From positions 5,952,001 through 6,016,000 of the forward strand of contig NZ_BJOR01000001.1 of NCBI RefSeq assembly GCF_006540305.1: a DNA stretch of 64,000 nt, read 5' to 3'. The notes below the pieces were generated by a model. It was given only the letters and a program-made list of their open reading frames with translations, made no database searches and was not told the origin of the DNA. Both the position numbers and the translations under genes were made by a program. Below are positions 1 through 64,000 of this stretch, piece by piece; the first letter of the stretch is position 1, and each line of letters begins with the position of its first letter. This DNA is from Streptomyces sp. 6-11-2 (GTDB lineage: Bacteria; Actinomycetota; Actinomycetes; Streptomycetales; Streptomycetaceae).

Positions 1-339
1 ACCCCCATCGAGCCGTACGAGGACCTGCTTCCCGAGCTCGACATGCTCCTGATCATGACGGTGGAGCCGGGCTTCGGCGGCCAGGCCTTCCTCGACATCA
101 TGCTGCCCAAGATCCGCCGCACCCGGGAGCTGATCGGCAAGCACGGCCTCCAGCTGTGGCTGCAGGTCGACGGCGGAGTGTCGGCCTCGACGATCGAGCG
201 GTGCGCGGAGGCGGGCGCGGACGTGTTCGTCGCCGGCTCGGCGGTCTACGGTGCGCAGGACCCCGCCGAAGCGGTGCGAGCCCTGCGCAGTCAGGCGGAA
301 ACGGCCACCACCAAGGCGTCCTGGGCGTGCGGCCACTGA
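1..339 (+). CDS. rpe: ribulose-phosphate 3-epimerase, C-terminal part
   Basis: This is the 3' end of a gene cut by the window edge; 112 codons remain in frame 1. The product interconverts ribulose 5-phosphate and xylulose 5-phosphate in the pentose phosphate pathway. The visible TIM-barrel half carries the family signature [12 protein letters not shown], with the phosphate-contacting glycine loop, then the catalytic-Asp strand LQVDGGVS and the second phosphate loop FVAGSAVYG. The last ~15 residues form a variable tail. A 103-bp gap separates it from the sugar-type regulator downstream, which may sense a related sugar phosphate. Family assignment is secure. Confidence 0.95.
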
Positions 340-442
340 ACAACGGCTGAGTGAACGGCTCCCCAGCAGGGCTGATCAAGCGCGCAGGATCTGCAAGGAT
401 GAACGGTGAATCCAGAATGTGAACAGCAGTGAGGAGATCGCC

Positions 443-1462
443 GTGTCGGGTATGTCGGCGGGCCGGTCAGCCATGCGGATGGGACCCGCTGAGCTGGTGC
501 AGGCGGCGGCCATGGCCCGCCGTTTCTACCTCGAGGGCAAATCGAAGATCCAGATCGCCGAGGAGTTCGGCGTCAGCCGCTTCAAGGTGGCCCGGGTCCT
601 GGAGACCGCTCTCGAACGGGATCTCGTGCGCATCGAGATCCGCGTGCCGGCCGAGCTGGACGCCGAGCGCTCCGACGCGCTCCGCGCCCGCTACGGCCTC
701 AGGCACGCCGTCGTGGTCGAGTCCCCGGCCGAGGCAGAGGAGACGCCCGACCCCGAGAACCTCGGCGAAGTAGCCGCCGATCTGCTCGGCGAGCTCGTCG
801 ACGAGGGAGACGTGCTGGGTCTGGCCTGGGGCCGTTCCACCATCCACATGGCGGCGGCCCTGAACCGGCTGCCGCCCTGCACGGTGGTGCAGCTGACGGG
901 GGTGTACGACGCCGGGACCTCCGAGCGCGGCTCGGTGGAGGCCGTGCGCCGCGCCGCCCAGGTCTCGGGGGGCGACGCCCACCCCATCTACGCGCCGATG
1001 CTGCTGCCGGACGCGGCCACCGCTGCGGCGCTGCGGCACCAGACCGGGATCGCACGCGCCTTCGAGTACTTCGACAAGGTCACGGTCGCCTGTGTGTCCA
1101 TCGGTTCCTGGGAGCCGGGCATCTCGACGGTGCACGACATGCTCAGCGACGAGGAGCGGGCCCACTACGCCTCGCTCGGCGTCTCCGCCGAGATGGCCGC
1201 GCACCTGTTCGACGCCGAGGGCCGCCGGATCGGGCGGGACCTGGGGGAGCGGTGCATCACGGTCAAGGCCGACCAGCTGCGCCGTATCCCCGAGGTCGTC
1301 GCGATCGCGGGCGGGCAGCGCAAGGCGGCGGCGATCGACGCGGTGCTGCGGTCCGGCCTGGTCACCAGCCTGGTCACGGACACCTCGGCCGCGGACTACC
1401 TGATGACGGCGGGCCCCGCCCCCAGGCCGGCTCTCAACAGGGCGGACCCGGACGGCCCCTGA
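443..1462 (+). CDS. SorC/DeoR-type sugar-binding transcriptional regulator
   Basis: A 339-residue regulator. The N-terminal helix-turn-helix (motif KSKIQIAEEFGVSRFKVARV) is followed by a ~260-residue SorC-type effector domain. That domain has the signature GLAWGRST, which binds phosphorylated sugars in this family, and a C-terminal AIAGGQRKAAAIDAVLRSG helix region. I chose GTG443 because GAGGAG lies 6 bases upstream. An in-frame GTG at 419 would add eight residues but has no clear Shine-Dalgarno. The gene follows rpe in the same direction, so a pentose-phosphate effector is plausible but not shown. The regulated genes are unknown. Confidence 0.85.
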   Translation: MSGMSAGRSAMRMGPAELVQAAAMARRFYLEGKSKIQIAEEFGVSRFKVARVLETALERDLVRIEIRVPAELDAERSDALRARYGLRHAVVVESPAEAEETPDPENLGEVAADLLGELVDEGDVLGLAWGRSTIHMAAALNRLPPCTVVQLTGVYDAGTSERGSVEAVRRAAQVSGGDAHPIYAPMLLPDAATAAALRHQTGIARAFEYFDKVTVACVSIGSWEPGISTVHDMLSDEERAHYASLGVSAEMAAHLFDAEGRRIGRDLGERCITVKADQLRRIPEVVAIAGGQRKAAAIDAVLRSGLVTSLVTDTSAADYLMTAGPAPRPALNRADPDGP

Positions 1463-1499
1463 CGAGTCCGCGCGGGACGGCCGTGGGAGCATCGACGGC

Positions 1500-1901
1500 A
1501 TGCTGCTGCGGTTCGTCCCCCGTGTGCTCGCGGGGCTCCTCGTCACGCTCGCCGTCCTTCTGACGGGCTGCTCGCCCTCCGGGCCGGGCGGTTCCGACCC
1601 CTCAGCCCCGTCGTGGGCCCATGGGATGGCCACGATCAGTCAGTCCCGGCTGCCGGCCGAGGCCCGGCAGACCCTGGCCCTCGTCGACAAGGGCGGCCCC
1701 TATCCGTACCGGCAGGACAACACCGTGTTCGGCAATTTCGAGGGGCGGCTGCCCAAGGAGCCGCGCGGCTACTACCACGAGTACACGGTGCGGACCCCGG
1801 GGTCGCGCGACCGCGGAGCCAGGCGCATCGTCACCGGCCGGGGCGGGGAGTTCTACTACACCGATGATCACTACAACACGTTCCGGGCGGTGCTGAGATG
1901 A
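1500..1901 (+). CDS. lipoprotein guanyl-specific ribonuclease (RNase Sa/N1 fold)
   Basis: A 133-residue protein with a signal peptide ending in a lipobox (LLTGC, Cys24), so it is predicted to be anchored outside the membrane rather than freely released. The remainder aligns by eye with Streptomyces RNase Sa: GPYPYRQD, the catalytic Glu94 in YYHEYTV, Arg105 and Arg109 in the RGARRI stretch, and the general acid His124 in TDDHY. All active-site residues are therefore present. The two cysteines that form the disulfide in secreted RNase Sa are missing. It should cleave single-stranded RNA after guanosine. It overlaps the barstar-like gene by 4 bases, the usual arrangement of an RNase with its cytoplasmic inhibitor. 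Confidence 0.9.
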   Translation: MLLRFVPRVLAGLLVTLAVLLTGCSPSGPGGSDPSAPSWAHGMATISQSRLPAEARQTLALVDKGGPYPYRQDNTVFGNFEGRLPKEPRGYYHEYTVRTPGSRDRGARRIVTGRGGEFYYTDDHYNTFRAVLR

Positions 1902-2227
1902 GCGAAGACCTGGCGGGCCGGGTCGTGGTCACGCTGGACCTCGACGGTGTCACGGACAAGGCGGGGCTGATGGACCGGGTCGCCCGTGCCCTCTCACTGC
2001 CCGGCTGGTTCGGCCGGAACTGGGACGCGCTGGCCGACAGCCTCGGCGACGAGACCCTCTGGCCGGCGGAGGCCGCGGAGCGCGGGATGCTGATCGTGGT
2101 ACGGGGCTGGCAGGCGTACGCGCAGGCCAGGCCGGAGGAGTGGGAGATCGCCGAGGAGGTCTTCGCCGCCTCGGTGGACGGCCGGCCGGCCCTGGACGTC
2201 GCCCTCGCGCTTGGAGGTTCCTCCTAG
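1898..2227 (+). CDS. barstar-family ribonuclease inhibitor
   Basis: A 109-residue cytoplasmic protein of typical barstar length. The signature helix GWFGRNWDALADSLGD contains Asp43 and Asp47, which correspond to barstar Asp35 and Asp39, the residues that plug the RNase active site. The later segment GMLIVVRGWQAYA matches the strand after the binding helix. The start ATG overlaps the RNase stop (ATGA), so the two are translationally coupled. It should protect the producer from the RNase encoded just upstream before export. It could instead inhibit an incoming enzyme, but the overlap argues for a cognate pair. Confidence 0.9.
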   Translation: MSEDLAGRVVVTLDLDGVTDKAGLMDRVARALSLPGWFGRNWDALADSLGDETLWPAEAAERGMLIVVRGWQAYAQARPEEWEIAEEVFAASVDGRPALDVALALGGSS

Positions 2228-3802
<1,575 letters not shown>

Positions 3803-3834
3803 GCCGCCGAGTCCCGAGAAGTGATCCACCGACA

Positions 3835-4287
3835 GTGCTGAACGATCTCGACGAACGCATCGTGCACGCCCTCGCCGAGGACGCCCGCCGCTCCTACGCG
3901 GACATCGGGCAGCTGGTCGGCCTGTCCGCGCCCGCCGTGAAGCGGCGCGTGGACCGGCTGCGCGCCACCGGGGCCATCACCGGTTTCACCGTCCGGGTCG
4001 ACCCGGCGGCACTCGGCTGGGAGACCGAGGGGTTCGTCGAGATCTACTGCCGGCGCCACACCTCGCCGGAGACGATCCAGCGCGGCCTCGAGCGCTACCA
4101 GGAGGTCGTGTCCGCCTCCACCGTCACCGGTGAGGCGGACGCGATCGTCCAGGTCTTCGCCGCCGACATGCGGCACTTCGAGAGGGTCCTGGAGCGGATC
4201 GCCGGCGAGCCGTTCGTGGAACGGACGAAGTCCGTGCTGGTGCTCTCGCCCCTGCTGCGCCGCTTCTCCTCCGGCGCGCCGGGCTGA
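3835..4287 (+). CDS. Lrp/AsnC-family transcriptional regulator
   Basis: 150 residues: an N-terminal winged helix-turn-helix (LNDLDERIVHALAEDARRSY through APAVKRRVDRLRA) and a C-terminal RAM/ACT-like ligand domain (FVEIYCRRH, VTGEADAIVQVF). GTG3835 starts the protein exactly at the conserved LDERIVHAL helix and lies 32 bases after guaB1, so the two may be cotranscribed. The reading frame stays open far upstream inside guaB1, but that part is a shadow. It converges with the SRPBCC gene, with only 7 bases between the stops. An amino-acid effector is typical of the family; the target is unknown. Confidence 0.85.
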   Translation: MLNDLDERIVHALAEDARRSYADIGQLVGLSAPAVKRRVDRLRATGAITGFTVRVDPAALGWETEGFVEIYCRRHTSPETIQRGLERYQEVVSASTVTGEADAIVQVFAADMRHFERVLERIAGEPFVERTKSVLVLSPLLRRFSSGAPG

Positions 4288-4294
4288 CCCGCCG

Positions 4295-4753
4295 TCAGGC
4301 GGACCGGCGGCCGACCGCAGACAGCAGGCGCCGCATGCCCATCGCATGCCCGCCCGTGGCGATCACCAGCCGCCGGTAGAGGCCGCCGGCCGGGCCGGGG
4401 AAGGCGGCCCGGGTCTCGGCGCGCAGCCGCGAACGCCCGGGACCGGCCGGTTCGAGGCGGAACGTCAGCGCGTACGACGAGAAGCGATGGCGTCCGGTGA
4501 GCACCAGCTCCCGGCCCGTGTCGGCGGCGACCACCCGGAACCCGGGGAGAGTCGAGCCCTCCGCGAAGGGACGTGGTCCGGCCGCCGCACGGTCGGCGCA
4601 TCCGACCAGGCGGGCGTAACGGGCCGCGCCGGAACCGCAGAACGATTCCTCCAGCGCGGCGCCGAGCCCGCGCCACACGGCGTCGGTGTCCGCCGCGACG
4701 ACGGTCGTGTGCTCGTCGACGTACGGCAGCGCGGTGATTCCGGCGACATCCAT
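4295..4753 (-). CDS. SRPBCC/START-like small protein of unknown function
   Basis: A 152-residue protein that begins at the ATG complementary to 4751-4753, behind a strong AAGGGGG Shine-Dalgarno. The pattern of an N-terminal helix and strand (TTVVAADTDAVWRGLGAAL), a middle antiparallel stretch (GRELVLTGRHRFSSYALTFRLEP, RSRLRAETRAAFPG) and a long C-terminal helix (GGLYRRLVIATGGHAMGMRRLL) fits the SRPBCC hydrophobic-ligand fold. The gene starts 11 bases after the stop of the GntR regulator on the same strand, so they form a small operon. No ligand can be assigned. Confidence 0.65.
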   Translation of the reverse strand: MDVAGITALPYVDEHTTVVAADTDAVWRGLGAALEESFCGSGAARYARLVGCADRAAAGPRPFAEGSTLPGFRVVAADTGRELVLTGRHRFSSYALTFRLEPAGPGRSRLRAETRAAFPGPAGGLYRRLVIATGGHAMGMRRLLSAVGRRSA

Positions 4754-4764
4754 GAAGGCCCCCT

Positions 4765-5505
4765 TCAGCCGGCCGTCTTGCGTGCCAGGGCGTTGTTCCC
4801 TATCGAATTGTGCACGCTGAAGCTCACCGCGTCCGGACGGTAGCGGTCGTCCGACCACTCCACCGGGCGCCCCTCGCGGGTCGTCGTCACCCGGCGGACC
4901 CGCAGCAGCGGGCTCGTGCGGCGGATGCCGAGCAGTTCGGCGTCCTGGGCGCCCGCCGCGACCGCGTCGATGAGGTGTTCGCCATAGGCGAAGACCAGGC
5001 CGGTGTCCTCGTAGAGCCGTTGGGTGACGGACGCGCAGTCGGGCTCGATCGCCTCGACGGCGGGGGCGACCCAGCCGGCGTACACGGTCCGCTCCACCAG
5101 GACCGGCTCGCCGTCCAGTCCGCGTACCCGAAGAACGTGCAACACCGGTGAGCCCTCGTCCAGTTGGAGCCGGACGGCGTCCTCCTGGGTCGCCGGGCGG
5201 TACTCCTGGGCCACCACACGCCCCGTCGCCTCCCGCCCCATGGCGCGGGCCCACTGGGCGAAGCTGCGCAGTTCGGCGAAGCTCTGGCTGCGGCGGCTGG
5301 CCAGTACGACCCGGCGGGCGCCCTGCCGGGAGCCGATCAGCCCCTCGGCGGTGAGGGCCGCGACGGCCTGGCGGACCGTACCGCGTGCGACGCCGTACTC
5401 GGCGGCCAGGGCCGTCTCGGTCGGCAGCCGGCTGCCGACCGTGTACTCCTCGTGGTCGATGGCACGCCGCAGGGCGTCGGCGATCTCCTCGTGTCGTGCC
5501 GTCAT
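4765..5505 (-). CDS. GntR-family (HutC type) transcriptional regulator with UTRA domain
   Basis: 246 residues: an N-terminal GntR winged helix (residues about 1-70; GSRLPTETALAAEYGVARGTVRQAV) followed by a UTRA effector domain (about 90-235; VLHVLRVRGLDGEPVLVERTVYAG, GRPVEWSDDRYRPD). It is divergent from a binding-protein-dependent uptake operon that starts 211 bases away. A perfect 7+7-bp inverted repeat in that gap has the symmetry expected of a HutC operator, so the protein very likely represses the uptake operon. Phosphonate, sugar-phosphate and histidine systems all use this class; the effector is unknown. Confidence 0.88.
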   Translation of the reverse strand: MTARHEEIADALRRAIDHEEYTVGSRLPTETALAAEYGVARGTVRQAVAALTAEGLIGSRQGARRVVLASRRSQSFAELRSFAQWARAMGREATGRVVAQEYRPATQEDAVRLQLDEGSPVLHVLRVRGLDGEPVLVERTVYAGWVAPAVEAIEPDCASVTQRLYEDTGLVFAYGEHLIDAVAAGAQDAELLGIRRTSPLLRVRRVTTTREGRPVEWSDDRYRPDAVSFSVHNSIGNNALARKTAG

Positions 5506-5656
5506 GCTTCCCCTCTGAGTCGACAGCTGTGCACAGCGTAGGCAGCCTAATCGAGTTTCAGCGTCGATCCCGGCGGACGGAACTGTGCAGGCGAAGGGCC
5601 TTGGAGGTTTGGTCGGCGTTCATGTTCAGGACATCATCGACGGGCGTACTGAGGTC

Positions 5657-5674
5657 AACTTGTTCAGACAAGTT
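5657..5674. promoter_or_regulatory. palindromic operator candidate for the GntR regulator
   Basis: Perfect inverted repeat AACTTGT-N4-ACAAGTT in the space between the GntR gene and the substrate-binding protein gene, 42 bases before the GTG start of the latter. The symmetry and the TTGT...ACAA core match HutC-subfamily operators. It shares 12 of 16 positions with the DasR consensus but differs at the central bases of each arm. Confidence 0.7.
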
Positions 5675-5716
5675 CTCCGCTCTGCCTCACCCCTCGTGCG
5701 CACCCCTGGAGAGACC

Positions 5717-6874
5717 GTGACCGTGTCCTTGCCGAGAACTGCCCTCCTGGGCGGCCCCCTCGCCGTCGTCGCCGCGCTCGCCCTGAGCGCCTGCGGCGCC
5801 GCCCCCGACAAGGCGTCGGCCACCGCCGACGGCAGGAGCGCCGCCACCGCCACCTCCGCCGCCGACTTCGGCGGGATGGACGCGCTGGTCGCGGCGGCCA
5901 AGAAGGAGGGCAAGCTGCACGCCATCGCGCTGCCCCGCGACTGGGCCAACTACGGCGCCCTGATCGACGACTTCGAGAAGAAGTACGGCATCAAGATCGA
6001 GGTCGAGAACCCGGACGGCTCCAGCCAGGACGAGATCAACGCCGTCACCTCCCGCAAGGGCCAGGACCGCGCCCCGGACGTACTGGACCTCGGCAGCTCC
6101 TTCGCACTCAGCGCCGCCGAACAGGGCCTGCTCGCCGGGTACAAGGTGGTCGCGTTCGACGACATCCCCGCCGGCCAGAAGGACCCGCAGGCCCGCTGGT
6201 ACAACGACTACGGCGGCTACGTCTCCATCGGCTGCGACGCCAAGCGGGTCAAGGAGTGCCCGACCACCTTCAAGGACCTGCTCAAGCCGGAGTACAAGGG
6301 GCAGGTCGCCCTCAACGGCAACCCGACCAAGGCCGGCGCGGCCTTCGGCGGCGTCTACGCGGCCGCCCTCGCCGCCGGCGGCTCCTTCGACGACATCCAG
6401 CCCGGCATCGACTTCTTCGCCAAGCTGAAGAAGAACGGCAACTTCACTCCCGTCGAGTCCACCCCCGCCACCGTCGAGCAGGGCGAGACACCGATCAGCA
6501 TCGACTGGGACTACCTCAACGCCGGGTACGCCGACGAGTTCAAGTCCAAGGGTGTGGACTGGAAGGTGGCCGTCCCCGCCGACGGCCGGTACGCCCAGTA
6601 CTACTCCCAGGCCATCAACAAGGACGCCCCGCACCCGGCCGCCGCGCGGCTGTGGCAGGAGTACCTCTACAGCGCCGAGGGCCAGAACCTGTGGCTCAAG
6701 GGCTACGCCCGCCCGGTCCTGATGCCCGCCATGGAGAAGGCCGGCACCCTCGACCAGGCCGCCGCCACCAAGCTGCCGGAGGTCGACGGCACACCCGCCT
6801 TCCCGTCCGAGGCCCAGCAGAGCAAGGCCAAGGACGTTCTCGCGCAGGGCTGGGGGAAGGCCGTCTCCGGATGA
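5717..6874 (+). CDS. ABC transporter substrate-binding lipoprotein (Fe3+/2-aminoethylphosphonate-like class)
   Basis: 385 residues from GTG5717, which has GGAG five bases upstream. A longer open frame back to 5585 lacks signal-peptide logic. The product is exported and lipid-anchored: a hydrophobic segment ends in a LSAC lipobox (Cys26). The mature part is a periplasmic-binding-protein type 2 fold, seen in PDVLDLGSSFALSAAEQGLL, the hinge strand GYVSIGCDAKR, the TFKDLLKPEYKGQVAL block and ISIDWDYLNAGY. This layout is typical of binding proteins for iron, spermidine or phosphonates. It heads an operon of two permeases and an ATPase with 4- to 13-base overlaps. The substrate is uncertain; the terminal phosphatase gene suggests a phosphorylated organic compound. 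Confidence 0.88.
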   Translation: MTVSLPRTALLGGPLAVVAALALSACGAAPDKASATADGRSAATATSAADFGGMDALVAAAKKEGKLHAIALPRDWANYGALIDDFEKKYGIKIEVENPDGSSQDEINAVTSRKGQDRAPDVLDLGSSFALSAAEQGLLAGYKVVAFDDIPAGQKDPQARWYNDYGGYVSIGCDAKRVKECPTTFKDLLKPEYKGQVALNGNPTKAGAAFGGVYAAALAAGGSFDDIQPGIDFFAKLKKNGNFTPVESTPATVEQGETPISIDWDYLNAGYADEFKSKGVDWKVAVPADGRYAQYYSQAINKDAPHPAAARLWQEYLYSAEGQNLWLKGYARPVLMPAMEKAGTLDQAAATKLPEVDGTPAFPSEAQQSKAKDVLAQGWGKAVSG

Positions 6875-7767
6875 CCACCGCCCTCACGCGGGCGGACGTG
6901 GCGCCCGCCGCTTCGGTGAAGCGGCGGCGCCGCGCCCCGGGATGGCTCGCCGTCGTCCCTCTGCTCGCCTTCACCGCACTCGCCTTCGGGCTGCCCGCCC
7001 TGGCGATGCTGAACGGCGCGTTCAGCGTCCAGGATCCGGGGACGGGCGCCGAGTCCCACACCACGGACAACCTGACGACCTCCCTGCGCGGCGCCTACCT
7101 GACCGCCCTGCTCGGCAGCGTCAAGCTGTCCGCCGTCGCCGCCGGGCTCGCGGCCCTGCTCGGGCTGCCGCTCGCGCAGGCGGTCGTGACCTCCCGCTCC
7201 CGGGTGCTGCGCGAGGCCGTGCTCACCGCCTCCGGGGTGCTCGCCAACTTCGGCGGCGTCCCGCTGGCGTTCGCCTTCGTCGCCACCCTCGGCAACGCCG
7301 GTGTGCTGACCCGGCACCTGGGCCTGACCGAGAAGGGCTGGGACCTGTACAGCTTCTGGGGCCTGGTGATCGTCTACCTGTACTTCCTGATCCCGCTGAT
7401 GGTGCTCACCATCACCCCCGCGCTGGACGGCCTGCGCTCCCAGTGGCGGGAGGCGGCGCGGAACAACGGCGCCACGGCCGTGCAGTACTGGCGGCACGTC
7501 GCCCTGCCCGTCCTCGCGCCGTCCCTGCTCGGCGGGCTGGTCCTGCTCTTCGGCAGCGCCTTCGCCGCCTACGCCACCGCCGCCGCCATGGTCGGCAGCT
7601 CGGTGCCGCTGGTCACCCTGCAGATCGCCGACGCCCTCTCCGGCAACGTGCTGGTCGGCCAGGAGCACGTGGCCCTCGCCCTCAGCCTCGACATGGTCCT
7701 GGTGGCGGGCCTGGTCATGGCCGTGTACCTGCCCCTGCAACGCCGGAGCGCCCGATGGCTCGCCTGA
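6871..7767 (+). CDS. ABC transporter permease 1 (CysTW/PotB-like)
   Basis: 298-residue integral membrane protein with about six transmembrane helices. The first spans roughly residues 25-46 (LAVVPLLAFTALAFGLPALAM). The binding-protein-dependent transport signature EAARNNGATAVQYWRHVALPVLAPSLLGG, which contacts the ATPase, lies at about residue 195. The ATG overlaps the stop of the binding-protein gene (ATGA), so the true start is 6871 rather than further upstream. It pairs with permease 2 to form the channel. Similar permease pairs occur in 2-aminoethylphosphonate and ferric uptake systems. Confidence 0.88.
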   Translation: MTTALTRADVAPAASVKRRRRAPGWLAVVPLLAFTALAFGLPALAMLNGAFSVQDPGTGAESHTTDNLTTSLRGAYLTALLGSVKLSAVAAGLAALLGLPLAQAVVTSRSRVLREAVLTASGVLANFGGVPLAFAFVATLGNAGVLTRHLGLTEKGWDLYSFWGLVIVYLYFLIPLMVLTITPALDGLRSQWREAARNNGATAVQYWRHVALPVLAPSLLGGLVLLFGSAFAAYATAAAMVGSSVPLVTLQIADALSGNVLVGQEHVALALSLDMVLVAGLVMAVYLPLQRRSARWLA

Positions 7768-8570
7768 ACCCATGGCGGTGGGCCGTCCTCGGTCTCGCCG
7801 CGCTGTACTTCCTGATCCCGCTGGCCGCGTCCGTGGTGTTCACGGTCGACGTGCCCGGCCGGGGCGTCACCTTCGACGCCTACACGCGGATCGTCTCCAC
7901 CGAGGGCTTCGTCCCCAGCCTGCTGCTGTCGCTGCAACTGGCCGCCGCCACCATCGCCGTCGTGCTGCTGCTGATGGTCCCCGCCATGGTCGCGCTCCGG
8001 CTCGGCGCGCCCCGGCTGCGGCCCGTCGTCGAAGTGGTGTGCCTGCTGCCGCTGGTCGTGCCGCCGATCGCGTACGTCGCGGGGATCGCGACCGTGCTGA
8101 AGTGGGGACCCGAGCACCTGTCCCGCACCCCGCTGTTCCAGACGTTCGTGGCCCTGCAGGATCCGGACTTCCCCGTCGTGCTCGTCCTCGCCTACGTCGT
8201 ACTGGCGCTGCCCTTCGTGTACCGGGCCCTGGACTCCGGGCTCCGCGCGATCGACGTGCGGACCCTCGTCGAGGCCGCCCGCAGTTGTGGCGCCTCCTGG
8301 CCGCAGGCACTGATCCGGTCCGTGCTGCCCAATCTGCGCGGGGCGCTGCTGAACGCCGCCTTCCTCACCCTGGCGCTGGTCCTCGGCGAGTTCACCGTGG
8401 CCCAGCTGCTGGGTTTCCGGCCCTTCGCCGTGTGGATCTTCAGCATCGGCGGCTCGCAGGCCCAGATGTCCGTCGCCGTCTCCGTGCTCAGTCTCCTCGT
8501 GACCTGGGCACTGCTTCTCGCGCTCGCCGGTGCCGGCGGACGCACCCGAACCGCTTCGTCCCGGGGATGA
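7755..8570 (+). CDS. ABC transporter permease 2
   Basis: 271 residues with six predicted membrane helices, beginning with WRWAVLGLAALYFLIPLAASVVF cut by the N-terminus. The EAA loop EAARSCGASWPQALIRSVLPNLRGAL, for docking on the ATP-binding protein, lies near residue 175. ATG7755 overlaps the end of permease 1 by 13 bases. It is the PotC/PhnV-like partner of the heterodimeric channel. Nothing in the sequence identifies the substrate. Confidence 0.88.
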   Translation: MARLNPWRWAVLGLAALYFLIPLAASVVFTVDVPGRGVTFDAYTRIVSTEGFVPSLLLSLQLAAATIAVVLLLMVPAMVALRLGAPRLRPVVEVVCLLPLVVPPIAYVAGIATVLKWGPEHLSRTPLFQTFVALQDPDFPVVLVLAYVVLALPFVYRALDSGLRAIDVRTLVEAARSCGASWPQALIRSVLPNLRGALLNAAFLTLALVLGEFTVAQLLGFRPFAVWIFSIGGSQAQMSVAVSVLSLLVTWALLLALAGAGGRTRTASSRG

Positions 8571-8573
8571 ACC

Positions 8574-9656
8574 ATGACCGCCACCACCCTTGAGAAGGCC
8601 GCCACGACGCAGGCCGCCACCATCGAATTCCGTGGGCTGCGCCGGGAGTTCGGCGCCACGGTCGCCCTCGGCGGACTCGACCTGAGCGTGCGGCCGGGGG
8701 AGTTCCTGGCGCTGCTCGGGCCCTCCGGCTGCGGCAAGACCACCGCGCTGCGCATGCTCGCCGGGTTCGAACACCCCGACTCCGGTGAGGTGCTGGTGGA
8801 CGGCGCCGACGTCACCCGGGTCCCGGCCCATCGCCGCGACGCCGGGATGGTCTTCCAGTCGTACAGTCTCTTCCCGCACCTGAGCGCCCGCGACAACGTC
8901 GCCTTCGGACTGCGGATGCGCAAGGTGCGGACGGCCGAACGCCGTTCCCGTGCCGCCGAGTTGCTGGAGCTGGTCGGCCTCGCCGACAAGGGCGACCGAT
9001 TCCCGCACCAGCTCTCCGGCGGTCAGCAGCAGCGGATCGCGCTGGCCCGCGCGCTCGCCCTGCGCCCCCGGGTCCTGCTCCTCGACGAGCCGCTGTCGGC
9101 CCTCGACGCCAAGGTCCGGCTGACCCTGCGCGAGGAGATCCGCAGGCTCCAGCAGGAGCTCGGCATCACCACCCTGTTCGTGACGCACGACCAGGAGGAG
9201 GCCCTGTCGATCGCCGACCGGGTCGCCGTGATGCGCGCCGGGCGGCTCGAACAATGCGCGCCTCCGGCCGAGTTGTACGGCCGCCCCGCGACCGCCTTCG
9301 TCGCCGAGTTCGTCGGCACGATGAGCCGGATCCCGGGCCGGCTGTCCGACGGCGGCGTCGAGGTGCTCGGACAGCGGCTGCCGGTCGACGGCCCGGCTCC
9401 CGCCGCGAGCGAGGTGGACGTGCTCGTGCGGCCCGAGGCCGTCCAGGTGCGGGCGACCGAGGACGGCGGCGCGCGGGTGGTCGCCACCGCCTTCCTCGGC
9501 GCGACCGTCCGGATCACCGTCCGGCTGGCGGACGCCACCGAGGTCAAGGCCGACCTGCCCGCGCACGAAGCCGCCGGGCTCGCGGCAGGCACCGCCGTGA
9601 ACGTGTCGCTGCCCGAGCGGCCCGTCCTCGTGGCAGAACGCCCGAACAGGTCGTGA
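8574..9656 (+). CDS. ABC transporter ATP-binding protein with C-terminal TOBE-like domain
   Basis: 360 residues. Walker A GPSGCGKTT sits at about 49-57, the Q-loop at QSYSLFPH, the signature LSGGQQQR at about 147-154, Walker B VLLLDEPLSALD at about 167-178 and the H-loop in FVTHDQEEA. The last ~100 residues (DVLVRPEAVQVRATEDGG onward) form the TOBE-like regulatory domain of PotA/FbpC/PhnT-type ATPases. The start is 3 bases after permease 2. It energises the transporter in the cytoplasm and completes a five-gene set with the HAD-EEP hydrolase 52 bases downstream. Confidence 0.92.
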   Translation: MTATTLEKAATTQAATIEFRGLRREFGATVALGGLDLSVRPGEFLALLGPSGCGKTTALRMLAGFEHPDSGEVLVDGADVTRVPAHRRDAGMVFQSYSLFPHLSARDNVAFGLRMRKVRTAERRSRAAELLELVGLADKGDRFPHQLSGGQQQRIALARALALRPRVLLLDEPLSALDAKVRLTLREEIRRLQQELGITTLFVTHDQEEALSIADRVAVMRAGRLEQCAPPAELYGRPATAFVAEFVGTMSRIPGRLSDGGVEVLGQRLPVDGPAPAASEVDVLVRPEAVQVRATEDGGARVVATAFLGATVRITVRLADATEVKADLPAHEAAGLAAGTAVNVSLPERPVLVAERPNRS

Positions 9657-9708
9657 GGCGCCGGCCGTGAGCCGCCAGCCCTGAAGAACCGGTCCCGAAG
9701 AACCCGCT

Positions 9709-11208
9709 GTGAAAGAGAATCACGTGACCCCCCACCCCCGGCTTCCCCTCCAGGCCGTCCTGTTCGACATGGACGGCACGCTCGTCGACACCGAGCGGCT
9801 GTGGTGGGAGGCGGTGGAACACGTCGCCGGCAGACCCCTGACCGAGGCGGACCAGCCCGAGGTGCTCGGCCGCTCCGTCGAGCACACGGCGGGCTGGCTG
9901 GCCGCGGCCTCCGGCGCACCGGCCGCGGACGTGGCCCGAGAACTGCACCGCGAGTTCACCGGCCGTGTCCGCACCGGCACCGTGCCCCGCCCCGGCGCCC
10001 TCGACCTGCTCGACGCCCTCGCCCGGGAGGGCGTACCCACCGCCCTGGTGACCGCGTCGCCCCGCGCCGTCGCCGACATCGTGCTCGACGTCCTCGGCCC
10101 CGGGCGCCTGACGGTCTCCGTCACCGCCGACGACACCGACCGCACCAAGCCCGCCCCCGACCCCTACCTCGCCGCCTGCCGCGCCCTGGGTGTCGACCCC
10201 GCCGCCTGCGTGGCCGTCGAGGACACGCAGACCGGCGTCAGCTCCGCCGAGGCGGCCGGGTGCGCGGTGCTCGCCGTGCCGTCGCTCGCCCCCATCGACG
10301 CGGCACCCGGACGGAGGCTGCGCGAGAGCCTGACCGGGGTCACCCCCGGGGAACTGTCCGCCATGGTGAGCGGCGAACTGCGGGTGATGAGCTGGAACCT
10401 CTGGCTCGGCGGGAGCAAGGTCGACGACCACCGGGCCAAGCAGGTCGAGGCGATCCTGGAGTGCGGTGCGGACGTCGTGGGCCTGCAGGAGACCGGGGGC
10501 ACCGCGGCCCAGGAGCTCGCCGGGGAACTCGGCTGGTACCACCACCGGGCGGGCGAGAACCTCGGTGTCATCAGCCGCCACCCGATCACCGCGTGCCTCG
10601 GCGACCCGGACGTCGGCTTCTACGGCGCCGCCGGGGTCCGTATCGGGCTCGCGCCAGGCCGCGAGGTCGACGTCTGGACGGCCCACCTGCACTACACGCC
10701 CTACGGCCCGTACGAGTCGGCCTACGACGGGCTCGCGGCGGACCTGCTGATCGCCCACGAGGAGGTGCGGCTGGCGCAGATGCGGGACGCCGTGCGCCGG
10801 ATCGACGAGGAGGGCGACCCCTCCGTACCGGTCGTCCTGGTCGGTGACTTCAACTGTCCCTCCCACCTGGACCGGCCGGACGTCGCCTGGCCGGTGACGA
10901 AGGCGGCCGAGGAGGCGGGCCTGCGCGACTCCTACCGCGAGGCCCGTCCGGACCCGGCCGCCGACCCGGGGCACACCTGGTCACCGATCCACCCGGTGCA
11001 CGAGGACGGGAGCGGGCGGCCCGAGCCGCAGGACCGCATCGACTACGTGCTGCACCGGGGGCTGCGGGTGCTCGACTCCTGGACGTACGTCAGGGGTACC
11101 CCGCGTCCCTGGCCGGAGGTCGTCGGCAACGACTGGCCCTCGGACCACGCGGCGGTCGTGACCGCCTTCGGCGAGCCAGGGGGCCACCGGGGCCGGCCCG
11201 GCGCGTAG
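9709..11208 (+). CDS. HAD phosphatase fused to an EEP-fold phosphodiesterase
   Basis: One continuous frame encodes about 499 residues and two hydrolases. Residues ~15-200 form a HAD-IA enzyme with nucleophile Asp20 and Asp22 in FDMDGTLVDTE, Thr115 (VTAS), Lys147 (TKPAPDPY) and Glu171-Asp172. Residues ~223-485 form an endonuclease/exonuclease/phosphatase domain with Asn230 (SWN), Glu261 (LQET), His327 (AHLH), Asp380/Asn382 (GDFN) and the SDH triad at 478-480. No signal peptide is seen, so it is cytoplasmic. GTG9724 with AAAGAG upstream is an alternative start. A phosphodiester imported by the upstream transporter could be cut by EEP and then dephosphorylated by HAD; this is inference. An internal ATG near 10363 could start a separate EEP protein. 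Confidence 0.8.
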   Translation: MKENHVTPHPRLPLQAVLFDMDGTLVDTERLWWEAVEHVAGRPLTEADQPEVLGRSVEHTAGWLAAASGAPAADVARELHREFTGRVRTGTVPRPGALDLLDALAREGVPTALVTASPRAVADIVLDVLGPGRLTVSVTADDTDRTKPAPDPYLAACRALGVDPAACVAVEDTQTGVSSAEAAGCAVLAVPSLAPIDAAPGRRLRESLTGVTPGELSAMVSGELRVMSWNLWLGGSKVDDHRAKQVEAILECGADVVGLQETGGTAAQELAGELGWYHHRAGENLGVISRHPITACLGDPDVGFYGAAGVRIGLAPGREVDVWTAHLHYTPYGPYESAYDGLAADLLIAHEEVRLAQMRDAVRRIDEEGDPSVPVVLVGDFNCPSHLDRPDVAWPVTKAAEEAGLRDSYREARPDPAADPGHTWSPIHPVHEDGSGRPEPQDRIDYVLHRGLRVLDSWTYVRGTPRPWPEVVGNDWPSDHAAVVTAFGEPGGHRGRPGA

Positions 11209-11295
11209 CGGGCGCCCGGGCGGTCGGCCCGGAGCCGCTGTGGGAGGCCGCGGGGCGGCTGCGGACCTGTGCTTCGACCCCGTGTCCCGCGGTGG

Positions 11296-11356
11296 CGCAA
11301 CGAATCGCCGCCCATGCCCGGTTGTACGCAACGATTCGCTCACCGGCGCGCAACGG
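11296..11356 (+). promoter_or_regulatory. three helically phased direct repeats upstream of the nitrilase/amine oxidase pair
   Basis: CGCAACGAATCG at 11296, CGCAACGATTCG at 11327 and a shorter CGCAACGG at 11349 lie in the 226-bp gap before the nitrilase gene. The spacings of 31 and 22 bases are close to three and two helical turns, so a protein could bind all three on one DNA face. No regulator gene lies next to this operon. Confidence 0.5.
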
Positions 11357-11434
11357 CTCCGGCTTGTCCGCCCGAGACGGCCGAACGTACGGTCTAACCG
11401 ACCCCCGAACCCCCCGTACCGGTGAGGAACACCC

Positions 11435-12223
11435 ATGCGCACCGCCCTGCTCCAGAGCTCCGGCCGTCCCGGCTCCGTCGTCGAGAACCTCAAGGTCCTC
11501 GACGACGCCGCCGGCCGGGCCGCCGCCGCGGGGGCCGGGCTGCTGGCGACGTCGGAGCTGTTCCTGACCGGGTACGCGATCGGCGACGACATCGGCCGCC
11601 TGGCCGAGCCCGCCGACGGGGACCGGGCGGACGCGGTCGCGGAGCTGGCCCGCCGGCACGGGCTGGCCGTCGCCTACGGCTACCCGGAGCGGGACGGCGA
11701 GACGGTCTACAACTCCGTGCAGCTGATCTCCGCCGACGGCACCCGCCTCGCCAACTACCGCAAGACCCACCTGTTCGGCGACTTCGAGCACGACCAGTTC
11801 ACGCCGGGCGAGCAGCCGGTCGTCCAGGCGGAGCTGAACGGACTGACCGTCGGTCTGATCATCTGCTACGACGTGGAGTTCCCGGAGAACGTGCGCGCCC
11901 ACGCGCTGGGCGGCACCGACCTCCTCGTCGTCCCGACGGCGCTCATGCACCCGTTCCAGTTCGTCGCCGAGTCCCTGGTCCCGGTGCGCGCCTTCGAGAA
12001 CCAGATGTACGTCGCCTACGTCAACCGGGCCGGCACGGAAGGCGAGTTCGAGTTCGTCGGGCTCTCCGCCCTGGCCGGCCCCGACGGGGTGGCCCGCGCC
12101 CGCGCCGGACGGTCCGAGGAACTGGTCCTCGCGGACGCCGACCCCGCCGCCCTCGCCGCCTCCCGCGAGGCCAACCCGTATCTGGAAGGCCGCCGCCCCG
12201 GCCTCTACGGGTCCCTCGTCTGA
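11435..12223 (+). CDS. nitrilase-superfamily carbon-nitrogen hydrolase
   Basis: 262 residues covering the whole alpha-beta-beta-alpha fold. The catalytic triad is visible as Glu41 (SELFLTGY), Lys110 (YRKTHLFG) and Cys144 (IICYDVEFPE). The last motif resembles amidase-type members more than true nitrilases. GAGG precedes the ATG. It is followed after 59 bases by an FAD amine oxidase on the same strand. If the oxidase forms an amide by oxidative decarboxylation, this enzyme could hydrolyse that amide to the acid. Alternative: an omega-amidase or N-carbamoyl hydrolase. It is cytoplasmic. Confidence 0.88.
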   Translation: MRTALLQSSGRPGSVVENLKVLDDAAGRAAAAGAGLLATSELFLTGYAIGDDIGRLAEPADGDRADAVAELARRHGLAVAYGYPERDGETVYNSVQLISADGTRLANYRKTHLFGDFEHDQFTPGEQPVVQAELNGLTVGLIICYDVEFPENVRAHALGGTDLLVVPTALMHPFQFVAESLVPVRAFENQMYVAYVNRAGTEGEFEFVGLSALAGPDGVARARAGRSEELVLADADPAALAASREANPYLEGRRPGLYGSLV

Positions 12224-12282
12224 CCCCCGGACCTTCCCTCTCTCCCCACCCCCGGTTCTTTCGCGCAAGGAGTCCGCACCCC

Positions 12283-13995
12283 ATGACGTCCACGGTGCCC
12301 AACGCCGTCGAGCACGCCGACGAGCAGCAGCCGCCGATCACCATGTTCGGCCCGGACTTCCCGTACGCGTACGACGACTTCCTCGCCCACCCGGCGGGCC
12401 TCGGCCAGGTCCCCGCGACCGAGCACGGCACCGAGGTCGCGATCATCGGCGGCGGCCTTTCCGGCATCGTCGCCGCCTACGAGCTGATGAAGATGGGCCT
12501 CAAGCCCGTCGTCTACGAGGCCGACCGGATCGGCGGCCGGCTGCGCACCGTCGGCTTCGAGGGCTGCGACGAGTCGCTGACCGCCGAGATGGGCGCCATG
12601 CGCTTCCCGCCGTCCTCCACCGCGCTCCAGCACTACATCGACCTGGTGGGCCTCGAGACCCGGCCGTTCCCCAACCCCCTGGCCGAGGCGACCCCGTCGA
12701 CCGTCGTCGACCTCAAGGGCGAGTCGCACTACGCCGAGACCGTCGACGACCTGCCGCAGGTCTACCGGGACGTGGCGGAGGCCTGGAACAGGTGCCTGGA
12801 GGAGGGCGCCGACTTCTCCGACATGAACCGTGCCCTGCGCGAGCGCGACGTGCCGCGCATCCGCGAGATCTGGTCCCGGCTCGTCGAGAAGCTCGACAAC
12901 CAGACCTTCTACGGCTTCCTGTGCGACTCCGAGGCCTTCAGGTCCTTCCGGCACCGGGAGATCTTCGGCCAGGTCGGCTTCGGCACCGGAGGCTGGGACA
13001 CCGACTTCCCCAACTCCATCCTGGAGATCCTGCGCGTCGTCTACACCGAGGCCGACGACCACCACCGCGGCATCGTGGGCGGCTCGCAGCAACTGCCGCT
13101 GAGGCTCTGGGAGCGCGAGCCGGAGAAGATCCTGCACTGGCCCTACGGCACGTCGCTGAAGTCCCTGCACGTTGACGGCGACCCGCGCCCCGCCGTGACC
13201 CGGCTGCACCGCACCGCGAACAACCGGATCACGGTGACGGACGCGAACGGCGACATCCGCACCTACAAGGCGGCCGTCTTCACCGCCCAGTCCTGGATGC
13301 TGCTGTCCAAGGTCCGGTGCGACGACGCGCTGTTCCCGATCGACCACTGGACCGCGATCGAGCGCACCCACTACATGGAGTCCAGCAAGCTCTTCGTGCC
13401 CGTCGACCGGCCGTTCTGGCGGGACAGGGCCGTCGACGACAAGGGCGAGCCGACCGGCCGGGACGTGATGTCGATGACGCTCACCGACCGCATGACCCGC
13501 GGCACCTACCTGCTCGACGACGGCCCGGACAAGCCCGCCGTCATCTGCCTCTCCTACACCTGGTGCGACGACAGCCTGAAGTGGCTGCCGCTGTCCGCGA
13601 ACGAGCGGATGGAGGTCATGCTGAAGTCGCTCTCGGAGATCTATCCGAACGTCGACATCCGCAAGCACATCATCGGCAGCCCGGTGACCGTCTCCTGGGA
13701 GAACGAGCCCTACTTCATGGGCGCGTTCAAGGCCAACCTGCCCGGTCACTACCGCTACCAGCGGCGCCTGTTCACCCACTTCATGCAGGACCGGCTGCCC
13801 GAGGACAAGCGGGGCGTCTTCCTCGCCGGCGACGACATCTCCTGGACGGCCGGGTGGGCCGAGGGCGCCGTGCAGACCGCGCTGAACGCGGTCTGGGGCG
13901 TCATGCACCACCTCGGCGGCGGCACCGACCCGGCCAACCCCGGCCCCGGTGACGTCTACGACGAGATCGCTCCGGTCGAACTCCCGGAGGACTGA
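12283..13995 (+). CDS. FAD-dependent amine oxidase (tryptophan/phenylalanine monooxygenase-like)
   Basis: 570 residues. The dinucleotide-binding motif IIGGGLSGIVAAYELMK (from residue 54) with the terminal acidic residue in VVYEADRIGGRLRT binds FAD. The C-terminal FLAGDDISWTAGWAEGAVQTALNA is the flavin-contacting end typical of monoamine oxidases. The N-terminal extension FGPDFPYAYDDFL and the substrate domain resemble L-amino-acid monooxygenases such as bacterial tryptophan 2-monooxygenase, more than amine oxidases of polyamine metabolism. ATG12283 follows CAAGGAG. No signal peptide is present. The neighbouring nitrilase-fold gene supports a two-step amino acid to amide to acid route. A simple L-amino-acid oxidase cannot be ruled out. 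Confidence 0.82.
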   Translation: MTSTVPNAVEHADEQQPPITMFGPDFPYAYDDFLAHPAGLGQVPATEHGTEVAIIGGGLSGIVAAYELMKMGLKPVVYEADRIGGRLRTVGFEGCDESLTAEMGAMRFPPSSTALQHYIDLVGLETRPFPNPLAEATPSTVVDLKGESHYAETVDDLPQVYRDVAEAWNRCLEEGADFSDMNRALRERDVPRIREIWSRLVEKLDNQTFYGFLCDSEAFRSFRHREIFGQVGFGTGGWDTDFPNSILEILRVVYTEADDHHRGIVGGSQQLPLRLWEREPEKILHWPYGTSLKSLHVDGDPRPAVTRLHRTANNRITVTDANGDIRTYKAAVFTAQSWMLLSKVRCDDALFPIDHWTAIERTHYMESSKLFVPVDRPFWRDRAVDDKGEPTGRDVMSMTLTDRMTRGTYLLDDGPDKPAVICLSYTWCDDSLKWLPLSANERMEVMLKSLSEIYPNVDIRKHIIGSPVTVSWENEPYFMGAFKANLPGHYRYQRRLFTHFMQDRLPEDKRGVFLAGDDISWTAGWAEGAVQTALNAVWGVMHHLGGGTDPANPGPGDVYDEIAPVELPED

Positions 13996-14011
13996 CCGGA
14001 GTCCAGGGCGG

Positions 14012-14941
14012 TCACACCCCGGCCGCCCGCGCCTTCTCGAACACCTCCGCGGCGACGTCCTTGAGCTCCTCGGCGTCCCGCAGCCGGCCCTGCACGTCGA
14101 TCAGGATCTCCTCCAGGCCGATCGCCGCGTACGCGAGGAGGTCCTCGACGATCTGGTCGGCGTCGCCCTGGAAGGGCCGGCGGCCGGTGCCCTCGTACGC
14201 CTTGGCCGAGTACGTCGCGTTCACCCGCAGCACCGTCCGGATCGGCTGCTGCCGGCCACGCTCGGCGGCCAGGTCCCGCACCGCGTCCCACTGGCTCGCG
14301 ACCTGCTCGGCGCCCATGGCCACCGGGAGCCAGCCGTCGGCGTGCTCGACGAGCCGCTCCCGGGCCTTGCGGGTGTTCGCGGCCAGCAGGATCGGGATCG
14401 GCCGGGCCGGCTTGGGGCCCACCACGGCCGACTCGATCTTCGTGATACGGCCGTCGTAGCGCACCGGGTCGGGCCCCCACACGGCCCGGCAGACGTCGAT
14501 CACCTCGTCCAGCACCCGGCCGCGCTCCTTGATCGGCCGGATTCCCGCCGCCGCGTACTCGTCCAGGGACCAGCCCGTGCCGAAGCCGGCGAGCACCCGC
14601 CCGCCGCTGGCCGCGTCCAGGGAGGCGAGGGACCTGGCGAGCTGGAACGGCACGTGCAGCGGCGCGACCAGCACGCTGCTGCCCAGCTGGACCCGCTCGG
14701 TGGCCGCCGCGGCCAGGGTGAGCGTGACCAGCGGGTCGGCCACGTGCCGGTACGAGTCGGGCCAGGGCACGCCCTCGATGCCGTACAGGCCCTGTGTGGC
14801 GGGCTCCGGGAACAGGGCCCGCTCGTACACCCAGACGCTGTCGTAGCCGATGCGCTCCACGGCGCGTGCCACGTCGGGCACGTCCCTGCCGAGGTCGTAC
14901 TGCCGGTTCTGTGGAAGACCGATTCCCAGACGGGTCGCCAT
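14012..14941 (-). CDS. LLM-class F420-dependent oxidoreductase
   Basis: 309 residues, a single bacterial-luciferase-like TIM barrel. Signs are the N-terminal GIGLPQN, DVARAVERIGYDSVWVYE, the conserved VQLGSSVLVAPLHVPFQLARSLASLDAASGGR block and GFGTGWSLDEY, which is diagnostic of F420-dependent members in Actinobacteria. It probably reduces or oxidises an unknown substrate with coenzyme F420. It converges with the amine oxidase gene, with 16 bases between stops. Its own promoter would lie in the 15.0-kb region on the opposite strand. Confidence 0.85.
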   Translation of the reverse strand: MATRLGIGLPQNRQYDLGRDVPDVARAVERIGYDSVWVYERALFPEPATQGLYGIEGVPWPDSYRHVADPLVTLTLAAAATERVQLGSSVLVAPLHVPFQLARSLASLDAASGGRVLAGFGTGWSLDEYAAAGIRPIKERGRVLDEVIDVCRAVWGPDPVRYDGRITKIESAVVGPKPARPIPILLAANTRKARERLVEHADGWLPVAMGAEQVASQWDAVRDLAAERGRQQPIRTVLRVNATYSAKAYEGTGRRPFQGDADQIVEDLLAYAAIGLEEILIDVQGRLRDAEELKDVAAEVFEKARAAGV

Positions 14942-15033
14942 GACGGTGCGCTCCTTCGTGATCGTCCGTGTTCCATGGTCAACGTACAGTGATCACGGGG
15001 GAGTTCCGGGAAGGTGCGGGGCGGATGTCCGGA

Positions 15034-15699
15034 TCAGCCCGGCAGCGGCGTGAGCATCATGCGGCAGTCGAAGCCGATCGCGGCGTCCAGCCGCCGGCCG
15101 AACTCCTCGGCCATGTCGGGCAGTCGGCGCAGTGCCCACAGCGCCCGCGCGGCCGACCAGCTCGCCTCCCGGGCCCGCTCCAGGTCCCACGAGCCGAGCA
15201 GGTGGGTGAGCGGATCGGTGATGTGGAGCAGTTCGGGACCGGGCACCAGGTCCTCGCGGACCCGCTCCTCCAGCGACAGGAGAAAGTCGCCCAAGCGGTC
15301 GAACTCGCCCTCCAGCTCGGCCGGTTCGCACCGCGCGGCCCGGCAGGCGTCCACCACGGCGAGGGCCAGGTCGTAGCCGATGTGCGCGTGGACGCCCGCC
15401 AGCGCGAACTGCGCCGGCCGCACCCCGGGGTGCCGCCGGAACTGGAACAGGGGCCGCCAGCAGGCGGGCGGCCGCCGTCCTTCGGCGGCCGCGTCCACGG
15501 CGGCGAGGTACCGCCCGGCGAACGGTGCGTCCAGCGTGGTCGCGGGCCATCGGCCGGCCGCCTCGGCGGCGGCGAGGTACACACGCTGGAAGACGGCGAC
15601 CCCGTCGCGCTCGGGCAGCCCGGCGGCCAGGTGGCGCATCCTGGCGACCAGCGCGTCCACTGTGTCCGGGCCATGGGTGAGTTGTGCCGATTGCCCCAT
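15034..15699 (-). CDS. DUF5995-like protein
   Basis: 221 residues, mostly helical and soluble. Recognisable stretches are VDALVARMRHLAAGLPERDGVAVFQRVYLAAAEA, HIGYDLALAVVDAC and DRLGDFLLSLEERV, with conserved HAHIGYD histidines that could bind metal. I link it to the DUF5995 family from memory of this pattern; no biochemical role is known. It is separated from the permease upstream by a 19-bp-stem hairpin and has a weak ribosome binding site. Confidence 0.6.
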   Translation of the reverse strand: MGQSAQLTHGPDTVDALVARMRHLAAGLPERDGVAVFQRVYLAAAEAAGRWPATTLDAPFAGRYLAAVDAAAEGRRPPACWRPLFQFRRHPGVRPAQFALAGVHAHIGYDLALAVVDACRAARCEPAELEGEFDRLGDFLLSLEERVREDLVPGPELLHITDPLTHLLGSWDLERAREASWSAARALWALRRLPDMAEEFGRRLDAAIGFDCRMMLTPLPG

Positions 15700-15724
15700 G
15701 AGGGCAGCGTCCCAGGCCCGGGAC

Positions 15725-15790
15725 GCCCCGTTCGCCGACGGGCCCGGCGCTTCCCCGGAACGGGGGAACGCGCCCGTCGGCGAACGGGGC
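15725..15790 (-). terminator. long hairpin terminator after the nucleobase permease
   Basis: A perfect 19-bp inverted repeat (15725-15743 with 15772-15790) encloses a 28-base loop that itself can fold around TTCCCC/GGGGAA. It sits between the permease stop and the DUF5995 start on the minus strand. There is no T-run, as is common in Streptomyces. Confidence 0.75.
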
Positions 15791-15827
15791 GGAGGGGGCC
15801 TGAGAGACAGGTCGGGCGGAGGGGGAC

Positions 15828-17225
15828 CTACGAGGCGGGCCCGGTGCCCTGAGCCTCCCCGCCGTACGACGACGTGCCCTCGTCCAGCAGGGGCTCCTGC
15901 TTCTTGAGGTGGGCGGGCGCGAACGCCCGCAGCGCGTGGTAGCCGGTGATGACGACCAGGGTGCCGAGCGCGATGCCGCTGAGGGAGAAGGTGTCGCTGA
16001 ACTTCAGGCTGACGTTGCCGACACCGATGATGATGCCCGCCGCGGCCGGCACCAGGTTCAGCGGGTTGCGCAGGTCGACCTTGGCGTTGATCCAGATCTG
16101 CGCGCCGAGCAGGCCGATCATGCCGTACAGGATGACGGTGATGCCGCCGAGGACACCGCCCGGGATCGCGGCCACGATCGCGCCGAACTTGGGGCAGAGG
16201 CCGAACAGCAGCGCGAAGCCCGCGGCGGCCCAGTACGCGGCCGTCGAGTAGACGCGGGTCGCGGCCATCACGCCGATGTTCTCGGAGTAGGTGGTGTTCG
16301 GCGGGCCGCCCACCGCGGTGGACAGCATGGAGGCCACACCGTCGGCCGAGATCGCGGTGCCGAGCTTGTCGTCCAGCGGGTCGCCGGTCATCTCGCCGAC
16401 CGCCTTCACGTGCCCCGCGTTCTCCGCGACCAGCGCGATGACGACGGGCAGCGCCACCAGGATCGCCGACCACTGGAAGCTGGGCCCGTGGAAGGACGGC
16501 AGTCCGATCCAGTCGGCCTTGCCCACGCCCGAGAGGTCCAGGCGCCAGTGGTCGGTGAGCTTGCCGCTCGCGCCCACGGAGTGGATCCTGCCGAAGACCT
16601 GGTCGAAGACCCAGGAGACGGCGTAGCCGAAGACCAGGCCGAGGAAGATCGCGATCCGGGACCAGAAACCGCGCAGGCACACGACGGCCAGCCCGGTGAA
16701 CAGCATGACGAGCAGCGCCGTCCACTGGTCCTGCGGCCAGTAGGTGGAGGCGGTCACCGGAGCGAGGTTGAAGCCGATCAGCATGACGACCGCGCCGGTG
16801 ACGATCGGCGGCATCGCGGCGTGGATGATCCGCGCCCCGAAACGCTGCACGGCGAGGCCGACCAGGAACAGCGCGACACCGACGACGAAGACCGCGCCGG
16901 TCACGGTGGCGCTGGTGCCGCCCTGCGCCCGGATGACCGCGGCGACGCCCACGAAGGAGAGCGAGCAGCCCAGGTAGCTGGGCACCCGGCCGCGGGTGGC
17001 GAGCAGGAAGATCACGGTCGCGACGCCCGACATCATGATCGCGAGGTTGGGGTCGAGGCCCATGAGCACGGGGGCGACGAAGGAGGCGCCGAACATGGCC
17101 ACGACGTGCTGGGCGCCGAGTCCTGCCGTGCGGGGCCACGAGAGCCGTTCGTCGGGCCGGACCACTGCTCCCGGTGCGGGCGTACGCCCGTCACCGTGCA
17201 GCTTCCAGCGCACGCCGAGGTCCAT
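15828..17225 (-). CDS. uracil/xanthine-type nucleobase permease (NCS2 family)
   Basis: 465 residues with about 12-14 hydrophobic helices. The N-terminal signature AQHVVAMFGASFVAPVLMG, the GGPPNTTYSENIGVMAATRVYS motif (the half-helix substrate site) and ALFLVGL-type segments place it in the nucleobase:cation symporter 2 family, closest to uracil/xanthine permeases. The start complementary to 17223-17225 gives a normal N-terminus (MDLGVRWKLHGDG); upstream codons in the frame look non-coding. It imports a pyrimidine or purine base by proton symport. Substrate choice cannot be read from the sequence. Confidence 0.9.
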   Translation of the reverse strand: MDLGVRWKLHGDGRTPAPGAVVRPDERLSWPRTAGLGAQHVVAMFGASFVAPVLMGLDPNLAIMMSGVATVIFLLATRGRVPSYLGCSLSFVGVAAVIRAQGGTSATVTGAVFVVGVALFLVGLAVQRFGARIIHAAMPPIVTGAVVMLIGFNLAPVTASTYWPQDQWTALLVMLFTGLAVVCLRGFWSRIAIFLGLVFGYAVSWVFDQVFGRIHSVGASGKLTDHWRLDLSGVGKADWIGLPSFHGPSFQWSAILVALPVVIALVAENAGHVKAVGEMTGDPLDDKLGTAISADGVASMLSTAVGGPPNTTYSENIGVMAATRVYSTAAYWAAAGFALLFGLCPKFGAIVAAIPGGVLGGITVILYGMIGLLGAQIWINAKVDLRNPLNLVPAAAGIIIGVGNVSLKFSDTFSLSGIALGTLVVITGYHALRAFAPAHLKKQEPLLDEGTSSYGGEAQGTGPAS

Positions 17226-17343
17226 GGTGGGATTTCGCTTTCTCTGTACGTGGAGCCTGTCCGCACCATTGTCGGGGGTGCCCGGAGGTCCCGTGCCCAC
17301 CCGCCCCTGCTCAGGGGCCGTTCAGCTGCCGCTCAGGCGTCGC

Positions 17344-18555
17344 TCAGGGCCGCGGGTCGGGAACCGCGGTGCTCGCGGGACCGACCTTCGTCCGGTCCCG
17401 GTCACCCGCCCTGAGCACCCCCGCGAAGGCGACCAGACCGCATGCCAGCAGGGTCACCAGGCCGAAGGACACCACCAGGCTGGTCGCCTGGGCCAGCCCG
17501 CCGATCGCGCTCGGGGCGACCAGCCCGGAGGTGTATGTGATGGTCGCGACACCGGCGATGGCCTGACTGGGGTTCGGGCCGCTGCGGCCGGCCGCGGCGA
17601 AGCACAGCGGTACGACGACCGCGATACCGAGGCCCATCAGCGCGAACCCGGTCATCGCCACCGCCGGATGGCCCCCGGCGACGACGAGCAGGCCGCCCAC
17701 GACCGCCAGCACGCCGCTCGCCCGCACCGTGCGCACGGCGCCGAACCGGTCCACCACCCGGTCGCCGGCGATCCGCGCGATCGCCATGGTGAGGGTGAAG
17801 CCGGTGGTGCAGGCCGCCGCGAGGCCGGCCGAGGTCTCCAGCTGGTGCCGCAGGTAGACCGCCGACCAGTCCAGGCTCGCGCCCTCCGCGAACACCGCGC
17901 AGAACCCGATCGCGCCGATCAGCAGCGCCGACTTCGGCGGCAGCGCGAACCGCGGCGGCGGCTCCTCGTCCTGGGCGGGCTGGAGGTCCAGCACCCAGGT
18001 GCAGGCGGCCACGCCCAGCACGGTCAGCACGGCGGCGGCCAGCAGATGGTGCAGCCGCGCGTCCGAGCCGAGGTGCGCGGCGACCGTGCCGGCCGCCGAG
18101 CCGACCAGGGCTCCCGCGCTCCACATGCCGTGCAGGCCGGACATGATCGAACGGTCGAGCCGGTTCTCGACCTCCACCCCGAGGGCGTTCATCGCGACGT
18201 CCGCCATGCCCGCCGTGGCGCCGTAGACGAACAGGCTGAGGCAGAGGGTCAGGAGGTTCGGCGCGAGGGAGGGCAGGACGAGGGCGAGCGTCCACAGGGC
18301 GATCAGGCCACGCAGCGCGTTGCGGGCGCCGAAGCGGTGGCTGATGCCGCCCGCGAGCGGCATCGCGAGGGACGCGCCGAGGGCCGGGAAGGCCAGCGCG
18401 AGCCCCAGCTGCCCGGGGCTGACCCCGGCGTGGTCCTGGATCCACGGCACGCGGGTCGCGAACGAGCCGGTGACGGCGCCGTGTACGGCGAAGACGGCCG
18501 CCACGGCGTACCGGGCGCGCCGCACCTCGCGCTGTTCGTAGACCACTGCACTCAT
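17344..18555 (-). CDS. MFS transporter
   Basis: 403 residues, 12 predicted transmembrane helices. It includes the MFS loop-2/3 glycine-arginine motif region (GGISHRFGARNALRG) and the repeat in the second half (ARIAGDRVVDRFGAVRTVR). GGGAGGGG lies just before the ATG complementary to 18553-18555. It is divergently oriented to a ROK-type repressor, with a CTATCAGG inverted repeat between the genes. The ROK protein therefore probably controls it, and a sugar or small hydrophilic molecule is the likely cargo. Confidence 0.85.
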   Translation of the reverse strand: MSAVVYEQREVRRARYAVAAVFAVHGAVTGSFATRVPWIQDHAGVSPGQLGLALAFPALGASLAMPLAGGISHRFGARNALRGLIALWTLALVLPSLAPNLLTLCLSLFVYGATAGMADVAMNALGVEVENRLDRSIMSGLHGMWSAGALVGSAAGTVAAHLGSDARLHHLLAAAVLTVLGVAACTWVLDLQPAQDEEPPPRFALPPKSALLIGAIGFCAVFAEGASLDWSAVYLRHQLETSAGLAAACTTGFTLTMAIARIAGDRVVDRFGAVRTVRASGVLAVVGGLLVVAGGHPAVAMTGFALMGLGIAVVVPLCFAAAGRSGPNPSQAIAGVATITYTSGLVAPSAIGGLAQATSLVVSFGLVTLLACGLVAFAGVLRAGDRDRTKVGPASTAVPDPRP

Positions 18556-18613
18556 TGTCCGGCCCCTCCCGGGCTGACCGCCGTTGCCCCTCGCGCCGTC
18601 GCGCCGACGTAAA

Positions 18614-18636
18614 CTATCAGGGAACCTGCCTGATAG
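18614..18636. promoter_or_regulatory. inverted-repeat operator candidate between MFS and ROK genes
   Basis: CTATCAGG, 7-base spacer, CCTGATAG: a perfect 8+8 palindrome in the 133-bp divergent gap. It lies 58 bases from the MFS start and 52 bases before the ROK start, ideally placed for autoregulation and repression of the transporter. ROK repressors usually bind such palindromes. Confidence 0.65.
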
Positions 18637-18688
18637 ATAGCGCACATCAAGGACGGCAGCAGCCCGCAGATCTGGGAGGATTCCCGGC

Positions 18689-19936
18689 ATGCCCGCATCC
18701 CCGAGCACCGCCCGGGCCATCAACGACCGGCTCGCCCTGCGGCTGCTTCAGCAGCAAGGACCGCTGACGGCAGGGAAGTTGAAGCAGCTCACCGGTCTGT
18801 CCCGGCCCACCGTCGCCGACCTCGTCGAACGGCTGACGGCCTCCGGCCTGATCACCGTGGTCGGTGAGTCCGGCGAGCAGCGGCGCGGGCCGAACGCCCG
18901 GCTGTACGGCATCGTCGCCGACCGCGCCCACCTGGCCGCCCTCGACGTCCGCACCGAGAGCGTGTCCGTGATCGTCGCCGATCTGCTGGGCAGGGAACTG
19001 GCCGCGGAGTCCGTGCCGATCGGCGGGGACACGGGCACCGGGCCGGCCCTGGAGCAGGCGGTCGGTCTGGTGGAGCGGGTGGTCAAGGAGTCGGGAGCGG
19101 AGCGGCTGCACACGGTCGGCATCGGCGCGCCGGGGCTGATCGACCCGGTCACCGGCGAGCTCCGCGACTCCACGGGACTGCCCGAATGGCATCGCAGGCT
19201 GGTGGCGGCGTTGCAGGAGCGGCTGCCGCGGGCCCGGGTCACCGTCGAGAACGAGACCAACCTCGCGGCGCTGGCCGAGCAGCGCGACGGGGCCGCCCGG
19301 GGCCGGGACACGTTCGTCCTGCTGTGGCTCGGCCACGGCACGGGCGCGGCCGTCGTCCTGGACGGAACCCTGCGCCGCGGTGCCTCCGGAGGCACCGGCG
19401 AGATCGGCTTCCTGCCCGTCCCGGGCACCGACGGCCTCCCTTCGGCGACGGACTGCGCGGACGGCTTCCACTCACTGGCCGGCGCGACGGCGGTGAGGGA
19501 ACTGGCGGCGCGGCACGGACTGTTGGCCGAGGGGGCCGGGTCGGAGGGGAGCGGGTCGGAGGGCGTGGGTTCGGAGCCGGTCGCCGCGGAACTGGTGCGG
19601 GCGGCGGTACGGGCAACCGCGGGGGCGCCCGTATCCGCCGCCGAGGACTCCGCCGCGGCCTCGCGCTTCCTCGATGCCCTGGCCGACCGCGTCGCCCTCG
19701 GGGTCGCCTCGGTGGTGGCCGTCCTCGATCCCGGGTGCGTGGTCCTCGGGGGCGAGATCGGACAGGCGGGCGGTGAGATGCTCGCCGCGCGCGTGGCGGA
19801 GCGCGTGGCGCGGATGTCCCCGCTGCGTACCGAGGTGAGGGCGGGCGCGCTCGGCGGCCGGGCGGTGCTGCGCGGCGCGCTCGCGACCGCCCGCGACCGG
19901 GCCCAGGACGACTTGTTCGCCCCTCCGGAGCGCTGA
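18689..19936 (+). CDS. ROK-family transcriptional repressor
   Basis: 415 residues. The N-terminal winged helix (LTAGKLKQLTGLSRPTVADLVERLT) is followed by a sugar-kinase-like ROK domain with ASKHA features: TVGIGAPGLID, VENETNLAALAEQ, LWLGHGTGAAVVLDG and GCVVLGGEIGQAGGEM. The zinc-binding region normally reading GHxx...CxCGxxGC is reduced to ATDCADGF, so zinc binding looks lost. A low-complexity GSEGSGSEGVGSEP linker (about 285-300) interrupts the kinase fold. GGGAGG precedes ATG18689. It likely represses the divergent MFS gene in response to a sugar. Confidence 0.85.
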   Translation: MPASPSTARAINDRLALRLLQQQGPLTAGKLKQLTGLSRPTVADLVERLTASGLITVVGESGEQRRGPNARLYGIVADRAHLAALDVRTESVSVIVADLLGRELAAESVPIGGDTGTGPALEQAVGLVERVVKESGAERLHTVGIGAPGLIDPVTGELRDSTGLPEWHRRLVAALQERLPRARVTVENETNLAALAEQRDGAARGRDTFVLLWLGHGTGAAVVLDGTLRRGASGGTGEIGFLPVPGTDGLPSATDCADGFHSLAGATAVRELAARHGLLAEGAGSEGSGSEGVGSEPVAAELVRAAVRATAGAPVSAAEDSAAASRFLDALADRVALGVASVVAVLDPGCVVLGGEIGQAGGEMLAARVAERVARMSPLRTEVRAGALGGRAVLRGALATARDRAQDDLFAPPER

Positions 19937-20366
19937 CACCGCAAGGGGTCCGGCCCGGCGCCGCACGGGAATCGGTCCGGCGCGGCAAGGGGTCCGGCCC
20001 GGCGCCGCACGGGAATCGGTCCGGCCCGGCGCCGCAAGGGAATCGGTCCGACGTTGTTCGGAATTCGGTCCGGAGCGTACGGAATTCGGTCCAGCGTCCT
20101 GCGAACTTCACAGCTCGCGCCGTATGTTCGGCCCGGCGCGGCGGAACTTGCATGTCCCACGCACCTGTTGACCTGCATGGTCTAGTCCTCTTAGTGTCTG
20201 ACTTCCGTGCAGACCGGTCCGGCGGCGGTGACGACGGCCCTTGCCCGCCGCCGGACCTCCACGCCCGCGCACGGCACGGCGGGCGGTACGTTCTGTGAGC
20301 CACCCCACACGCTTCGTCGGTAGTCGCGCCGATCGGGCGTGGCACACTGGCTCTGTACCAGTAGCA
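19937..20366. repeat. degenerate GGTCCGG-type repeat block plus upstream region of the rib operon
   Basis: From about 19941 to 20097 there are seven degenerate copies of a 20-27-base unit with core GGNNTCGGTCCGG; the later copies read GGAATTCGGTCC. Two copies are nearly identical over ~40 bases, 44 bases apart. The block follows the ROK stop directly and encodes nothing convincing. The rest (20098-20366) is the promoter region of the riboflavin operon. The repeats could bind a protein or be a slipped minisatellite. Confidence 0.6.
20168..20197 (+). promoter_or_regulatory. predicted vegetative promoter upstream of the FMN riboswitch
   Basis: TTGACC and TAGTGT are separated by 18 bases, a good fit to the HrdB-type consensus. 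The spacer contains TGGTCTAGTCCTC, the same 13-mer found at the chitinase promoter and similar to DasR sites. It would make a leader starting about 160 bases before the riboswitch; a nearer promoter may also exist. Confidence 0.45.
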
Positions 20367-20493
20367 GCGCACTCCGGGGTCGGTGAAAGTCCGAACCGGC
20401 GGTTATAGTCCGCGACCCGGTCGCTTCCAGCGGCCGGTTGACCAGGTGGAATTCCTGGACCGACGGTTAAAGTCCGGATGGGAGGCAGTGCGC
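20367..20493 (+). ncRNA. FMN riboswitch (RFN element)
   Basis: The conserved RFN blocks are all readable: GGGGTCGGTGAAAGTCCGAA near 20375, CGGCGGTTATAGTCCGCGA, the variable hairpin, CAGGTGGAATTCCTGGACCG, then CGACGGTTAAAGTCCGGATG and GGGAGGCAGTGCGC. The closing stem is GCGCACT (20367) with AGTGCGC (20487). It binds FMN and should shut down ribE-ribM-ribA-ribH when FMN is abundant. The 157-base stretch to the ribE start is the expression platform; it contains a small GCACA/TGTGC hairpin at 20503-20516 and no T-run, so translational control or Rho is possible. Confidence 0.97.
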
Positions 20494-20650
20494 GGCGAGC
20501 GAGCACACCCGTGTGCGCCGCCGTCTCTGGGCTCGCCCTCCACGGGCGGGTCCCGTCCGGCGTCGCCCTCCGAGTGTCCTCGTTCGTGCAGTCTGTCGAC
20601 GTCGGCAGCCCCCGGAGTCCGTGCCCCGAAGAGGCAGGAGGACCCGGGAA

Positions 20651-21259
20651 GTGTTCACCGGAATCGTCGAAGAGCTGGGCGAAGTCACCGCCGTGGAGGA
20701 CCTCGGCGACGCCGCCCGCTTCCGGCTCCGCGGCCCCGTCGTGACCGAGGGCGCACGGCACGGCGACTCCATCGCCGTGAACGGGGTCTGTCTCACCGTC
20801 GTCGAGCACGAGGGCGACGAGTTCACCGCGGACGTCATGGCGGAGACCCTCAAGCGCTCCAGCCTCGGCGTCCTCACCACCGGCTCCCGCGTCAACCTCG
20901 AACGCCCCACCGCCGTGGGTGCCCGCCTCGGCGGCCACATCGTGCAGGGGCACGTCGACGGCACCGGCACGATCCTGGACCGCACCCCCTCCGAGCACTG
21001 GGAGATCGTGAAGATCTCGCTGCCGCCGGACCTCGCGCGTTACGTCGTCGAGAAGGGCTCCATCACCGTTGACGGCATCAGCCTCACCGTCGTCGAGGCC
21101 GGCGACGAACACTTCACCGTCAGCCTCATCCCCACCACCCTGGCGCTGACCACCCTCGGCCTGAAGCAGCCCGGCGACCCGGTCAACCTCGAGGTGGACG
21201 TCGTCGCCAAGTACGTCGAGCGGCTGCTCGGCGACCGTGCGCGGGGAGCCGGACGGTGA
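20651..21259 (+). CDS. ribE: riboflavin synthase alpha subunit
   Basis: 202 residues made of two similar beta-barrel halves. The start [12 protein letters not shown] is the family N-terminus, and the repeated signature GVCLTVV / GISLTVV marks the lumazine sites of each half; [13 protein letters not shown] is conserved. GTG20651 follows GGAGG with a 9-base spacing; upstream open frame lies in the riboswitch leader. It dismutates two 6,7-dimethyl-8-ribityllumazine molecules into riboflavin. It is the first gene of the FMN-controlled operon and overlaps ribM by 4 bases. Confidence 0.96.
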
Positions 21260-21900
21260 ACTGGCTCAACTCCGAGGCGTTCACCCTCCTCGGCCAGCAC
21301 ATCAAGTGGTCCGACATGACGGGCAACATCATCGGCCTGCTCGGCCTCGCGTTCGGCTGGCGGCGCTCCATCTGGAGCTGGCCCGTCCAGTTCCTGTCCG
21401 GCCTGATCCTGTTCGCCGCGTTCGCCACCGCCCATCTCTCGGGCAGCGCCGGCAAGCAGATCGTCGTCATGGTGGTCGCCGTCTTCGGCTGGTGGCAGTG
21501 GAACCGCGGCAAGGGCCGGGCGGCGGACGGCCACATCGCCGTCCGGTTCGCCACCTGGCGCGAGCGTGCCGTGCTACTCGGCGCCGCCGCGGTCGGCACG
21601 GTCGCCGTCGCCGGACTGTTCCATGCCTACCCGTCGCTGTCCTGGGACCCCTGGCCCGACGCCTACATCTTCGTCGGCACCGTCGTCGCCATGTACGCGC
21701 AGGCGCGCGGCATGGTCGAGTTCTGGTTCGCCTGGCTGCTCGTCGACGTCGTCGGCGTACCGCTCAACTTCGCCAACGGCTTCGCCTTCTCCGGCTTCGT
21801 CTACATCGTCTACGGCGCACTGGTCCTGTGGGGCATGCGCGACTGGTGGCTGCGCACCCGCACGGACGCGCGGCCCGTCCTGGAAGGAGCGCCCGCATGA
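21256..21900 (+). CDS. ribM: riboflavin transporter of the PnuC-like family
   Basis: 214 residues, 6-7 hydrophobic helices with the PnuC-family aromatic motifs ([40 protein letters not shown]). Being inside an FMN-riboswitch operon between ribE and ribA identifies it as RibM, shown in Streptomyces and Corynebacterium relatives to import riboflavin by facilitated diffusion. GTG21256 overlaps the ribE stop and its own stop overlaps the ribA start, so the genes are translationally coupled. Confidence 0.92.
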
Positions 21901-23225
21901 CCGCGGCAACCGTCCTCTACGGCACCGACAACATCGAGGACTTGACACTCGACCCGGTCGAGCGGGCCGTCGCCGACATCGCGGCCGGCCGCCCGGTCGT
22001 GGTCGTCGACGACGAGGACCGCGAGAACGAGGGCGACCTCGTCATCGCCGCCGAGAAGGCGACCCCCGAGATCGTCGCCTTCATGATGAGCGAGTGCCGC
22101 GGCCTGATCTGCGCGCCCATGGAGGGCGAGGAGCTGGACCGGCTGAAGCTGCCGCAGATGGTCGAGGAGAACACGGAGTCGATGAAGACCGCCTTCACGG
22201 TCTCCGTCGACGCCGGTGCCGCCCACGGCGTCACCACCGGCATCTCCGCCTCCGACCGCGCCACCACCCTCCAGCTGCTGGCGAGCGGCACCGCGGAGCC
22301 CACCGACCTCGTCCGGCCCGGCCACGTCTTCCCGCTGCGCGCCCGTCCCGGCGGGGTGCTCGCCCGCCCCGGCCACACCGAGGCGGCCGTCGACCTCGCC
22401 CGGCTCGCGGGGCTGCGCCCGGCCGGCGCGATCGTCGAGATCGCCGGTGAGGACGGCCGGATGCTCCGCCTGCCCGAACTGATCGTCTTCGCGCGCAAGC
22501 ACGGCCTGACGATCATCTCCATCGAGGACCTGATCGCGCACCGGCGCCCGTCCGAGCTCCCGGCCCCGCCCGAGCAGGGGGAGCGGCCGTCCCAGCCCGC
22601 GGTCCGCCGCGAGGCCGAGGTCCGCCTGCCCACCGCGCACGGCGTCTTCACCGCGTACGGCTACCGCTCCACCGCCGACGGCGTCGAACACGTGGCCCTG
22701 GTGCACGGCGAGATCGGCGACGGCGAGGACGTCCTGGTCCGCGTGCACTCCGAGTGCCTCACGGGAGACGTCTTCGGTTCCCAGCGCTGCGACTGCGGCC
22801 CCCAGCTGGACACCTCCCTGGAGCGCATCCAGAAGGAGGGCCGGGGAGCGGTGGTCTACCTGCGCGGCCACGAGGGGCGCGGCATCGGCCTGATGTCCAA
22901 GCTGCGCGCCTACGAGCTCCAGGAGCGCGGCCGGGACACCCTCGACGCCAACCTCGAACTCGGACTGCCCGCCGACGCCCGTGACTACGGCGCCGGCGCG
23001 CGGATCCTTCAGGACCTCGGGGTCAGGAGCGTGCGCCTGCTGACCAACAACCCCGACAAGACCGACGCTTTGCTCCGCCACGGCCTGAGGGTCACCGGAC
23101 GGGAGCCGATGCCCGTCCAGGCCGGCGAGCACAACCTCCGCTACCTGCGCACCAAGCGGGACCGGATGGGGCACGACCTGCCCTGGCTGGACACCACCGC
23201 CGTGTCCACCTGCGGCAACCAGTAA
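21897..23225 (+). CDS. ribA: bifunctional DHBP synthase / GTP cyclohydrolase II
   Basis: 442 residues. The N-terminal ~205 residues are 3,4-dihydroxy-2-butanone-4-phosphate synthase ([15 protein letters not shown] acidic loop for Mg2+, [23 protein letters not shown]). After a proline-rich linker, residues ~225-420 are GTP cyclohydrolase II with zinc cysteines in [18 protein letters not shown] and the GRGIGL loop with [10 protein letters not shown]. It makes both precursors of lumazine from ribulose 5-phosphate and GTP. All catalytic motifs look intact. ATG21897 overlaps ribM (ATGA). Confidence 0.96.
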
Positions 23226-23247
23226 GCGAAAAGACTCGAGGAGACAC

Positions 23248-23733
23248 GTGAGCGGCAAGGGTGCACCGGAACTGTCCGTCCGGAACGTCGGGGACCTCAG
23301 GGTCGCCGTCGTCGCGGCGCAGTGGCACGAGAAGGTGATGGACGGACTCGTGGACGGGGCCCTGCGCGCCCTGCACGAGCTGGGGATCGACGAGCCGACC
23401 CTGCTCCGGGTGCCGGGCAGCTTCGAGCTTCCGGTGGTGGCGAAGGTCCTGGCCGGGCGCGGCTACGACGCGGTCGTCGCCCTCGGCGTCGTCATCCGGG
23501 GCGGCACCCCACACTTCGACTATGTGTGCCAGGGCGTCGCCAACGGCCTGACCCAGGTGTCGGTCGAGACCGGCGTTCCCGTCGGCTTCGGCGTGCTCAC
23601 CTGCGACACCGAGGAGCAGGCCCTGGACCGGGCCGGCCTGAAGGGATCCAGCGAGGACAAGGGCCACGAGGCGGTCACCGCGGCGGTCGCGACCGCCGCC
23701 ACGCTCCGCTCGGTATCCGAACCCTGGCGGTGA
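23248..23733 (+). CDS. ribH: 6,7-dimethyl-8-ribityllumazine synthase
   Basis: 161 residues, the standard length of the icosahedral enzyme. Motifs are [45 protein letters not shown] with the catalytic His, and [16 protein letters not shown]. It condenses the DHBP and pyrimidine products of the upstream pathway. GTG23248 follows GAGGAGA; 22 bases separate it from ribA. It is the last rib gene; hisE follows after 34 bases and may be read through. Confidence 0.96.
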
Positions 23734-23767
23734 GCAGCCGCCCGGAGCGCGTAGGGTTGGCAGCACC

Positions 23768-24040
23768 ATGTCCAAGAAGACGTTCGAGGAGCTCTTCACC
23801 GAGCTCCAGCACAAGGCCGCCAACGGCGACCCCGCCACCTCCCGCACGGCCGAGCTGGTCGGCAAGGGTGTCCATGCCATCGGCAAGAAGGTCGTCGAGG
23901 AGGCCGCCGAGGTCTGGATGGCCGCCGAGTACGAGGGCAAGGAGGCGGCCGCCGAGGAGATCTCGCAGCTGCTGTACCACGTCCAGGTGATGATGGTCGC
24001 CCGCGGCATCTCCCTGGACGACGTCTACGCCCACCTCTGA
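23768..24040 (+). CDS. hisE: phosphoribosyl-ATP diphosphatase
   Basis: 90 residues, the usual single-domain length. Helical MazG-like fold: [27 protein letters not shown], then the metal-binding [14 protein letters not shown] with the EExxE pattern, and [17 protein letters not shown]. It hydrolyses phosphoribosyl-ATP to phosphoribosyl-AMP, step 2 of histidine synthesis. It is followed by hisG after 71 bases, the enzyme for step 1. The placement right after the rib operon is common in Streptomyces. Confidence 0.95.
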
Positions 24041-24111
24041 GCACTCCGAGCACTCCGAGTACCAGCAACCGCACACACTGTCGTACAAGACGAACGAAGG
24101 AAGCCGACCTC

Positions 24112-24960
24112 ATGCTGCGCATCGCCGTCCCCAACAAGGGTTCACTCTCCGGCCCTGCGGCGGACATGCTGCATGAGGCCGGCTACCAGCAACGGCGGGA
24201 GTCCAAGGAACTGCGGATCGTCGACCCGGTCAACGAGGTGGAGTTCTTCTACCTCCGCCCCCGCGACATCGCGATCTACGTCTCCACCGGCCGCCTGGAC
24301 ATCGGCATCACCGGCCGCGACCTGCTCATCGACTCCGGCGCGGGCGCCGAGGAGATCCTTCCGCTCGGCTTCGCCCGCTCCACCTTCCACTACGCGGCCA
24401 AGCCCGGCACGGTCGGCGGCGTCGCGGACCTGAACGGCAAGACGGTCGCCACGTCCTACGAGGGCATCGTCAGCAAGCACCTCGCCGACAGCGGCATCGA
24501 CGCCTCCGTCGTCCACCTGGACGGCGCCGTCGAGACCGCCATCGAACTCGGTGTGGCCGAGGCCATCGCCGACGTCGTCGAGACCGGCACCTCCCTGCGC
24601 AACGCCGGACTGGAGATCGTCGGCGAGTCGATCATGAAGTCCGAGGCGATCGTCGTCCGCCGCACCGGCGCCGACGTCGAGGAGCCCAAGGTGCAGCAGT
24701 TCCTGCGCCGCCTCCAGGGCGTCCTGGTGGCCCGGACGTACGTGATGATGGACTACGACTGCCGGGTCGAGCAGTTGGAGAAGGCCGTCGCGCTCACCCC
24801 GGGCCTGGAGTCCCCGACCGTCTCCCCGCTGCACAACGAGGGCTGGGTCGCCGTGCGCGCCATGGTCCCCGCCAAGGAGGCACAGCGGATCATGGACGAT
24901 CTGTACCAGATCGGTGCCCGGGCCATCCTCACCACGGCCATCCACGCCTGCCGTCTCTGA
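24112..24960 (+). CDS. hisG: ATP phosphoribosyltransferase, long form
   Basis: 282 residues. This is the long HisG form with its own C-terminal regulatory ACT-like domain (about residues 205-282), so no HisZ partner is required. Motifs: LRIAVPNKGSLSGPA, RPRDIAIYVSTGRLDIGITGRDLL and the PRPP loop ADVVETGTSLRNAGLEI. It commits ATP and PRPP to histidine synthesis and is feedback-inhibited by histidine in this class. GAAGGA lies upstream of the ATG. Confidence 0.95.
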   Translation: MLRIAVPNKGSLSGPAADMLHEAGYQQRRESKELRIVDPVNEVEFFYLRPRDIAIYVSTGRLDIGITGRDLLIDSGAGAEEILPLGFARSTFHYAAKPGTVGGVADLNGKTVATSYEGIVSKHLADSGIDASVVHLDGAVETAIELGVAEAIADVVETGTSLRNAGLEIVGESIMKSEAIVVRRTGADVEEPKVQQFLRRLQGVLVARTYVMMDYDCRVEQLEKAVALTPGLESPTVSPLHNEGWVAVRAMVPAKEAQRIMDDLYQIGARAILTTAIHACRL

Positions 24961-24981
24961 GGGACGAGGAGGCACACAGAG

Positions 24982-25449
24982 ATGTCCGACCTGCCCGCAC
25001 TTCCCGTCACCTTCCGGCCGGGCCGCACCCGGGCCGTCCTGCTCACCGCCGGAGCGGCCATATTCGTGGTGATCACGACCGTGGGGCTGCTGCTGGAGCA
25101 GCTCAGCCCCGGCGAACGGGTGAGTTTCGCCTTCACCGGCGCGCTCCTGGCCGGGGTCCTGGTCCTGCTCGCCCGCCCGAAGGTGGTCGCCGACGACGCG
25201 GGTGTCACCGTCGTCAACATCGCCGGCCGGCGCCGTCTGGAGTGGGCCGAGATAGTACAGGTCAACCTGCGCCCGGGTGATCCGTGGGTTTTCCTGAACC
25301 TCAGCGACGGCACCAGCCTGGCCGCGCTGGGCATCCAGCCGGGCATAGCGAAACAGCAGGCCATCGCCGATGCGCGCGCCCTGCGCGCGCTCGTCGAAGC
25401 CCGTTCGGTCCCGGGCTCCGAGCGGTCCCCGGACGAACCTCGGGACTGA
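24982..25449 (+). CDS. PH-like domain membrane protein
   Basis: 155 residues. Two adjacent hydrophobic segments near the N-terminus (VLLTAGAAIFVVITTVGLLL and VSFAFTGALLAGVLVLLA) are followed by a bacterial PH-like domain (KVVADDAGVTVVNIAGRRRLEWAEIVQVNLRPGDPWVFLNLSDG). The ATG follows GACGAGGAGG, 21 bases after hisG, so it may belong to the same transcript. The function is unknown; such proteins often have structural or regulatory envelope roles. Confidence 0.75.
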   Translation: MSDLPALPVTFRPGRTRAVLLTAGAAIFVVITTVGLLLEQLSPGERVSFAFTGALLAGVLVLLARPKVVADDAGVTVVNIAGRRRLEWAEIVQVNLRPGDPWVFLNLSDGTSLAALGIQPGIAKQQAIADARALRALVEARSVPGSERSPDEPRD

Positions 25450-25674
25450 CTCGGTGCCGTCCGCCCTGCCGCATCTGCCGGTGTCTTGATTAATCTGGTT
25501 ACGGACGCGTTTTCGCTGCGCCTCCGCCCCTGGGTTCCACGACCGGTGCCAGGGGCTCCTGCTACCCGAGGAGTGACTCCCTCCGGCGATGGACGGATCG
25601 TCCTGCAGTACCTGCGCCGCCCCCTGCCGACATAGCGTGGACCTGTTCCGCGTATATGCGGAGGCGGCGGCATC
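25450..25674. other. intergenic region with short palindrome at the ribosome-binding site
   Basis: 225 bases without a gene. TCCGC-GTATAT-GCGGA (25647-25662) can fold into a hairpin that reaches into the GGAGG Shine-Dalgarno of the following CBS-protein gene, so it might influence translation. No clear promoter consensus was found. Confidence 0.35.
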
Positions 25675-27021
25675 ATGACCATCCCCCTGCTGCTCCTCGG
25701 AGCGGCGCTTCTGCTCATTCTCGCCAACGGCTTCTTCGTCGCGGCCGAGTTCGGCCTGGTCACGGTCGAGCGCCCGGACGCCGAGAAGGCCGCCGAGGAG
25801 GGCGACAGACGGGCCCTCAGGGTCGTCGAGTCCCTCAAGGAGCTGTCCTTCCAGCTCTCCGGCACCCAGCTCGGCATCACCATCACCTCCCTGGTCGTCG
25901 GCATGCTCGCCGAACCGGCGCTGGCCGGGCTGCTGCGCGGCCCGTTCGCGGCGGCCGGTGTCCCCGGCGGAGCCGTCTCCGGGGTCGCCGTCGTCGTCGG
26001 CATGCTGCTGGCCTCGGCGGTCCAGATGGTGATCGGCGAGCTCGTACCCAAGAACTGGGCGGTCTCCCGGCCCCTTCAGGTGGCGCGTTTCGTGGCCGGC
26101 CCGCAGCATCTCTTCTCGCGCCTGTTCCACCCGGTGATCGCGGCGCTCAACACGGTCGCCAACCGGCTGGTGCGCGCCCTGGGCGTCGAACCCACGGAGG
26201 AGCTGGCCTCCGCCCGCACCCCCGGCGAGCTGGTCTCGCTGGCCCGCCACTCGGCCCGGGCCGGCGCCCTCGAACAGGACACCGCGGACCTCTTCGTGCG
26301 CACCCTGTCCCTGGGTGACCTGACCGCAGAGCACGTCATGACCCCGCGGGTCAAGGTCAGCGCGCTGCAGTCCTCGGCGACCGCCGAGGACGTGGTGAAC
26401 CTCACCCGTGCCACCGGCCTGTCCCGCTTCCCCGTGTACCACGAGAAGATCGACGAGGTCGTCGGCATGGTCCACCTCAAGGACGCCCTCGCGGTGCCGT
26501 CCGACGAGTGGCTGCGCACCCCGGTGGGCCGTATCGCCCGCCCGGCGCTGCTGGTCCCCGAGACCCTGCCGGTGCAGCCGCTGCTCGCCCAACTGCGCAA
26601 CGAGCAGCCGATCGCGGTCGTCGTCGACGAGTACGGCGGCACCGCGGGCGTCGTCACCCTGGAGGACATCGTCGAGGAACTCGTCGGCGAGGTCCGCGAC
26701 GAGCACGACGCCACGGACGTGCCGGAACTCGCGCCGGCCCCGCCCGAGGACGGGAGCCCCGCCTGGGACGTCGACGGCGGCTGCCGGGTCGACCTGCTCC
26801 GGCGGATCGGCCTGGACGCGCCCGAGGGCCCGTACGAGACCGTCGCCGGCCTGGTCGCCGACCTGCTCGGCCGCATCCCGGCCCCCGGCGACAGCGCCGA
26901 GCTGCCGGGCTGGCGGCTGGCCGTGCGCCAGGTCGAGCACTACCGCGCGGAGCGGGTGCGGCTGGTCCGCACCGCCACCGCGGCGGACCCGGTCCCGGCC
27001 GTGGCGGAGGCCGCCCGATGA
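25675..27021 (+). CDS. CNNM/CorC-type hemolysin-family protein 1
   Basis: 448 residues. The N-terminal DUF21/CNNM transmembrane domain (about 1-150; LLILANGFFVAAEFGLVTVE, GELVPKNWA) is followed by a CBS pair (about 215-345; HVMTPRVKVSAL, VVDEYGGTAGVVTLEDIVEELVGE) and a CorC/HlyC C-terminal domain (WDVDGGCRVDLLRRIGL). Members mediate Mg2+/Na+ transport or efflux; the name hemolysin is historical. Its stop overlaps the start of a paralogue, and the pair probably forms a heteromeric membrane protein. Confidence 0.9.
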   Translation: MTIPLLLLGAALLLILANGFFVAAEFGLVTVERPDAEKAAEEGDRRALRVVESLKELSFQLSGTQLGITITSLVVGMLAEPALAGLLRGPFAAAGVPGGAVSGVAVVVGMLLASAVQMVIGELVPKNWAVSRPLQVARFVAGPQHLFSRLFHPVIAALNTVANRLVRALGVEPTEELASARTPGELVSLARHSARAGALEQDTADLFVRTLSLGDLTAEHVMTPRVKVSALQSSATAEDVVNLTRATGLSRFPVYHEKIDEVVGMVHLKDALAVPSDEWLRTPVGRIARPALLVPETLPVQPLLAQLRNEQPIAVVVDEYGGTAGVVTLEDIVEELVGEVRDEHDATDVPELAPAPPEDGSPAWDVDGGCRVDLLRRIGLDAPEGPYETVAGLVADLLGRIPAPGDSAELPGWRLAVRQVEHYRAERVRLVRTATAADPVPAVAEAAR

Positions 27022-28088
27022 GCGTGATCCAACTGCTTTTCGCCGCGCTGCTGGTCCTCGCCAACGGCTTCTTCGTCGGTGCCGAGTTCGCCCTCGTCTC
27101 CGTCCGCCGCAGCCAGATCGAACCGCTCGGCACGGCCCGGGCCCGCCAGGTGCTGCACGGCCTGGAGCGGCTGCCGCAGATGATGGCCGCCGCCCAGTTC
27201 GGCATCACCGTCTGCTCGCTGACCCTGGGCGCCGTCGCCGAGCCGACGGTGGCCGGACTGCTGGAGCCGGTGTTCGCATGGCTCCACATGCCCAGCGGCA
27301 TGGTCCACCCGCTCGGCTACGTCATCGCGCTCGCGGCCGTGGTCTTCTTCCACCTCGTGATCGGCGAGATGGTGCCGAAGAACCTCGCGATGGCCGCGCC
27401 GGAGAAGGCCGCGCTGTGGCTCGGTCCCGGTCTGGTCGCCTTCGCCCGGCTGTGCCGGCCGATCACGGTGGCGCTCGGCGCCTGCGCCAAGGGTGTCCTG
27501 CGGCTCTTCCGCGTCGAGCCCAAGGACGAGGTCGAGGCCGCCTTCACCAGCGTGCAGCTGGGGCGGCTGGTGGAGGACTCCCGTCAGGCGGGGCTGCTGG
27601 ACCCCGAGGAGCAGGAGCGTCTGGAGGACGCGCTGGAGCTGGGCTCACGCCCGGTGACCGACGTCCTGCTCCGGCCCGAGGCGCTGGTCACGGTCGGCCC
27701 GTCGGTCACTTCGGCCGAGATCGTCGCGCTCACCGCCCGGACGGGCTACTCGCGCTTCCCGGTCGCCGCGGGCAACGGTGCCTTCCTGGGGTATCTGCAC
27801 GTCAAGGACGTGCTCGACCTGGAGGACCTCGACGGGGCGGTGCCACAGCGGGCCTGGCGGCCGATGACCACACTGCGGGCCGATCTGCCGCTCGACGACG
27901 CCCTGACGGTGATGCGCCGGGCCGCCACGCATCTGGCCCAGGTGGCCGACACCACCGGCCGGGTGCTGGGCCTGGTCGCCTTGGAGGACGTGCTGGAGCT
28001 CCTGGTCGGTGAGGTCACAGACCCGGCCCACCGCACCCCGACCCTCACGTCCCCCCGCCCCGGCCCCCGGCAGGCCCTCACGGCCTGA
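27018..28088 (+). CDS. CNNM/CorC-type hemolysin-family protein 2
   Basis: 356 residues. It has the same CNNM membrane domain (LLVLANGFFVGAEFALVSVRR, GEMVPKNLAMAAPEK) and a CBS pair (VTDVLLRPEALVTV, GYLHVKDVLDLEDL, LGLVALEDVLELLVGEVTD). Unlike its upstream partner it lacks the CorC C-terminal domain and ends soon after the CBS region. ATG27018 overlaps the previous stop by 4 bases; a longer frame starting inside the upstream gene is a shadow. A strong terminator follows immediately. Confidence 0.9.
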   Translation: MSVIQLLFAALLVLANGFFVGAEFALVSVRRSQIEPLGTARARQVLHGLERLPQMMAAAQFGITVCSLTLGAVAEPTVAGLLEPVFAWLHMPSGMVHPLGYVIALAAVVFFHLVIGEMVPKNLAMAAPEKAALWLGPGLVAFARLCRPITVALGACAKGVLRLFRVEPKDEVEAAFTSVQLGRLVEDSRQAGLLDPEEQERLEDALELGSRPVTDVLLRPEALVTVGPSVTSAEIVALTARTGYSRFPVAAGNGAFLGYLHVKDVLDLEDLDGAVPQRAWRPMTTLRADLPLDDALTVMRRAATHLAQVADTTGRVLGLVALEDVLELLVGEVTDPAHRTPTLTSPRPGPRQALTA

Positions 28089-28094
28089 CCCACC

Positions 28095-28138
28095 ACGGCC
28101 ACCGGCCCACCCGCTTCACCGGGTGGGCCGGTGGCCGT
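28095..28138. terminator. strong hairpin terminator of the CBS-protein operon
   Basis: A perfect 18-bp inverted repeat (28095-28112 with 28121-28138) closes an 8-base loop GCTTCACC and is followed by TTTC. It begins 6 bases after the second CBS-protein stop and marks the boundary to the accessory-looking block. Confidence 0.88.
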
Positions 28139-28324
28139 TTCACCGAGCGTCGTCGCCCCGGCCGGGTCGGGTTTCCGTCTTCGGAGGAGCCCTTCGCCGG
28201 TTGCGCCGGGGCGTCCCGCAGGCTGACCTCCGCTGCCCACTGGGGGCCGCCGCCGCTCAGCGCCGTCGTGGTGCCACGGCGCGGACCGGTGCGCCGGGCC
28301 TCGCTCACAGGCCGGACCAGCTCG

Positions 28325-29107
28325 TCAGTCGGGGGCCGGACCGGGCGCCGGGGTCGGGCCGGGCCCCGTACCCGGGGCCGGGTCCAGGGGCCGGGACTGG
28401 TGCCAGAGGTGTTCGTACTGGTGGAGCCAGTAGCGGTGCCACGTCTCGTGGGCGCGGCGGGTGAGGCGCAGGTGCATTCGGCTGGTGACGGCCTCGTTGC
28501 GGATGCCGTGCAGTTCCAGGACCAGCCAGCCGTCCCGCTCGCCCGGGTCGACGGCCAGCAGGCTGAAGCCGGGGCTGTAGGGGAGCACCCGGTACTCGAA
28601 GGTGCCGGTGCGGGGCCAGGAGTCCATGGTGCGGAGCTGCCGGAGCACCGTGTCGAGCGACGGCCGCAGCCGCTGCAGCGGAGCGTCCAGGCTGTCGTCC
28701 AGCTGATGTTCGGCGACCGCGACGGCGTCCGTGGCCGCCGGGTCCAGCACCACCACCCGCACCGACCCCTCCGGCCGGCTCAGCACATGGTGCCGCAGCG
28801 CCTGGGACACCTGCGGTGTCAGGAAGTTGACCGCACTCGGCGCGAACAGCCAGACCGTACGGGCCGTTTCCAGCCGCTTGGCGAGCGGCGGCGAGGTCTC
28901 CTGGAGCGCGACCCGGTCCCCCAGCAACTCGTCCCCGGACGGGCCCCGGGTCTCCAGCGCCGACCGGTACACCAGCAGGGCCACCGCCGCGAGCAGCGCC
29001 GCCCACCGCAGGTCCACCGGCACGATGTCACCGATGACCGACAGCACGGCGAACACGGCGGCCAGCGCCGCGGCCACGTAGACCTCGACATTGCGCAGAT
29101 GCCTCAT
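28325..29107 (-). CDS. two-TM membrane protein with possible phospholipase D-like domain
   Basis: About 260 residues from the ATG complementary to 29105-29107. Two transmembrane helices (VYVAAALAAVFAVLSVIG and LRWAALLAAVALLVY) precede a soluble domain. Its pattern VWLFAPSAVNFLTPQVSQALRHHV and SVRVVVLDPAATDAVAVAE resembles the first half of DUF5919/PLD-like folds, but no clear HKD motif is present. The C-terminus is a Pro/Gly/Thr-rich tail. An in-frame ATG at 29209 would add 34 residues. It is divergent from the radical SAM gene, 216 bases away. No function is known; a membrane-anchored sensor or effector is conceivable. Confidence 0.6.
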   Translation of the reverse strand: MRHLRNVEVYVAAALAAVFAVLSVIGDIVPVDLRWAALLAAVALLVYRSALETRGPSGDELLGDRVALQETSPPLAKRLETARTVWLFAPSAVNFLTPQVSQALRHHVLSRPEGSVRVVVLDPAATDAVAVAEHQLDDSLDAPLQRLRPSLDTVLRQLRTMDSWPRTGTFEYRVLPYSPGFSLLAVDPGERDGWLVLELHGIRNEAVTSRMHLRLTRRAHETWHRYWLHQYEHLWHQSRPLDPAPGTGPGPTPAPGPAPD

Positions 29108-29323
29108 CCGGGCCGATGTTTCCGTATGGCGGGATCCACCGCAACTGCCCCGTGCGCGGCACTTGTTGAGGCGCGCGCACCGCTGCCCCCGTCCTCGCTG
29201 GTGTGGCATGGTTCACTACACGGCGCGCCCGGCGCACGAGGCCCGGCCGGCGCGGCGGCTCTCCGCACCCCCGTACTTCCGTACTGTCCGGGAACACTCG
29301 CGCGACCCGCCAGGAGGCCGGCC

Positions 29324-30664
29324 ATGCTGATCCGGATCGTCTCAGCACCCTGTGTGAGCGCCTATCTCAACCTGGACCACCACTTCGTGGAGCTCGGCGA
29401 GGTCGCCGCCCATCTGCGCGACCGCGCCGGACACGAGGTCCGCGTCGTCGACGGCGTCCTGCCCGAGGTCACCTGGGACACGGTCGTCGAGGAGGCACTG
29501 CACGCCACCGGACTCGTCGTCCTGCACGTCACCCTGGACAACACCCTGGAGACGGCCCGTACCATCCGGCTGCTGCGCCAGCTGTCCCCCGGCACCCGGA
29601 TCGCCCTGTACGGGCGGGGCGCCTACCACCTGCGCCGGCTCTTCCAGCGCACCGACGCCGACTGGATCGTCCTGGAGCAGGACTGGGAGCCGGCACTCGC
29701 CGAGATCGCCGCCCAGGTGGCCGCCGGCGCCGAGCCGGGACCCGTGCCCGGCACCCTGACCCGGACGGCGGGCACCTGGACCCGCGGCCCGGCCGGCGTC
29801 CGCCTGGCCGGCGACTGGGAGCTGCCCGCACTGGACCTGCTGCCCGTCGCCGGGTACGCGCGGCTGCCCGCGGACGAGTCGTACCCGGGCCGCGAACCCG
29901 AACGGGAGCTCGCGGTCGGCGTGTCACGCGGCTGCGACAGCTACTGCGGCTACTGCCCGATCCCCGACGTGATGGGCCGCCACGAGTACTTCCGCACGGG
30001 CCTGGACACCCTGGCCGGCTATCTGCGCGCGGCCCGCGAGAGCCACGGATACACCGCGGTCTCACTGTTCGGGGCCAACTTCACCGCCCACCGCGACTAC
30101 GTCCACGACTTCTGCGCCCGCGTCGGCACCCCGCGCACCGGGGTCACCTGGAAGTGCGTCACCTCGCACGCCGAACTCGACCCGCCGCTGCTGGGCGAGA
30201 TGGCCGCGGCCGGCTGCACCCGCGTGGCCGTCGGCGTGGAGTCGCTGCTCCCGGACGGCCGGAACCGCTTCTCCGGGCGCGTCGGCGCCGAGCGGCTGGC
30301 CGATCTGGGCGCCTGGTGCGCGGCCGAGGGCGTCCTGCTGATCTGCTTCGTCATGGTGGGGCTGCCCGGCCAGACCCGCCACGAGGTCGCCGTGACCCTG
30401 GACACCGTGCGCGCGGCCGGCGCCGTACCCCGCCCGATGACGTACGTCGACTATCGCCGGCTCGCCGCGGCCGAGGACTTCGCCGATGTGTTCTGGGCCA
30501 ACCGCAAGACGGTGAGCGAGCCGTTCGGCCGCGGCATCCTCTCCATGAGGGACACGGCCCTGGCCGTGCACTCCTGGGAACACTGGCTGGACACGGTGGG
30601 CCCGGCCGCCGGCCGGACGAGCGGCGAGCGCCCCGCCGCGGCGCCCCGCCGGCCGGCTCAGTGA
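29324..30664 (+). CDS. B12-binding-type radical SAM protein
   Basis: 446 residues. The first ~130 residues look like a cobalamin-binding Rossmann domain (VVLHVTLDNTLETARTIRLLRQLSPGTRIALYGRGAY). The radical SAM core follows with the cluster motif CxxxCxxC at Cys204, Cys208 and Cys211 (SRGCDSYCGYCPIP) and later VGVESL and FVMVGLPGQT strands. AGGAGG precedes ATG29324. It overlaps by 4 bases with an isoprenyl-synthase-like gene, so the pair probably makes or modifies an isoprenoid or other lipid; methylation or C-C chemistry are both possible. No known pathway was recognised. Confidence 0.85.
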   Translation: MLIRIVSAPCVSAYLNLDHHFVELGEVAAHLRDRAGHEVRVVDGVLPEVTWDTVVEEALHATGLVVLHVTLDNTLETARTIRLLRQLSPGTRIALYGRGAYHLRRLFQRTDADWIVLEQDWEPALAEIAAQVAAGAEPGPVPGTLTRTAGTWTRGPAGVRLAGDWELPALDLLPVAGYARLPADESYPGREPERELAVGVSRGCDSYCGYCPIPDVMGRHEYFRTGLDTLAGYLRAARESHGYTAVSLFGANFTAHRDYVHDFCARVGTPRTGVTWKCVTSHAELDPPLLGEMAAAGCTRVAVGVESLLPDGRNRFSGRVGAERLADLGAWCAAEGVLLICFVMVGLPGQTRHEVAVTLDTVRAAGAVPRPMTYVDYRRLAAAEDFADVFWANRKTVSEPFGRGILSMRDTALAVHSWEHWLDTVGPAAGRTSGERPAAAPRRPAQ

Positions 30665-31776
30665 ACGTCCCCCCGGCCCCGGACCTGGCCCCCACCGGGC
30701 CCGAGGGGGCGCCCTGGCCGGTCACCACCTGGTACGGCGCGGTGGAGACCGAGTTCACCGCGGTCTTCGTCCAGGACCTGTGGAGCACCCCGCTGCGCAC
30801 CGCCGCCGCGCACTGGCTGGGCCCGGCCGCCGTGCACTACGTCGAGGCGATGCCCGGCCGCAAGTACCGCGCCGTACTGCCCTGGCTGACCCTCGGCCGC
30901 CCCAACCGGCTGGTCCACCGCTGTCTGGTGCCGGAGCTGATGTTCGCGGTTTTCTACTGCCTCGACGACCTGCTCGACCGCAAACGCGTGCGCTACGGCA
31001 CTGCCACGGCCTACGCGGCCCACGGACGTGGCGAGTTGACCCGCTCCCTGGAGGCCGCCCGGCGGGGCGTGCCGCGCTCGGGACCGCTCGCCGGGCTGCC
31101 CGGCGCGCTGTGGGAGGAGTGCGTGACCGGGATGGCCGACGGCCAGTCGCAGCGGCACGCGCTGACCACCGACGCGTTCTCCTGGGAGCGTTACACCGAG
31201 GCGGCCCGGCGGCGCACCGCCTTCGTCGGGCGCGCCTGGGCCGACGTCCTGACCGCCGGTTGCGACCCGCGCGCGGCGGCCTTCGTCACCACCGCCTACC
31301 CCTGGTGCGCCGAGGCCGGCCAGCTGCGCAACGACCTGCGCAACACCACCGCCAGGGAGAGCCGCGACGGCGGACGGCGCCACTCCGACCTCGGCGACGG
31401 CAGGGTGACCGCGGTCTCGGGACTGCTGTGGCGGCGCGCCGACCCCGCCGACCGGCAGTGGCTCGCCCGCCGGGTGTGGGGCCGCGGCCCGCTCGGCGCC
31501 GAGGCACTCGTCCGGGTGGACCGGATGCTGGAGCACTACGCCGTGCGCTCCCATGTCGCCATGGCCACAGGCCGGTTGACCCGTCGGATCCGGGCGGCCC
31601 TCGATGCGATCGAGGACCCGCGGGTGCGTGCGGTGTGGGACGCTTGGGTCACCCGGCAACTGGAGGTCGGGGTCCGGCACGACTACGGCCACGGCCGGGG
31701 CAACGCCTCCGTCTCCCGCTTCCGCTCCGCCGTCGCGGAGCTGCGCGGCCCCGCCGGGCGGACGGACACCGAGTGA
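30661..31776 (+). CDS. isoprenyl diphosphate synthase-like protein with degenerate second Asp motif
   Basis: 371 residues, all-helical. The first aspartate-rich motif DDLLD (102-106, in FYCLDDLLDRKRVRYGTATAYAAHG) matches trans-prenyl synthases, and SDLGDGRVTAVSGLL matches their conserved helix after the second motif. The second motif itself, normally DDxxD, reads QLRNDLRN, and the GGKRxR lysine/arginine patch is replaced by MPGRKYRAVLPWL. The enzyme may therefore use a different substrate or be a binding protein. GTG30661 overlaps the radical SAM stop (GTGA), indicating coupling. A distant terpene-cyclase-like role is an alternative. Confidence 0.7.
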   Translation: MNVPPAPDLAPTGPEGAPWPVTTWYGAVETEFTAVFVQDLWSTPLRTAAAHWLGPAAVHYVEAMPGRKYRAVLPWLTLGRPNRLVHRCLVPELMFAVFYCLDDLLDRKRVRYGTATAYAAHGRGELTRSLEAARRGVPRSGPLAGLPGALWEECVTGMADGQSQRHALTTDAFSWERYTEAARRRTAFVGRAWADVLTAGCDPRAAAFVTTAYPWCAEAGQLRNDLRNTTARESRDGGRRHSDLGDGRVTAVSGLLWRRADPADRQWLARRVWGRGPLGAEALVRVDRMLEHYAVRSHVAMATGRLTRRIRAALDAIEDPRVRAVWDAWVTRQLEVGVRHDYGHGRGNASVSRFRSAVAELRGPAGRTDTE

Positions 31777-31828
31777 TCGACGGACGTACGACCGACGCAC
31801 GACGAACGAACGGGGACGGTGGACGCGG

Positions 31829-32629
31829 ATGACAGCAGCCGACGGAGTGTTCGGACACCTCGCCGCACGGGCCGCGGAGGGCCGCCTGGCCGTCCTCGTG
31901 GGCGCCGGACTGTCCATGGGCGCCGGATACCCCGGCTGGGGCCGGCTCTTCGCCCCGCTCGGGCAGGCCCTGGGCCCGGCGGCCGGCGGCGCCCCGCTGC
32001 CCGACGACCTGCCCGCGCTGGCCGAGGCGTACGAGGCGGAGTACGGCCGCAACAGCCTCATCTCCCATCTGCGCCGCGAACTGCGCCGCTCCCTCGCCTG
32101 TACCGAGGCGCACCGGGCACTGGCCGCCACCGGCCTCAAGGAGATCCTCACCACCAACTACGACGTGCTGCTCGAGGAGGCCCTGCAGGATGTCGCCGGT
32201 CCGGTCGACGTCGTCGTACGGGACTCCGACCTCGCCTACACCGCCCCCGCCCGCCCCCGGCTGGTCAAGATGTGCGGCGATGTGCTCAACCCGGAGACGC
32301 TGACCGTCACCCGCCGGGACTTCGCGGTGTACGGCGCGGTCAAACCCAGGCTCGCCGAGTACGTGCGCGGCCTGCTGGAGACTCATGAACTGCTGGTGCT
32401 CGGCGCCGGGCCGTCCGACCCGGAGTTCAACATGCTCTGGGACCTGGCGACCGCCGGGCTCGGTGAGCACAAACCCGTCGGCTGGGTGCTGACCGCCGAC
32501 GTCTCGCCCCTGCAGCAGCGGGTCGCGCTCACCCGCGGGCTGCGCACCCTGCCGCTCGACGTGACGGAAGACGGCGTCACCCGGGCCCTGGCCCGCTGGC
32601 TGGACGGACTGAGCGCCGCCCATGCCTGA
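31829..32629 (+). CDS. SIR2-family protein
   Basis: 266 residues, a single SIR2-like NAD-binding domain. GAGLSMGAGYPGW (about 26-37) is the GAGxS nucleotide loop, and ILTTNYD (Asn110, Asp112) is the second NAD motif. The position that normally holds the catalytic histidine (KLHG) reads VKMCGDV, with Cys149. The rest (TVTRRDFAVY, LLVLGAGPSDPEFN) matches the SIR2_2 class used in bacterial NAD-depleting defence proteins. It lies 52 bases after the isoprenyl-synthase-like gene and overlaps the next gene by 8 bases, so it probably acts with that large NTPase protein. Confidence 0.82.
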   Translation: MTAADGVFGHLAARAAEGRLAVLVGAGLSMGAGYPGWGRLFAPLGQALGPAAGGAPLPDDLPALAEAYEAEYGRNSLISHLRRELRRSLACTEAHRALAATGLKEILTTNYDVLLEEALQDVAGPVDVVVRDSDLAYTAPARPRLVKMCGDVLNPETLTVTRRDFAVYGAVKPRLAEYVRGLLETHELLVLGAGPSDPEFNMLWDLATAGLGEHKPVGWVLTADVSPLQQRVALTRGLRTLPLDVTEDGVTRALARWLDGLSAAHA

Positions 32630-35600
32630 CACCCAGCCGGAGTTCGACCCGCACCTCGTCGTCGAACTGGCCCGGGCCTGGGAGACCGGCTCCCTGGCCG
32701 TGGTCCTGGGCCCCGAGTTCGACCGCGAGACGGATGACACGGTCCGCACGGCGCTGCTCGCCGAACTCGGCCGCGCCGACGAGTCCTCGGCCCCTCCGCT
32801 GGGCCGGCTCACCGAGGAGTACCTGGCCCGCTTCGGCCGCGCCGCCCTGATCACCCTGCTGCGCAGCGCAGGACGCCCGGCGGTGCCCGGCGAGACGCCC
32901 GCACGGCCCCCTTCGCCCTCCGAAGCGCTCCATGAATGGCTCGCGTCCCGCCCACCGGCCTGCCTCCTGGTCACCTCGCTGTATCCGACGGCCGAACACG
33001 CCTACCGCCGCTTCCGGCGCCCCTTCCACGTCGTCAAGACCGAGACGGCGATCGCCTTCTGGGACACCGCACAGCCCCAGATCGTCCATCTCTTCGGCTG
33101 TCTGGACGCCCCGCAGGACGCCCTGCTCGGCGAACGGGAGCGGCGGGCCGCGCGCTTTCTGCGCCCCCTGCTCACCGCCCGCCTGGCCGACCTGCCCGCC
33201 TCGCACACCCTGGTCCTCGTCGGCTTCGCCCCGTACGACCCGGTCCTCGAAGAACTCCTGGCACCCGCCCTGCACTCGCTCGGCGCCTACTGGCGCGGCG
33301 CCGTCGTGGTGCTGCCCGAGGCCGACGAGGGCGTGCGCGCCGCCTACGGGCGGCGCCAGATCAAGGTCGTCACCACCGACGGCGCCCCCACCGCCGCCTA
33401 CACCCGGGACCTGCTCGACCTGGTCCGGGGCACCGCCGAACGGCAGGGCACCGAGGCGCTGCGCGGAGAGTCACCGGCCATAAGGGAGTGCGAGGAGCAG
33501 CTCGGCGTCCTCGGCTGGAGCGCACAGCACTCGGTACGGCTGAGCGACCGCGCCGTGGAGTCGGTCTTCGGCCACCCCACCGAACCCGGGCCGCTCACCG
33601 CGCACATCGTGGAGGGCGAGCTGTCGGGCGGTGATGTGCGCCGGCTCGCCGAACGCGTCGGCGGACACGGCCGGGGCATGGCCGTCACCGAGACCAGGAT
33701 CTCCAACACCGCCCGCCGCCTCGCCGCCACCGACGGCCGGCTCGAACTGCACACACGCCAGTCCCTGCTGGAGCGCGTACTCGGCGTCGAACCGTATCTG
33801 CGCTGGATCCTCGACGAGTACGAGAACGGAACCCAGCGCGGCGCCTATGTGGACCTCCAGTGCCGGCGCCCGCTGTCCGACGCGGTGGCCCCGGTGCGCG
33901 GCGACGCCTACTGGCTCGACGACTACGTCGACTCCTGGCTGCGCGAGCGCTCGCACAGTCAGCTGACCCTGCTCGGCGAACCCGGCAGCGGCAAGTCCTG
34001 GTACTGCCGGCACCTCGCTTACGCCCTGGCCCGCCGCTGCCTGGACGACCCCGACCGCGGACGTGTCCCCGTGCTCGCCCTGCTGTCGGAGATGCCGGCC
34101 ACCGGCACGCTGGAGGACTTCCTGATCGCGCAGATGCGCGGCAAGGGCGCCGAGCTCCTCGGCGGCACACAGTCCTTCCGGTACGCCAACGACACCGGCC
34201 GGCTGGTCGTCATCCTCGACGGGCTCGACGAACTGCGCTGGCAGGTCACTCCCGAGCGTGCCCGGCGCACGCTGGCCGAACTCGCCGATCTGGTGGGCCC
34301 CCGGAGCAAGATCCTGCTGGCGAGCAGGCCCGGCTACTTCGAACAGGACCGCTCCGCCCTGCGCCCCGGTGATGCGCCGGGCGCGCCGATGTCCGGGAGC
34401 GCGGCCGAGGACACCGCCGGCGTCCCCGGACTCCGGCTGTCGGACGGGTCCACCTTCGAGGTGATCCGGCTCGCCGACCTCGGCTACGAGCAGCGCGTCC
34501 AGGCCCTGGTGCGTCGGCTCGGCACCCGGTCGGAACCGGTGCGGCGGCTGATCGACGCCAGCAGCGCCCTGACCGACCTGGCCCGGCTGCCCGGTCTGCT
34601 CGACCTGATGTCCGTGGTACTGGCCGTGCCCGGCCGCGAGGCCCCCACGACCGCCTCGGAGCTGTTCGAGGAGTACGTCACCGTCCTGCTCGGCGGCGCC
34701 GAACGCGTCGCCGTCGACGGCGCGGCGGTCCGCGCCGACACCGACCGGCTCGCGGCGCTCGCGGGCCGGATGCGCAGCCGGGCCACCCACGCCCTGCCGC
34801 TGGCCGAGGCCCGCGGCATCCTCGGCGTGCCCGAACCCGCCTCCGCCGGGACGGCCGGGCCGCTGAGCACCGACCCCCGCTGGGAGGCCTTCCTGCGGGT
34901 GGCCGCCGACGGCACCGTGCGCTTCCGGCTCAAGACGATGCGCGAGTTCCTCACCGCGCGCAGCCTGTGCACGGCGCTGCGGGCCGGGGACCGGGCCCCG
35001 CTGGACGAACGGCTGCTGCTGCCCGAACCGGTCGGCTACCTGGCCGAGCAACTGGCCTCCGCCGGACTGTCGCCGCTGGACTGGCTGCCCCCGGGCGGGT
35101 CGGCGCCGGCCGTCCGCGAGCCCGCCGCCGGACCGGTGGGCTCCCTGGTCGGCGGCCGGCTGCCCGCCAACTGCCTCTCCCTGGCCAACCGCATGGGCGT
35201 CTCCCTGGCCGGCCGCTCGCTGCGCGGACTCGATCTGCGCGGTGCCGACCTCCAGGGCGCCCGCCTCGCCGGCGCCGATCTGCGCAACTGCGATCTGCGC
35301 TCGGTGCTGCTCCAGGGTGCCGTGGTGACCGGAGCCGACCTGCGGGGCGCCTGGCTGCACGGAGCGATGCTGCACGAGACCCAGGTGGTCTCCGCGGTGG
35401 GCATGCTGCCCGACGACGGCGAGGTCGTGGCCGGCACCGCCGAGGGCCTGGTGCAGGTGCTGGACCGGGCCCGCCTGGACACCCTGGAGAGCATGCGCTG
35501 CCCGGGGGTCTTCCGCAACATGGCCCTGATGTCCCACGGCCGCTATGTGGTGGCGGCCGCCCTCGACGGCGGCGTGTATCTGGCGGACCGGGAGAACGGG

Positions 35601-36359
35601 CAGGCCTTCCTGGAGATCGCCCACCACGGCGCCCCCACCACCTCCGCCGTCGCGGTCGGGGACACCCGGCTCGCCTCGGGCGGCACCGACGGTTCCGTAC
35701 GGCTGTGGACCCTCGACGGCGACGAGGTGTGGCAGACGCGGGTCTCCTCCGGCTACGTGCGCTCCCTCGCCCTGGACCCGGACGCCGGCCTGATGTTCGC
35801 CGGTTCCTCCGCCGGAACCGTGGCCGCCCTGGACGCCGTCACCGGCCGGCCCGTCAGGCAGTGGGTCGCGCACCCGGACGCCGGGGTGTACTGCCTGTGC
35901 GCGCTGCCGGGCACGGGCCTGGTGGCCAGCGGCAGCGACGACCGCAGGATCCGGCTCTTCGTCCAGGACGACGGCAGCCATGCCGCCGACCTCGCCGTAC
36001 TGGGGGACACGGTGCTCGGCCTGGTGTACGACTCGGGCACCGGGGTGCTCTACTGCGGCTGCCGGGACGGCACGCTCAGCTCCTGGGACCTGAGGCACCG
36101 GGAGCGCAACTGGTCGGTGGGCGGGGGACACGCCGTGCTCTCCGTGGCGCTGCACGCCAAGTCCGGGGTGGTGGCGACGGCCGGCGCGGACGGCTGGGTA
36201 CGGCTGTTCGACAGCGGTTCGGGGGAGCCCCTGGGCGAGCGGCTGGTCGGCCGCCGCTCCGAACCGGACTGGCACGGCGTGGACCTGCGGGGCACCACGG
36301 GCTGGCACCGGGAGTGGCTGCGGTTCATGGGCGAACGCGGCGCGATCCTCGACGACTGA
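32622..36359 (+). CDS. giant SIR2-like / STAND-type NTPase / pentapeptide / beta-propeller protein
   Basis: 1245 residues. (1) About 1-280: a SIR2-like fold with eroded motifs (VVLGPEFD for GAGxS, VTSLYPT for TTNYD, VHLFGCL for KLHG). (2) About 280-440: an unassigned linker. (3) About 445-700: a NACHT-like NTPase with Walker A GEPGSGKSW (~452-460) and Walker B LVVILDGLDEL (~528-538). (4) About 865-915: pentapeptide repeats (LRGLDLRGADLQGARLAGAD). (5) About 920-1225: a WD40/PQQ-like beta-propeller (SGGTDGSVRLWTLDGD, SGSDDRRIRLF, TAGADGWVRLFDSG). No signal peptide or membrane helix is seen. The design fits a signal-transduction ATPase: propeller sensor, NTPase switch, N-terminal effector or adaptor. 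Its 8-base overlap with an intact-looking SIR2 gene suggests a two-part conflict or cell-suicide module. Confidence 0.85.
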   Translation: MPDTQPEFDPHLVVELARAWETGSLAVVLGPEFDRETDDTVRTALLAELGRADESSAPPLGRLTEEYLARFGRAALITLLRSAGRPAVPGETPARPPSPSEALHEWLASRPPACLLVTSLYPTAEHAYRRFRRPFHVVKTETAIAFWDTAQPQIVHLFGCLDAPQDALLGERERRAARFLRPLLTARLADLPASHTLVLVGFAPYDPVLEELLAPALHSLGAYWRGAVVVLPEADEGVRAAYGRRQIKVVTTDGAPTAAYTRDLLDLVRGTAERQGTEALRGESPAIRECEEQLGVLGWSAQHSVRLSDRAVESVFGHPTEPGPLTAHIVEGELSGGDVRRLAERVGGHGRGMAVTETRISNTARRLAATDGRLELHTRQSLLERVLGVEPYLRWILDEYENGTQRGAYVDLQCRRPLSDAVAPVRGDAYWLDDYVDSWLRERSHSQLTLLGEPGSGKSWYCRHLAYALARRCLDDPDRGRVPVLALLSEMPATGTLEDFLIAQMRGKGAELLGGTQSFRYANDTGRLVVILDGLDELRWQVTPERARRTLAELADLVGPRSKILLASRPGYFEQDRSALRPGDAPGAPMSGSAAEDTAGVPGLRLSDGSTFEVIRLADLGYEQRVQALVRRLGTRSEPVRRLIDASSALTDLARLPGLLDLMSVVLAVPGREAPTTASELFEEYVTVLLGGAERVAVDGAAVRADTDRLAALAGRMRSRATHALPLAEARGILGVPEPASAGTAGPLSTDPRWEAFLRVAADGTVRFRLKTMREFLTARSLCTALRAGDRAPLDERLLLPEPVGYLAEQLASAGLSPLDWLPPGGSAPAVREPAAGPVGSLVGGRLPANCLSLANRMGVSLAGRSLRGLDLRGADLQGARLAGADLRNCDLRSVLLQGAVVTGADLRGAWLHGAMLHETQVVSAVGMLPDDGEVVAGTAEGLVQVLDRARLDTLESMRCPGVFRNMALMSHGRYVVAAALDGGVYLADRENGQAFLEIAHHGAPTTSAVAVGDTRLASGGTDGSVRLWTLDGDEVWQTRVSSGYVRSLALDPDAGLMFAGSSAGTVAALDAVTGRPVRQWVAHPDAGVYCLCALPGTGLVASGSDDRRIRLFVQDDGSHAADLAVLGDTVLGLVYDSGTGVLYCGCRDGTLSSWDLRHRERNWSVGGGHAVLSVALHAKSGVVATAGADGWVRLFDSGSGEPLGERLVGRRSEPDWHGVDLRGTTGWHREWLRFMGERGAILDD

Positions 36360-36384
36360 CCGCCCTCGGTGGCGGGGGCCGTGC

Positions 36385-38250
36385 TCACACCCCCGACGGA
36401 TCCTGGGGCCCCCGTCCCGACAGCACCTCCCCGTACGCCTGCATCAGGTCCGGCAGCCGCAGGGTCGACAAGTCGTCCCGGGTCGGCGTTCCCGGGTACG
36501 TGGACAACCTCAGGTCCCGGTAGGCGCAGCTCTTCTCGTAGAGGGTCCGCAGGAACCGGCCGTTGCCGAGTTCGTCGATCCAGCCCTGGTCGACCACGTG
36601 CCCGGCGATCGAGTGCAGCTCGTCCCGGGCCTCGTCGTCCCACAGGTCACCGTTCTCCGTGGCGAGCACCTTGCCGATCTCGGTGAGTTCCGTCGGCCGG
36701 TACGACGGGAAGTCCACCCGGGTGGTGAAGCGCGACGACAGCCCGGGGTTCGCGGCGAGCAGGCGGTCCATGCCCTCGGGGTAGCCGGCGAGGATCACCA
36801 CCAGGTGGTCGCGGTTGTCCTCGGCCCGCTTGAGCAGCACCTGGAGGGCCTCGTCGCCGTACGCGTCGCCCTTGCCGTAACCCGAGTTCGACAGGGAGTA
36901 GGCCTCGTCGACGAAGAGCACACCGCCGATCGCGGAGTCGATGAGCTCGTTGGCCTTGACGGCGGTCTGCCCCAGATATTCGCCGACCAGGTCGGCCCGC
37001 TGCGCCTCCACCAGATGGTCGCCGCCGAGCAGGCCGAGCGCGTAGAAGACACGGCCGAGGATGCGGGCGACGGTGGTCTTGCCGGTGCCCGAGGGGCCGG
37101 AGAAGACGAAGTGGCGTTTGGGCGGCTGCACGGGCAGCCCCTGCCCTGCCCGCAGCCGCGCCATGTTCAACTGCGCCGACAGGGCCTTGACCTGCCGCTT
37201 CACCGGTTCGAGCCCCACCATGCGCTCGAGTTCGGAGAGCGCTTCCTCCAGTAGCGCCGGGTCGGTGGGCCCGGTGGGCAGCGGCGCGTCGGCGGCCGGG
37301 GTGCGCCGACGCACCGCCGGATCGGTCACCGACGGCAGTGGACCGGTCACCGACAGGTCGGTCCCGGACAGCTTCAGGTCCCGGCCCTCGGCGCCGAACA
37401 GCGGGTCCAGCAGATCCGGGCCGTCCATGAGGTCCTGCCCGAGGCCGGTGAGGGTGATCGCGGCGAGGCCGGCCGTGTCCTCGTACCCGTCGCCCTCGGC
37501 GATCGCCGTGAGCCGCGCCGAGGTGTCCATGAAGGCCGGATCGACCCGGTGCACCGCCCGGTACAGGGGCAGTGCCGCCGCGCTGCGGCCGGTGCCCTCG
37601 TGCGCCCGCGCCAGCCAGTACCTGAGTTCCTTGCGCTGCGGCTGCTCGCTGCGGCAGCGCATCAGCGCGGCCGACAGCAGCGGCTCGGCCTGCCCGTACA
37701 TCTCCAGGCGCACCCGGGCCATGCCGCCGAACAGTCCGGCCTCGATGCCGAGCAGCGGATCGTCGAGCAGCGGGTCGGTGTGCCGGACGAGCTGTTCCCA
37801 GTCCTTGACGAGGTAGGCGCGGCAGGCGTGCAGAAAGCGGACCTGGGGGTCGGCGTCCACCGGCGGCAGCCCGGCCAGCGCGCGGTCCAGCTCGGGGACA
37901 TGGCGGCCGTCCAGCCAGTGCGAGACGTGCGCGAGCAGCAGGTCGCGCGGGCTCTCCAGTACGGGCTGCACCCACCAGCCCAGCCAGTACCAGGAGTTGA
38001 GGGTGCGGCGGTGCCGGGCGCGCTGTTCGTTGAAGCGGTCGCGGTGCCGGAACATCCTGAGCAGCGCGGTCGTCGTGTCGACGCGCAGCGCGTGCAGACC
38101 GAGCCAGCCGTCGGCCATCCCCGGGTCGAGCCGCACCGCGGCCCGGAACTCCTCCTCCGCCTGCGGATAGGCGCCCATCGTGTAGGCGTCCACGCCTCGC
38201 AGCCACGCGAGGTCGGCCGGGGCCTTCGGGCCCTGCGTGCCGAAGTCCAT
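36385..38250 (-). CDS. CbxX/EccA-type AAA ATPase with N-terminal TPR region
   Basis: 621 residues. The N-terminal ~330 are helical, TPR-like (GAYPQAEEEFRAAVRLDPGMADGW, RSAAALPLYRAVHRVDP). The C-terminal ~270 form an AAA+ module with Walker A FSGPSGTGKTT, Walker B GGVLFVDEAYSL, a pore-like loop near DLVGEYLGQTAVKA and the arginine-finger region LSSRFTTRVDFPSYRP. Domain order and length match type VII secretion ATPase EccA, but no other ESX gene is in this window. ATG38250 follows GGGGGA. It converges on the STAND gene, with 25 bases between stops. A related CbxX-family gene is, from memory, present at this locus in S. coelicolor, so it may be core. Confidence 0.85.
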   Translation of the reverse strand: MDFGTQGPKAPADLAWLRGVDAYTMGAYPQAEEEFRAAVRLDPGMADGWLGLHALRVDTTTALLRMFRHRDRFNEQRARHRRTLNSWYWLGWWVQPVLESPRDLLLAHVSHWLDGRHVPELDRALAGLPPVDADPQVRFLHACRAYLVKDWEQLVRHTDPLLDDPLLGIEAGLFGGMARVRLEMYGQAEPLLSAALMRCRSEQPQRKELRYWLARAHEGTGRSAAALPLYRAVHRVDPAFMDTSARLTAIAEGDGYEDTAGLAAITLTGLGQDLMDGPDLLDPLFGAEGRDLKLSGTDLSVTGPLPSVTDPAVRRRTPAADAPLPTGPTDPALLEEALSELERMVGLEPVKRQVKALSAQLNMARLRAGQGLPVQPPKRHFVFSGPSGTGKTTVARILGRVFYALGLLGGDHLVEAQRADLVGEYLGQTAVKANELIDSAIGGVLFVDEAYSLSNSGYGKGDAYGDEALQVLLKRAEDNRDHLVVILAGYPEGMDRLLAANPGLSSRFTTRVDFPSYRPTELTEIGKVLATENGDLWDDEARDELHSIAGHVVDQGWIDELGNGRFLRTLYEKSCAYRDLRLSTYPGTPTRDDLSTLRLPDLMQAYGEVLSGRGPQDPSGV

Positions 38251-38681
38251 CACGTCCCCCACAAACCGTGCCCCCGAAGGTTCGCCGCCAGGCATCCACC
38301 TGACGGCTTCCTGTGGTCGAACCGCTCTGCCGCGGACCGGAGTTGCAGGTGCGCGAAGCAGTCGTTCAAAGGTCGCACCGAGGGCATCGTACCTGCGGGG
38401 CCGCCGCCCGCCGAAGGGTGCCGCACAGGCTGTTCGGTGAGGCGGCGGAGTAAGGGACGCACCCGATGTGGTGACCGAGGGTGAGCGAATGACGTCGCGC
38501 AGCGTCCGGAAAACGCGAAGAGGGCAGAACGAAGCCCCCGATCACGGGGGAACAACCGGGGGCTTCGTGACTGCGGGCGGTACGCGATGACCGCTCATTC
38601 AGAACGTAAGACCTGTACGACCCCCGGGTCAAGCGGAGTTGGGGGACTCGGGAAAGTTGCTTGGCAAGGGTCTTCACAAGT
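38251..38681. other. 431-bp gene-free region with a stem-loop
   Basis: No convincing coding frame. A 12+12-bp inverted repeat (ACGAAGCCCCCG at 38529-38540, CGGGGGCTTCGT at 38557-38568) has a 16-base loop, and an alternative inner CCCCCG-ATCA-CGGGGG hairpin could compete with it. It could terminate the kinase-like gene read from the right on the minus strand, or be part of a small RNA. The remainder is the promoter side of the AAA ATPase gene. Confidence 0.5.
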
Positions 38682-39251
38682 TCAGCACATTGCCGATGAC
38701 CCGTCACCGTGGGTGACGAACTGGTCCGGTCCAACGGCCCCGGCAGGCCCCGGAAGTACCGCGTATCCCTCTGGCAACTGCCGTACCAGAAGATCGGCGA
38801 AGGGCCGCGAGGGGTCCTCGGCGAAATGCCGCCGCTCGGCCTCGACCCACCCGGCCCAGAACTCCCGCTGTTCCTCGCCGTCGCGCGACCGGCCCCGCCC
38901 CCAGGCCTCCTCGCGTGGCAGATCCATCCACAGCAGGCGCGCCAGATACGGACGCAGCGCCCGCCGTCCGGCGCCCACGCCCTCCACAAGGACCACGGGC
39001 GCCTGCGGCAGCGTCCGCGCGGCCCCGAACCGCCGCGCCCGCCAGTCGTAGGGGGCGTAGCGCGCCGCCGCTCCCCGCCCGAGGGGCTCGAAGACCTCGC
39101 TCAGCAGCCGGCCTTCCCACGCGAACAGTTCCTCATGGCTGGCGACGTCGTCCAGGTGCAGCACGGGCGCGCCCCCCATCGCCGCGGCCAACTTCCCGGC
39201 GAACGTGGACTTCCCGGATCCCGCGTGCCCGTCGACGCCGACCAGCCGCAC
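38682..39251 (-). CDS. uridine kinase-like P-loop protein
   Basis: At least 189 residues. Walker A is GVDGHAGSGKST at the very N-terminus, followed by VLHLDDVASHEELFAWEGRL, APVVLVEGVGAGRRAL and a lid region (WMDLPREEAWGRGRSRDGEEQREFW). The fold is that of uridine kinase/phosphoribulokinase-type small-molecule kinases. The GTG complementary to 39249-39251 is the only standard start, has no Shine-Dalgarno and leaves just six residues before the P-loop. Upstream in frame, IAIRALAAFLRDAPPSCGT looks like real protein but contains no ATG, GTG or TTG before a TAG. Confidence 0.7.
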   Translation of the reverse strand: MRLVGVDGHAGSGKSTFAGKLAAAMGGAPVLHLDDVASHEELFAWEGRLLSEVFEPLGRGAAARYAPYDWRARRFGAARTLPQAPVVLVEGVGAGRRALRPYLARLLWMDLPREEAWGRGRSRDGEEQREFWAGWVEAERRHFAEDPSRPFADLLVRQLPEGYAVLPGPAGAVGPDQFVTHGDGSSAMC

Positions 39252-39575
39252 GGTCCCGCAGGACGGCGGCGCGTCACGAAGGAAGGCGGCGAGGGCGCGG
39301 ATGGCGATTCCCGGAGTGCGTGGAGGGGACGGGACGGTGTGTTCTTCCCGGTCATTCTAGTGACCGCTCCCCGCGCCGCCGGTGGTCGCGGGGGGCCGCG
39401 CGGGCGGGCCGCCTGACCGGCGACGCGGGGACTCGGCGCAGGTCATGCCAGTGGTGGAGACCAATATTGGTGGGCGTGGCGTATGTCGAAGTGCTGGCAG
39501 GAGGCGGGTGTCACGGCCATAGTGGGCGCAGCCACGGACCCGCCCCGACTTCGGACACCTGGGGGTCATCCACCT
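39252..39575. other. 324-bp divergent regulatory region of the C39-like peptidase
   Basis: Gene-free apart from a possible N-terminal extension of the kinase-like gene on the minus strand up to about 39355. It holds a DasR-like operator at 39450 and an overlapping perfect 12-bp palindrome ACCAATATTGGT at 39460-39471. No terminator was recognised. Confidence 0.5.
39450..39465 (+). promoter_or_regulatory. DasR-like (dre) operator candidate
   Basis: AGTGGTGGAGACCAAT matches 13 of 16 positions of the consensus A(G/C)TGGTCTAGACCA(G/C)T recognised by the GlcNAc-responsive regulator DasR. It is 111 bases before the start of the exported peptidase and about 3.6 kb from a chitinase with similar sites. 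Confidence 0.55.
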
Positions 39576-40961
39576 ATGAGCAGAGCCGAACAGCCGTCCC
39601 GCAGATCAGTCCTGGCCGTCGCGGTCGCCGCGGCGGCGGCGATGGCGGGTGGCGCGGCCCCGTTGGCCGCCGCGGCCACGGCCGCCCCCGCCCCCGCCGC
39701 CGGCGCCAAGGGCGCCGGAGCCGCCCCGGCCCGCCCGGTCGACTACCGCGCCTGGACCACCTACACCGACTGGCGCGCGGGCACGGCCCGCGGTACCCGC
39801 GCCGTCGCGGGCACCCGGCCCGGCCTCGAGATCGCGCAGCCCGCGGGCACCACCGACTACACCGACCCGCACACCGGCACGACCAAGACCTGGGAGTACG
39901 CCACCTGGACCAGCCCGGCGCACCGGCTGTCCGTCCCGGCGACGGAGGCGGTCGCCTCCTGGAACGCGCACACCCCGGCCGGCACCTGGCTCCAGGTCGA
40001 ACTGCGCGGCACGTACTCCGACGGCACGGACACCCCCTGGTACGTGATGGGCCGCTGGGCGGCCGGCGACCAGGACGTCAAACGGACCTCCGTCGACGGC
40101 CAGAGCGACGGCCGCAGCACCATCTGGACGGACACCTTCTCCCTGGACGATCCGGCCTCCGGGCTGCGTCTCACCTCCTACCGGCTGCGGCTCACCCTCC
40201 ACCGCAGGCCCGGGACCCGGCTCACGCCCACCGTCTGGCGGATCGGCGCCATGGGCTCCGACGTCCCCGACCGCTTCACCGTCCCGGCCTCCGCACCGGG
40301 CGTGGCCAAGGAGTTGACCGTCCCGCGTTACTCGCAGTCGATCCACTCCGGCCAGTACCCCGAGTACGACAACGGCGGCGAGGCCTGGTGCAGCCCCACC
40401 TCCTCCCAGATGATCATCGAGTACTGGGGCGGACGGCTCACCCCCGAGCAGTTGTCCTGGGTCGACCCGTCCTACGCCGACCCGCAGGTCTGCAACGCGG
40501 CCCGGTACACGTACGACCATCAGTACGAAGGCTGCGGCAACTGGCCGTTCAACGCCGCCTACGCGGCCACCTTCAAGGACCTCCAGGCAGTGGTGACCCG
40601 GCTCGGCTCGCTCATCGACCTGGAGACGCTGATCGCGGCCGGGATCCCGGCCATAACGTCCCAGTCCTTCCTCAACACCGAGCTGACCGGCGCCGGTTAC
40701 GGCACCAACGGCCACCTCATGACCGTCATCGGCTTCACCGCGGACGGCGACGTGATCGCCAACGACCCGGCCTCGCCGAACGACGCGGCGGTACGGCGTG
40801 TGTACCGGCGCCGGGAGTTCGAGAACATCTGGCTCAGGACCAAGCGCTACAACGCCTCCGGCAAGGTCGCCTCCGGCTCCGGCGGCATCTGCTACCTGTA
40901 CTTCCCGGCCCACCTCACGGGCCAACAGCGCAAGGCGCTCGCCGCCGTGGGCGTGAGCTGA
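39576..40961 (+). CDS. secreted C39-like peptidase family protein (Tat signal)
   Basis: 461 residues. The N-terminus SRRSVLAVAVAAAAAMAGG is a twin-arginine signal, so it should be exported folded. After a ~200-residue beta-rich domain (DYRAWTTYTDW, TWLQVELRGTYSDG), the papain-like fold carries Cys272 in GGEAWCSPTSSQMI, His380 in TNGHLMTVIGF and Asp397 in IANDPAS, the triad of C39-like peptidases. Extra cysteines may form disulfides. It is transcribed alone behind a DasR-like site and closed by a hairpin terminator. The substrate is unknown; peptidoglycan- or chitin-coupled protein degradation is plausible. Confidence 0.85.
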   Translation: MSRAEQPSRRSVLAVAVAAAAAMAGGAAPLAAAATAAPAPAAGAKGAGAAPARPVDYRAWTTYTDWRAGTARGTRAVAGTRPGLEIAQPAGTTDYTDPHTGTTKTWEYATWTSPAHRLSVPATEAVASWNAHTPAGTWLQVELRGTYSDGTDTPWYVMGRWAAGDQDVKRTSVDGQSDGRSTIWTDTFSLDDPASGLRLTSYRLRLTLHRRPGTRLTPTVWRIGAMGSDVPDRFTVPASAPGVAKELTVPRYSQSIHSGQYPEYDNGGEAWCSPTSSQMIIEYWGGRLTPEQLSWVDPSYADPQVCNAARYTYDHQYEGCGNWPFNAAYAATFKDLQAVVTRLGSLIDLETLIAAGIPAITSQSFLNTELTGAGYGTNGHLMTVIGFTADGDVIANDPASPNDAAVRRVYRRREFENIWLRTKRYNASGKVASGSGGICYLYFPAHLTGQQRKALAAVGVS

Positions 40962-40980
40962 GCGGAAGTCCGCGCGTGCA

Positions 40981-41008
40981 CGAAGGCCCCGGGCGACCGG
41001 GGCCTTCG
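40981..41008 (+). terminator. hairpin terminator of the C39-like peptidase gene
   Basis: Perfect 12+12-bp stem (CGAAGGCCCCGG with CCGGGGCCTTCG) and tetraloop GCGA, starting 19 bases after the stop codon. Confidence 0.85.
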
Positions 41009-41158
41009 AGGCGACCTGCCTCCGGGCCATGACGGCCTGCCATACTGCGGTTGTCCGACCGCCAGTTGGAGGCCAGGGTCGAATTGAACATCCCACCGCG
41101 TGAGACCGCCCGCCCCCAAGCTCCGAACTCCGTTCGAGCAGGGGGGACCCCCAGCCGG

Positions 41159-41779
41159 GTGCGCGGCACCGAGCGCTCCGAGGGTCGTCGCGCCGAACTC
41201 CTCGCCCTCGGACGGAGGCTGTTCGCCGACACGTCCTACGACGCCCTCTCGATGGACGACATCGCCCGGCAGGCCCATGTGGCCAAGGGACTGATCTACT
41301 ACTACTTCCGGTCCAAGCGCGGCTACTACCTGGCGATCATCGAGGACTCCGTCGCCGACCTGGTCACCTCCGCGGCGCGCGGCCTGGAGATGCCGGCCGT
41401 GGACCGGGTGCAGCGCACCATCGACGGCTACCTGCGCTACGCGGAGCACAACCAGGCCGCCTACCGCACCATCGTCTGCGGCGGCGTCGGCTTCGACACC
41501 GAGGTGCACGCCATCCGGGACGGCGTGCGCGAGGCCATCGTCGCGACCATCGCCGATGGAGCCTACGGCCGTACCGCCATCGCCCCGGTGGCCCGCATGG
41601 GGCTGCTCGCCTGGGTGTGCAGTGTCGAGGGCGCCACCCTGGACTGGATCGGCCGGCCCGGACTCTCCCGGGAGACCATGCGCGAGTTGCTGGTGAAGAC
41701 CCTCGGCGGCGCGCTGCGCGCCATCGAGGAGATCGACCCGACCCACCCGGCCCCCGCACCCGCCCGCCGCGACGACTGA
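41159..41779 (+). CDS. TetR-family transcriptional regulator
   Basis: About 206 residues from GTG41159; an in-frame TTG at 41051 would add 36 Pro-rich residues with no conserved features. The N-terminal helix-turn-helix reads LFADTSYDALSMDDIARQAHVAKGLIYYYFRSKRGYY, the TetR signature. The C-terminal helical ligand domain follows (VDRVQRTIDGYLRYAEHNQAAYRTIVCGGVGFD). Neither neighbour is an obvious target; it lies between the exported peptidase and the chitinase gene read from the other strand. Confidence 0.85.
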   Translation: MRGTERSEGRRAELLALGRRLFADTSYDALSMDDIARQAHVAKGLIYYYFRSKRGYYLAIIEDSVADLVTSAARGLEMPAVDRVQRTIDGYLRYAEHNQAAYRTIVCGGVGFDTEVHAIRDGVREAIVATIADGAYGRTAIAPVARMGLLAWVCSVEGATLDWIGRPGLSRETMRELLVKTLGGALRAIEEIDPTHPAPAPARRDD

Positions 41780-41847
41780 GAGACAAGGGCCCAGGGCGAG
41801 GAGGCGGGAGGGGACTCGCCCTCCGCCCCGCCTCCTCGGTCCTGGCG

Positions 41848-43086
<1,239 letters not shown>

Positions 43087-43409
43087 CGGTGTCTCCTCGT
43101 GGGGGAGAGGGGATCGTGCCGATTGGCATGAACGCGGTAAGCGTTGGTTTCGGGCACCCTAGGAGGACTAGACCAGTACGGTCAATGGTTCGGACCAATT
43201 TCGGGCCCCTGGGATTTCTTGAAGTAAGCGGTCGTTAACCGGTGACGAGATGCGTCGGATCGGGCATACTCACAGCGCACAGCCGCTGGTCAGCAGCTTC
43301 CGTGACCCGGGATCGCCGACACCGGCTGGGCCCGAGAAAGACCCCGGCGGAGCCGCCCCACCCAAGGCGCACATCCGCCGATGTGCCCGAAAGGGAGGAG
43401 AGCGTCGCC
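43087..43409. other. 323-bp divergent region between chitinase and acyl-CoA dehydrogenase
   Basis: Non-coding. It contains the two chitinase operator elements (43162-43197). The rest up to the GGGAGGAG Shine-Dalgarno at 43393-43400 shows no clear consensus promoter. Open frames reaching into it from the dehydrogenase are judged to be untranslated. Confidence 0.5.
43162..43197 (-). promoter_or_regulatory. paired chitinase/DasR-type operator elements
   Basis: On the minus strand TGGTCCGAACCA (43186-43197) and TGGTCTAGTCCT (43164-43175) are 12-bp elements 22 bases apart, two helical turns. They resemble the direct repeats described at Streptomyces chitinase promoters. The second, read as 16 bases (43162-43177), matches DasR consensus at 13 of 16 positions. 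They lie just upstream of the chitinase start. Confidence 0.6.
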
Positions 43410-44582
43410 ATGCCCGACCGCGCCCCGCAGCCGGTGGACCGGCAACTGCCCACGGAGGAGGCCCGGGACCTGATCTCGCTCGTCCGCGACATCGCGCAGC
43501 ACGAGATCGCCCCGAAGGCGGCCGAGGAGGAGGACGCGGGACGCTTCCCGCGCGAGGTCTTCACCCTGCTCTCCCGCTCCGGCCTGCTCGGCCTGCCCTA
43601 CGACTCCGAGTACGGTGGCGGCGACCAGCCCTACGAGGTCTACCTCCAGGTCCTGGAGGAGCTGGCCGCGGCCCGTCTCACCGTCGGCCTGGGCCTGAGC
43701 GTGCACACCCTCGCCTCCTACGGGCTCGCCGCCTACGGCACCAAGAAGCAGCAGGTCGAGCATCTGCCCGCGATGCTGGGCGGCGGCCTGCTCGGCGCGT
43801 ACGCCCTCTCCGAGCCGGCCTCCGGCTCCGACGCCGCCTCGCTCAGCACCAAGGCGGTCCGGGACGGCGACGAGTGGGTGCTCACCGGGACCAAGTCCTG
43901 GATCACCCACGGCGGGGTCGCCGACTTCTACACGGTGATGGCCCGCACCGGTGAGCGGGGTCCGCGCGGGATCACCGCCTTCCTCGTGCCGGCCGGCGCC
44001 GAGGGCCTGAGTGCCGCTGCCCCGGAGAAGAAGATGGGCCTCAAGGGCTCACCCACCGCGCAGATCCATCTCGACGGTGTGCGGGTCGGCGACGACCGGC
44101 GTCTGGGGGAGGAGGGACAGGGCTTCGCCATCGCCCTGTCCGCGCTCGACTCCGGACGCCTCGGCATCGCGGCCTGCGCCATCGGCCTCGCCCAGGCCGC
44201 GCTGGACGAGGCGGTCGGCTACGCCGCCGGACGGCAGCAGTTCGGACGGCCGATCTCCGACTTCCAGGGGCTGCGCTTCATGCTCGCCGACATGGCGACG
44301 CAGATCGAGGCCGGCCGCGCGCTGTACCTGGCGGCGGCGCGGCTGCGCGACGCGGGCCTGCCGTTCGCGCGGCAGGCGGCCATGGCCAAGCTGTTCTGCA
44401 CGGACGCGGCCATGAAGGTGACCACGGACGCCGTCCAGGTGCTCGGCGGATACGGCTACACCACGGACTTCCCGGCCGAGCGCTACATGCGCGAGGCCAA
44501 GGTCCTGCAGATCGTCGAGGGCACCAACCAGATCCAGCGGATGGTCATCGCCCGTCACGTCGCGGGTCCCGAGACCCGCTGA
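43410..44582 (+). CDS. acyl-CoA dehydrogenase
   Basis: 390 residues, full family length. FAD and substrate motifs: YALSEPASGSDAASL, WVLTGTKSWITHGGVADFYTVMART, GRQQFGRPISDFQGLRFMLADMA and the C-terminal catalytic-base region VLGGYGYTTDFPAERYMREAKVLQIVEGTNQIQR. It catalyses the first oxidation of fatty or branched acyl-CoA degradation. ATG43410 follows GGGAGGAG. It converges with a small gene that overlaps its last 38 bases on the other strand. Confidence 0.92.
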   Translation: MPDRAPQPVDRQLPTEEARDLISLVRDIAQHEIAPKAAEEEDAGRFPREVFTLLSRSGLLGLPYDSEYGGGDQPYEVYLQVLEELAAARLTVGLGLSVHTLASYGLAAYGTKKQQVEHLPAMLGGGLLGAYALSEPASGSDAASLSTKAVRDGDEWVLTGTKSWITHGGVADFYTVMARTGERGPRGITAFLVPAGAEGLSAAAPEKKMGLKGSPTAQIHLDGVRVGDDRRLGEEGQGFAIALSALDSGRLGIAACAIGLAQAALDEAVGYAAGRQQFGRPISDFQGLRFMLADMATQIEAGRALYLAAARLRDAGLPFARQAAMAKLFCTDAAMKVTTDAVQVLGGYGYTTDFPAERYMREAKVLQIVEGTNQIQRMVIARHVAGPETR

Positions 44583-44796
44583 GCTGCGCGAGACCGGCCG
44601 GCGGCGCCGCCAGCCGGACCCACTCCGGGTCGTGACGTCCCGGCAGGGTGCGGCCCCGGTCGGCCCAGGCGCGCATCAGGTCGCGGTAGATCGGCGGGTC
44701 CGTGGGCTGCGAAGGCACAGACGGAACCGATTCTGCGGGCGGCGGCGGCACGAAGACGCGCCGCCGTCGTCCGGCTGCCGGATGCGTGGTGGTCAT
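44545..44796 (-). CDS. small hypothetical protein
   Basis: 83 residues with an Arg- and Pro-rich N-terminus (GRRRRVFVPPPP) and a more ordered middle (PPIYRDLMRAWADRGRTLPGRHDPEWVRLA). The WxxxGRxxPGRxDxEW pattern seems familiar from Streptomyces hypothetical proteins, which supports a real gene. It overlaps the 3' end of the acyl-CoA dehydrogenase gene by 38 bases in antisense. The function is unknown; it could be a spurious frame. Confidence 0.5.
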   Translation of the reverse strand: MTTTHPAAGRRRRVFVPPPPAESVPSVPSQPTDPPIYRDLMRAWADRGRTLPGRHDPEWVRLAAPPAGLAQLSGSRDPRRDGR

Positions 44797-44975
44797 ACCC
44801 GGGCAACGCGGAGTACGGCGGGCAGGTCACCGCCCGGTGGAATCGCGCGTGAGTTCACCGGCGTCCGGGCCGGCGGCCTCCGGGGAGCCGGGGGCGCTGT
44901 TCGGGCACCACGGCGGCCTGTGCGCCCTGGCCGTGGTGCGCGGACGGACGCGGGTGCCCGGCGGTGCGGCGCCGC

Positions 44976-45422
44976 TCAGGCGGCGAACCGGCGCAGCTGC
45001 GGCACGCGCATCGGGCGGGAGCCCGGGCCGCCGACGTGCGAGAAGGGCTGCATGCGCCAGTCGAGGCTCTGCGGGAGCGTCAACAGCAGCGCGGTGTCCT
45101 GCTCCTGGGGGTCGACGGACTCGTCCGCGGGCCGGGCCTCGGACGCCCAGCGCCCCGTACCGGCGCAGACCGTGAGTCCGAACGGGTTCCACGGCGAGAC
45201 GCACAGCGCGTGCTCCGGCAGAACCTCCTCGTCCGCCAGCAGGGCGATGGGCTGCGCGCACTCCGGGCAGAACACCCGGTACATCTCGAAGGTGTCGTAG
45301 GCGTCGGATTCCGCGCCGTCCACGTCGTCGTCGACGTCGGGTTCCAGGCTCTCCGGCTGGAACTCGATGACCGACTGCCGTCGCCTGGGCACAGGACGAC
45401 CAGGGCGCTTGAGACTCTGCAT
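44976..45422 (-). CDS. conserved hypothetical protein with CxxC motif
   Basis: 148 residues. A basic N-terminus (SLKRPGRPVPRRRQSVIEFQP) is followed by a strongly acidic stretch (PDVDDDVDGAESDAYD) and then a compact region with CPEC and further cysteines (LPEHALCVSPWNPFGLTVCAG), suggesting a small zinc-binding fold. No signal peptide or membrane segment. The function is unknown. It is divergent from the Lrp regulator, with a 234-bp gap. Confidence 0.65.
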   Translation of the reverse strand: MQSLKRPGRPVPRRRQSVIEFQPESLEPDVDDDVDGAESDAYDTFEMYRVFCPECAQPIALLADEEVLPEHALCVSPWNPFGLTVCAGTGRWASEARPADESVDPQEQDTALLLTLPQSLDWRMQPFSHVGGPGSRPMRVPQLRRFAA

Positions 45423-45656
45423 GGGATTCTCCCCCTAAGGCTGGGCCGTGAAGGCGCTGCGGCCTCGACCACAGCAAGCACTTCCCGTCCGCTCTCGGCG
45501 GTAATCACGAGAACATCACGGAGAGGCTTCGGGGTGTGTGGCGTTGGTCACATGCCGCTCGCAGGTGCCCGCCGTGGTGGGTTTGTCCGCCGGCTGGACA
45601 CGACCCGGGCCGCTCGGCTGTTCCGGGAGATCGGCCGCACGGTAGGTTCTTGCGCC

Positions 45657-46097
45657 ATGGAGGAGCTGGACCGACAGATCGTGCAGCTGCTCGTCAAGGA
45701 CGGGCGGATGAGCTACACCGACCTGGGCAAGGCCACCGGTCTGTCCACGTCGGCCGTGCACCAGCGGGTGCGGCGGCTGGAGCAGCGCGGTGTCATCCGC
45801 GGCTACGCCGCCGTCGTCGACGCCGAGGCCGTGGGGCTGCCCATGACCGCCTTCATCTCGGTCAAACCCTTCGATCCCAGCGCCCCCGACGACATCGCCG
45901 ACCGGCTGGCCGGCGTCCCCGAGATCGAGGCCTGCCACAGCGTCGCCGGCGACGAGAACTACATCCTCAAGGTCCGCGTCTCCACCCCGCACGAGCTGGA
46001 GGAACTGCTGGCCCGCGTACGCACGTTGGCGGGCGTGTCGACCCGTACGACGGTGGTCCTCTCCACCCCGTACGAATCCCGCCCGCCCCGTATCTGA
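45657..46097 (+). CDS. Lrp/AsnC-family transcriptional regulator
   Basis: 146 residues. Winged helix (LDRQIVQLLVKDGRMSYTDLGKATGLSTSAVHQRVRRLEQRGVI) plus RAM ligand domain (AFISVKPFD, ACHSVAGDENYILKVRV, TTVVLSTPYE). GDENYILKV is the typical effector-binding loop. ATG45657 begins at the conserved helix. A 129-base gap separates it from the amidohydrolase gene on the same strand, which is a possible target. Confidence 0.9.
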   Translation: MEELDRQIVQLLVKDGRMSYTDLGKATGLSTSAVHQRVRRLEQRGVIRGYAAVVDAEAVGLPMTAFISVKPFDPSAPDDIADRLAGVPEIEACHSVAGDENYILKVRVSTPHELEELLARVRTLAGVSTRTTVVLSTPYESRPPRI

Positions 46098-46226
46098 CCC
46101 GATCCGGCGCAGCAGGCACGTCCCGGGACGCGGGGCGGGGGCGTCGGGGCGCCCGCGGTGGAGTTCCGGAGCGTGTCCGGGTGACCTGCGTGCCGGGTGG
46201 TTCGGGGCAGGCGGGAGACTGGGGGC

Positions 46227-47831
46227 ATGAGTGAGCGTGCTGCCGAGGTCCGGACCGTCCTTCTGCGCAGGGGCGAGATCCACAGTCCCGCCGACCCGTT
46301 CGCGACCGCCATGGTCGTGGAGGCGGGCCAAGTGGCCTGGGTCGGCTCGGAGGGGGCCGCCGACGCCTTCGCCGACGGTGTCGACGAGGTGGTCGACCTG
46401 GACGGCGCCCTCGTCACCCCGGCGTTCACCGACGCCCATGTGCACACCACCGCCACCGGCCTCGCGCTCACCGGTCTCGACCTGTCCGACGCGCCCTCCC
46501 TGGAGGCGGCGCTCGCCCGGGTACGGGACTTCGCCGCCGCCCGGCCGGACGACCGCGTCCTGCTCGGCCACGGCTGGGACGCGGCCCGCTGGCCCGGCGG
46601 ACGTCCCCCGACGCGCGCCGAACTCGACGAGGCCACCGGCGGCCGGCCGCTCTACCTCAGCCGTATCGACGTGCACTCCGCGGTCGTCACCACGGCACTG
46701 CTCGACCTCGTACCGGAGATCCACGGGCCCGTGGACGGCCCGCTGACCGCCGACGCCCACCACGCCGTACGGGCCGCCGCGTTCGCCGCCGTCACCCCCG
46801 CCCAGCGCGCCGGGGCGCAGCGCGCGGCGCTCGCCCGTGCCGCCTCCCTGGGCATCGGATCGGTGCACGAGTGCGGCGGCCCGCGCATCTCCTCCGAGGA
46901 CGACTTCACGGGCCTGCTGCGGCTCGCCGCCGAGGAACCCGGCCCCCGGGTCGTCGGCTACTGGGCCGAGCAGGACGTCGACAAGGCGCGCCGGCTGGGC
47001 GCCGCCGGCGCCGCCGGCGACCTCTTCGTCGACGGCTCCATCGGCTCGCACACCGCCTGCCTGCACGCGTCCTACACCGACGCCGCCCACACCGGCACCG
47101 CCTACCTGGACGCGGCCGCCGTCGCCGCCCACGTCGCCGCCTGCACCGAGGCGGGCCTCCAGGCGGGCTTCCACGCCATCGGCGACGCCGCCGTCACCGC
47201 GGTCGTCGACGGTGTGCGCGCCGCCGCGGAGAAGGTCGGCCTGGCCCGCGTCCGCGCCGCCAGGCACCGCGTCGAGCACGCCGAGATGCTCACGCCGGAG
47301 ACCGTCGCGGCCTTCGCCGAACTCGGTCTCACCGCGTCCGTACAGCCCGCCTTCGACGCCCTGTGGGGCGGCGAGGAGGGCATGTACGCCCAGCGCCTGG
47401 GCACCGAGCGGGCCCGGACGCTGAACCCCTTCGCGGCCCTGCTGCGCGCCGGCGTCCCCCTCGCCTTCGGCTCCGACAGCCCCGTCACCCCGCTGGACCC
47501 GTGGGGCACGGTCCGGGCGGCGGCCTTCCACCGCACCCCCGAGCACCGCGTCTCCGTCCGCGCCGCGTTCACCGCGCACACCCGCGGCGGCTGGCGGGCG
47601 GTCGGACGGGACGACGCGGGCGTCCTGGTGCCCGGCGCCCCCGCGGACTACGCCGTCTGGCGCACCGGCGAACTCGTCGTCCAGGCCCCCGACGACCGGG
47701 TCGCGCGCTGGTCGACCGACCCGCGTTCGGGAACCCCCGGGCTGCCCGACCTCACCCCGGGCGGTGACCTGCCCGTCTGCCTGCGGACCGTGGTGGGCGG
47801 ACGGACGGTGTTCGTACGGCCGGGCGAGTGA
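46227..47831 (+). CDS. YtcJ-like metal-dependent amidohydrolase
   Basis: 534 residues. Amidohydrolase_3-type barrel with metal-binding DAHVHTT, LLGHGWDAARWPGG, IDVHSAVV, FHAIGDAAV, RHRVEHAEML and the final GSDSPVTPLDPW with the catalytic aspartate. A beta-sandwich built from both termini is expected. No signal peptide is present. GGGGG lies just before ATG46227. The substrate is unknown; relatives act on N-acyl or urea-type bonds. Followed by a 546-bp gene-free region. Confidence 0.88.
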   Translation: MSERAAEVRTVLLRRGEIHSPADPFATAMVVEAGQVAWVGSEGAADAFADGVDEVVDLDGALVTPAFTDAHVHTTATGLALTGLDLSDAPSLEAALARVRDFAAARPDDRVLLGHGWDAARWPGGRPPTRAELDEATGGRPLYLSRIDVHSAVVTTALLDLVPEIHGPVDGPLTADAHHAVRAAAFAAVTPAQRAGAQRAALARAASLGIGSVHECGGPRISSEDDFTGLLRLAAEEPGPRVVGYWAEQDVDKARRLGAAGAAGDLFVDGSIGSHTACLHASYTDAAHTGTAYLDAAAVAAHVAACTEAGLQAGFHAIGDAAVTAVVDGVRAAAEKVGLARVRAARHRVEHAEMLTPETVAAFAELGLTASVQPAFDALWGGEEGMYAQRLGTERARTLNPFAALLRAGVPLAFGSDSPVTPLDPWGTVRAAAFHRTPEHRVSVRAAFTAHTRGGWRAVGRDDAGVLVPGAPADYAVWRTGELVVQAPDDRVARWSTDPRSGTPGLPDLTPGGDLPVCLRTVVGGRTVFVRPGE

Positions 47832-48377
47832 TCTCCCGGGGAGGCGCTGCGCCGCCCCGTGTCCGCCGCTGGGTCGCGCGACCTGCGCATCCTCCGCCCC
47901 GACCTGGCTGTTGTGGTCGTTTGTACAGGTCAAGGCACTGGTTGACAGGCGACGGCAGCGGGCCGGTAGGTTCTGCCGGGTCCACCACCGGACGCCCGGC
48001 CGGGGAACTTCCGTACCCGCGTCGCGGCGCCGCTGCGTCAGGGACGGTGTACCGCACCGGGTCACCGTCGCTGGGAGCCAGGCTCAGCGCCCGCGTCCGC
48101 GGGGGAACGTTCCGGACGGTCGGCAAGGTGTGACCCGGGTGGGGCCCGGGCGCTCAGTAGACAACGGCTTTCGGTAGACCCGCAGCCAGCGGGTCCCAGG
48201 TCGGCCCGAAGGGCGCCGGGCCCCCATCCGCCGGACGGGCGGATCCATGACACGATCGAGGCGAGCGCTCTTACCCCGCTCTTGCCGAATCGACACCCCC
48301 GTACGCCTGCGATGTCACGTCCTCGCAGGCCGGGGCCACTAGGGTGGTCCCCTGCGTACGGACATGAAGGGGCAGTA
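47832..48377 (+). other. 546-bp gene-free region: possible long leader of ppm1
   Basis: No frame here looks coding. A promoter-like TTGACA-N19-TAGGTT lies at 47942-47972. Further on are a perfect palindrome GGAACGTTCC (48104-48113), two GTAGAC motifs and a GACCCGC-AGCCA-GCGGGTC hairpin (48177-48195). If transcription starts near 47980, ppm1 would have a ~400-base leader, or a small RNA could be encoded. Confidence 0.45.
47942..47972 (+). promoter_or_regulatory. predicted vegetative promoter
   Basis: TTGACA and TAGGTT separated by 19 bases; the hexamers are close to the HrdB consensus, while the spacing is one base long. It points toward ppm1, about 405 bases away. Confidence 0.45.
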
Positions 48378-49184
48378 GTGAACGACGGCGACGGCACCCC
48401 CGCGGCCGGCTCCCGGGCCCGGGACAGGCGACTCGGCCCGCTCGGCACGGCCTTGGTGATCATTCCGACCTACAACGAGGCGGAGAACATCAAGACGATC
48501 GTGAGCCGGGTGCGCACGTCCGTCCCCGAGGCGCACGTCCTCGTGGCCGACGACAACAGCCCCGACGGCACGGGCAAGCTCGCCGACGAACTGGCGGCCG
48601 AGGACGGCCAGGTGCACGTGCTGCACCGCAAGGGCAAGGAGGGCCTCGGCGCCGCCTACCTCGCGGGCTTCCGCTGGGGCCTGGAGCGCGACTACGGCGT
48701 CCTGATCGAGATGGACGCCGACGGCTCCCACCAGCCCGAGGAACTGCCCCGGCTGCTGACCGCCCTCAAGGGCGCCGACCTGGTGCTCGGCTCCCGCTGG
48801 GTGCCGGGCGGACGCGTGGTGAACTGGCCGAAGTCCCGCGAGTTCCTCTCGCGCGGCGGCAGCACTTACTCCCGCATCGCCCTGGACCTCCCCCTGCGGG
48901 ACATCACCGGCGGCTACCGCGCCTTCCGCCGGGAGACGCTGGAGGGCCTGGGCCTGGACGAGGTCGCCTCGCAGGGCTACTGCTTCCAGGTCGACCTGGC
49001 CCGCCGCGCCGTGAAGGCCGGCTACCACGTCGTCGAGGTCCCCATCACCTTCGTCGAGCGCGAGCACGGCGACTCCAAGATGAGCCGTGACATCCTCGTC
49101 GAGGCGCTGTGGCGGGTCACCGCGTGGGGCGTGGGGGAGCGGGTGACCAAGATCACCAGCCGGGGCGGCAAGCCCCAGGCGTAG
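48378..49184 (+). CDS. ppm1: polyprenol monophosphomannose synthase
   Basis: 268 residues, a GT2-family enzyme without the acyltransferase domain that is fused in some mycobacteria. Motifs: VIIPTYNEAENI, VLVADDNSPDGTG, the metal/donor site LIEMDADGSHQPEELP, SRWVPGG and GYCFQVDLARRAVKAGYHVVEVPITFVERE. It transfers mannose from GDP-mannose to polyprenyl phosphate, feeding protein O-mannosylation and glycolipids at the membrane. GTG48378 follows AAGGGG; the upstream open frame is leader. The symbol follows S. coelicolor usage. Confidence 0.92.
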   Translation: MNDGDGTPAAGSRARDRRLGPLGTALVIIPTYNEAENIKTIVSRVRTSVPEAHVLVADDNSPDGTGKLADELAAEDGQVHVLHRKGKEGLGAAYLAGFRWGLERDYGVLIEMDADGSHQPEELPRLLTALKGADLVLGSRWVPGGRVVNWPKSREFLSRGGSTYSRIALDLPLRDITGGYRAFRRETLEGLGLDEVASQGYCFQVDLARRAVKAGYHVVEVPITFVEREHGDSKMSRDILVEALWRVTAWGVGERVTKITSRGGKPQA

Positions 49185-49225
49185 TGCTTATCCGGGATTG
49201 AGCAGCCGCCAGGCACACTGGGAGC

Positions 49226-49801
49226 ATGACGACTGGCGCTCCGACCTCTTCGTACTCCGCCCGGCCCCGGCGTTCCCGGCCCCGCCGGTATCTGCCGCTG
49301 AGCCTCGCGGTGTGGATCGTGCTGGAGATCTGGCTGCTGACGGTGGTCGCGGGAGCGGCGGGCGGGTTCACGGTCTTCCTGCTGCTGGTCGCCGGCCTCG
49401 TCCTCGGTGCGGTGGTGATCAAGCGGGCGGGCCGCCGTGCCTTCCAGAACCTCAACGAGGCACTCCAGCAGGGCGGCGCCCCCTCCTCGCGCCGCGGTGG
49501 CAACGGTCTGATGATGCTGGGCGGCCTGCTGCTGATGATCCCCGGCCTGATCTCGGACGCGGTGGGCCTGCTCCTGCTGCTTCCGCCGGTCCAGCAGGCC
49601 GTGAGCCGCTACACGGGGCGGACCGTCGACCGCAGGCTGCGCGAGGCCACCCCCGGCACGTTCGGCGACGCCTTCCAGCAGGCCCGCATCCACCGCCCCG
49701 ACGGCAAGGTGGTCCAGGGTGAGGTGATCAGGGACGAGTCGGCGAGCGCGTCGGGGCCGGCCGATCCGTCAGGGGAGCAGCGCCCGCCGCTGACCCGGTG
49801 A
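49226..49801 (+). CDS. fxsA: FxsA-family membrane protein
   Basis: 191 residues with an Arg-rich cytoplasmic N-terminus and hydrophobic helices (LPLSLAVWIVLEIWLLTVVAG, FTVFLLLVAGLVLGAVVI, LMMLGGLLLMIPGLISDAVGLLLLLPPV). The last includes the diagnostic GGLLLMIPGLISDAVG motif of the FxsA family, linked in E. coli to suppression of phage T7 F exclusion. The role in Actinobacteria is unknown. It lies 41 bases after ppm1, probably in one operon, and ends at a bidirectional terminator shared with rbpA. Confidence 0.88.
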   Translation: MTTGAPTSSYSARPRRSRPRRYLPLSLAVWIVLEIWLLTVVAGAAGGFTVFLLLVAGLVLGAVVIKRAGRRAFQNLNEALQQGGAPSSRRGGNGLMMLGGLLLMIPGLISDAVGLLLLLPPVQQAVSRYTGRTVDRRLREATPGTFGDAFQQARIHRPDGKVVQGEVIRDESASASGPADPSGEQRPPLTR

Positions 49802-49848
49802 CCCGGTGACACCGGCGCATCGCGCCACCCATGCCACCGAGAACGGAC

Positions 49849-49892
49849 ATGGCAGCGGGCGCCGTACGTGAACGTACGGCGCCCGCTGCCAT
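49849..49892. terminator. bidirectional hairpin between fxsA and rbpA
   Basis: A perfect 21-bp inverted repeat (49849-49869 with 49872-49892) separated by only two bases, so the real loop opens to at least four or six. It lies between convergent fxsA and rbpA and can serve both. Confidence 0.88.
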
Positions 49893-49939
49893 TGGCGTAC
49901 GTGGCGTGCGCTGCGAACCGGCCCGGCCCCCGGCGGGGA

Positions 49940-50314
49940 CTACGCGCTCTTGCGGCTGTCCCGGGGATGGACGGCGATGTTCATCGCACCGGACCGCAGC
50001 ACGGCGAGACGCTCCTCGAGGACCTCTTCGAGCTCCTCGCGGGTACGCCGCTCCATCAGCATGTCCCAGTGCGTACGCGCAGGCTTCGCCTTCTTCTCCT
50101 CCGGCCCGTCGCCATCCACCAGGAGTGCCTGGGCCCCACAGACCTTGCACTCCCACTCCGGCGGGATCTCCGCCTCGACCGAGAAGGGCATCTCGAAACG
50201 GTGCCCCTTCTCGCATGCGTACTCCACGGCCTGGCGCGGGGCCAGGTCGATACCGCGGTCGGTCTCGTAGCTGGTCACCACGAGGCGCGTGCCGCGAAGA
50301 GCTCGCTCACTCAT
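49940..50314 (-). CDS. rbpA: RNA polymerase-binding protein RbpA
   Basis: 124 residues. Core-domain cysteines CEKGH and CKVCG surround a beta-barrel. The C-terminal sigma-interaction helix TRTHWDMLMERRT-type segment (here ARTHWDMLMERRTREELEEVLEERL) binds the principal sigma factor and stabilises open complexes at HrdB promoters. It is actinobacteria-specific. A perfect SigR-type promoter lies 62-88 bases upstream of the ATG, matching the known disulfide-stress control of rbpA in S. coelicolor. Confidence 0.96.
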   Translation of the reverse strand: MSERALRGTRLVVTSYETDRGIDLAPRQAVEYACEKGHRFEMPFSVEAEIPPEWECKVCGAQALLVDGDGPEEKKAKPARTHWDMLMERRTREELEEVLEERLAVLRSGAMNIAVHPRDSRKSA

Positions 50315-50375
50315 GAATCGTGCCTCCCGGGCTTGTCGCCCACAGGACAGGTGTCGCTGTCGTCGTCATCCGGTC

Positions 50376-50402
50376 AACGTCCGGTCGGCGGTAAAGATTC
50401 CC
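50376..50402 (-). promoter_or_regulatory. SigR-type promoter of rbpA
   Basis: On the minus strand GGGAAT (complement of 50397-50402) is followed after exactly 18 bases by GTT (complement of 50376-50378), the consensus of the thiol-stress sigma factor SigR in Streptomyces. Transcription should start a few bases further, about 55 bases before rbpA. Confidence 0.8.
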
Positions 50403-50593
50403 GTTCCGATCTCCCGTTCCGGGTCATGCGTCGCCGTCGTAGCCGCAGCCTTGTCAACCAGTGCAGTACCCACCGGCGCCCGGTTTGTCACATCCGTTAG
50501 GAGATGTCACCCAGCGTTTCGGCATCTTTGACGCGCAGTAACGGTACGCCTGGCAGGCCAAACGCGTACACTACCGCCCTTTCGCCTTGAGCG

Positions 50594-51943
50594 CTAAATC
50601 CGATCCGGAACGGGATTGCCCGCGTCGCCGATCGCACGGCGCACCGGAACCCGGGCGAGCAGCACGAACCCGATCGCGAAGAACGCCACCAGCGAGATGA
50701 TCGCGTCCCGGTAGCTGCCGGTCAGCTGGTAGGTGAGCCCGAACAGGAGCGGGCCGAGCCAGCTCATGCCCCGGTCGCTCATCTCGTACGCCGAGAAGTA
50801 CTCGGCCTCCTTGCCCGGCGGGACCAGGTGCGAGAACAGCGACCGGGACAGCGCCTGGCTCCCGCCGAGGACCAGCCCGATCCCGGCCGCCAGCACGAAG
50901 AACCACATCGGCGCCCCGGCCGGCAGGAAGTACCCGGCCGCCAGGATCACCGCCCACGCGGCCAGCGATCCGAGGATCGTGCGCTTGGCCCCGTACCGGC
51001 GGGCCAGCCGGCCCATGCCGAGCGCCCCCGCCACCGCCAGCACCTGCACCATCAGCACCGCCGTGATGAGCGTCGACTGGCTCAGGCCCAGCTCCCTGGA
51101 GCCGTACACCGAGGCCTGTGAGATCACCGTCTGGATGCCGTCGTTGTAGACGAGGTAGGCCAGCAGGAAGGACAGGGTGAGCGGTTTGCCCCGCATGTCC
51201 CGGATGGTGGAGGCGAGTTGGCGCCAGCCGTGGACCCGCGCCGCGGCGGGGGCGGTGCGGCGGTCGCGCAGCCGCTTCAGCGGGACGAGCGTGAAGAGGC
51301 CCCACCACAGACCGGCCGAGGCCAGGCAGATGCGCACGGCCGTCGACTCGGAGACGCCGAAGGAGTCGTGGGCGGTGAAAAGGACGAGGTTCGCCACCAG
51401 CACCAGTGAGCCGGCCGCGTAACCGAAGGCCCAGCCGCGCGAGGAGATCGTGTCGCGCTCCTCGGGCCCGGCGATCTGCGGCAGGTAGGAGTTGTAGAGG
51501 ACCATCGAGACGGCCACCGACGCGTTGGCGACGATCAGCAGCAGACCGCCGAGCAGATAGCGGTGGCCGTCCAGGAAGAACAGGCCGGTGGTGGCGCCGG
51601 CGCCCACATAGGCGGCGGCCGCCAGGAGCGGCTTCTTGCGGCCGGTGCGGTCGGCCGCCGCGCCGGCGACCGGCATCAGCGCGATCGCCACGATGACGGA
51701 CGCCGAGACGCAGTACGCGAAGAACGACCCGGCCCGCACCGGGATGCCCAGCGGGTGCACGAACCCGTCCGCGTCCGCCGCCGACTCGGCGACCGCCGTG
51801 AGGTAGGGGCCGAGGAACACGGTGAGCACGCTCGTGGAGTAGACGGAGCACGCCCAGTCGTAGAAGTACCAGCCGCGCTGCTCGCGGCGCCGGTCGGCGG
51901 CCTCGTCGCCGGCCTGTCCTGCCCGCACGGTGTCACTGCCCAC
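50594..51943 (-). CDS. MFS transporter, UMF1/Atg22-like
   Basis: 449 residues with 12 predicted membrane helices. The N-terminal RREQRGWYFYDWACSVYSTSVLTVFLGPYL and SRGWAFGYAAGSLVLVAN are signatures of the UMF1/Atg22-like subfamily, which in yeast exports vacuolar amino acids; the bacterial substrates are unknown. GTG51943 is the apparent start (AGGG upstream). It lies 73 bases after the GDPD start on the same strand, so a joint transcript is unlikely in this direction; the GDPD gene is upstream of it. Confidence 0.85.
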   Translation of the reverse strand: MGSDTVRAGQAGDEAADRRREQRGWYFYDWACSVYSTSVLTVFLGPYLTAVAESAADADGFVHPLGIPVRAGSFFAYCVSASVIVAIALMPVAGAAADRTGRKKPLLAAAAYVGAGATTGLFFLDGHRYLLGGLLLIVANASVAVSMVLYNSYLPQIAGPEERDTISSRGWAFGYAAGSLVLVANLVLFTAHDSFGVSESTAVRICLASAGLWWGLFTLVPLKRLRDRRTAPAAARVHGWRQLASTIRDMRGKPLTLSFLLAYLVYNDGIQTVISQASVYGSRELGLSQSTLITAVLMVQVLAVAGALGMGRLARRYGAKRTILGSLAAWAVILAAGYFLPAGAPMWFFVLAAGIGLVLGGSQALSRSLFSHLVPPGKEAEYFSAYEMSDRGMSWLGPLLFGLTYQLTGSYRDAIISLVAFFAIGFVLLARVPVRRAIGDAGNPVPDRI

Positions 51944-52016
51944 CCCGTGCCCTCGCTTCCCCGCTGGTTCCCCTGTTGCCGACGGTCCGCGAACGCGAAC
52001 GGGGGTGTGCCGGGCC

Positions 52017-52784
52017 TCAGGCCCAGACGCCCCGGTCCTCCATGACCTTGCGCAACGTGTCGATGTGATCGGTCATGATGCCATCGACACCGAGGTCCAG
52101 GAGACGGTGCATCAGCGCGGGTTCGTTGATCGTCCACACGTGGACGTGCAGCCCGCGCTCGTGGGCGGCGCGCACGAACCGCCCGTCGACCACCGGGACG
52201 CCGTACTGGGAGACGGGCACCTGCGCGGCCACCGCGGACCGGCGCGGCGCCGCCGGCAGACCCCAGGAGCGCAGCCGCAGAGCCAGTACCCCGCGGGTGC
52301 CGTACGAGGTCGCGAGGCGCGGCCCGGCCAGGCGCTGCGCCCGGACCACGCGCGCCTCGGAGAACGAGCCCACGCAGACGCGGTCCCAGGCGTTCGTCCG
52401 CTCGATCAGGTCCAGCAGGGGGCGCAGGGCGGGCTCGGCCTTGACGTCGACGTTCCAGCGGACGCCGGGGAAGGTCTCCAGCAGCTCCGCGAAGAGCGGC
52501 ACCGGCTCCCGGCCCGCCACGCGCGCCTGGCGCACGTCCTCCCACGGCAGGTCCGCGATCCGGCCGGCGCCGTCGGTCACCCGGTCCAGGGTCGCGTCGT
52601 GGAAGGCGACGAGCCGGCCGTCCGCCGTGGCGTGCACGTCGGTCTCCATGTAGCGGTAGCCGAGTCCGGCCGCCTGCCGGAACTGCGCGACCGTGTTCTC
52701 CAGCCCGTCGGCCGCCCCGCCGCGGTGCGCGAACGGGAGGGGTCCCGGATGGTCGAGGTACGGGTGGCGTGCGGGCGTGGTCAC
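52017..52784 (-). CDS. glycerophosphodiester phosphodiesterase
   Basis: 255 residues, TIM-barrel GDPD domain. Catalytic and metal residues appear in FAHRGGAADGLENTVAQF, YMETDVHATADGRLVAFHD and WNVDVKAE; the C-terminal VHVWTINEPALMHRLLDLGVDGIMTDHID closes the barrel. It releases glycerol 3-phosphate from lipid head-group diesters. No signal peptide, so it is intracellular. GTG52784 gives the natural start and overlaps the end of yczE by 4 bases, so the two are coupled. Confidence 0.92.
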   Translation of the reverse strand: MTTPARHPYLDHPGPLPFAHRGGAADGLENTVAQFRQAAGLGYRYMETDVHATADGRLVAFHDATLDRVTDGAGRIADLPWEDVRQARVAGREPVPLFAELLETFPGVRWNVDVKAEPALRPLLDLIERTNAWDRVCVGSFSEARVVRAQRLAGPRLATSYGTRGVLALRLRSWGLPAAPRRSAVAAQVPVSQYGVPVVDGRFVRAAHERGLHVHVWTINEPALMHRLLDLGVDGIMTDHIDTLRKVMEDRGVWA

Positions 52785-53431
52785 GGACGCAGTATGGCTC
52801 GTTCGGGTGTCCCGGCGGCAACGGGCTTGTCCCCGGCCGGCGCCGGAACGGCGAACACGCGCAGGAAGAGCTGGGCCAGCGGGCCGATGGACACCGCGTA
52901 CAGCACCGTGCCGACGCCGATCGTGCCGCCGAGGGCGAAGCCGGTGACCACGACCGCCACCTCCACGGCCGTCCGCATCAGGCGGATCGAGCGGCCGGTG
53001 CGCTGGTGCAGCCCGGTCATCAGTCCGTCGCGGGGGCCGGCCCCGAAGCGGGCGGCGATGTAGAGACCGGTGGCCACTCCGTTGAGCACGATGCCCGCCA
53101 GGAGCAGTGGAACCCGGACGGCCAGTGTGCGGGCGTCGGGCACCAGGGCGAGGGTGCCGTCCAGGGCGAGGCCGACGACGAAGACGTTGGAGACCGTGCC
53201 CAGCCCGGGGCGCTGGCGCAGCGGCACCCACAGGAGCAGAACCATCGCGCCGACGATGATCGACACCACGCCGATCGTCAGGCCCGTCAGTTCGGACAGG
53301 CCCTGGTGCAGCACGTTCCATGGCTCCAGGCCCAGGCCCGCCCGGACGAGGAGCGCGGAACTCGCGCCGTACAGCGTGAGGCCGGCGTAGAGCTGGATGA
53401 GTCGTCGCCCGAGGCGGGCCGGTGTGGACAA
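52781..53431 (-). CDS. yczE: YczE/YitT-like integral membrane protein
   Basis: About 216 residues with five hydrophobic helices (LIQLYAGLTLYGASSALLVRAGLG, GVVSIIVGAMVLLLWVPL, TVLYAVSIGPLAQLFLRVF). The motif LGLEPWNVLHQGLSELTGLTIG is characteristic of the YczE family. TTG53431 with GGGGGAC upstream is the likely start; longer frames run into the regulator. It is divergent from a MocR-type regulator, the conserved yczR-yczE arrangement. The transported compound is unknown; YczR-YczE pairs are thought to respond to pyridoxal-linked compounds. Confidence 0.85.
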   Translation of the reverse strand: MSTPARLGRRLIQLYAGLTLYGASSALLVRAGLGLEPWNVLHQGLSELTGLTIGVVSIIVGAMVLLLWVPLRQRPGLGTVSNVFVVGLALDGTLALVPDARTLAVRVPLLLAGIVLNGVATGLYIAARFGAGPRDGLMTGLHQRTGRSIRLMRTAVEVAVVVTGFALGGTIGVGTVLYAVSIGPLAQLFLRVFAVPAPAGDKPVAAGTPERAILRP

Positions 53432-53453
53432 AACGTCCCCCCTGCTGGTGGAA

Positions 53454-53527
53454 GTGGACTGGTGGATGACACTCTGTGGCGTGGGGAGATGATCCATCCA
53501 TGGCCAATTCGAGGAAGGTGGACTGGT
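53454..53527. promoter_or_regulatory. direct-repeat operator candidates between yczE and yczR
   Basis: GTGGACTGGT occurs at 53454-53463 and again at 53518-53527, 64 bases (six helical turns) apart, in the divergent gap. MocR regulators typically bind direct repeats. The second copy lies 4 bases before the yczR ATG, so binding would block its own expression. Confidence 0.6.
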
Positions 53528-53531
53528 CGTC

Positions 53532-55031
53532 ATGGCGCAGTGGACCTCTGCGGTGGGCGCCGCGCAACTCGCCCGGCTGCTCAAGTCCCAGCAGGACCGC
53601 CCGGCGGGCCCGGGCTCACGCCGCCCGCCCGCGTACCGCGCGCTGGCCGACGGCATCCGGCTGCTGGTGCTCGAAGGCCGTGTCCCGGTGGCCGCCCGGC
53701 TGCCCGCCGAGCGCGAACTCGCCCTGTCCCTCTCCGTCAGCCGCACCACGGTCGCCGCCGCGTACGAGGCCCTGCGCACCGAGGGCTTCCTGGAGTCCCG
53801 GCGCGGGGCGGGCAGCTGGACCGCGGTGCCGGCGGGGAATCCGCTGCCCGCGCGCGGACTGGAGCCCCTGCCGCCGGAGGCACTGGGCTCGGTGATCGAC
53901 CTCGGCACCGCGGCCCTGCCGGCCCCGGAGCCGTGGCTCACCCGCGCCGTTCGGGGCGCGCTGGAGGAACTGCCGCCCTACGCCCACACCCACGGCGACT
54001 ATCCCGCCGGACTGCCCGCGCTCCGCTCGATGATCGCCGAGCGGTACACCACGCGTGGGATCCCCACCATGCCCGAGCAGATCATGGTGACGACCGGCGC
54101 CATGGGCGCCATCGACGCCATCTGCCACCTCTTCGGGGGCCGCGGCGAGCGCATCGCCGTCGAGTCGCCGTCCTACGCGAACATCCTCCAGCTGATGCGG
54201 GAGGCGGGCGCCCGGCTCGTGCCCGTGGCCATGGCCGAGGGGCTGACCGGGTGGGACCTGGACCGCTGGCGCCAGGTGCTGCGCGAGGCCGCGCCCCGGA
54301 TCGCCTACGTCGTCGCCGACTTCCACAACCCGACCGGCGCGCTCGCCGACGAGGAGCAGCGGCGGAGGCTGGTGGAGGCGGCCCGCTCGGCGGGGACGGT
54401 GCTCGTCGTCGACGAGACGATGAGCGAGCTGTACCTGGATCCGGGGCTGGAGATGCCGCGGCGGGTGTGCGCCTTCGACCCGGCCGGGTCCACGGTGATC
54501 ACCGTCGGCTCGGCCAGCAAGGCGTTCTGGGCCGGGATGCGCATCGGCTGGGTACGGGCCGCCCCCGACGTGATCCGCAGCCTGGTCGCCGCGCGGGCCT
54601 ACGCCGACCTGGGCACCCCCGTCCTGGAGCAGTTGGCCGTGAACTGGCTGTTCAGCACCGGGGGGTGGGAGGAGGCCGTGACGGTCCGGCGGGACCAGGC
54701 CCGCGACAACCGGGACGCCCTGGTCGCGGCGGTCCGGCGCGAGCTGCCCGGCTGGGAGTTCGAGGTCCCGGGCGGCGGCCTCACGCTGTGGGTGCGCACC
54801 GGCGGCCTGTCCGGCTCCCGTATCGCCGAGGCGGGCGAGCGGGTGGGCGTCCGTGTTCCCTCCGGCCCGCGCTTCGGCGTCGACGGCGCCTTCGAGGGCT
54901 ATGTCCGCCTGCCGTTCACGGTCGCGGGGGCGGTGGCGGAAGAGGCGGCGACGCGCCTGGCGGCGGCGGCCCGGCTGGTGGAGGCGGGTGTCTCCAACGG
55001 GGGCGAGTCCCCTCGCACCTTCGTCGCCTGA
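53532..55031 (+). CDS. yczR: MocR-like PLP-dependent transcription factor
   Basis: 499 residues. N-terminal GntR-type winged helix (ARLPAERELALSLSVSRTTVAAAYEALR) and a C-terminal fold-type I aminotransferase-like domain. The PLP features are VVADFHNPTGAL, DETMSELYLD and the Schiff-base lysine in TVGSASKAFWAGMRIGW. It is divergent from yczE and should regulate it in response to PLP or an amino compound. The Shine-Dalgarno (GAGGAAGG) is 13 bases from ATG53532, longer than usual. Confidence 0.9.
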   Translation: MAQWTSAVGAAQLARLLKSQQDRPAGPGSRRPPAYRALADGIRLLVLEGRVPVAARLPAERELALSLSVSRTTVAAAYEALRTEGFLESRRGAGSWTAVPAGNPLPARGLEPLPPEALGSVIDLGTAALPAPEPWLTRAVRGALEELPPYAHTHGDYPAGLPALRSMIAERYTTRGIPTMPEQIMVTTGAMGAIDAICHLFGGRGERIAVESPSYANILQLMREAGARLVPVAMAEGLTGWDLDRWRQVLREAAPRIAYVVADFHNPTGALADEEQRRRLVEAARSAGTVLVVDETMSELYLDPGLEMPRRVCAFDPAGSTVITVGSASKAFWAGMRIGWVRAAPDVIRSLVAARAYADLGTPVLEQLAVNWLFSTGGWEEAVTVRRDQARDNRDALVAAVRRELPGWEFEVPGGGLTLWVRTGGLSGSRIAEAGERVGVRVPSGPRFGVDGAFEGYVRLPFTVAGAVAEEAATRLAAAARLVEAGVSNGGESPRTFVA

Positions 55032-55098
55032 GCGCCGCCCGCGGCCCGGTGGGTCGGCTCGGGGCGGCGCGCCTCGCCCCCGTTTGCGGCTTCGCGGC

Positions 55099-55158
55099 TC
55101 ACGAGGGCTCTGCGGAAGACGTTCACGAGGGCTCCGACGAGAGGGTTCACGAGGGCTC
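55099..55158 (-). repeat. 24-bp tandem repeat carrying the sffA stop codon
   Basis: The 12-mer TCACGAGGGCTC occurs at 55099, 55123 and 55147, with exactly 24-base spacing. The copy at 55147 contains the sffA stop. The two copies beyond it keep the same frame, and each again encodes Glu-Pro-Ser-stop. Confidence 0.8.
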
Positions 55159-56778
55159 CGCGACCGTCTCCGTGGGCTCCACGACCGCTTCCGTCACCGT
55201 CTCCATGGGCTCCGCGACCGCTTCCGTCACCGTCTCCATGGGCTCCGGCACCCGCTCCCCGTCGGCCGGCGTGGTCTTCGGCGGCAGAAGGTCGAGCACG
55301 GCCTGCCGGTGCGCGTCGCTCGTCGCGTCGTCGTAGGGGTCGGGCGTGACCGGCACCTGGAGCCGGTGGACCGGCTTCGTCCCCAGCCGGGCGTACCCGC
55401 GTCCGGCCGGGACGACGGGCAGCGGCGTCGTGTGCGGCGGCGCCCCCAGTACCGCCTTGAGCTGCTCCGCCGTCGCCGGCCCCAGGACGACACGCGCGCG
55501 TGTGTGCTGCCGTACCGCGTCGCTCAGCGCCTCCGCGCTGTCGAACTGCTCGGCCACGACGACCGCCACGCCGACCGCGCGTCCGTGCCGCAGCGGCACC
55601 TGGAGCAGCGCCTGCGGGTCCTTGCGGCCGTCCGCGGCGGCCAGGTGCGTGAACGCGGTCGGCCGGTCGAGCAGCAGCCACAGCGGCCGCTTGGTGTCCT
55701 CCGGCGGCGGATGACCCGCCTGCCGCGCGCGGTTGACGGCGATCAGCCTGCGCTCCGTCTCGGTGGCCGCCCACTCCAGGCTCGCCAGCACCCCGGCCAG
55801 CCCGCACTCGACCGCGAGCACCCCGTCCCGGCCGGACAGGCAGGCGAACTCGCCGGTGGCGCCGCCGTCGACGATCAGCACGTCGCCGTGCTGGAGGGCC
55901 TGGAGCGCGATGGAACGCAGCAACGTCGAGGTGCCGCTGCCGGCCTGGCCCAGGGTCAGCAGGTGCGGCTCGGTGGAGCGCAGGCCCGTGCGCCAGAGGA
56001 CCGGCGGCACGTCGCGCTGCTCCTCGCCGTAGCCGAGGGGGAGCGTGCGCTGGACCTCGCCGGGGTCGGTGAAGCCGAGGACGGTCTCGCCCGGCGCCGT
56101 GACGAAGCGCTGCGCGGCGATGTCCGTGGGCAGCGGGGCGAGCGCGGTGACGGTGAGCTGGTTGCCCTCCTCGTCCCAGGAGAAGAGGTATTCGCGCCCG
56201 CGGCCGGCCTTGACGGTGAGCAGGTGCTCGATCCGCGCGCGGGACTCGGTCTCGCCGTCGGTGAAGTACGCGGGGTAACGGATCAGCAGGTGGCTCACGC
56301 GTCCCGAGTCGTCGAACTCGAAGGTGGGGAACGCCTTCTCCCACGCGCCACCGTGCGCGTACAGCGGTGCCGGATCCTCGGCCGCCGAGAAGTAGGGGAC
56401 CAGGGCCTCGTACAGGGAGGCCAGGCGCTGGACGCGCGACTCGTCGGGGCCCTTGGACTTCGGCGGGGTGCGGTCGCGGCCCTGCCAGCCGGCCGCCGCC
56501 ATGAGGACGATGCCGGAGAGCAGCGGCCCGTACGGCACCAGGGCCACGACCAGGATCACCGAGACGACCAGGAAGAGGAGCGGTCCCCGCCGGTCCTTCG
56601 GTGTCTCCGCCCACTTGCGCCGCCCGGCCCCGGCCAGTCGGCGCAGACCGCGCGAGATCGTGATCAGCGGGTGGAGGACATCGGTGGCGCCGCCCGCCGC
56701 CGTCCGGGCCAGCTCCCGGCCGCGGGCGATCTGTGCGCTGCCGTTTCTCAGAATGCGAGGGAGAGGGCGCCGGGCCAC
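55147..56778 (-). CDS. sffA: SffA, FtsK/SpoIIIE-like sporulation protein with altered Walker A
   Basis: 543 residues. Two membrane helices (LLFLVVSVILVVALVPYGPLLSGIVLMAAAGW, ~67-98) are followed by a soluble FtsK/SpoIIIE-like domain. The nucleotide loop reads GQAGSGTST (277-285): Thr283 replaces the Walker A lysine. The C-terminus holds 11-residue repeats (EPMETVTEAVA) from a 33-bp tandem repeat. In S. coelicolor, SffA is brought to sporulation septa by SmeA and helps chromosome segregation and spore maturation. GTG56778 follows GGAGC. It is 36 bases downstream of smeA. Confidence 0.88.
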   Translation of the reverse strand: MARRPLPRILRNGSAQIARGRELARTAAGGATDVLHPLITISRGLRRLAGAGRRKWAETPKDRRGPLLFLVVSVILVVALVPYGPLLSGIVLMAAAGWQGRDRTPPKSKGPDESRVQRLASLYEALVPYFSAAEDPAPLYAHGGAWEKAFPTFEFDDSGRVSHLLIRYPAYFTDGETESRARIEHLLTVKAGRGREYLFSWDEEGNQLTVTALAPLPTDIAAQRFVTAPGETVLGFTDPGEVQRTLPLGYGEEQRDVPPVLWRTGLRSTEPHLLTLGQAGSGTSTLLRSIALQALQHGDVLIVDGGATGEFACLSGRDGVLAVECGLAGVLASLEWAATETERRLIAVNRARQAGHPPPEDTKRPLWLLLDRPTAFTHLAAADGRKDPQALLQVPLRHGRAVGVAVVVAEQFDSAEALSDAVRQHTRARVVLGPATAEQLKAVLGAPPHTTPLPVVPAGRGYARLGTKPVHRLQVPVTPDPYDDATSDAHRQAVLDLLPPKTTPADGERVPEPMETVTEAVAEPMETVTEAVVEPTETVAEPS

Positions 56779-56814
56779 TTGATGCTCCAGGGGTGCGTAC
56801 GGACGGGGGCGGAA

Positions 56815-57009
56815 TCAGAAATTGAGCCCGCCCAAGAGGCTCGCGAGGCTTGCGCCCCCGGCCTTGATGCTCGGGGCCACGCCGGTGCTCGACAGGTAGA
56901 AGCCGAAGAGCCCGCAGACCGTCGCGTGCGAGCTCTTCAGTCCGTGGTTGCGGCAGAACAGGAAGACGACGGTGCCGAGCAGCACAACGCCCGAGATGTT
57001 GAGGATCAT
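56815..57009 (-). CDS. smeA: SmeA, small sporulation membrane protein
   Basis: 64 residues, as expected for SmeA. One hydrophobic helix at the N-terminus (MILNISGVVLLGTVVFLFC) and a glycine/serine-rich second segment (VCGLFGFYLSSTGVAPSIKAGGASLASLLGG). In S. coelicolor it targets SffA to division septa in aerial hyphae and affects spore morphology. The ATG is preceded by GGAGAG. The upstream 300 bases, which would hold a developmental promoter, are shared with the divergent ankyrin gene. Confidence 0.9.
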   Translation of the reverse strand: MILNISGVVLLGTVVFLFCRNHGLKSSHATVCGLFGFYLSSTGVAPSIKAGGASLASLLGGLNF

Positions 57010-57317
57010 TGCTCTCTCCTGGTTCACGGGGGACAGTCACCATGAGTTCTTCCAGGCTCACAGAATGTATCCATATGACAAAAGGTGCAACTGGGTGAAT
57101 TTCGTTCGATTTCCATCGGTTGGCGGAGTCCCGTGGGGTGCCTGAGGGCCACTGTTGCGTCCGACCGTGTCCGTGGTGATCTTTACCTCGGGCGCATCCG
57201 GCCATGTGGCGCACGAGCCAGTACGCTGGCGATTCACCCGTACGGCCGACCAGCGCGGACCGCCGTACGCTTGCTCCCCGCAGTACCGAACGTTCGCAGT
57301 GAGAGGCGGTCCGGCCG

Positions 57318-57710
57318 ATGAGTGAAGCCCCCGACCCCGAGGTCGTGGAGCTGGCGACCAAGATCTTCGATCTGGCCCGGCAGGGGCGGACTGAGGCACT
57401 CGTGGCGTACGTCGACGCGGGCGTCCCGGCCGACCTCACCAACGACCGCGGCGACTCCCTGGTGATGCTCGCCGCATACCACGGCCACGCAGCCGCCGTC
57501 CGCGCGCTGCTGGCCCGAGGCGCCGACGCCGACCGCGTCAACGACCGGGGCCAGACCCCCCTCGCAGGAGCGGTCTTCAAGGGTGAGCAGGAAGTGATCA
57601 CAGCCCTCCTGGAGGGCGGCGCGGACCCGTCCGCCGGCACCCCCTCGGCCGTCGACACGGCCCGGATGTTCGGCAGGACGGAGCTGCTGGAGATGTTCGG
57701 CGAGAGCTGA
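57318..57710 (+). CDS. ankyrin-repeat protein
   Basis: 130 residues. Three to four ankyrin repeats: DLARQGRTEALVAYVDAGVPADLTND, GDSLVMLAAYHGHAAAVRALLARGADADRVND, GQTPLAGAVFKGEQEVITALLEGGADP, then a capping helix (DTARMFGRTELLEMFG). It is a small cytoplasmic protein-interaction scaffold. It is divergent from smeA and may share its regulatory region, but nothing ties it to sporulation directly. Confidence 0.9.
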   Translation: MSEAPDPEVVELATKIFDLARQGRTEALVAYVDAGVPADLTNDRGDSLVMLAAYHGHAAAVRALLARGADADRVNDRGQTPLAGAVFKGEQEVITALLEGGADPSAGTPSAVDTARMFGRTELLEMFGES

Positions 57711-58033
57711 TCCCCGGGCCGGAAGCAGCCGCTTCGGCCCTTCTGACCAGGAACGACACAAACAACGGGGGAGGCGGTACAGGGCCGCCGGAAATTTCGG
57801 TCGCGGCAGCGCGGGCGCCGGGTCATCATGACGTCGTGATTCACGGACGCGATGGCTGGGCAGGTGTTGCCGCACCGCGCGGGCCGTGATCCGGCCCGCA
57901 TGGGCCACCGACGAGAGGCAGAGGAAGATGGTCTACAGCAAGCAGCGGACGGCGGGCGCCCCGACGTGTTGTCGCGCGGCCAGGTAGTACGAGATCCCCG
58001 GTTGCGTCGACGCTTGATGTGAGGCTGTTTCCC
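57711..58033. other. 323-bp gene-free region before the HEAT-repeat gene
   Basis: No coding frame is convincing. A near-perfect palindrome TCATGACGTCGTGA (one mismatched pair) lies at 57826-57839 and could be a regulator site. No consensus promoter or terminator was found. Confidence 0.4.
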
Positions 58034-59452
58034 ATGTTCGATCCGGTCATAGCGCCCAGCGGTACGCTGCTCGGCCTGCTCCAGCGGGGCCGCGGCGACG
58101 GCACGCTGCACGCGCTCACCGCCCCCCGCGCCGAGGCGCTGGCGGCACTGAACCACTGCGTGCTCAGCGACCCACGCCACGACTGGCAGGTGGAGAACCG
58201 CTCCCTGTACTACGCCCGCCTCTTCCTCGACCTCGACGGCGAACTGGACCGGATCGAGGAGCACCTCCTCGACCCCGAGGACGCCCTCGACACCGACGAG
58301 TCACGCACCGGACTCGCCCTCGCCGTGCTCGGGCACCTCGCCTCCTACGGCAGGCGGGACGCGCTCGCCCTGCTGCGCAGGTACGCCGCCACCGGTGCCA
58401 ACTGGGCCTGGGCCCTGGACGAACTGGCGCTCAGGGACGACGACGCGGGGCTGCGCGCCCTCGCCACGCCGGTCCTCGCGCGCTTCGCCACCGACGCCGA
58501 GGGCGAGGCCGAGCTGGCCGCCGCGGTGCGCGACGCCTTCGAGCCCCGGCCGTGGCGGCTGTGGGCCGACGACCCGCGCGAGTCGGTCGCCACCCGCGTG
58601 CGTGCCGCGCACGAGGCGGGCTGCTTCGACCTCTGGCAACGGCAGATGCGCCCCACCGGACCCCGGCCCGGGTGGAGCGTGCAGGCGGTGTTCGAGTGGG
58701 CCGAGCAGGGCGCCGACCGCGGCGCGCCCCGCCATGCCCCGGCCGCCCGCTGCCTCACCGCCGTCGCCGGTCCCGAGGACCGGCCCGAGATCCTCCGCGC
58801 CGCCCGGGCGGGCACCGACGCGGCCCGCTGTACCGCCCTGCGCTACCTCGCCGACGGCGACGACCCCGACGCCCTGGACCTCATCGAGGCCGCGGTGTCC
58901 GACGGCTCCGCCACCGTGGTGGAGGCCGCCGTCGACGCCTTCGAACGCATGCGCGGAGCCGCCGCCGTCGACCGGGCACGCGGCTGGGCCCACCGCCCCG
59001 ACCCGCTCGGCGCCGCCGCCGGACGAGTGCTCGCCTGCCGCGGCGCGGTCCGGGACCGCGACCTCGTCCTCTCCGCCCTCCGGGAGGCGGTCCGGGGCGA
59101 AGGCCCCGACGCGCCCACCCTGTGGACCCTGGTCGACGGCGCCGGCCGGCTCGGCATCACCTGCGCCGCGCCCGTCCTGCGCCACGTCTACCGAGAGACC
59201 GCCTCCTCGCATCTGCGCGGCCGTGCCGCCCGAGCCCTGGCCGCCACCGACCCCTCCTTCCCCGCCGGGTTCGCCGTCGAGTGCCTGTGGGACTGCGAGG
59301 AGACCACCCGCGAGATCGCCGCCCGGCACGCCGAGACCGGCGACACGCGCGTCGTCGAACGACTGCGCAGACTCGCCGCCGACCCGGCCGAGGAGGACGA
59401 GGTCCAGACCGCCGTACGCAGCCGGATCGGGCCGGACACGCCCACCGCGTGA
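58034..59452 (+). CDS. HEAT-repeat domain protein
   Basis: 472 residues, all-helical. Repeated two-helix units are rich in Ala, Leu, Arg and Asp, for example RTGLALAVLGHLASYGRRDALALLRRYAATG, AARCTALRYLADGDDPDALDLIEAAVSDG and LRGRAARALAATDPSFPAGFAVECLWDCEETTREIAARH. No enzymatic motif is seen. ATG58034 is preferred because GAGG lies 9 bases upstream; a GTG at 58019 is also in frame. Likely a cytoplasmic scaffold; the partner is unknown. Confidence 0.8.
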   Translation: MFDPVIAPSGTLLGLLQRGRGDGTLHALTAPRAEALAALNHCVLSDPRHDWQVENRSLYYARLFLDLDGELDRIEEHLLDPEDALDTDESRTGLALAVLGHLASYGRRDALALLRRYAATGANWAWALDELALRDDDAGLRALATPVLARFATDAEGEAELAAAVRDAFEPRPWRLWADDPRESVATRVRAAHEAGCFDLWQRQMRPTGPRPGWSVQAVFEWAEQGADRGAPRHAPAARCLTAVAGPEDRPEILRAARAGTDAARCTALRYLADGDDPDALDLIEAAVSDGSATVVEAAVDAFERMRGAAAVDRARGWAHRPDPLGAAAGRVLACRGAVRDRDLVLSALREAVRGEGPDAPTLWTLVDGAGRLGITCAAPVLRHVYRETASSHLRGRAARALAATDPSFPAGFAVECLWDCEETTREIAARHAETGDTRVVERLRRLAADPAEEDEVQTAVRSRIGPDTPTA

Positions 59453-59591
59453 ACATCCGGTGACCCGGGGGCCAGGAGCGCGTGGCCGGGGACCGTCCGG
59501 TCCGGCCGCACAGCACAACGCTCATGGGACGTTCCTCGTCCGGAAAGATCCACGTTGACGCGGGCACGTCCAGCACGGCGACAACACCGGT

Positions 59592-60719
59592 ATGCGTGTC
59601 GTCATCGTGACCGAATCCTTTCCCCCCGATGTGAACGGCGTGGCCCACTGCGCGCTCCAGACCGCCCGGCACCTCGTCGATCGCGGTCACGCCCCCCTCG
59701 TCGTGGCTCCCGCCACCGCCGCCTCGACCGGGTCCGACGCCCCCGCGCCGTGCCCCGTCGTCCGCGTCCCCTCCCTTCCGCTCCCGGGCTACCCCCAGGT
59801 CCGCGTCGCCCTGCCCAGCAGGCGCGTCGCGGCGGCGCTCACCGAGCACCGCGCCGACCTCGTCCACCTGGCCGGCCCCTTCGTCCTCGGCGTCCGCGGC
59901 ATGGCGGCCGCCACCCGGCTCGGCATCCCCGCCGTCGCCGTCTACCAGACCGACCTCGCCGGCTACGCCCGCACCTACATGGGCGCCGGCGAGGCGGCCG
60001 CCTGGCGGCGCATCCGCTCCGTCCACGCCGCCGCCGACCTCACCCTCGCCCCCTCCAGCGCCGCCCTGCAGGACCTGGAGGCACACGGCGTGCCCCGTGT
60101 CAGGCTGTGGGGCCGCGGCGTGGACACCGTCCGCTTCCGCCCCGAGCACCGCGACGAGGCGCTGCGCCGCGAACTCGCCCCGAACGGTGAGCTGATCGTC
60201 GGCTACGTCGGCCGGCTCGCCCCCGAGAAGCAGGTCGAACTGCTCTCCGGGGTCTGCGGCCTGAACGGCGTACGGGTCGTGGTGGTGGGCGACGGGCCCA
60301 GCAGCGCCCAACTGACCGAGGCCCTGCCGGGCGCGGTCTTCCTGGGCCGTCGCACCGGCGACGACCTCGCGCGGATCTTCGCCTCGCTGGACGTCTTCGT
60401 GCACACCGGCCCCTTCGAGACGTTCTGCCAGACCGTGCAGGAGGCCATGGCCTCCGGGGTGCCCGTCGTCGCGCCCGCCGCGGGCGGTCCGCTCGACCTG
60501 GTCGCCCACGGCCGCACAGGGCTGCTGGTCCCGCCGCGCGACGCGGCCGCCGTACGCGACGCCGTGTGGGCGCTGGCCGCCGACCCGGCACTGCGGGCGT
60601 CGTTCGCGGCGGCCGGCCGCTCCGCGGTCGAGGAGCGCACCTGGGCGGCGGTCGGAGACCAGCTCATCGCCCACTACGAGAACGTGCTCGCCGCGCGGCG
60701 GACGGCGGTGGCGGCATGA
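59592..60719 (+). CDS. GT4-family glycosyltransferase 1
   Basis: 375 residues, GT-B fold. N-terminal VIVTESFPPDVNGVAHCALQTARHLVDRGH, middle VYQTDLAGYARTYMG and the donor-binding C-terminal half GYVGRLAPEKQVELL, VGDGPSS, GPFETFCQTVQEAMASGVPVVAPAAGGPLDLV. The EX7E pattern is visible in the last. It resembles actinobacterial mannosyltransferases of the MgtA/PimB type. It starts an operon with two 4-base overlaps (a second glycosyltransferase and an SGNH hydrolase). The acceptor is unknown. Confidence 0.88.
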   Translation: MRVVIVTESFPPDVNGVAHCALQTARHLVDRGHAPLVVAPATAASTGSDAPAPCPVVRVPSLPLPGYPQVRVALPSRRVAAALTEHRADLVHLAGPFVLGVRGMAAATRLGIPAVAVYQTDLAGYARTYMGAGEAAAWRRIRSVHAAADLTLAPSSAALQDLEAHGVPRVRLWGRGVDTVRFRPEHRDEALRRELAPNGELIVGYVGRLAPEKQVELLSGVCGLNGVRVVVVGDGPSSAQLTEALPGAVFLGRRTGDDLARIFASLDVFVHTGPFETFCQTVQEAMASGVPVVAPAAGGPLDLVAHGRTGLLVPPRDAAAVRDAVWALAADPALRASFAAAGRSAVEERTWAAVGDQLIAHYENVLAARRTAVAA

Positions 60720-61879
60720 CCACCGCGCCGCTCACCCTCGTGCGGCTCGCGAACTTCGTCGCCCCCGCCTCCGGCGGACTGCGCACCGCCCTGCGCGAAC
60801 TCGGCAAGGGCTACAAGGCCGCCGGCCACGAACCGGTGCTGGTCGTCCCGGGCGACCGCCACACCGACGAGGAGACCGAGCAGGGCCGCGTGATCACACT
60901 GCCCGGGCCGCTGCTGCCCGGCACCGGCGGCTACCGCGTCCTCACCGACAAGCGGCGGGTGGCCGCCGTCCTGGAGGAGCTCGCACCGGACCGCCTGGAG
61001 GTCTCCGACCGCACGACGCTGCGGTGGACCGGCAAGTGGGCACGGCGGGCCCGGGTCCCGGCCGTGATGGTGTCCCACGAGACCGCCGACGGCGTGCTGC
61101 GCACCTGGGGCCTGCCGCAGACCCTGTCCCAGCGCGCCGCCGACGCCCTCAACGTCCGTACCGCGCACACCTACGCGCGCGTGGTGTGCACCACCGAGTT
61201 CGCCGAGCGCGAGTTCGTGCGGGTCGGCGCGCGCAATGTCGTGCGCGCGCCCCTGGGCGTCGATCTGGTGGAACGGCACCCCGCGCTGTGGGAGGCGGCT
61301 CTGCGTGCCCGGCACGCACGCGACGACGAGGCGCTGCTGGTGATGTGCTCCCGGCTGTCCGTGGAGAAGCGGCCCGGCAACGCGCTGGACGCGCTGGAGG
61401 CGCTGCTGCGGCGCGGACGGCGGGCGGTGCTGCTGGTGGCCGGGGACGGTCCGCTGCGGACGCGGCTGGAGCAGCGGGCCCGTGAGCGGGCGCTGCCGGT
61501 GACGTTCCTCGGGCACGTCCGCGACCGCGACCGGCTCGCCGCGCTCCAGGCCTCCGCCGACGTGTGCCTGGCACCCGGGCCGGCCGAGACCTTCGGGCTC
61601 GCCGCGCTGGAGGCGATGGCCTGCGGCACCCCCGTGGTGGCCAGCGCCTCCTCCGCGCTGCCGGAGGTGATCGGCTCCGCCGGCGACAGCGCGGCGGACC
61701 ACGGCGAGGCGTTCGCCGACGCCGTGGAGGGCCTGCTGGCACGCCCGGAACGGGAGCGGCGCGAGGCGGCACGCGCGCGTGCGGAGTGCTTCGGGTGGAC
61801 CGCCTCCGTGGAGGCGTTCCTCGCCGCGCACGACGCCCCGGCTCCCGCGCGACGTCCGTTGCAGGAGGGTGTGGCATGA
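60716..61879 (+). CDS. GT4-family glycosyltransferase 2
   Basis: 387 residues, GT-B fold. N-terminal LVRLANFVAPASGGLRTALRELGKGYKAAGHE; C-terminal donor site MCSRLSVEKRPGNALDAL, VAGDGPLRTRLEQ and the EX7E motif in GPAETFGLAALEAMACGTPVVAS. ATG60716 overlaps the previous stop. It is only distantly similar to glycosyltransferase 1, so the two probably add successive sugars to one acceptor. Likely at the inner face of the membrane. Confidence 0.88.
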   Translation: MTTAPLTLVRLANFVAPASGGLRTALRELGKGYKAAGHEPVLVVPGDRHTDEETEQGRVITLPGPLLPGTGGYRVLTDKRRVAAVLEELAPDRLEVSDRTTLRWTGKWARRARVPAVMVSHETADGVLRTWGLPQTLSQRAADALNVRTAHTYARVVCTTEFAEREFVRVGARNVVRAPLGVDLVERHPALWEAALRARHARDDEALLVMCSRLSVEKRPGNALDALEALLRRGRRAVLLVAGDGPLRTRLEQRARERALPVTFLGHVRDRDRLAALQASADVCLAPGPAETFGLAALEAMACGTPVVASASSALPEVIGSAGDSAADHGEAFADAVEGLLARPERERREAARARAECFGWTASVEAFLAAHDAPAPARRPLQEGVA

Positions 61880-62736
61880 GACCGCTGCGCTTCGTCGCCC
61901 TCGGCGATTCGCTGACCGAGGGCGTCGGCGATCCCACGGGCGACGGCCGGCGCGGCTGGGCGGCACTGCTCGCCGGCGGTCTCGCCGAGAAGCCCTCGGC
62001 CGTGGAGTTCACCAACCTCGCGGTGAGCGGGGCGCAGACCCGCGACGTTCTGGAGCGGCAGACGCCGGCCGGACTGGAGCTGCGCCCGGACGTCGTGTCG
62101 GTCGTCGTCGGCGTCAACGACACCCTGCGCCGCACCTTCGACATCCACGCGGTGGCCGCCCGGCTCGACCGGGTCTTCGCGGCCTTCACCGGCCGGGGCG
62201 CGGTTCTGCTGACGGCCTGTCTGCCCGACCCCGGCGCGATGCTCGGCCTGCCCGGCGCGCTGGCCCGTCCGCTGGCCCGGCGGCAGCGGGCGGTCAACAC
62301 GGTGGTCCACGCCCTGTCGGAGCGCTACGGTGCCGTGCACCTGCACGCCGACGCGGGCCAGTGGCTGACCGACCGCGCGATGTGGAGCGCGGACCGGCTG
62401 CACCCGGGGGAGCGCGGTCACCGCCAACTCGCCTTCCGCTTCCACGCGTTGCTCGCGGAGACGGGTGTGGCGAGCGGGCCAGCGCCCTCGCCCGAGCCGG
62501 AGTTCCCCGCGCCCACCCGGTCGGCGAGCCTGTGGTGGCTGGCCACGGCGGGCACCGGCTGGGTGGCCCGGCGCTGCACCGACCTGCTGCCGCAACTGCT
62601 CACCCTGGCCGCCGACGAACTCCGCCACCACGCCCGCGGCACGAGCGCCCGCCTCGACCTGCGCTCGTCGGCATCGGTATCGGCGGCCCTGGCCGCGCTG
62701 TCGACGCCGGAGGGGGCGGAGCCGGAGTTGGCCTGA
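61876..62736 (+). CDS. SGNH/GDSL hydrolase
   Basis: 286 residues. Block I ALGDSLTEGVGD carries the nucleophile serine, VSGAQTRD holds the block II glycine, VVVGVNDTLR the block III asparagine and WSADRLHPGERGHR the block V Asp-His pair. All four catalytic elements are present. No signal peptide. ATG61876 overlaps the stop of glycosyltransferase 2, suggesting an esterase or acyltransferase step on the same glycolipid or glycan. The C-terminal ~80 residues are an extra helical tail. Confidence 0.88.
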   Translation: MRPLRFVALGDSLTEGVGDPTGDGRRGWAALLAGGLAEKPSAVEFTNLAVSGAQTRDVLERQTPAGLELRPDVVSVVVGVNDTLRRTFDIHAVAARLDRVFAAFTGRGAVLLTACLPDPGAMLGLPGALARPLARRQRAVNTVVHALSERYGAVHLHADAGQWLTDRAMWSADRLHPGERGHRQLAFRFHALLAETGVASGPAPSPEPEFPAPTRSASLWWLATAGTGWVARRCTDLLPQLLTLAADELRHHARGTSARLDLRSSASVSAALAALSTPEGAEPELA

Positions 62737-62960
62737 GCCGGGAGTGGCCTGCCCACGGGAACGGCGCGGCGCCTTCAACCGCCGCCGAACCGTGCCCGCC
62801 GTCCACGTCGCGTACGACCCGCGGCGGCTGACGGGCCGTACCTCACCCGCGACCGGCGGACCCTCCGCGCCCTGTGCGAGGGCGGGCGGGGCGACGCAGC
62901 GTGGCGGCCGCGTCCGTCCCGTTTGGGTCGTTGTCAGGCCGAGGACCTAATCTGTGCACC
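62737..62960. other. 224-bp intergenic region
   Basis: Non-coding stretch between the SGNH hydrolase and the edge gene. A possible -10-like CCTAATCT lies near 62946, 15 bases before the start codon, but no matching -35 box was recognised. Confidence 0.35.
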
Positions 62961-64000
62961 GTGACTTCGCCTGCATCGACGGACAGCGTTCCGCCCCAGC
63001 TCAGCGCGGGGCCGCGCCCCGCACAGGGGCCGGCCGCCGACGAGGGACTGGCGCGGCGGCTGCGCGCGCTCGCCTGCACCGCGCCGCTGCACGATCTGGA
63101 CGCCCGCAAGGCCAACCTCGCCGGCGAGTACTCGGTGTACGGCATGGCGGAGGTCGCGCTCGCCGCCATCGACCTCGTCACCCTCAACATGGACTTCGAC
63201 ACCGGCGCCGACCACGACCAGGTCGTGGCCCGGCTCGTCCCGCGCGTCGCCGCGCAGGCCCCGCGGCGTCCGTCCGGCGAGCACGAGCGCGTGGCCCGCT
63301 GGGTCCTGGAGAACCTGATCAACGTCGGCAGCGTCGACCGCGGCTTCCGCGCGGTGTATGGCACCTTCGGGCCGGACGGCACGTATGTGCGTCGCGACTA
63401 CGACTTCAAGCTGATCGAGGAGGTCCCCGGCCCCGGCGGCAGCGTCTACCTGCGCACCACGGACGAGGCGGTCAACGTCCTCGTCGGCGCCCTCGACACC
63501 GACGTCACCAGCGCCCAGATCGCCGCCGAGGTCAAGCTGGAGGTGCTCATCAGCCGCGGCCGCCTCGCGGACGCCCAGCTCGCCGCCGAACAGGCCCGCT
63601 ACCGGACCGTGCAGTACTCGGAGACCCTGCGCAGGGCCCTGGAGGCGACCCGGCGCAACGTCCGGGCGGTGGACTGGCTCAGCGCCGTCCCCGACATGAT
63701 CGCCGAGGCCCTGGACCACGTCGCCGACCGCTACCGGCACGAGAACGCGATCCTGACCAACATCCGCAAGGCGCGCGACGAGTCGGAGGACCCCGAGCAC
63801 AAGCGGCGCGCCGCCGAACTGGTCGACATCGTCAAGGACTGCATCCGCAGGCACACCCAACTGCAGTCCCGGCTGCTGGAGGCCGGGCCCCTGTTCCGCG
63901 CCGAGCAGGACCGGCAGGCCTTCGCCACTCCCCTGACCACCTCCGGGACCGACCTCTACGGCCACCTGCTCGCGCCCACCCTCCCGCTGCCGCTGGAGCA
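62961..64000 (+). CDS. coiled helical protein, possibly kleisin-like (truncated at window edge)
   Basis: The first 346 residues of an open frame that continues past the window. A ~30-residue Pro-rich start is followed by a compact helical region (AGEYSVYGMAEVALAAIDLVTLNM), a wing-like stretch (FGPDGTYVRRDYDFKLIEEV, VYLRTTDEAVNVLVGAL) and long amphipathic helices (EVKLEVLISRGRLADAQLAAEQARYRTVQYSETLRRALEATRRNVRAVDW). The order of a helical domain, a winged helix and long helices recalls MukF/MksF-type kleisins of SMC complexes, but no specific family was recognised. Downstream genes outside the window would decide this. Confidence 0.55.
   Translation, partial: MTSPASTDSVPPQLSAGPRPAQGPAADEGLARRLRALACTAPLHDLDARKANLAGEYSVYGMAEVALAAIDLVTLNMDFDTGADHDQVVARLVPRVAAQAPRRPSGEHERVARWVLENLINVGSVDRGFRAVYGTFGPDGTYVRRDYDFKLIEEVPGPGGSVYLRTTDEAVNVLVGALDTDVTSAQIAAEVKLEVLISRGRLADAQLAAEQARYRTVQYSETLRRALEATRRNVRAVDWLSAVPDMIAEALDHVADRYRHENAILTNIRKARDESEDPEHKRRAAELVDIVKDCIRRHTQLQSRLLEAGPLFRAEQDRQAFATPLTTSGTDLYGHLLAPTLPLPLE

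Follow-up and report, generated by a model that had tools for sequence, protein, structure and literature searches.

Viperins are radical SAM enzymes that are tied to defense through a small molecule, and they resemble the locus described here in concept, in that a radical SAM enzyme is combined with defense by way of a small molecule. A radical SAM protein is also linked to a conflict system, likewise in multicellular bacteria, in the FtsH ternary systems (PMC7159879, eLife 2020), but there the radical SAM protein would, as that paper proposes, act on a peptide effector, and the ATPases belong to the vWA-MoxR and FtsH kinds; the terms SIR2 and prenyl are absent from its text. A further paper (PMC10853773) mentions radical SAM proteins only when discussing DndC. 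Searches of the open-licence literature gave no paper that describes SIR2 or NACHT proteins in combination with radical SAM and isoprenoid-synthase chemistry.

Two described systems bear on the SIR2 proteins of the locus. ThsA of the Thoeris system is a SIR2-SLOG NADase whose activity was abolished by the H152A substitution, although the substitution also disturbed oligomerization (PMC7272460). Avs5, or SIR2-STAND (AVAST type 5), combines a SIR2 domain and a STAND ATPase in one protein and tolerates a residue other than His in the HG motif (PMC12931631). The latter paper describes the catalytic His as having been considered absolutely conserved before the NG variant of Avs5, and reports that PaAvs5-1 has Asn at this position, that protection needs Asn or His, that Ala or Gln in place of Asn153 abolished protection, and that NAD falls on infection. 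Our literature search turned up no Cys version of the HG motif in a SIR2 protein.

The locus is a rare island of approximately 8 kb, at positions 28089-36384 of a 64,000-nucleotide stretch (the window; G000:C1:5952001-6016000) from Streptomyces sp. 6-11-2. The genome measures 8.7 Mb and is assembled in three contigs. The features of the island and its flanks are as follows.

27018-28088: core gene to the left of the island, CNNM/CBS.
28089..36384, no strand: the whole insertion between core genes, which adjoin one another in all 12 relatives fetched.
About 28095..28138, plus strand: strong hairpin terminator that follows the CNNM gene and lies at the left island edge (perfect stem of 19 bp; -46.6 kcal/mol; z of -6.8).
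28325..29107, minus strand: membrane protein encoded divergently from the operon and containing two hydrophobic segments (its homologues begin near the inner Met; the gene could also start upstream, at 29209).
29324..30664, plus strand: AprD4/OxsB-type (AprD4-like) radical SAM enzyme (CxxxCxxC at residues 204-211; Pfam Radical_SAM, E=7.5e-17).
30661..31776, plus strand: isoprenyl-diphosphate-synthase-fold enzyme, overlapping the radical SAM gene by 4 bases (GTGA).
31829..32629, plus strand: stand-alone SIR2 protein of 266 aa (P0002), in which GAGLS and TTNYD are intact and Cys149 replaces the catalytic His (SIR2_2, 2.8e-20).
32622..36359, plus strand: large sensor-like protein of 1245 aa (P0003), with a degenerate SIR2 domain (residues ~1-270), a NACHT domain, pentapeptide repeats (~855-920) and a WD40 propeller (~920-1200).
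36385-38262: core gene to the right of the island, EccA/CbxX-like AAA.

The limits of the insertion come from comparison with related genomes. Orthologues of the CNNM gene at 77-86% identity were present in 22 of 40 other genomes searched, and at all 12 of these loci that were fetched the site was empty: the CNNM gene directly adjoins, in convergent orientation and at a distance of 32-381 bp, the EccA/CbxX-like orthologue. We therefore take 28089-36384 as the insertion, which bears out a proposal in an earlier note, made from the letters of the window, that the block had been inserted between core genes. That note had described a four-gene module, and its account of four genes on one strand at 29324-36359, the first two overlapping by 4 bases, the last two by 8 and the middle two lying 52 bases apart, agrees with the coordinates of the open reading frames, as do its gene labels with the Pfam matches of each of the four. 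The unit is better described as a five-gene island, however, because the minus-strand gene at 28325-29107 also lies inside the insertion. The strong terminator just after which the block was said to begin is real, but it sits 1.2 kb ahead of the radical SAM gene. A consensus scan of 28000-36500 reported no promoter and no terminator; the hairpin lacks the T-run that the scan requires.

GC content per kb is 0.73-0.77 inside the island and 0.68-0.76 in the flanks, with no sharp compositional step, and no integrase or transposase is found among the listed Pfam matches of the five island genes. No repeat-flanked transposon was seen: of the direct repeats listed (20 families out of at least 60) and the inverted ones listed (25 pairs out of 225), none links the two ends of the island. 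An artefact of reading frame was rejected, the gene starts matching those of homologues. Among phages no relatives of P0001 or P0002 were found and among plasmids no relative of P0004; the plasmid matches to P0001 (14 records, the best at 30%, from Mesorhizobium) and to P0002 (28.5% in the top row, with 20 of 63 records listed) are distant.

The first gene of the operon encodes a radical SAM protein as judged by both the CxxxCxxC motif (CDSYCGYC, at residue 204) and the core fold, the latter in its Pfam match and predicted model. (The fold rankings for this model and for that of the isoprenyl synthase are second looks at Foldseek's list.) In the model, the fold of the N-terminal domain aligns to cobalamin enzymes; a motif check found no DxHxxG motif in the protein. 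It is set apart from AprD4 (a radical SAM diol dehydratase), OxsB and TsrM by a score of 69.5 bits against the AprD4 family-model cut-off of 500, and the gene neighbors of those enzymes differ from those in the island. A profile of the protein matched 28 of 392 genomes of the genus at 1e-10, with 718 bits for its own gene, 198-235 bits for four distant relatives and 81 bits or fewer for the rest, whereas at the level of the class and at 1e-30 it matched its own genome alone (1 of 374). The same profile, in the form of two short patterns for each collection, found no relative in genome_contigs or viral_contigs.

The product of the second gene has a predicted all-helical isoprenoid synthase fold (the best of five models, with a mean pLDDT of 82.9, was kept; the others had 61-76) and a Pfam polyprenyl_synt match of 4.4e-7 (29.8 bits, cut-off 27). 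Its first Asp motif, DDLLD (residues 102-106), is kept, but the second is changed to NDLRN (residues 224-228) in all five family members and thus does not begin with DD, and the TGK lysine is lost. In this the family differs from bacterial and archaeal polyprenyl and geranylgeranyl diphosphate synthases; DD and TGK were both present in all three of the comparison proteins used, the other four of the seven being out of frame and left aside. Only the first Asp-to-Asn change and the loss of the TGK lysine count as differences, since in these three proteins the second motif ends in N or G. Matches at E<=1e-3 occurred in 24 of 150 genomes of the genus, its own included, all others at 36% identity or less, so that none of the other 149 holds a close homologue; a profile search of viral_contigs found none.

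The SIR2 domain of P0002 aligns to ThsA (6lhx) over 188 residues (E=1.5e-17); both GAGLS and TTNYD are retained, and C149 lies opposite H152 of ThsA. Cys149 is present in all four rows of the family alignment (three clusters and the window's own copy), whereas His occupies the site in all 16 relatives that cover it (of 17 aligned, 12 from genome_contigs and 5 from the genus search) and in the SIR2-NACHT protein of the Streptomyces genome G283, described below. By alignment, then, Cys149 is a fixed change within this SIR2 family. The protein is not a Thoeris effector of the described kind: it has a SIR2 domain but no SLOG domain, its catalytic Asn is kept while the His is Cys, and no TIR domain such as that of ThsB appears among the listed Pfam matches of the five island and nine flanking genes (25 of 41 being listed for the large protein). 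Nor is it DSR2, scoring 40.1 bits against an NCBIfam cut-off of 1400. Six of 150 genomes of the genus match P0002, its own included, the best other at 38% identity; a SIR2 profile found 12 distant loci in genome_contigs and none in viral_contigs.

Does the Cys abolish activity? It is no proof of a dead enzyme, because PaAvs5-1, with Asn at the same site, protects and lowers NAD (PMC12931631). P0002 might be an active NAD-cleaving effector, with CG joining HG and the NG of Avs5 as a third functional form of the motif; the two metabolic enzymes would then serve as an arm for self-protection or tuning. The conserved GAGLS and TTNYD motifs and the precedent of an Asn that supports defense and NAD loss in PaAvs5 speak for this explanation, while the loss of NADase activity in ThsA H152A (with the caveat of oligomerization), the loss of protection with Ala or Gln at Asn153 of Avs5 and the lack of a Cys case in the literature that we found speak against it; we hold it to be a serious possibility, though one we would not bet on.

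The large protein, P0003, gave Pfam matches to SIR2_2 (6e-6; 26.8 against a cut-off of 24.5), NACHT (4.8e-12), Pentapeptide (2.4e-12) and WD40 (2.2e-16). Walker A (452) and Walker B (529) of its NACHT domain are intact, but the catalytic motifs of the fused SIR2 domain are lost: GAGLS has become GPEFD, TTNYD has become VTSLY and HG has become FG. It thus resembles Avs5 in joining a SIR2 domain to an intact STAND ATPase and differs in having lost the NAD-site motifs from that domain, in the presence of a second, separate SIR2 protein and in the attached metabolic enzymes; PADLOC gave no Avs match for P0003 at E<=0.01. The description of the locus as containing a SIR2 protein of the NAD-consuming type is hence not supported as stated, the small protein having Cys for the catalytic His and the large one having lost GAG, TTNxD and HG. 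The first 840 residues of P0003 matched 5 of 150 genomes of the genus at 1e-10, its own included, and the best other match by E-value was 34% identical over residues 328-663.

A possible origin for this arrangement is suggested by the membrane protein. Its homologues occur in 9 of 392 Streptomyces genomes, the window's own included, and at 1e-40 none of the 60 others in a set of 61 relatives has the protein. Among the Streptomyces homologues found, the nearest (48% identity) is in G283, where it lies 424 bp from a gene for an intact SIR2-NACHT protein (GAGLS, TTNFD and KIHGD) that is 25% identical to P0003 over 745 columns. The window may, as a lead drawn from these alignments, represent a derived form of an ancestral unit of membrane protein and SIR2-NACHT protein, with a dead fused SIR2 domain and a separate Cys-SIR2 protein. 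A SIR2-type neighbor was seen at no fewer than two of the eight other Streptomyces loci, those of G283 (by Pfam) and G327 (by eye from an alignment, with no Pfam match), such counts being lower bounds because the simple gene caller missed the SIR2-NACHT gene of G283 and some of the membrane-protein genes. In Nonomuraea, no SIR2 gene was seen among the genes called around the homologue. These counts weaken the case for the membrane protein as a tight member of the module. Only one of the eight other genomes, G314, was among the 28 matched by the radical SAM profile (61 bits, partial; both searches are assumed to have covered the same 392 genomes). The membrane protein itself has a weak HAB-like match, which at 21.3 bits (E=3.5e-4) falls short of the cut-off of 27 and is not found in the homologues of G283 and G327.

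Are the parts of the island inherited together or merely adjacent? We searched a set of 5.8 billion proteins, scoring in each search the best ~8,000 candidates by shared words. Relatives of the radical SAM protein fell into at least 12 clusters, 8 of them of full-length relatives at 43-99% identity, those of the isoprenyl synthase into at least 4, and those of the Cys-SIR2 protein into at least 3 (all that were found). An isoprenyl synthase, a radical SAM and a SIR2 member (P0006, P0010 and P0022), which share 59-74% identity with the genes of the window, all had the source 'lgn', each with 2 members on 2 contigs, the longest of 23,884 bp. A radical SAM and a SIR2 member (P0011 and P0023; 59% and 69-70% identity) both came from Nocardia sp. 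R16R-3T and a contig of 192,208 bp. From the common sources and equal contig sizes we infer that radical SAM and SIR2 genes share a contig in Nocardia, and do so together with an isoprenyl synthase gene in 'lgn'. A radical SAM partner of matching source was present for all three Cys-SIR2 clusters (one of them the window's own group), in at least two genera, and an isoprenyl synthase partner for two of the three, that of 'lgn' and that of the window itself; among the candidates scored, Nocardia yielded no isoprenyl synthase of this family. In the reverse direction, three of the eight full-length radical SAM clusters had a SIR2 partner of matching source. Chance adjacency is rejected, as the linkage recurs in other sources, and the parts look to be co-inherited.

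Co-inheritance could nonetheless reflect shared cargo: the radical SAM and isoprenyl synthase genes, as a small biosynthetic operon, would travel in one island with an independent defense system made up of the SIR2, NACHT and membrane-protein genes. Consistent with this, the distant relatives of the radical SAM protein (28-33%) occupy biosynthetic clusters of the ordinary kind, where the genes called include no detected homologue of SIR2, NACHT or isoprenyl synthase proteins; G283 has its intact SIR2-NACHT gene beside the membrane-protein homologue with the enzyme pair not nearby; and an isoprenyl synthase member, P0007 of Streptomyces NPDC041068, is without a radical SAM partner among the matches listed. 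Against it stand the same-source radical SAM partners of all three Cys-SIR2 clusters, the finding of the Cys-SIR2 protein in those clusters only (among the candidates scored) and the overlaps of 4 and 8 bases between reading frames. On balance we consider independent cargo somewhat unlikely.

Our preferred interpretation, to which we assign a probability of roughly 45%, is that the island is one co-inherited conflict system, probably directed against phages, that arose from a SIR2-NACHT sensor and effector beside a membrane protein and became coupled to a dedicated small-molecule pathway. We favor a conflict system because the island is inserted (its site is empty in all 12 relatives fetched), because its parts are rare yet linked (8, 4 and 3 clusters with common sources), because Cys149 is fixed where relatives have His, because the sensor's SIR2 domain has lost its catalytic motifs, because the membrane-protein homologue of G283 adjoins an intact SIR2-NACHT gene and because a non-His motif works in Avs5 (NG; PMC12931631). 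Counted against a single system are the failure to find a Nocardia isoprenyl synthase among the candidates scored, the five of eight radical SAM clusters with no SIR2 partner seen, the biosynthetic clusters around the distant radical SAM relatives and the membrane protein with a SIR2-type neighbor at two of eight loci. As read from its sequence, P0003 keeps its ATPase motifs, ends in WD40 and pentapeptide repeats that appear suited to sensing and carries a SIR2 domain without catalytic motifs; defense as the purpose, docking and the role of a metabolite, whether as ligand or as the signal or shield suggested in the earlier note, are our inferences. In such a system, the NACHT protein would sense an invader and oligomerize, and its dead SIR2 domain would become a docking platform for the Cys-SIR2 protein. 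Once docked, the Cys-SIR2 protein would turn active, either on NAD with its altered HG motif or as the receptor or user of a special ligand. Meanwhile, the radical SAM and isoprenyl-synthase-fold enzymes would make the ligand, a modified small metabolite that may be isoprenoid-like or bear a diphosphate, and this metabolite would license or supply the SIR2 step. Of the island's families, radical SAM and Cys-SIR2 are the two that occur jointly in the most sources (all three SIR2 clusters).

A regulatory role can also be imagined, with the NACHT and SIR2 proteins regulating production of the metabolite of the enzyme pair as part of secondary metabolism and having no role in phage defense. Large sensor ATPases are used in regulation in Streptomyces, and the listed Pfam matches of the five genes include no integrase or transposase, but the SIR2-NACHT architecture resembles that of conflict systems and the distribution of the island is sporadic and insertion-like; we judge this explanation quite improbable.

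Finally, the conflict system that we favor could amount to a new class of immunity, in which the product of the radical SAM and isoprenyl synthase enzymes is the ligand or substrate of a Cys-SIR2 protein that an NLR-like NACHT sensor would recruit through its dead SIR2 domain, but we regard so specific a claim as unlikely. The enzyme pair and the immune-like proteins do look like a real unit, part of which recurs in another genus. If confirmed, this unit would link an immune pathway to a metabolite, supply a natural SIR2 protein with Cys in its HG motif and show how the effector domain of an NLR-like sensor can turn into a docking module.

A distant relative of the window's radical SAM enzyme forms the core of a family of biosynthetic clusters, the other genes of which encode an aminotransferase, 2OG-Fe oxygenases and a tyrosine-phosphatase-like protein; the Streptomyces clusters additionally contain EPSP-synthase-like and small-kinase-like (below the Pfam cut-off) genes. 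The clusters are:

L057-L060, clusters in Streptomyces genomes G391, G111, G193 and G181
L083, cluster on Mesorhizobium plasmid NZ_CP050298.1

As for the isoprenyl synthase, its 51% relative P0007 lies on a 973-kb contig of Streptomyces sp. NPDC041068, and no radical SAM partner for it was found among the matches listed.

Three loci in other genomes also stood out:

L122:3109-3489 (genome G003), short tandem repeat, seen by eye
L138:9955-12725 (G327), homologue of the membrane protein, overlapping a 637-aa gene
L137:6316-10410 (G283), intact SIR2-NACHT gene adjoining a homologue of the membrane protein

The repeat, with a unit judged by eye to be about 13 bases, fills the spacer that separates the CNNM gene from the EccA-like gene. 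The 637-aa gene, which has a CHAT gene upstream in its locus, is SIR2-like in appearance by eye, and a Pfam search with it returned zero matches. Neither the SIR2-NACHT gene of G283 nor the adjoining membrane-protein gene was called by the codon-bias gene caller, which may point to foreign composition.
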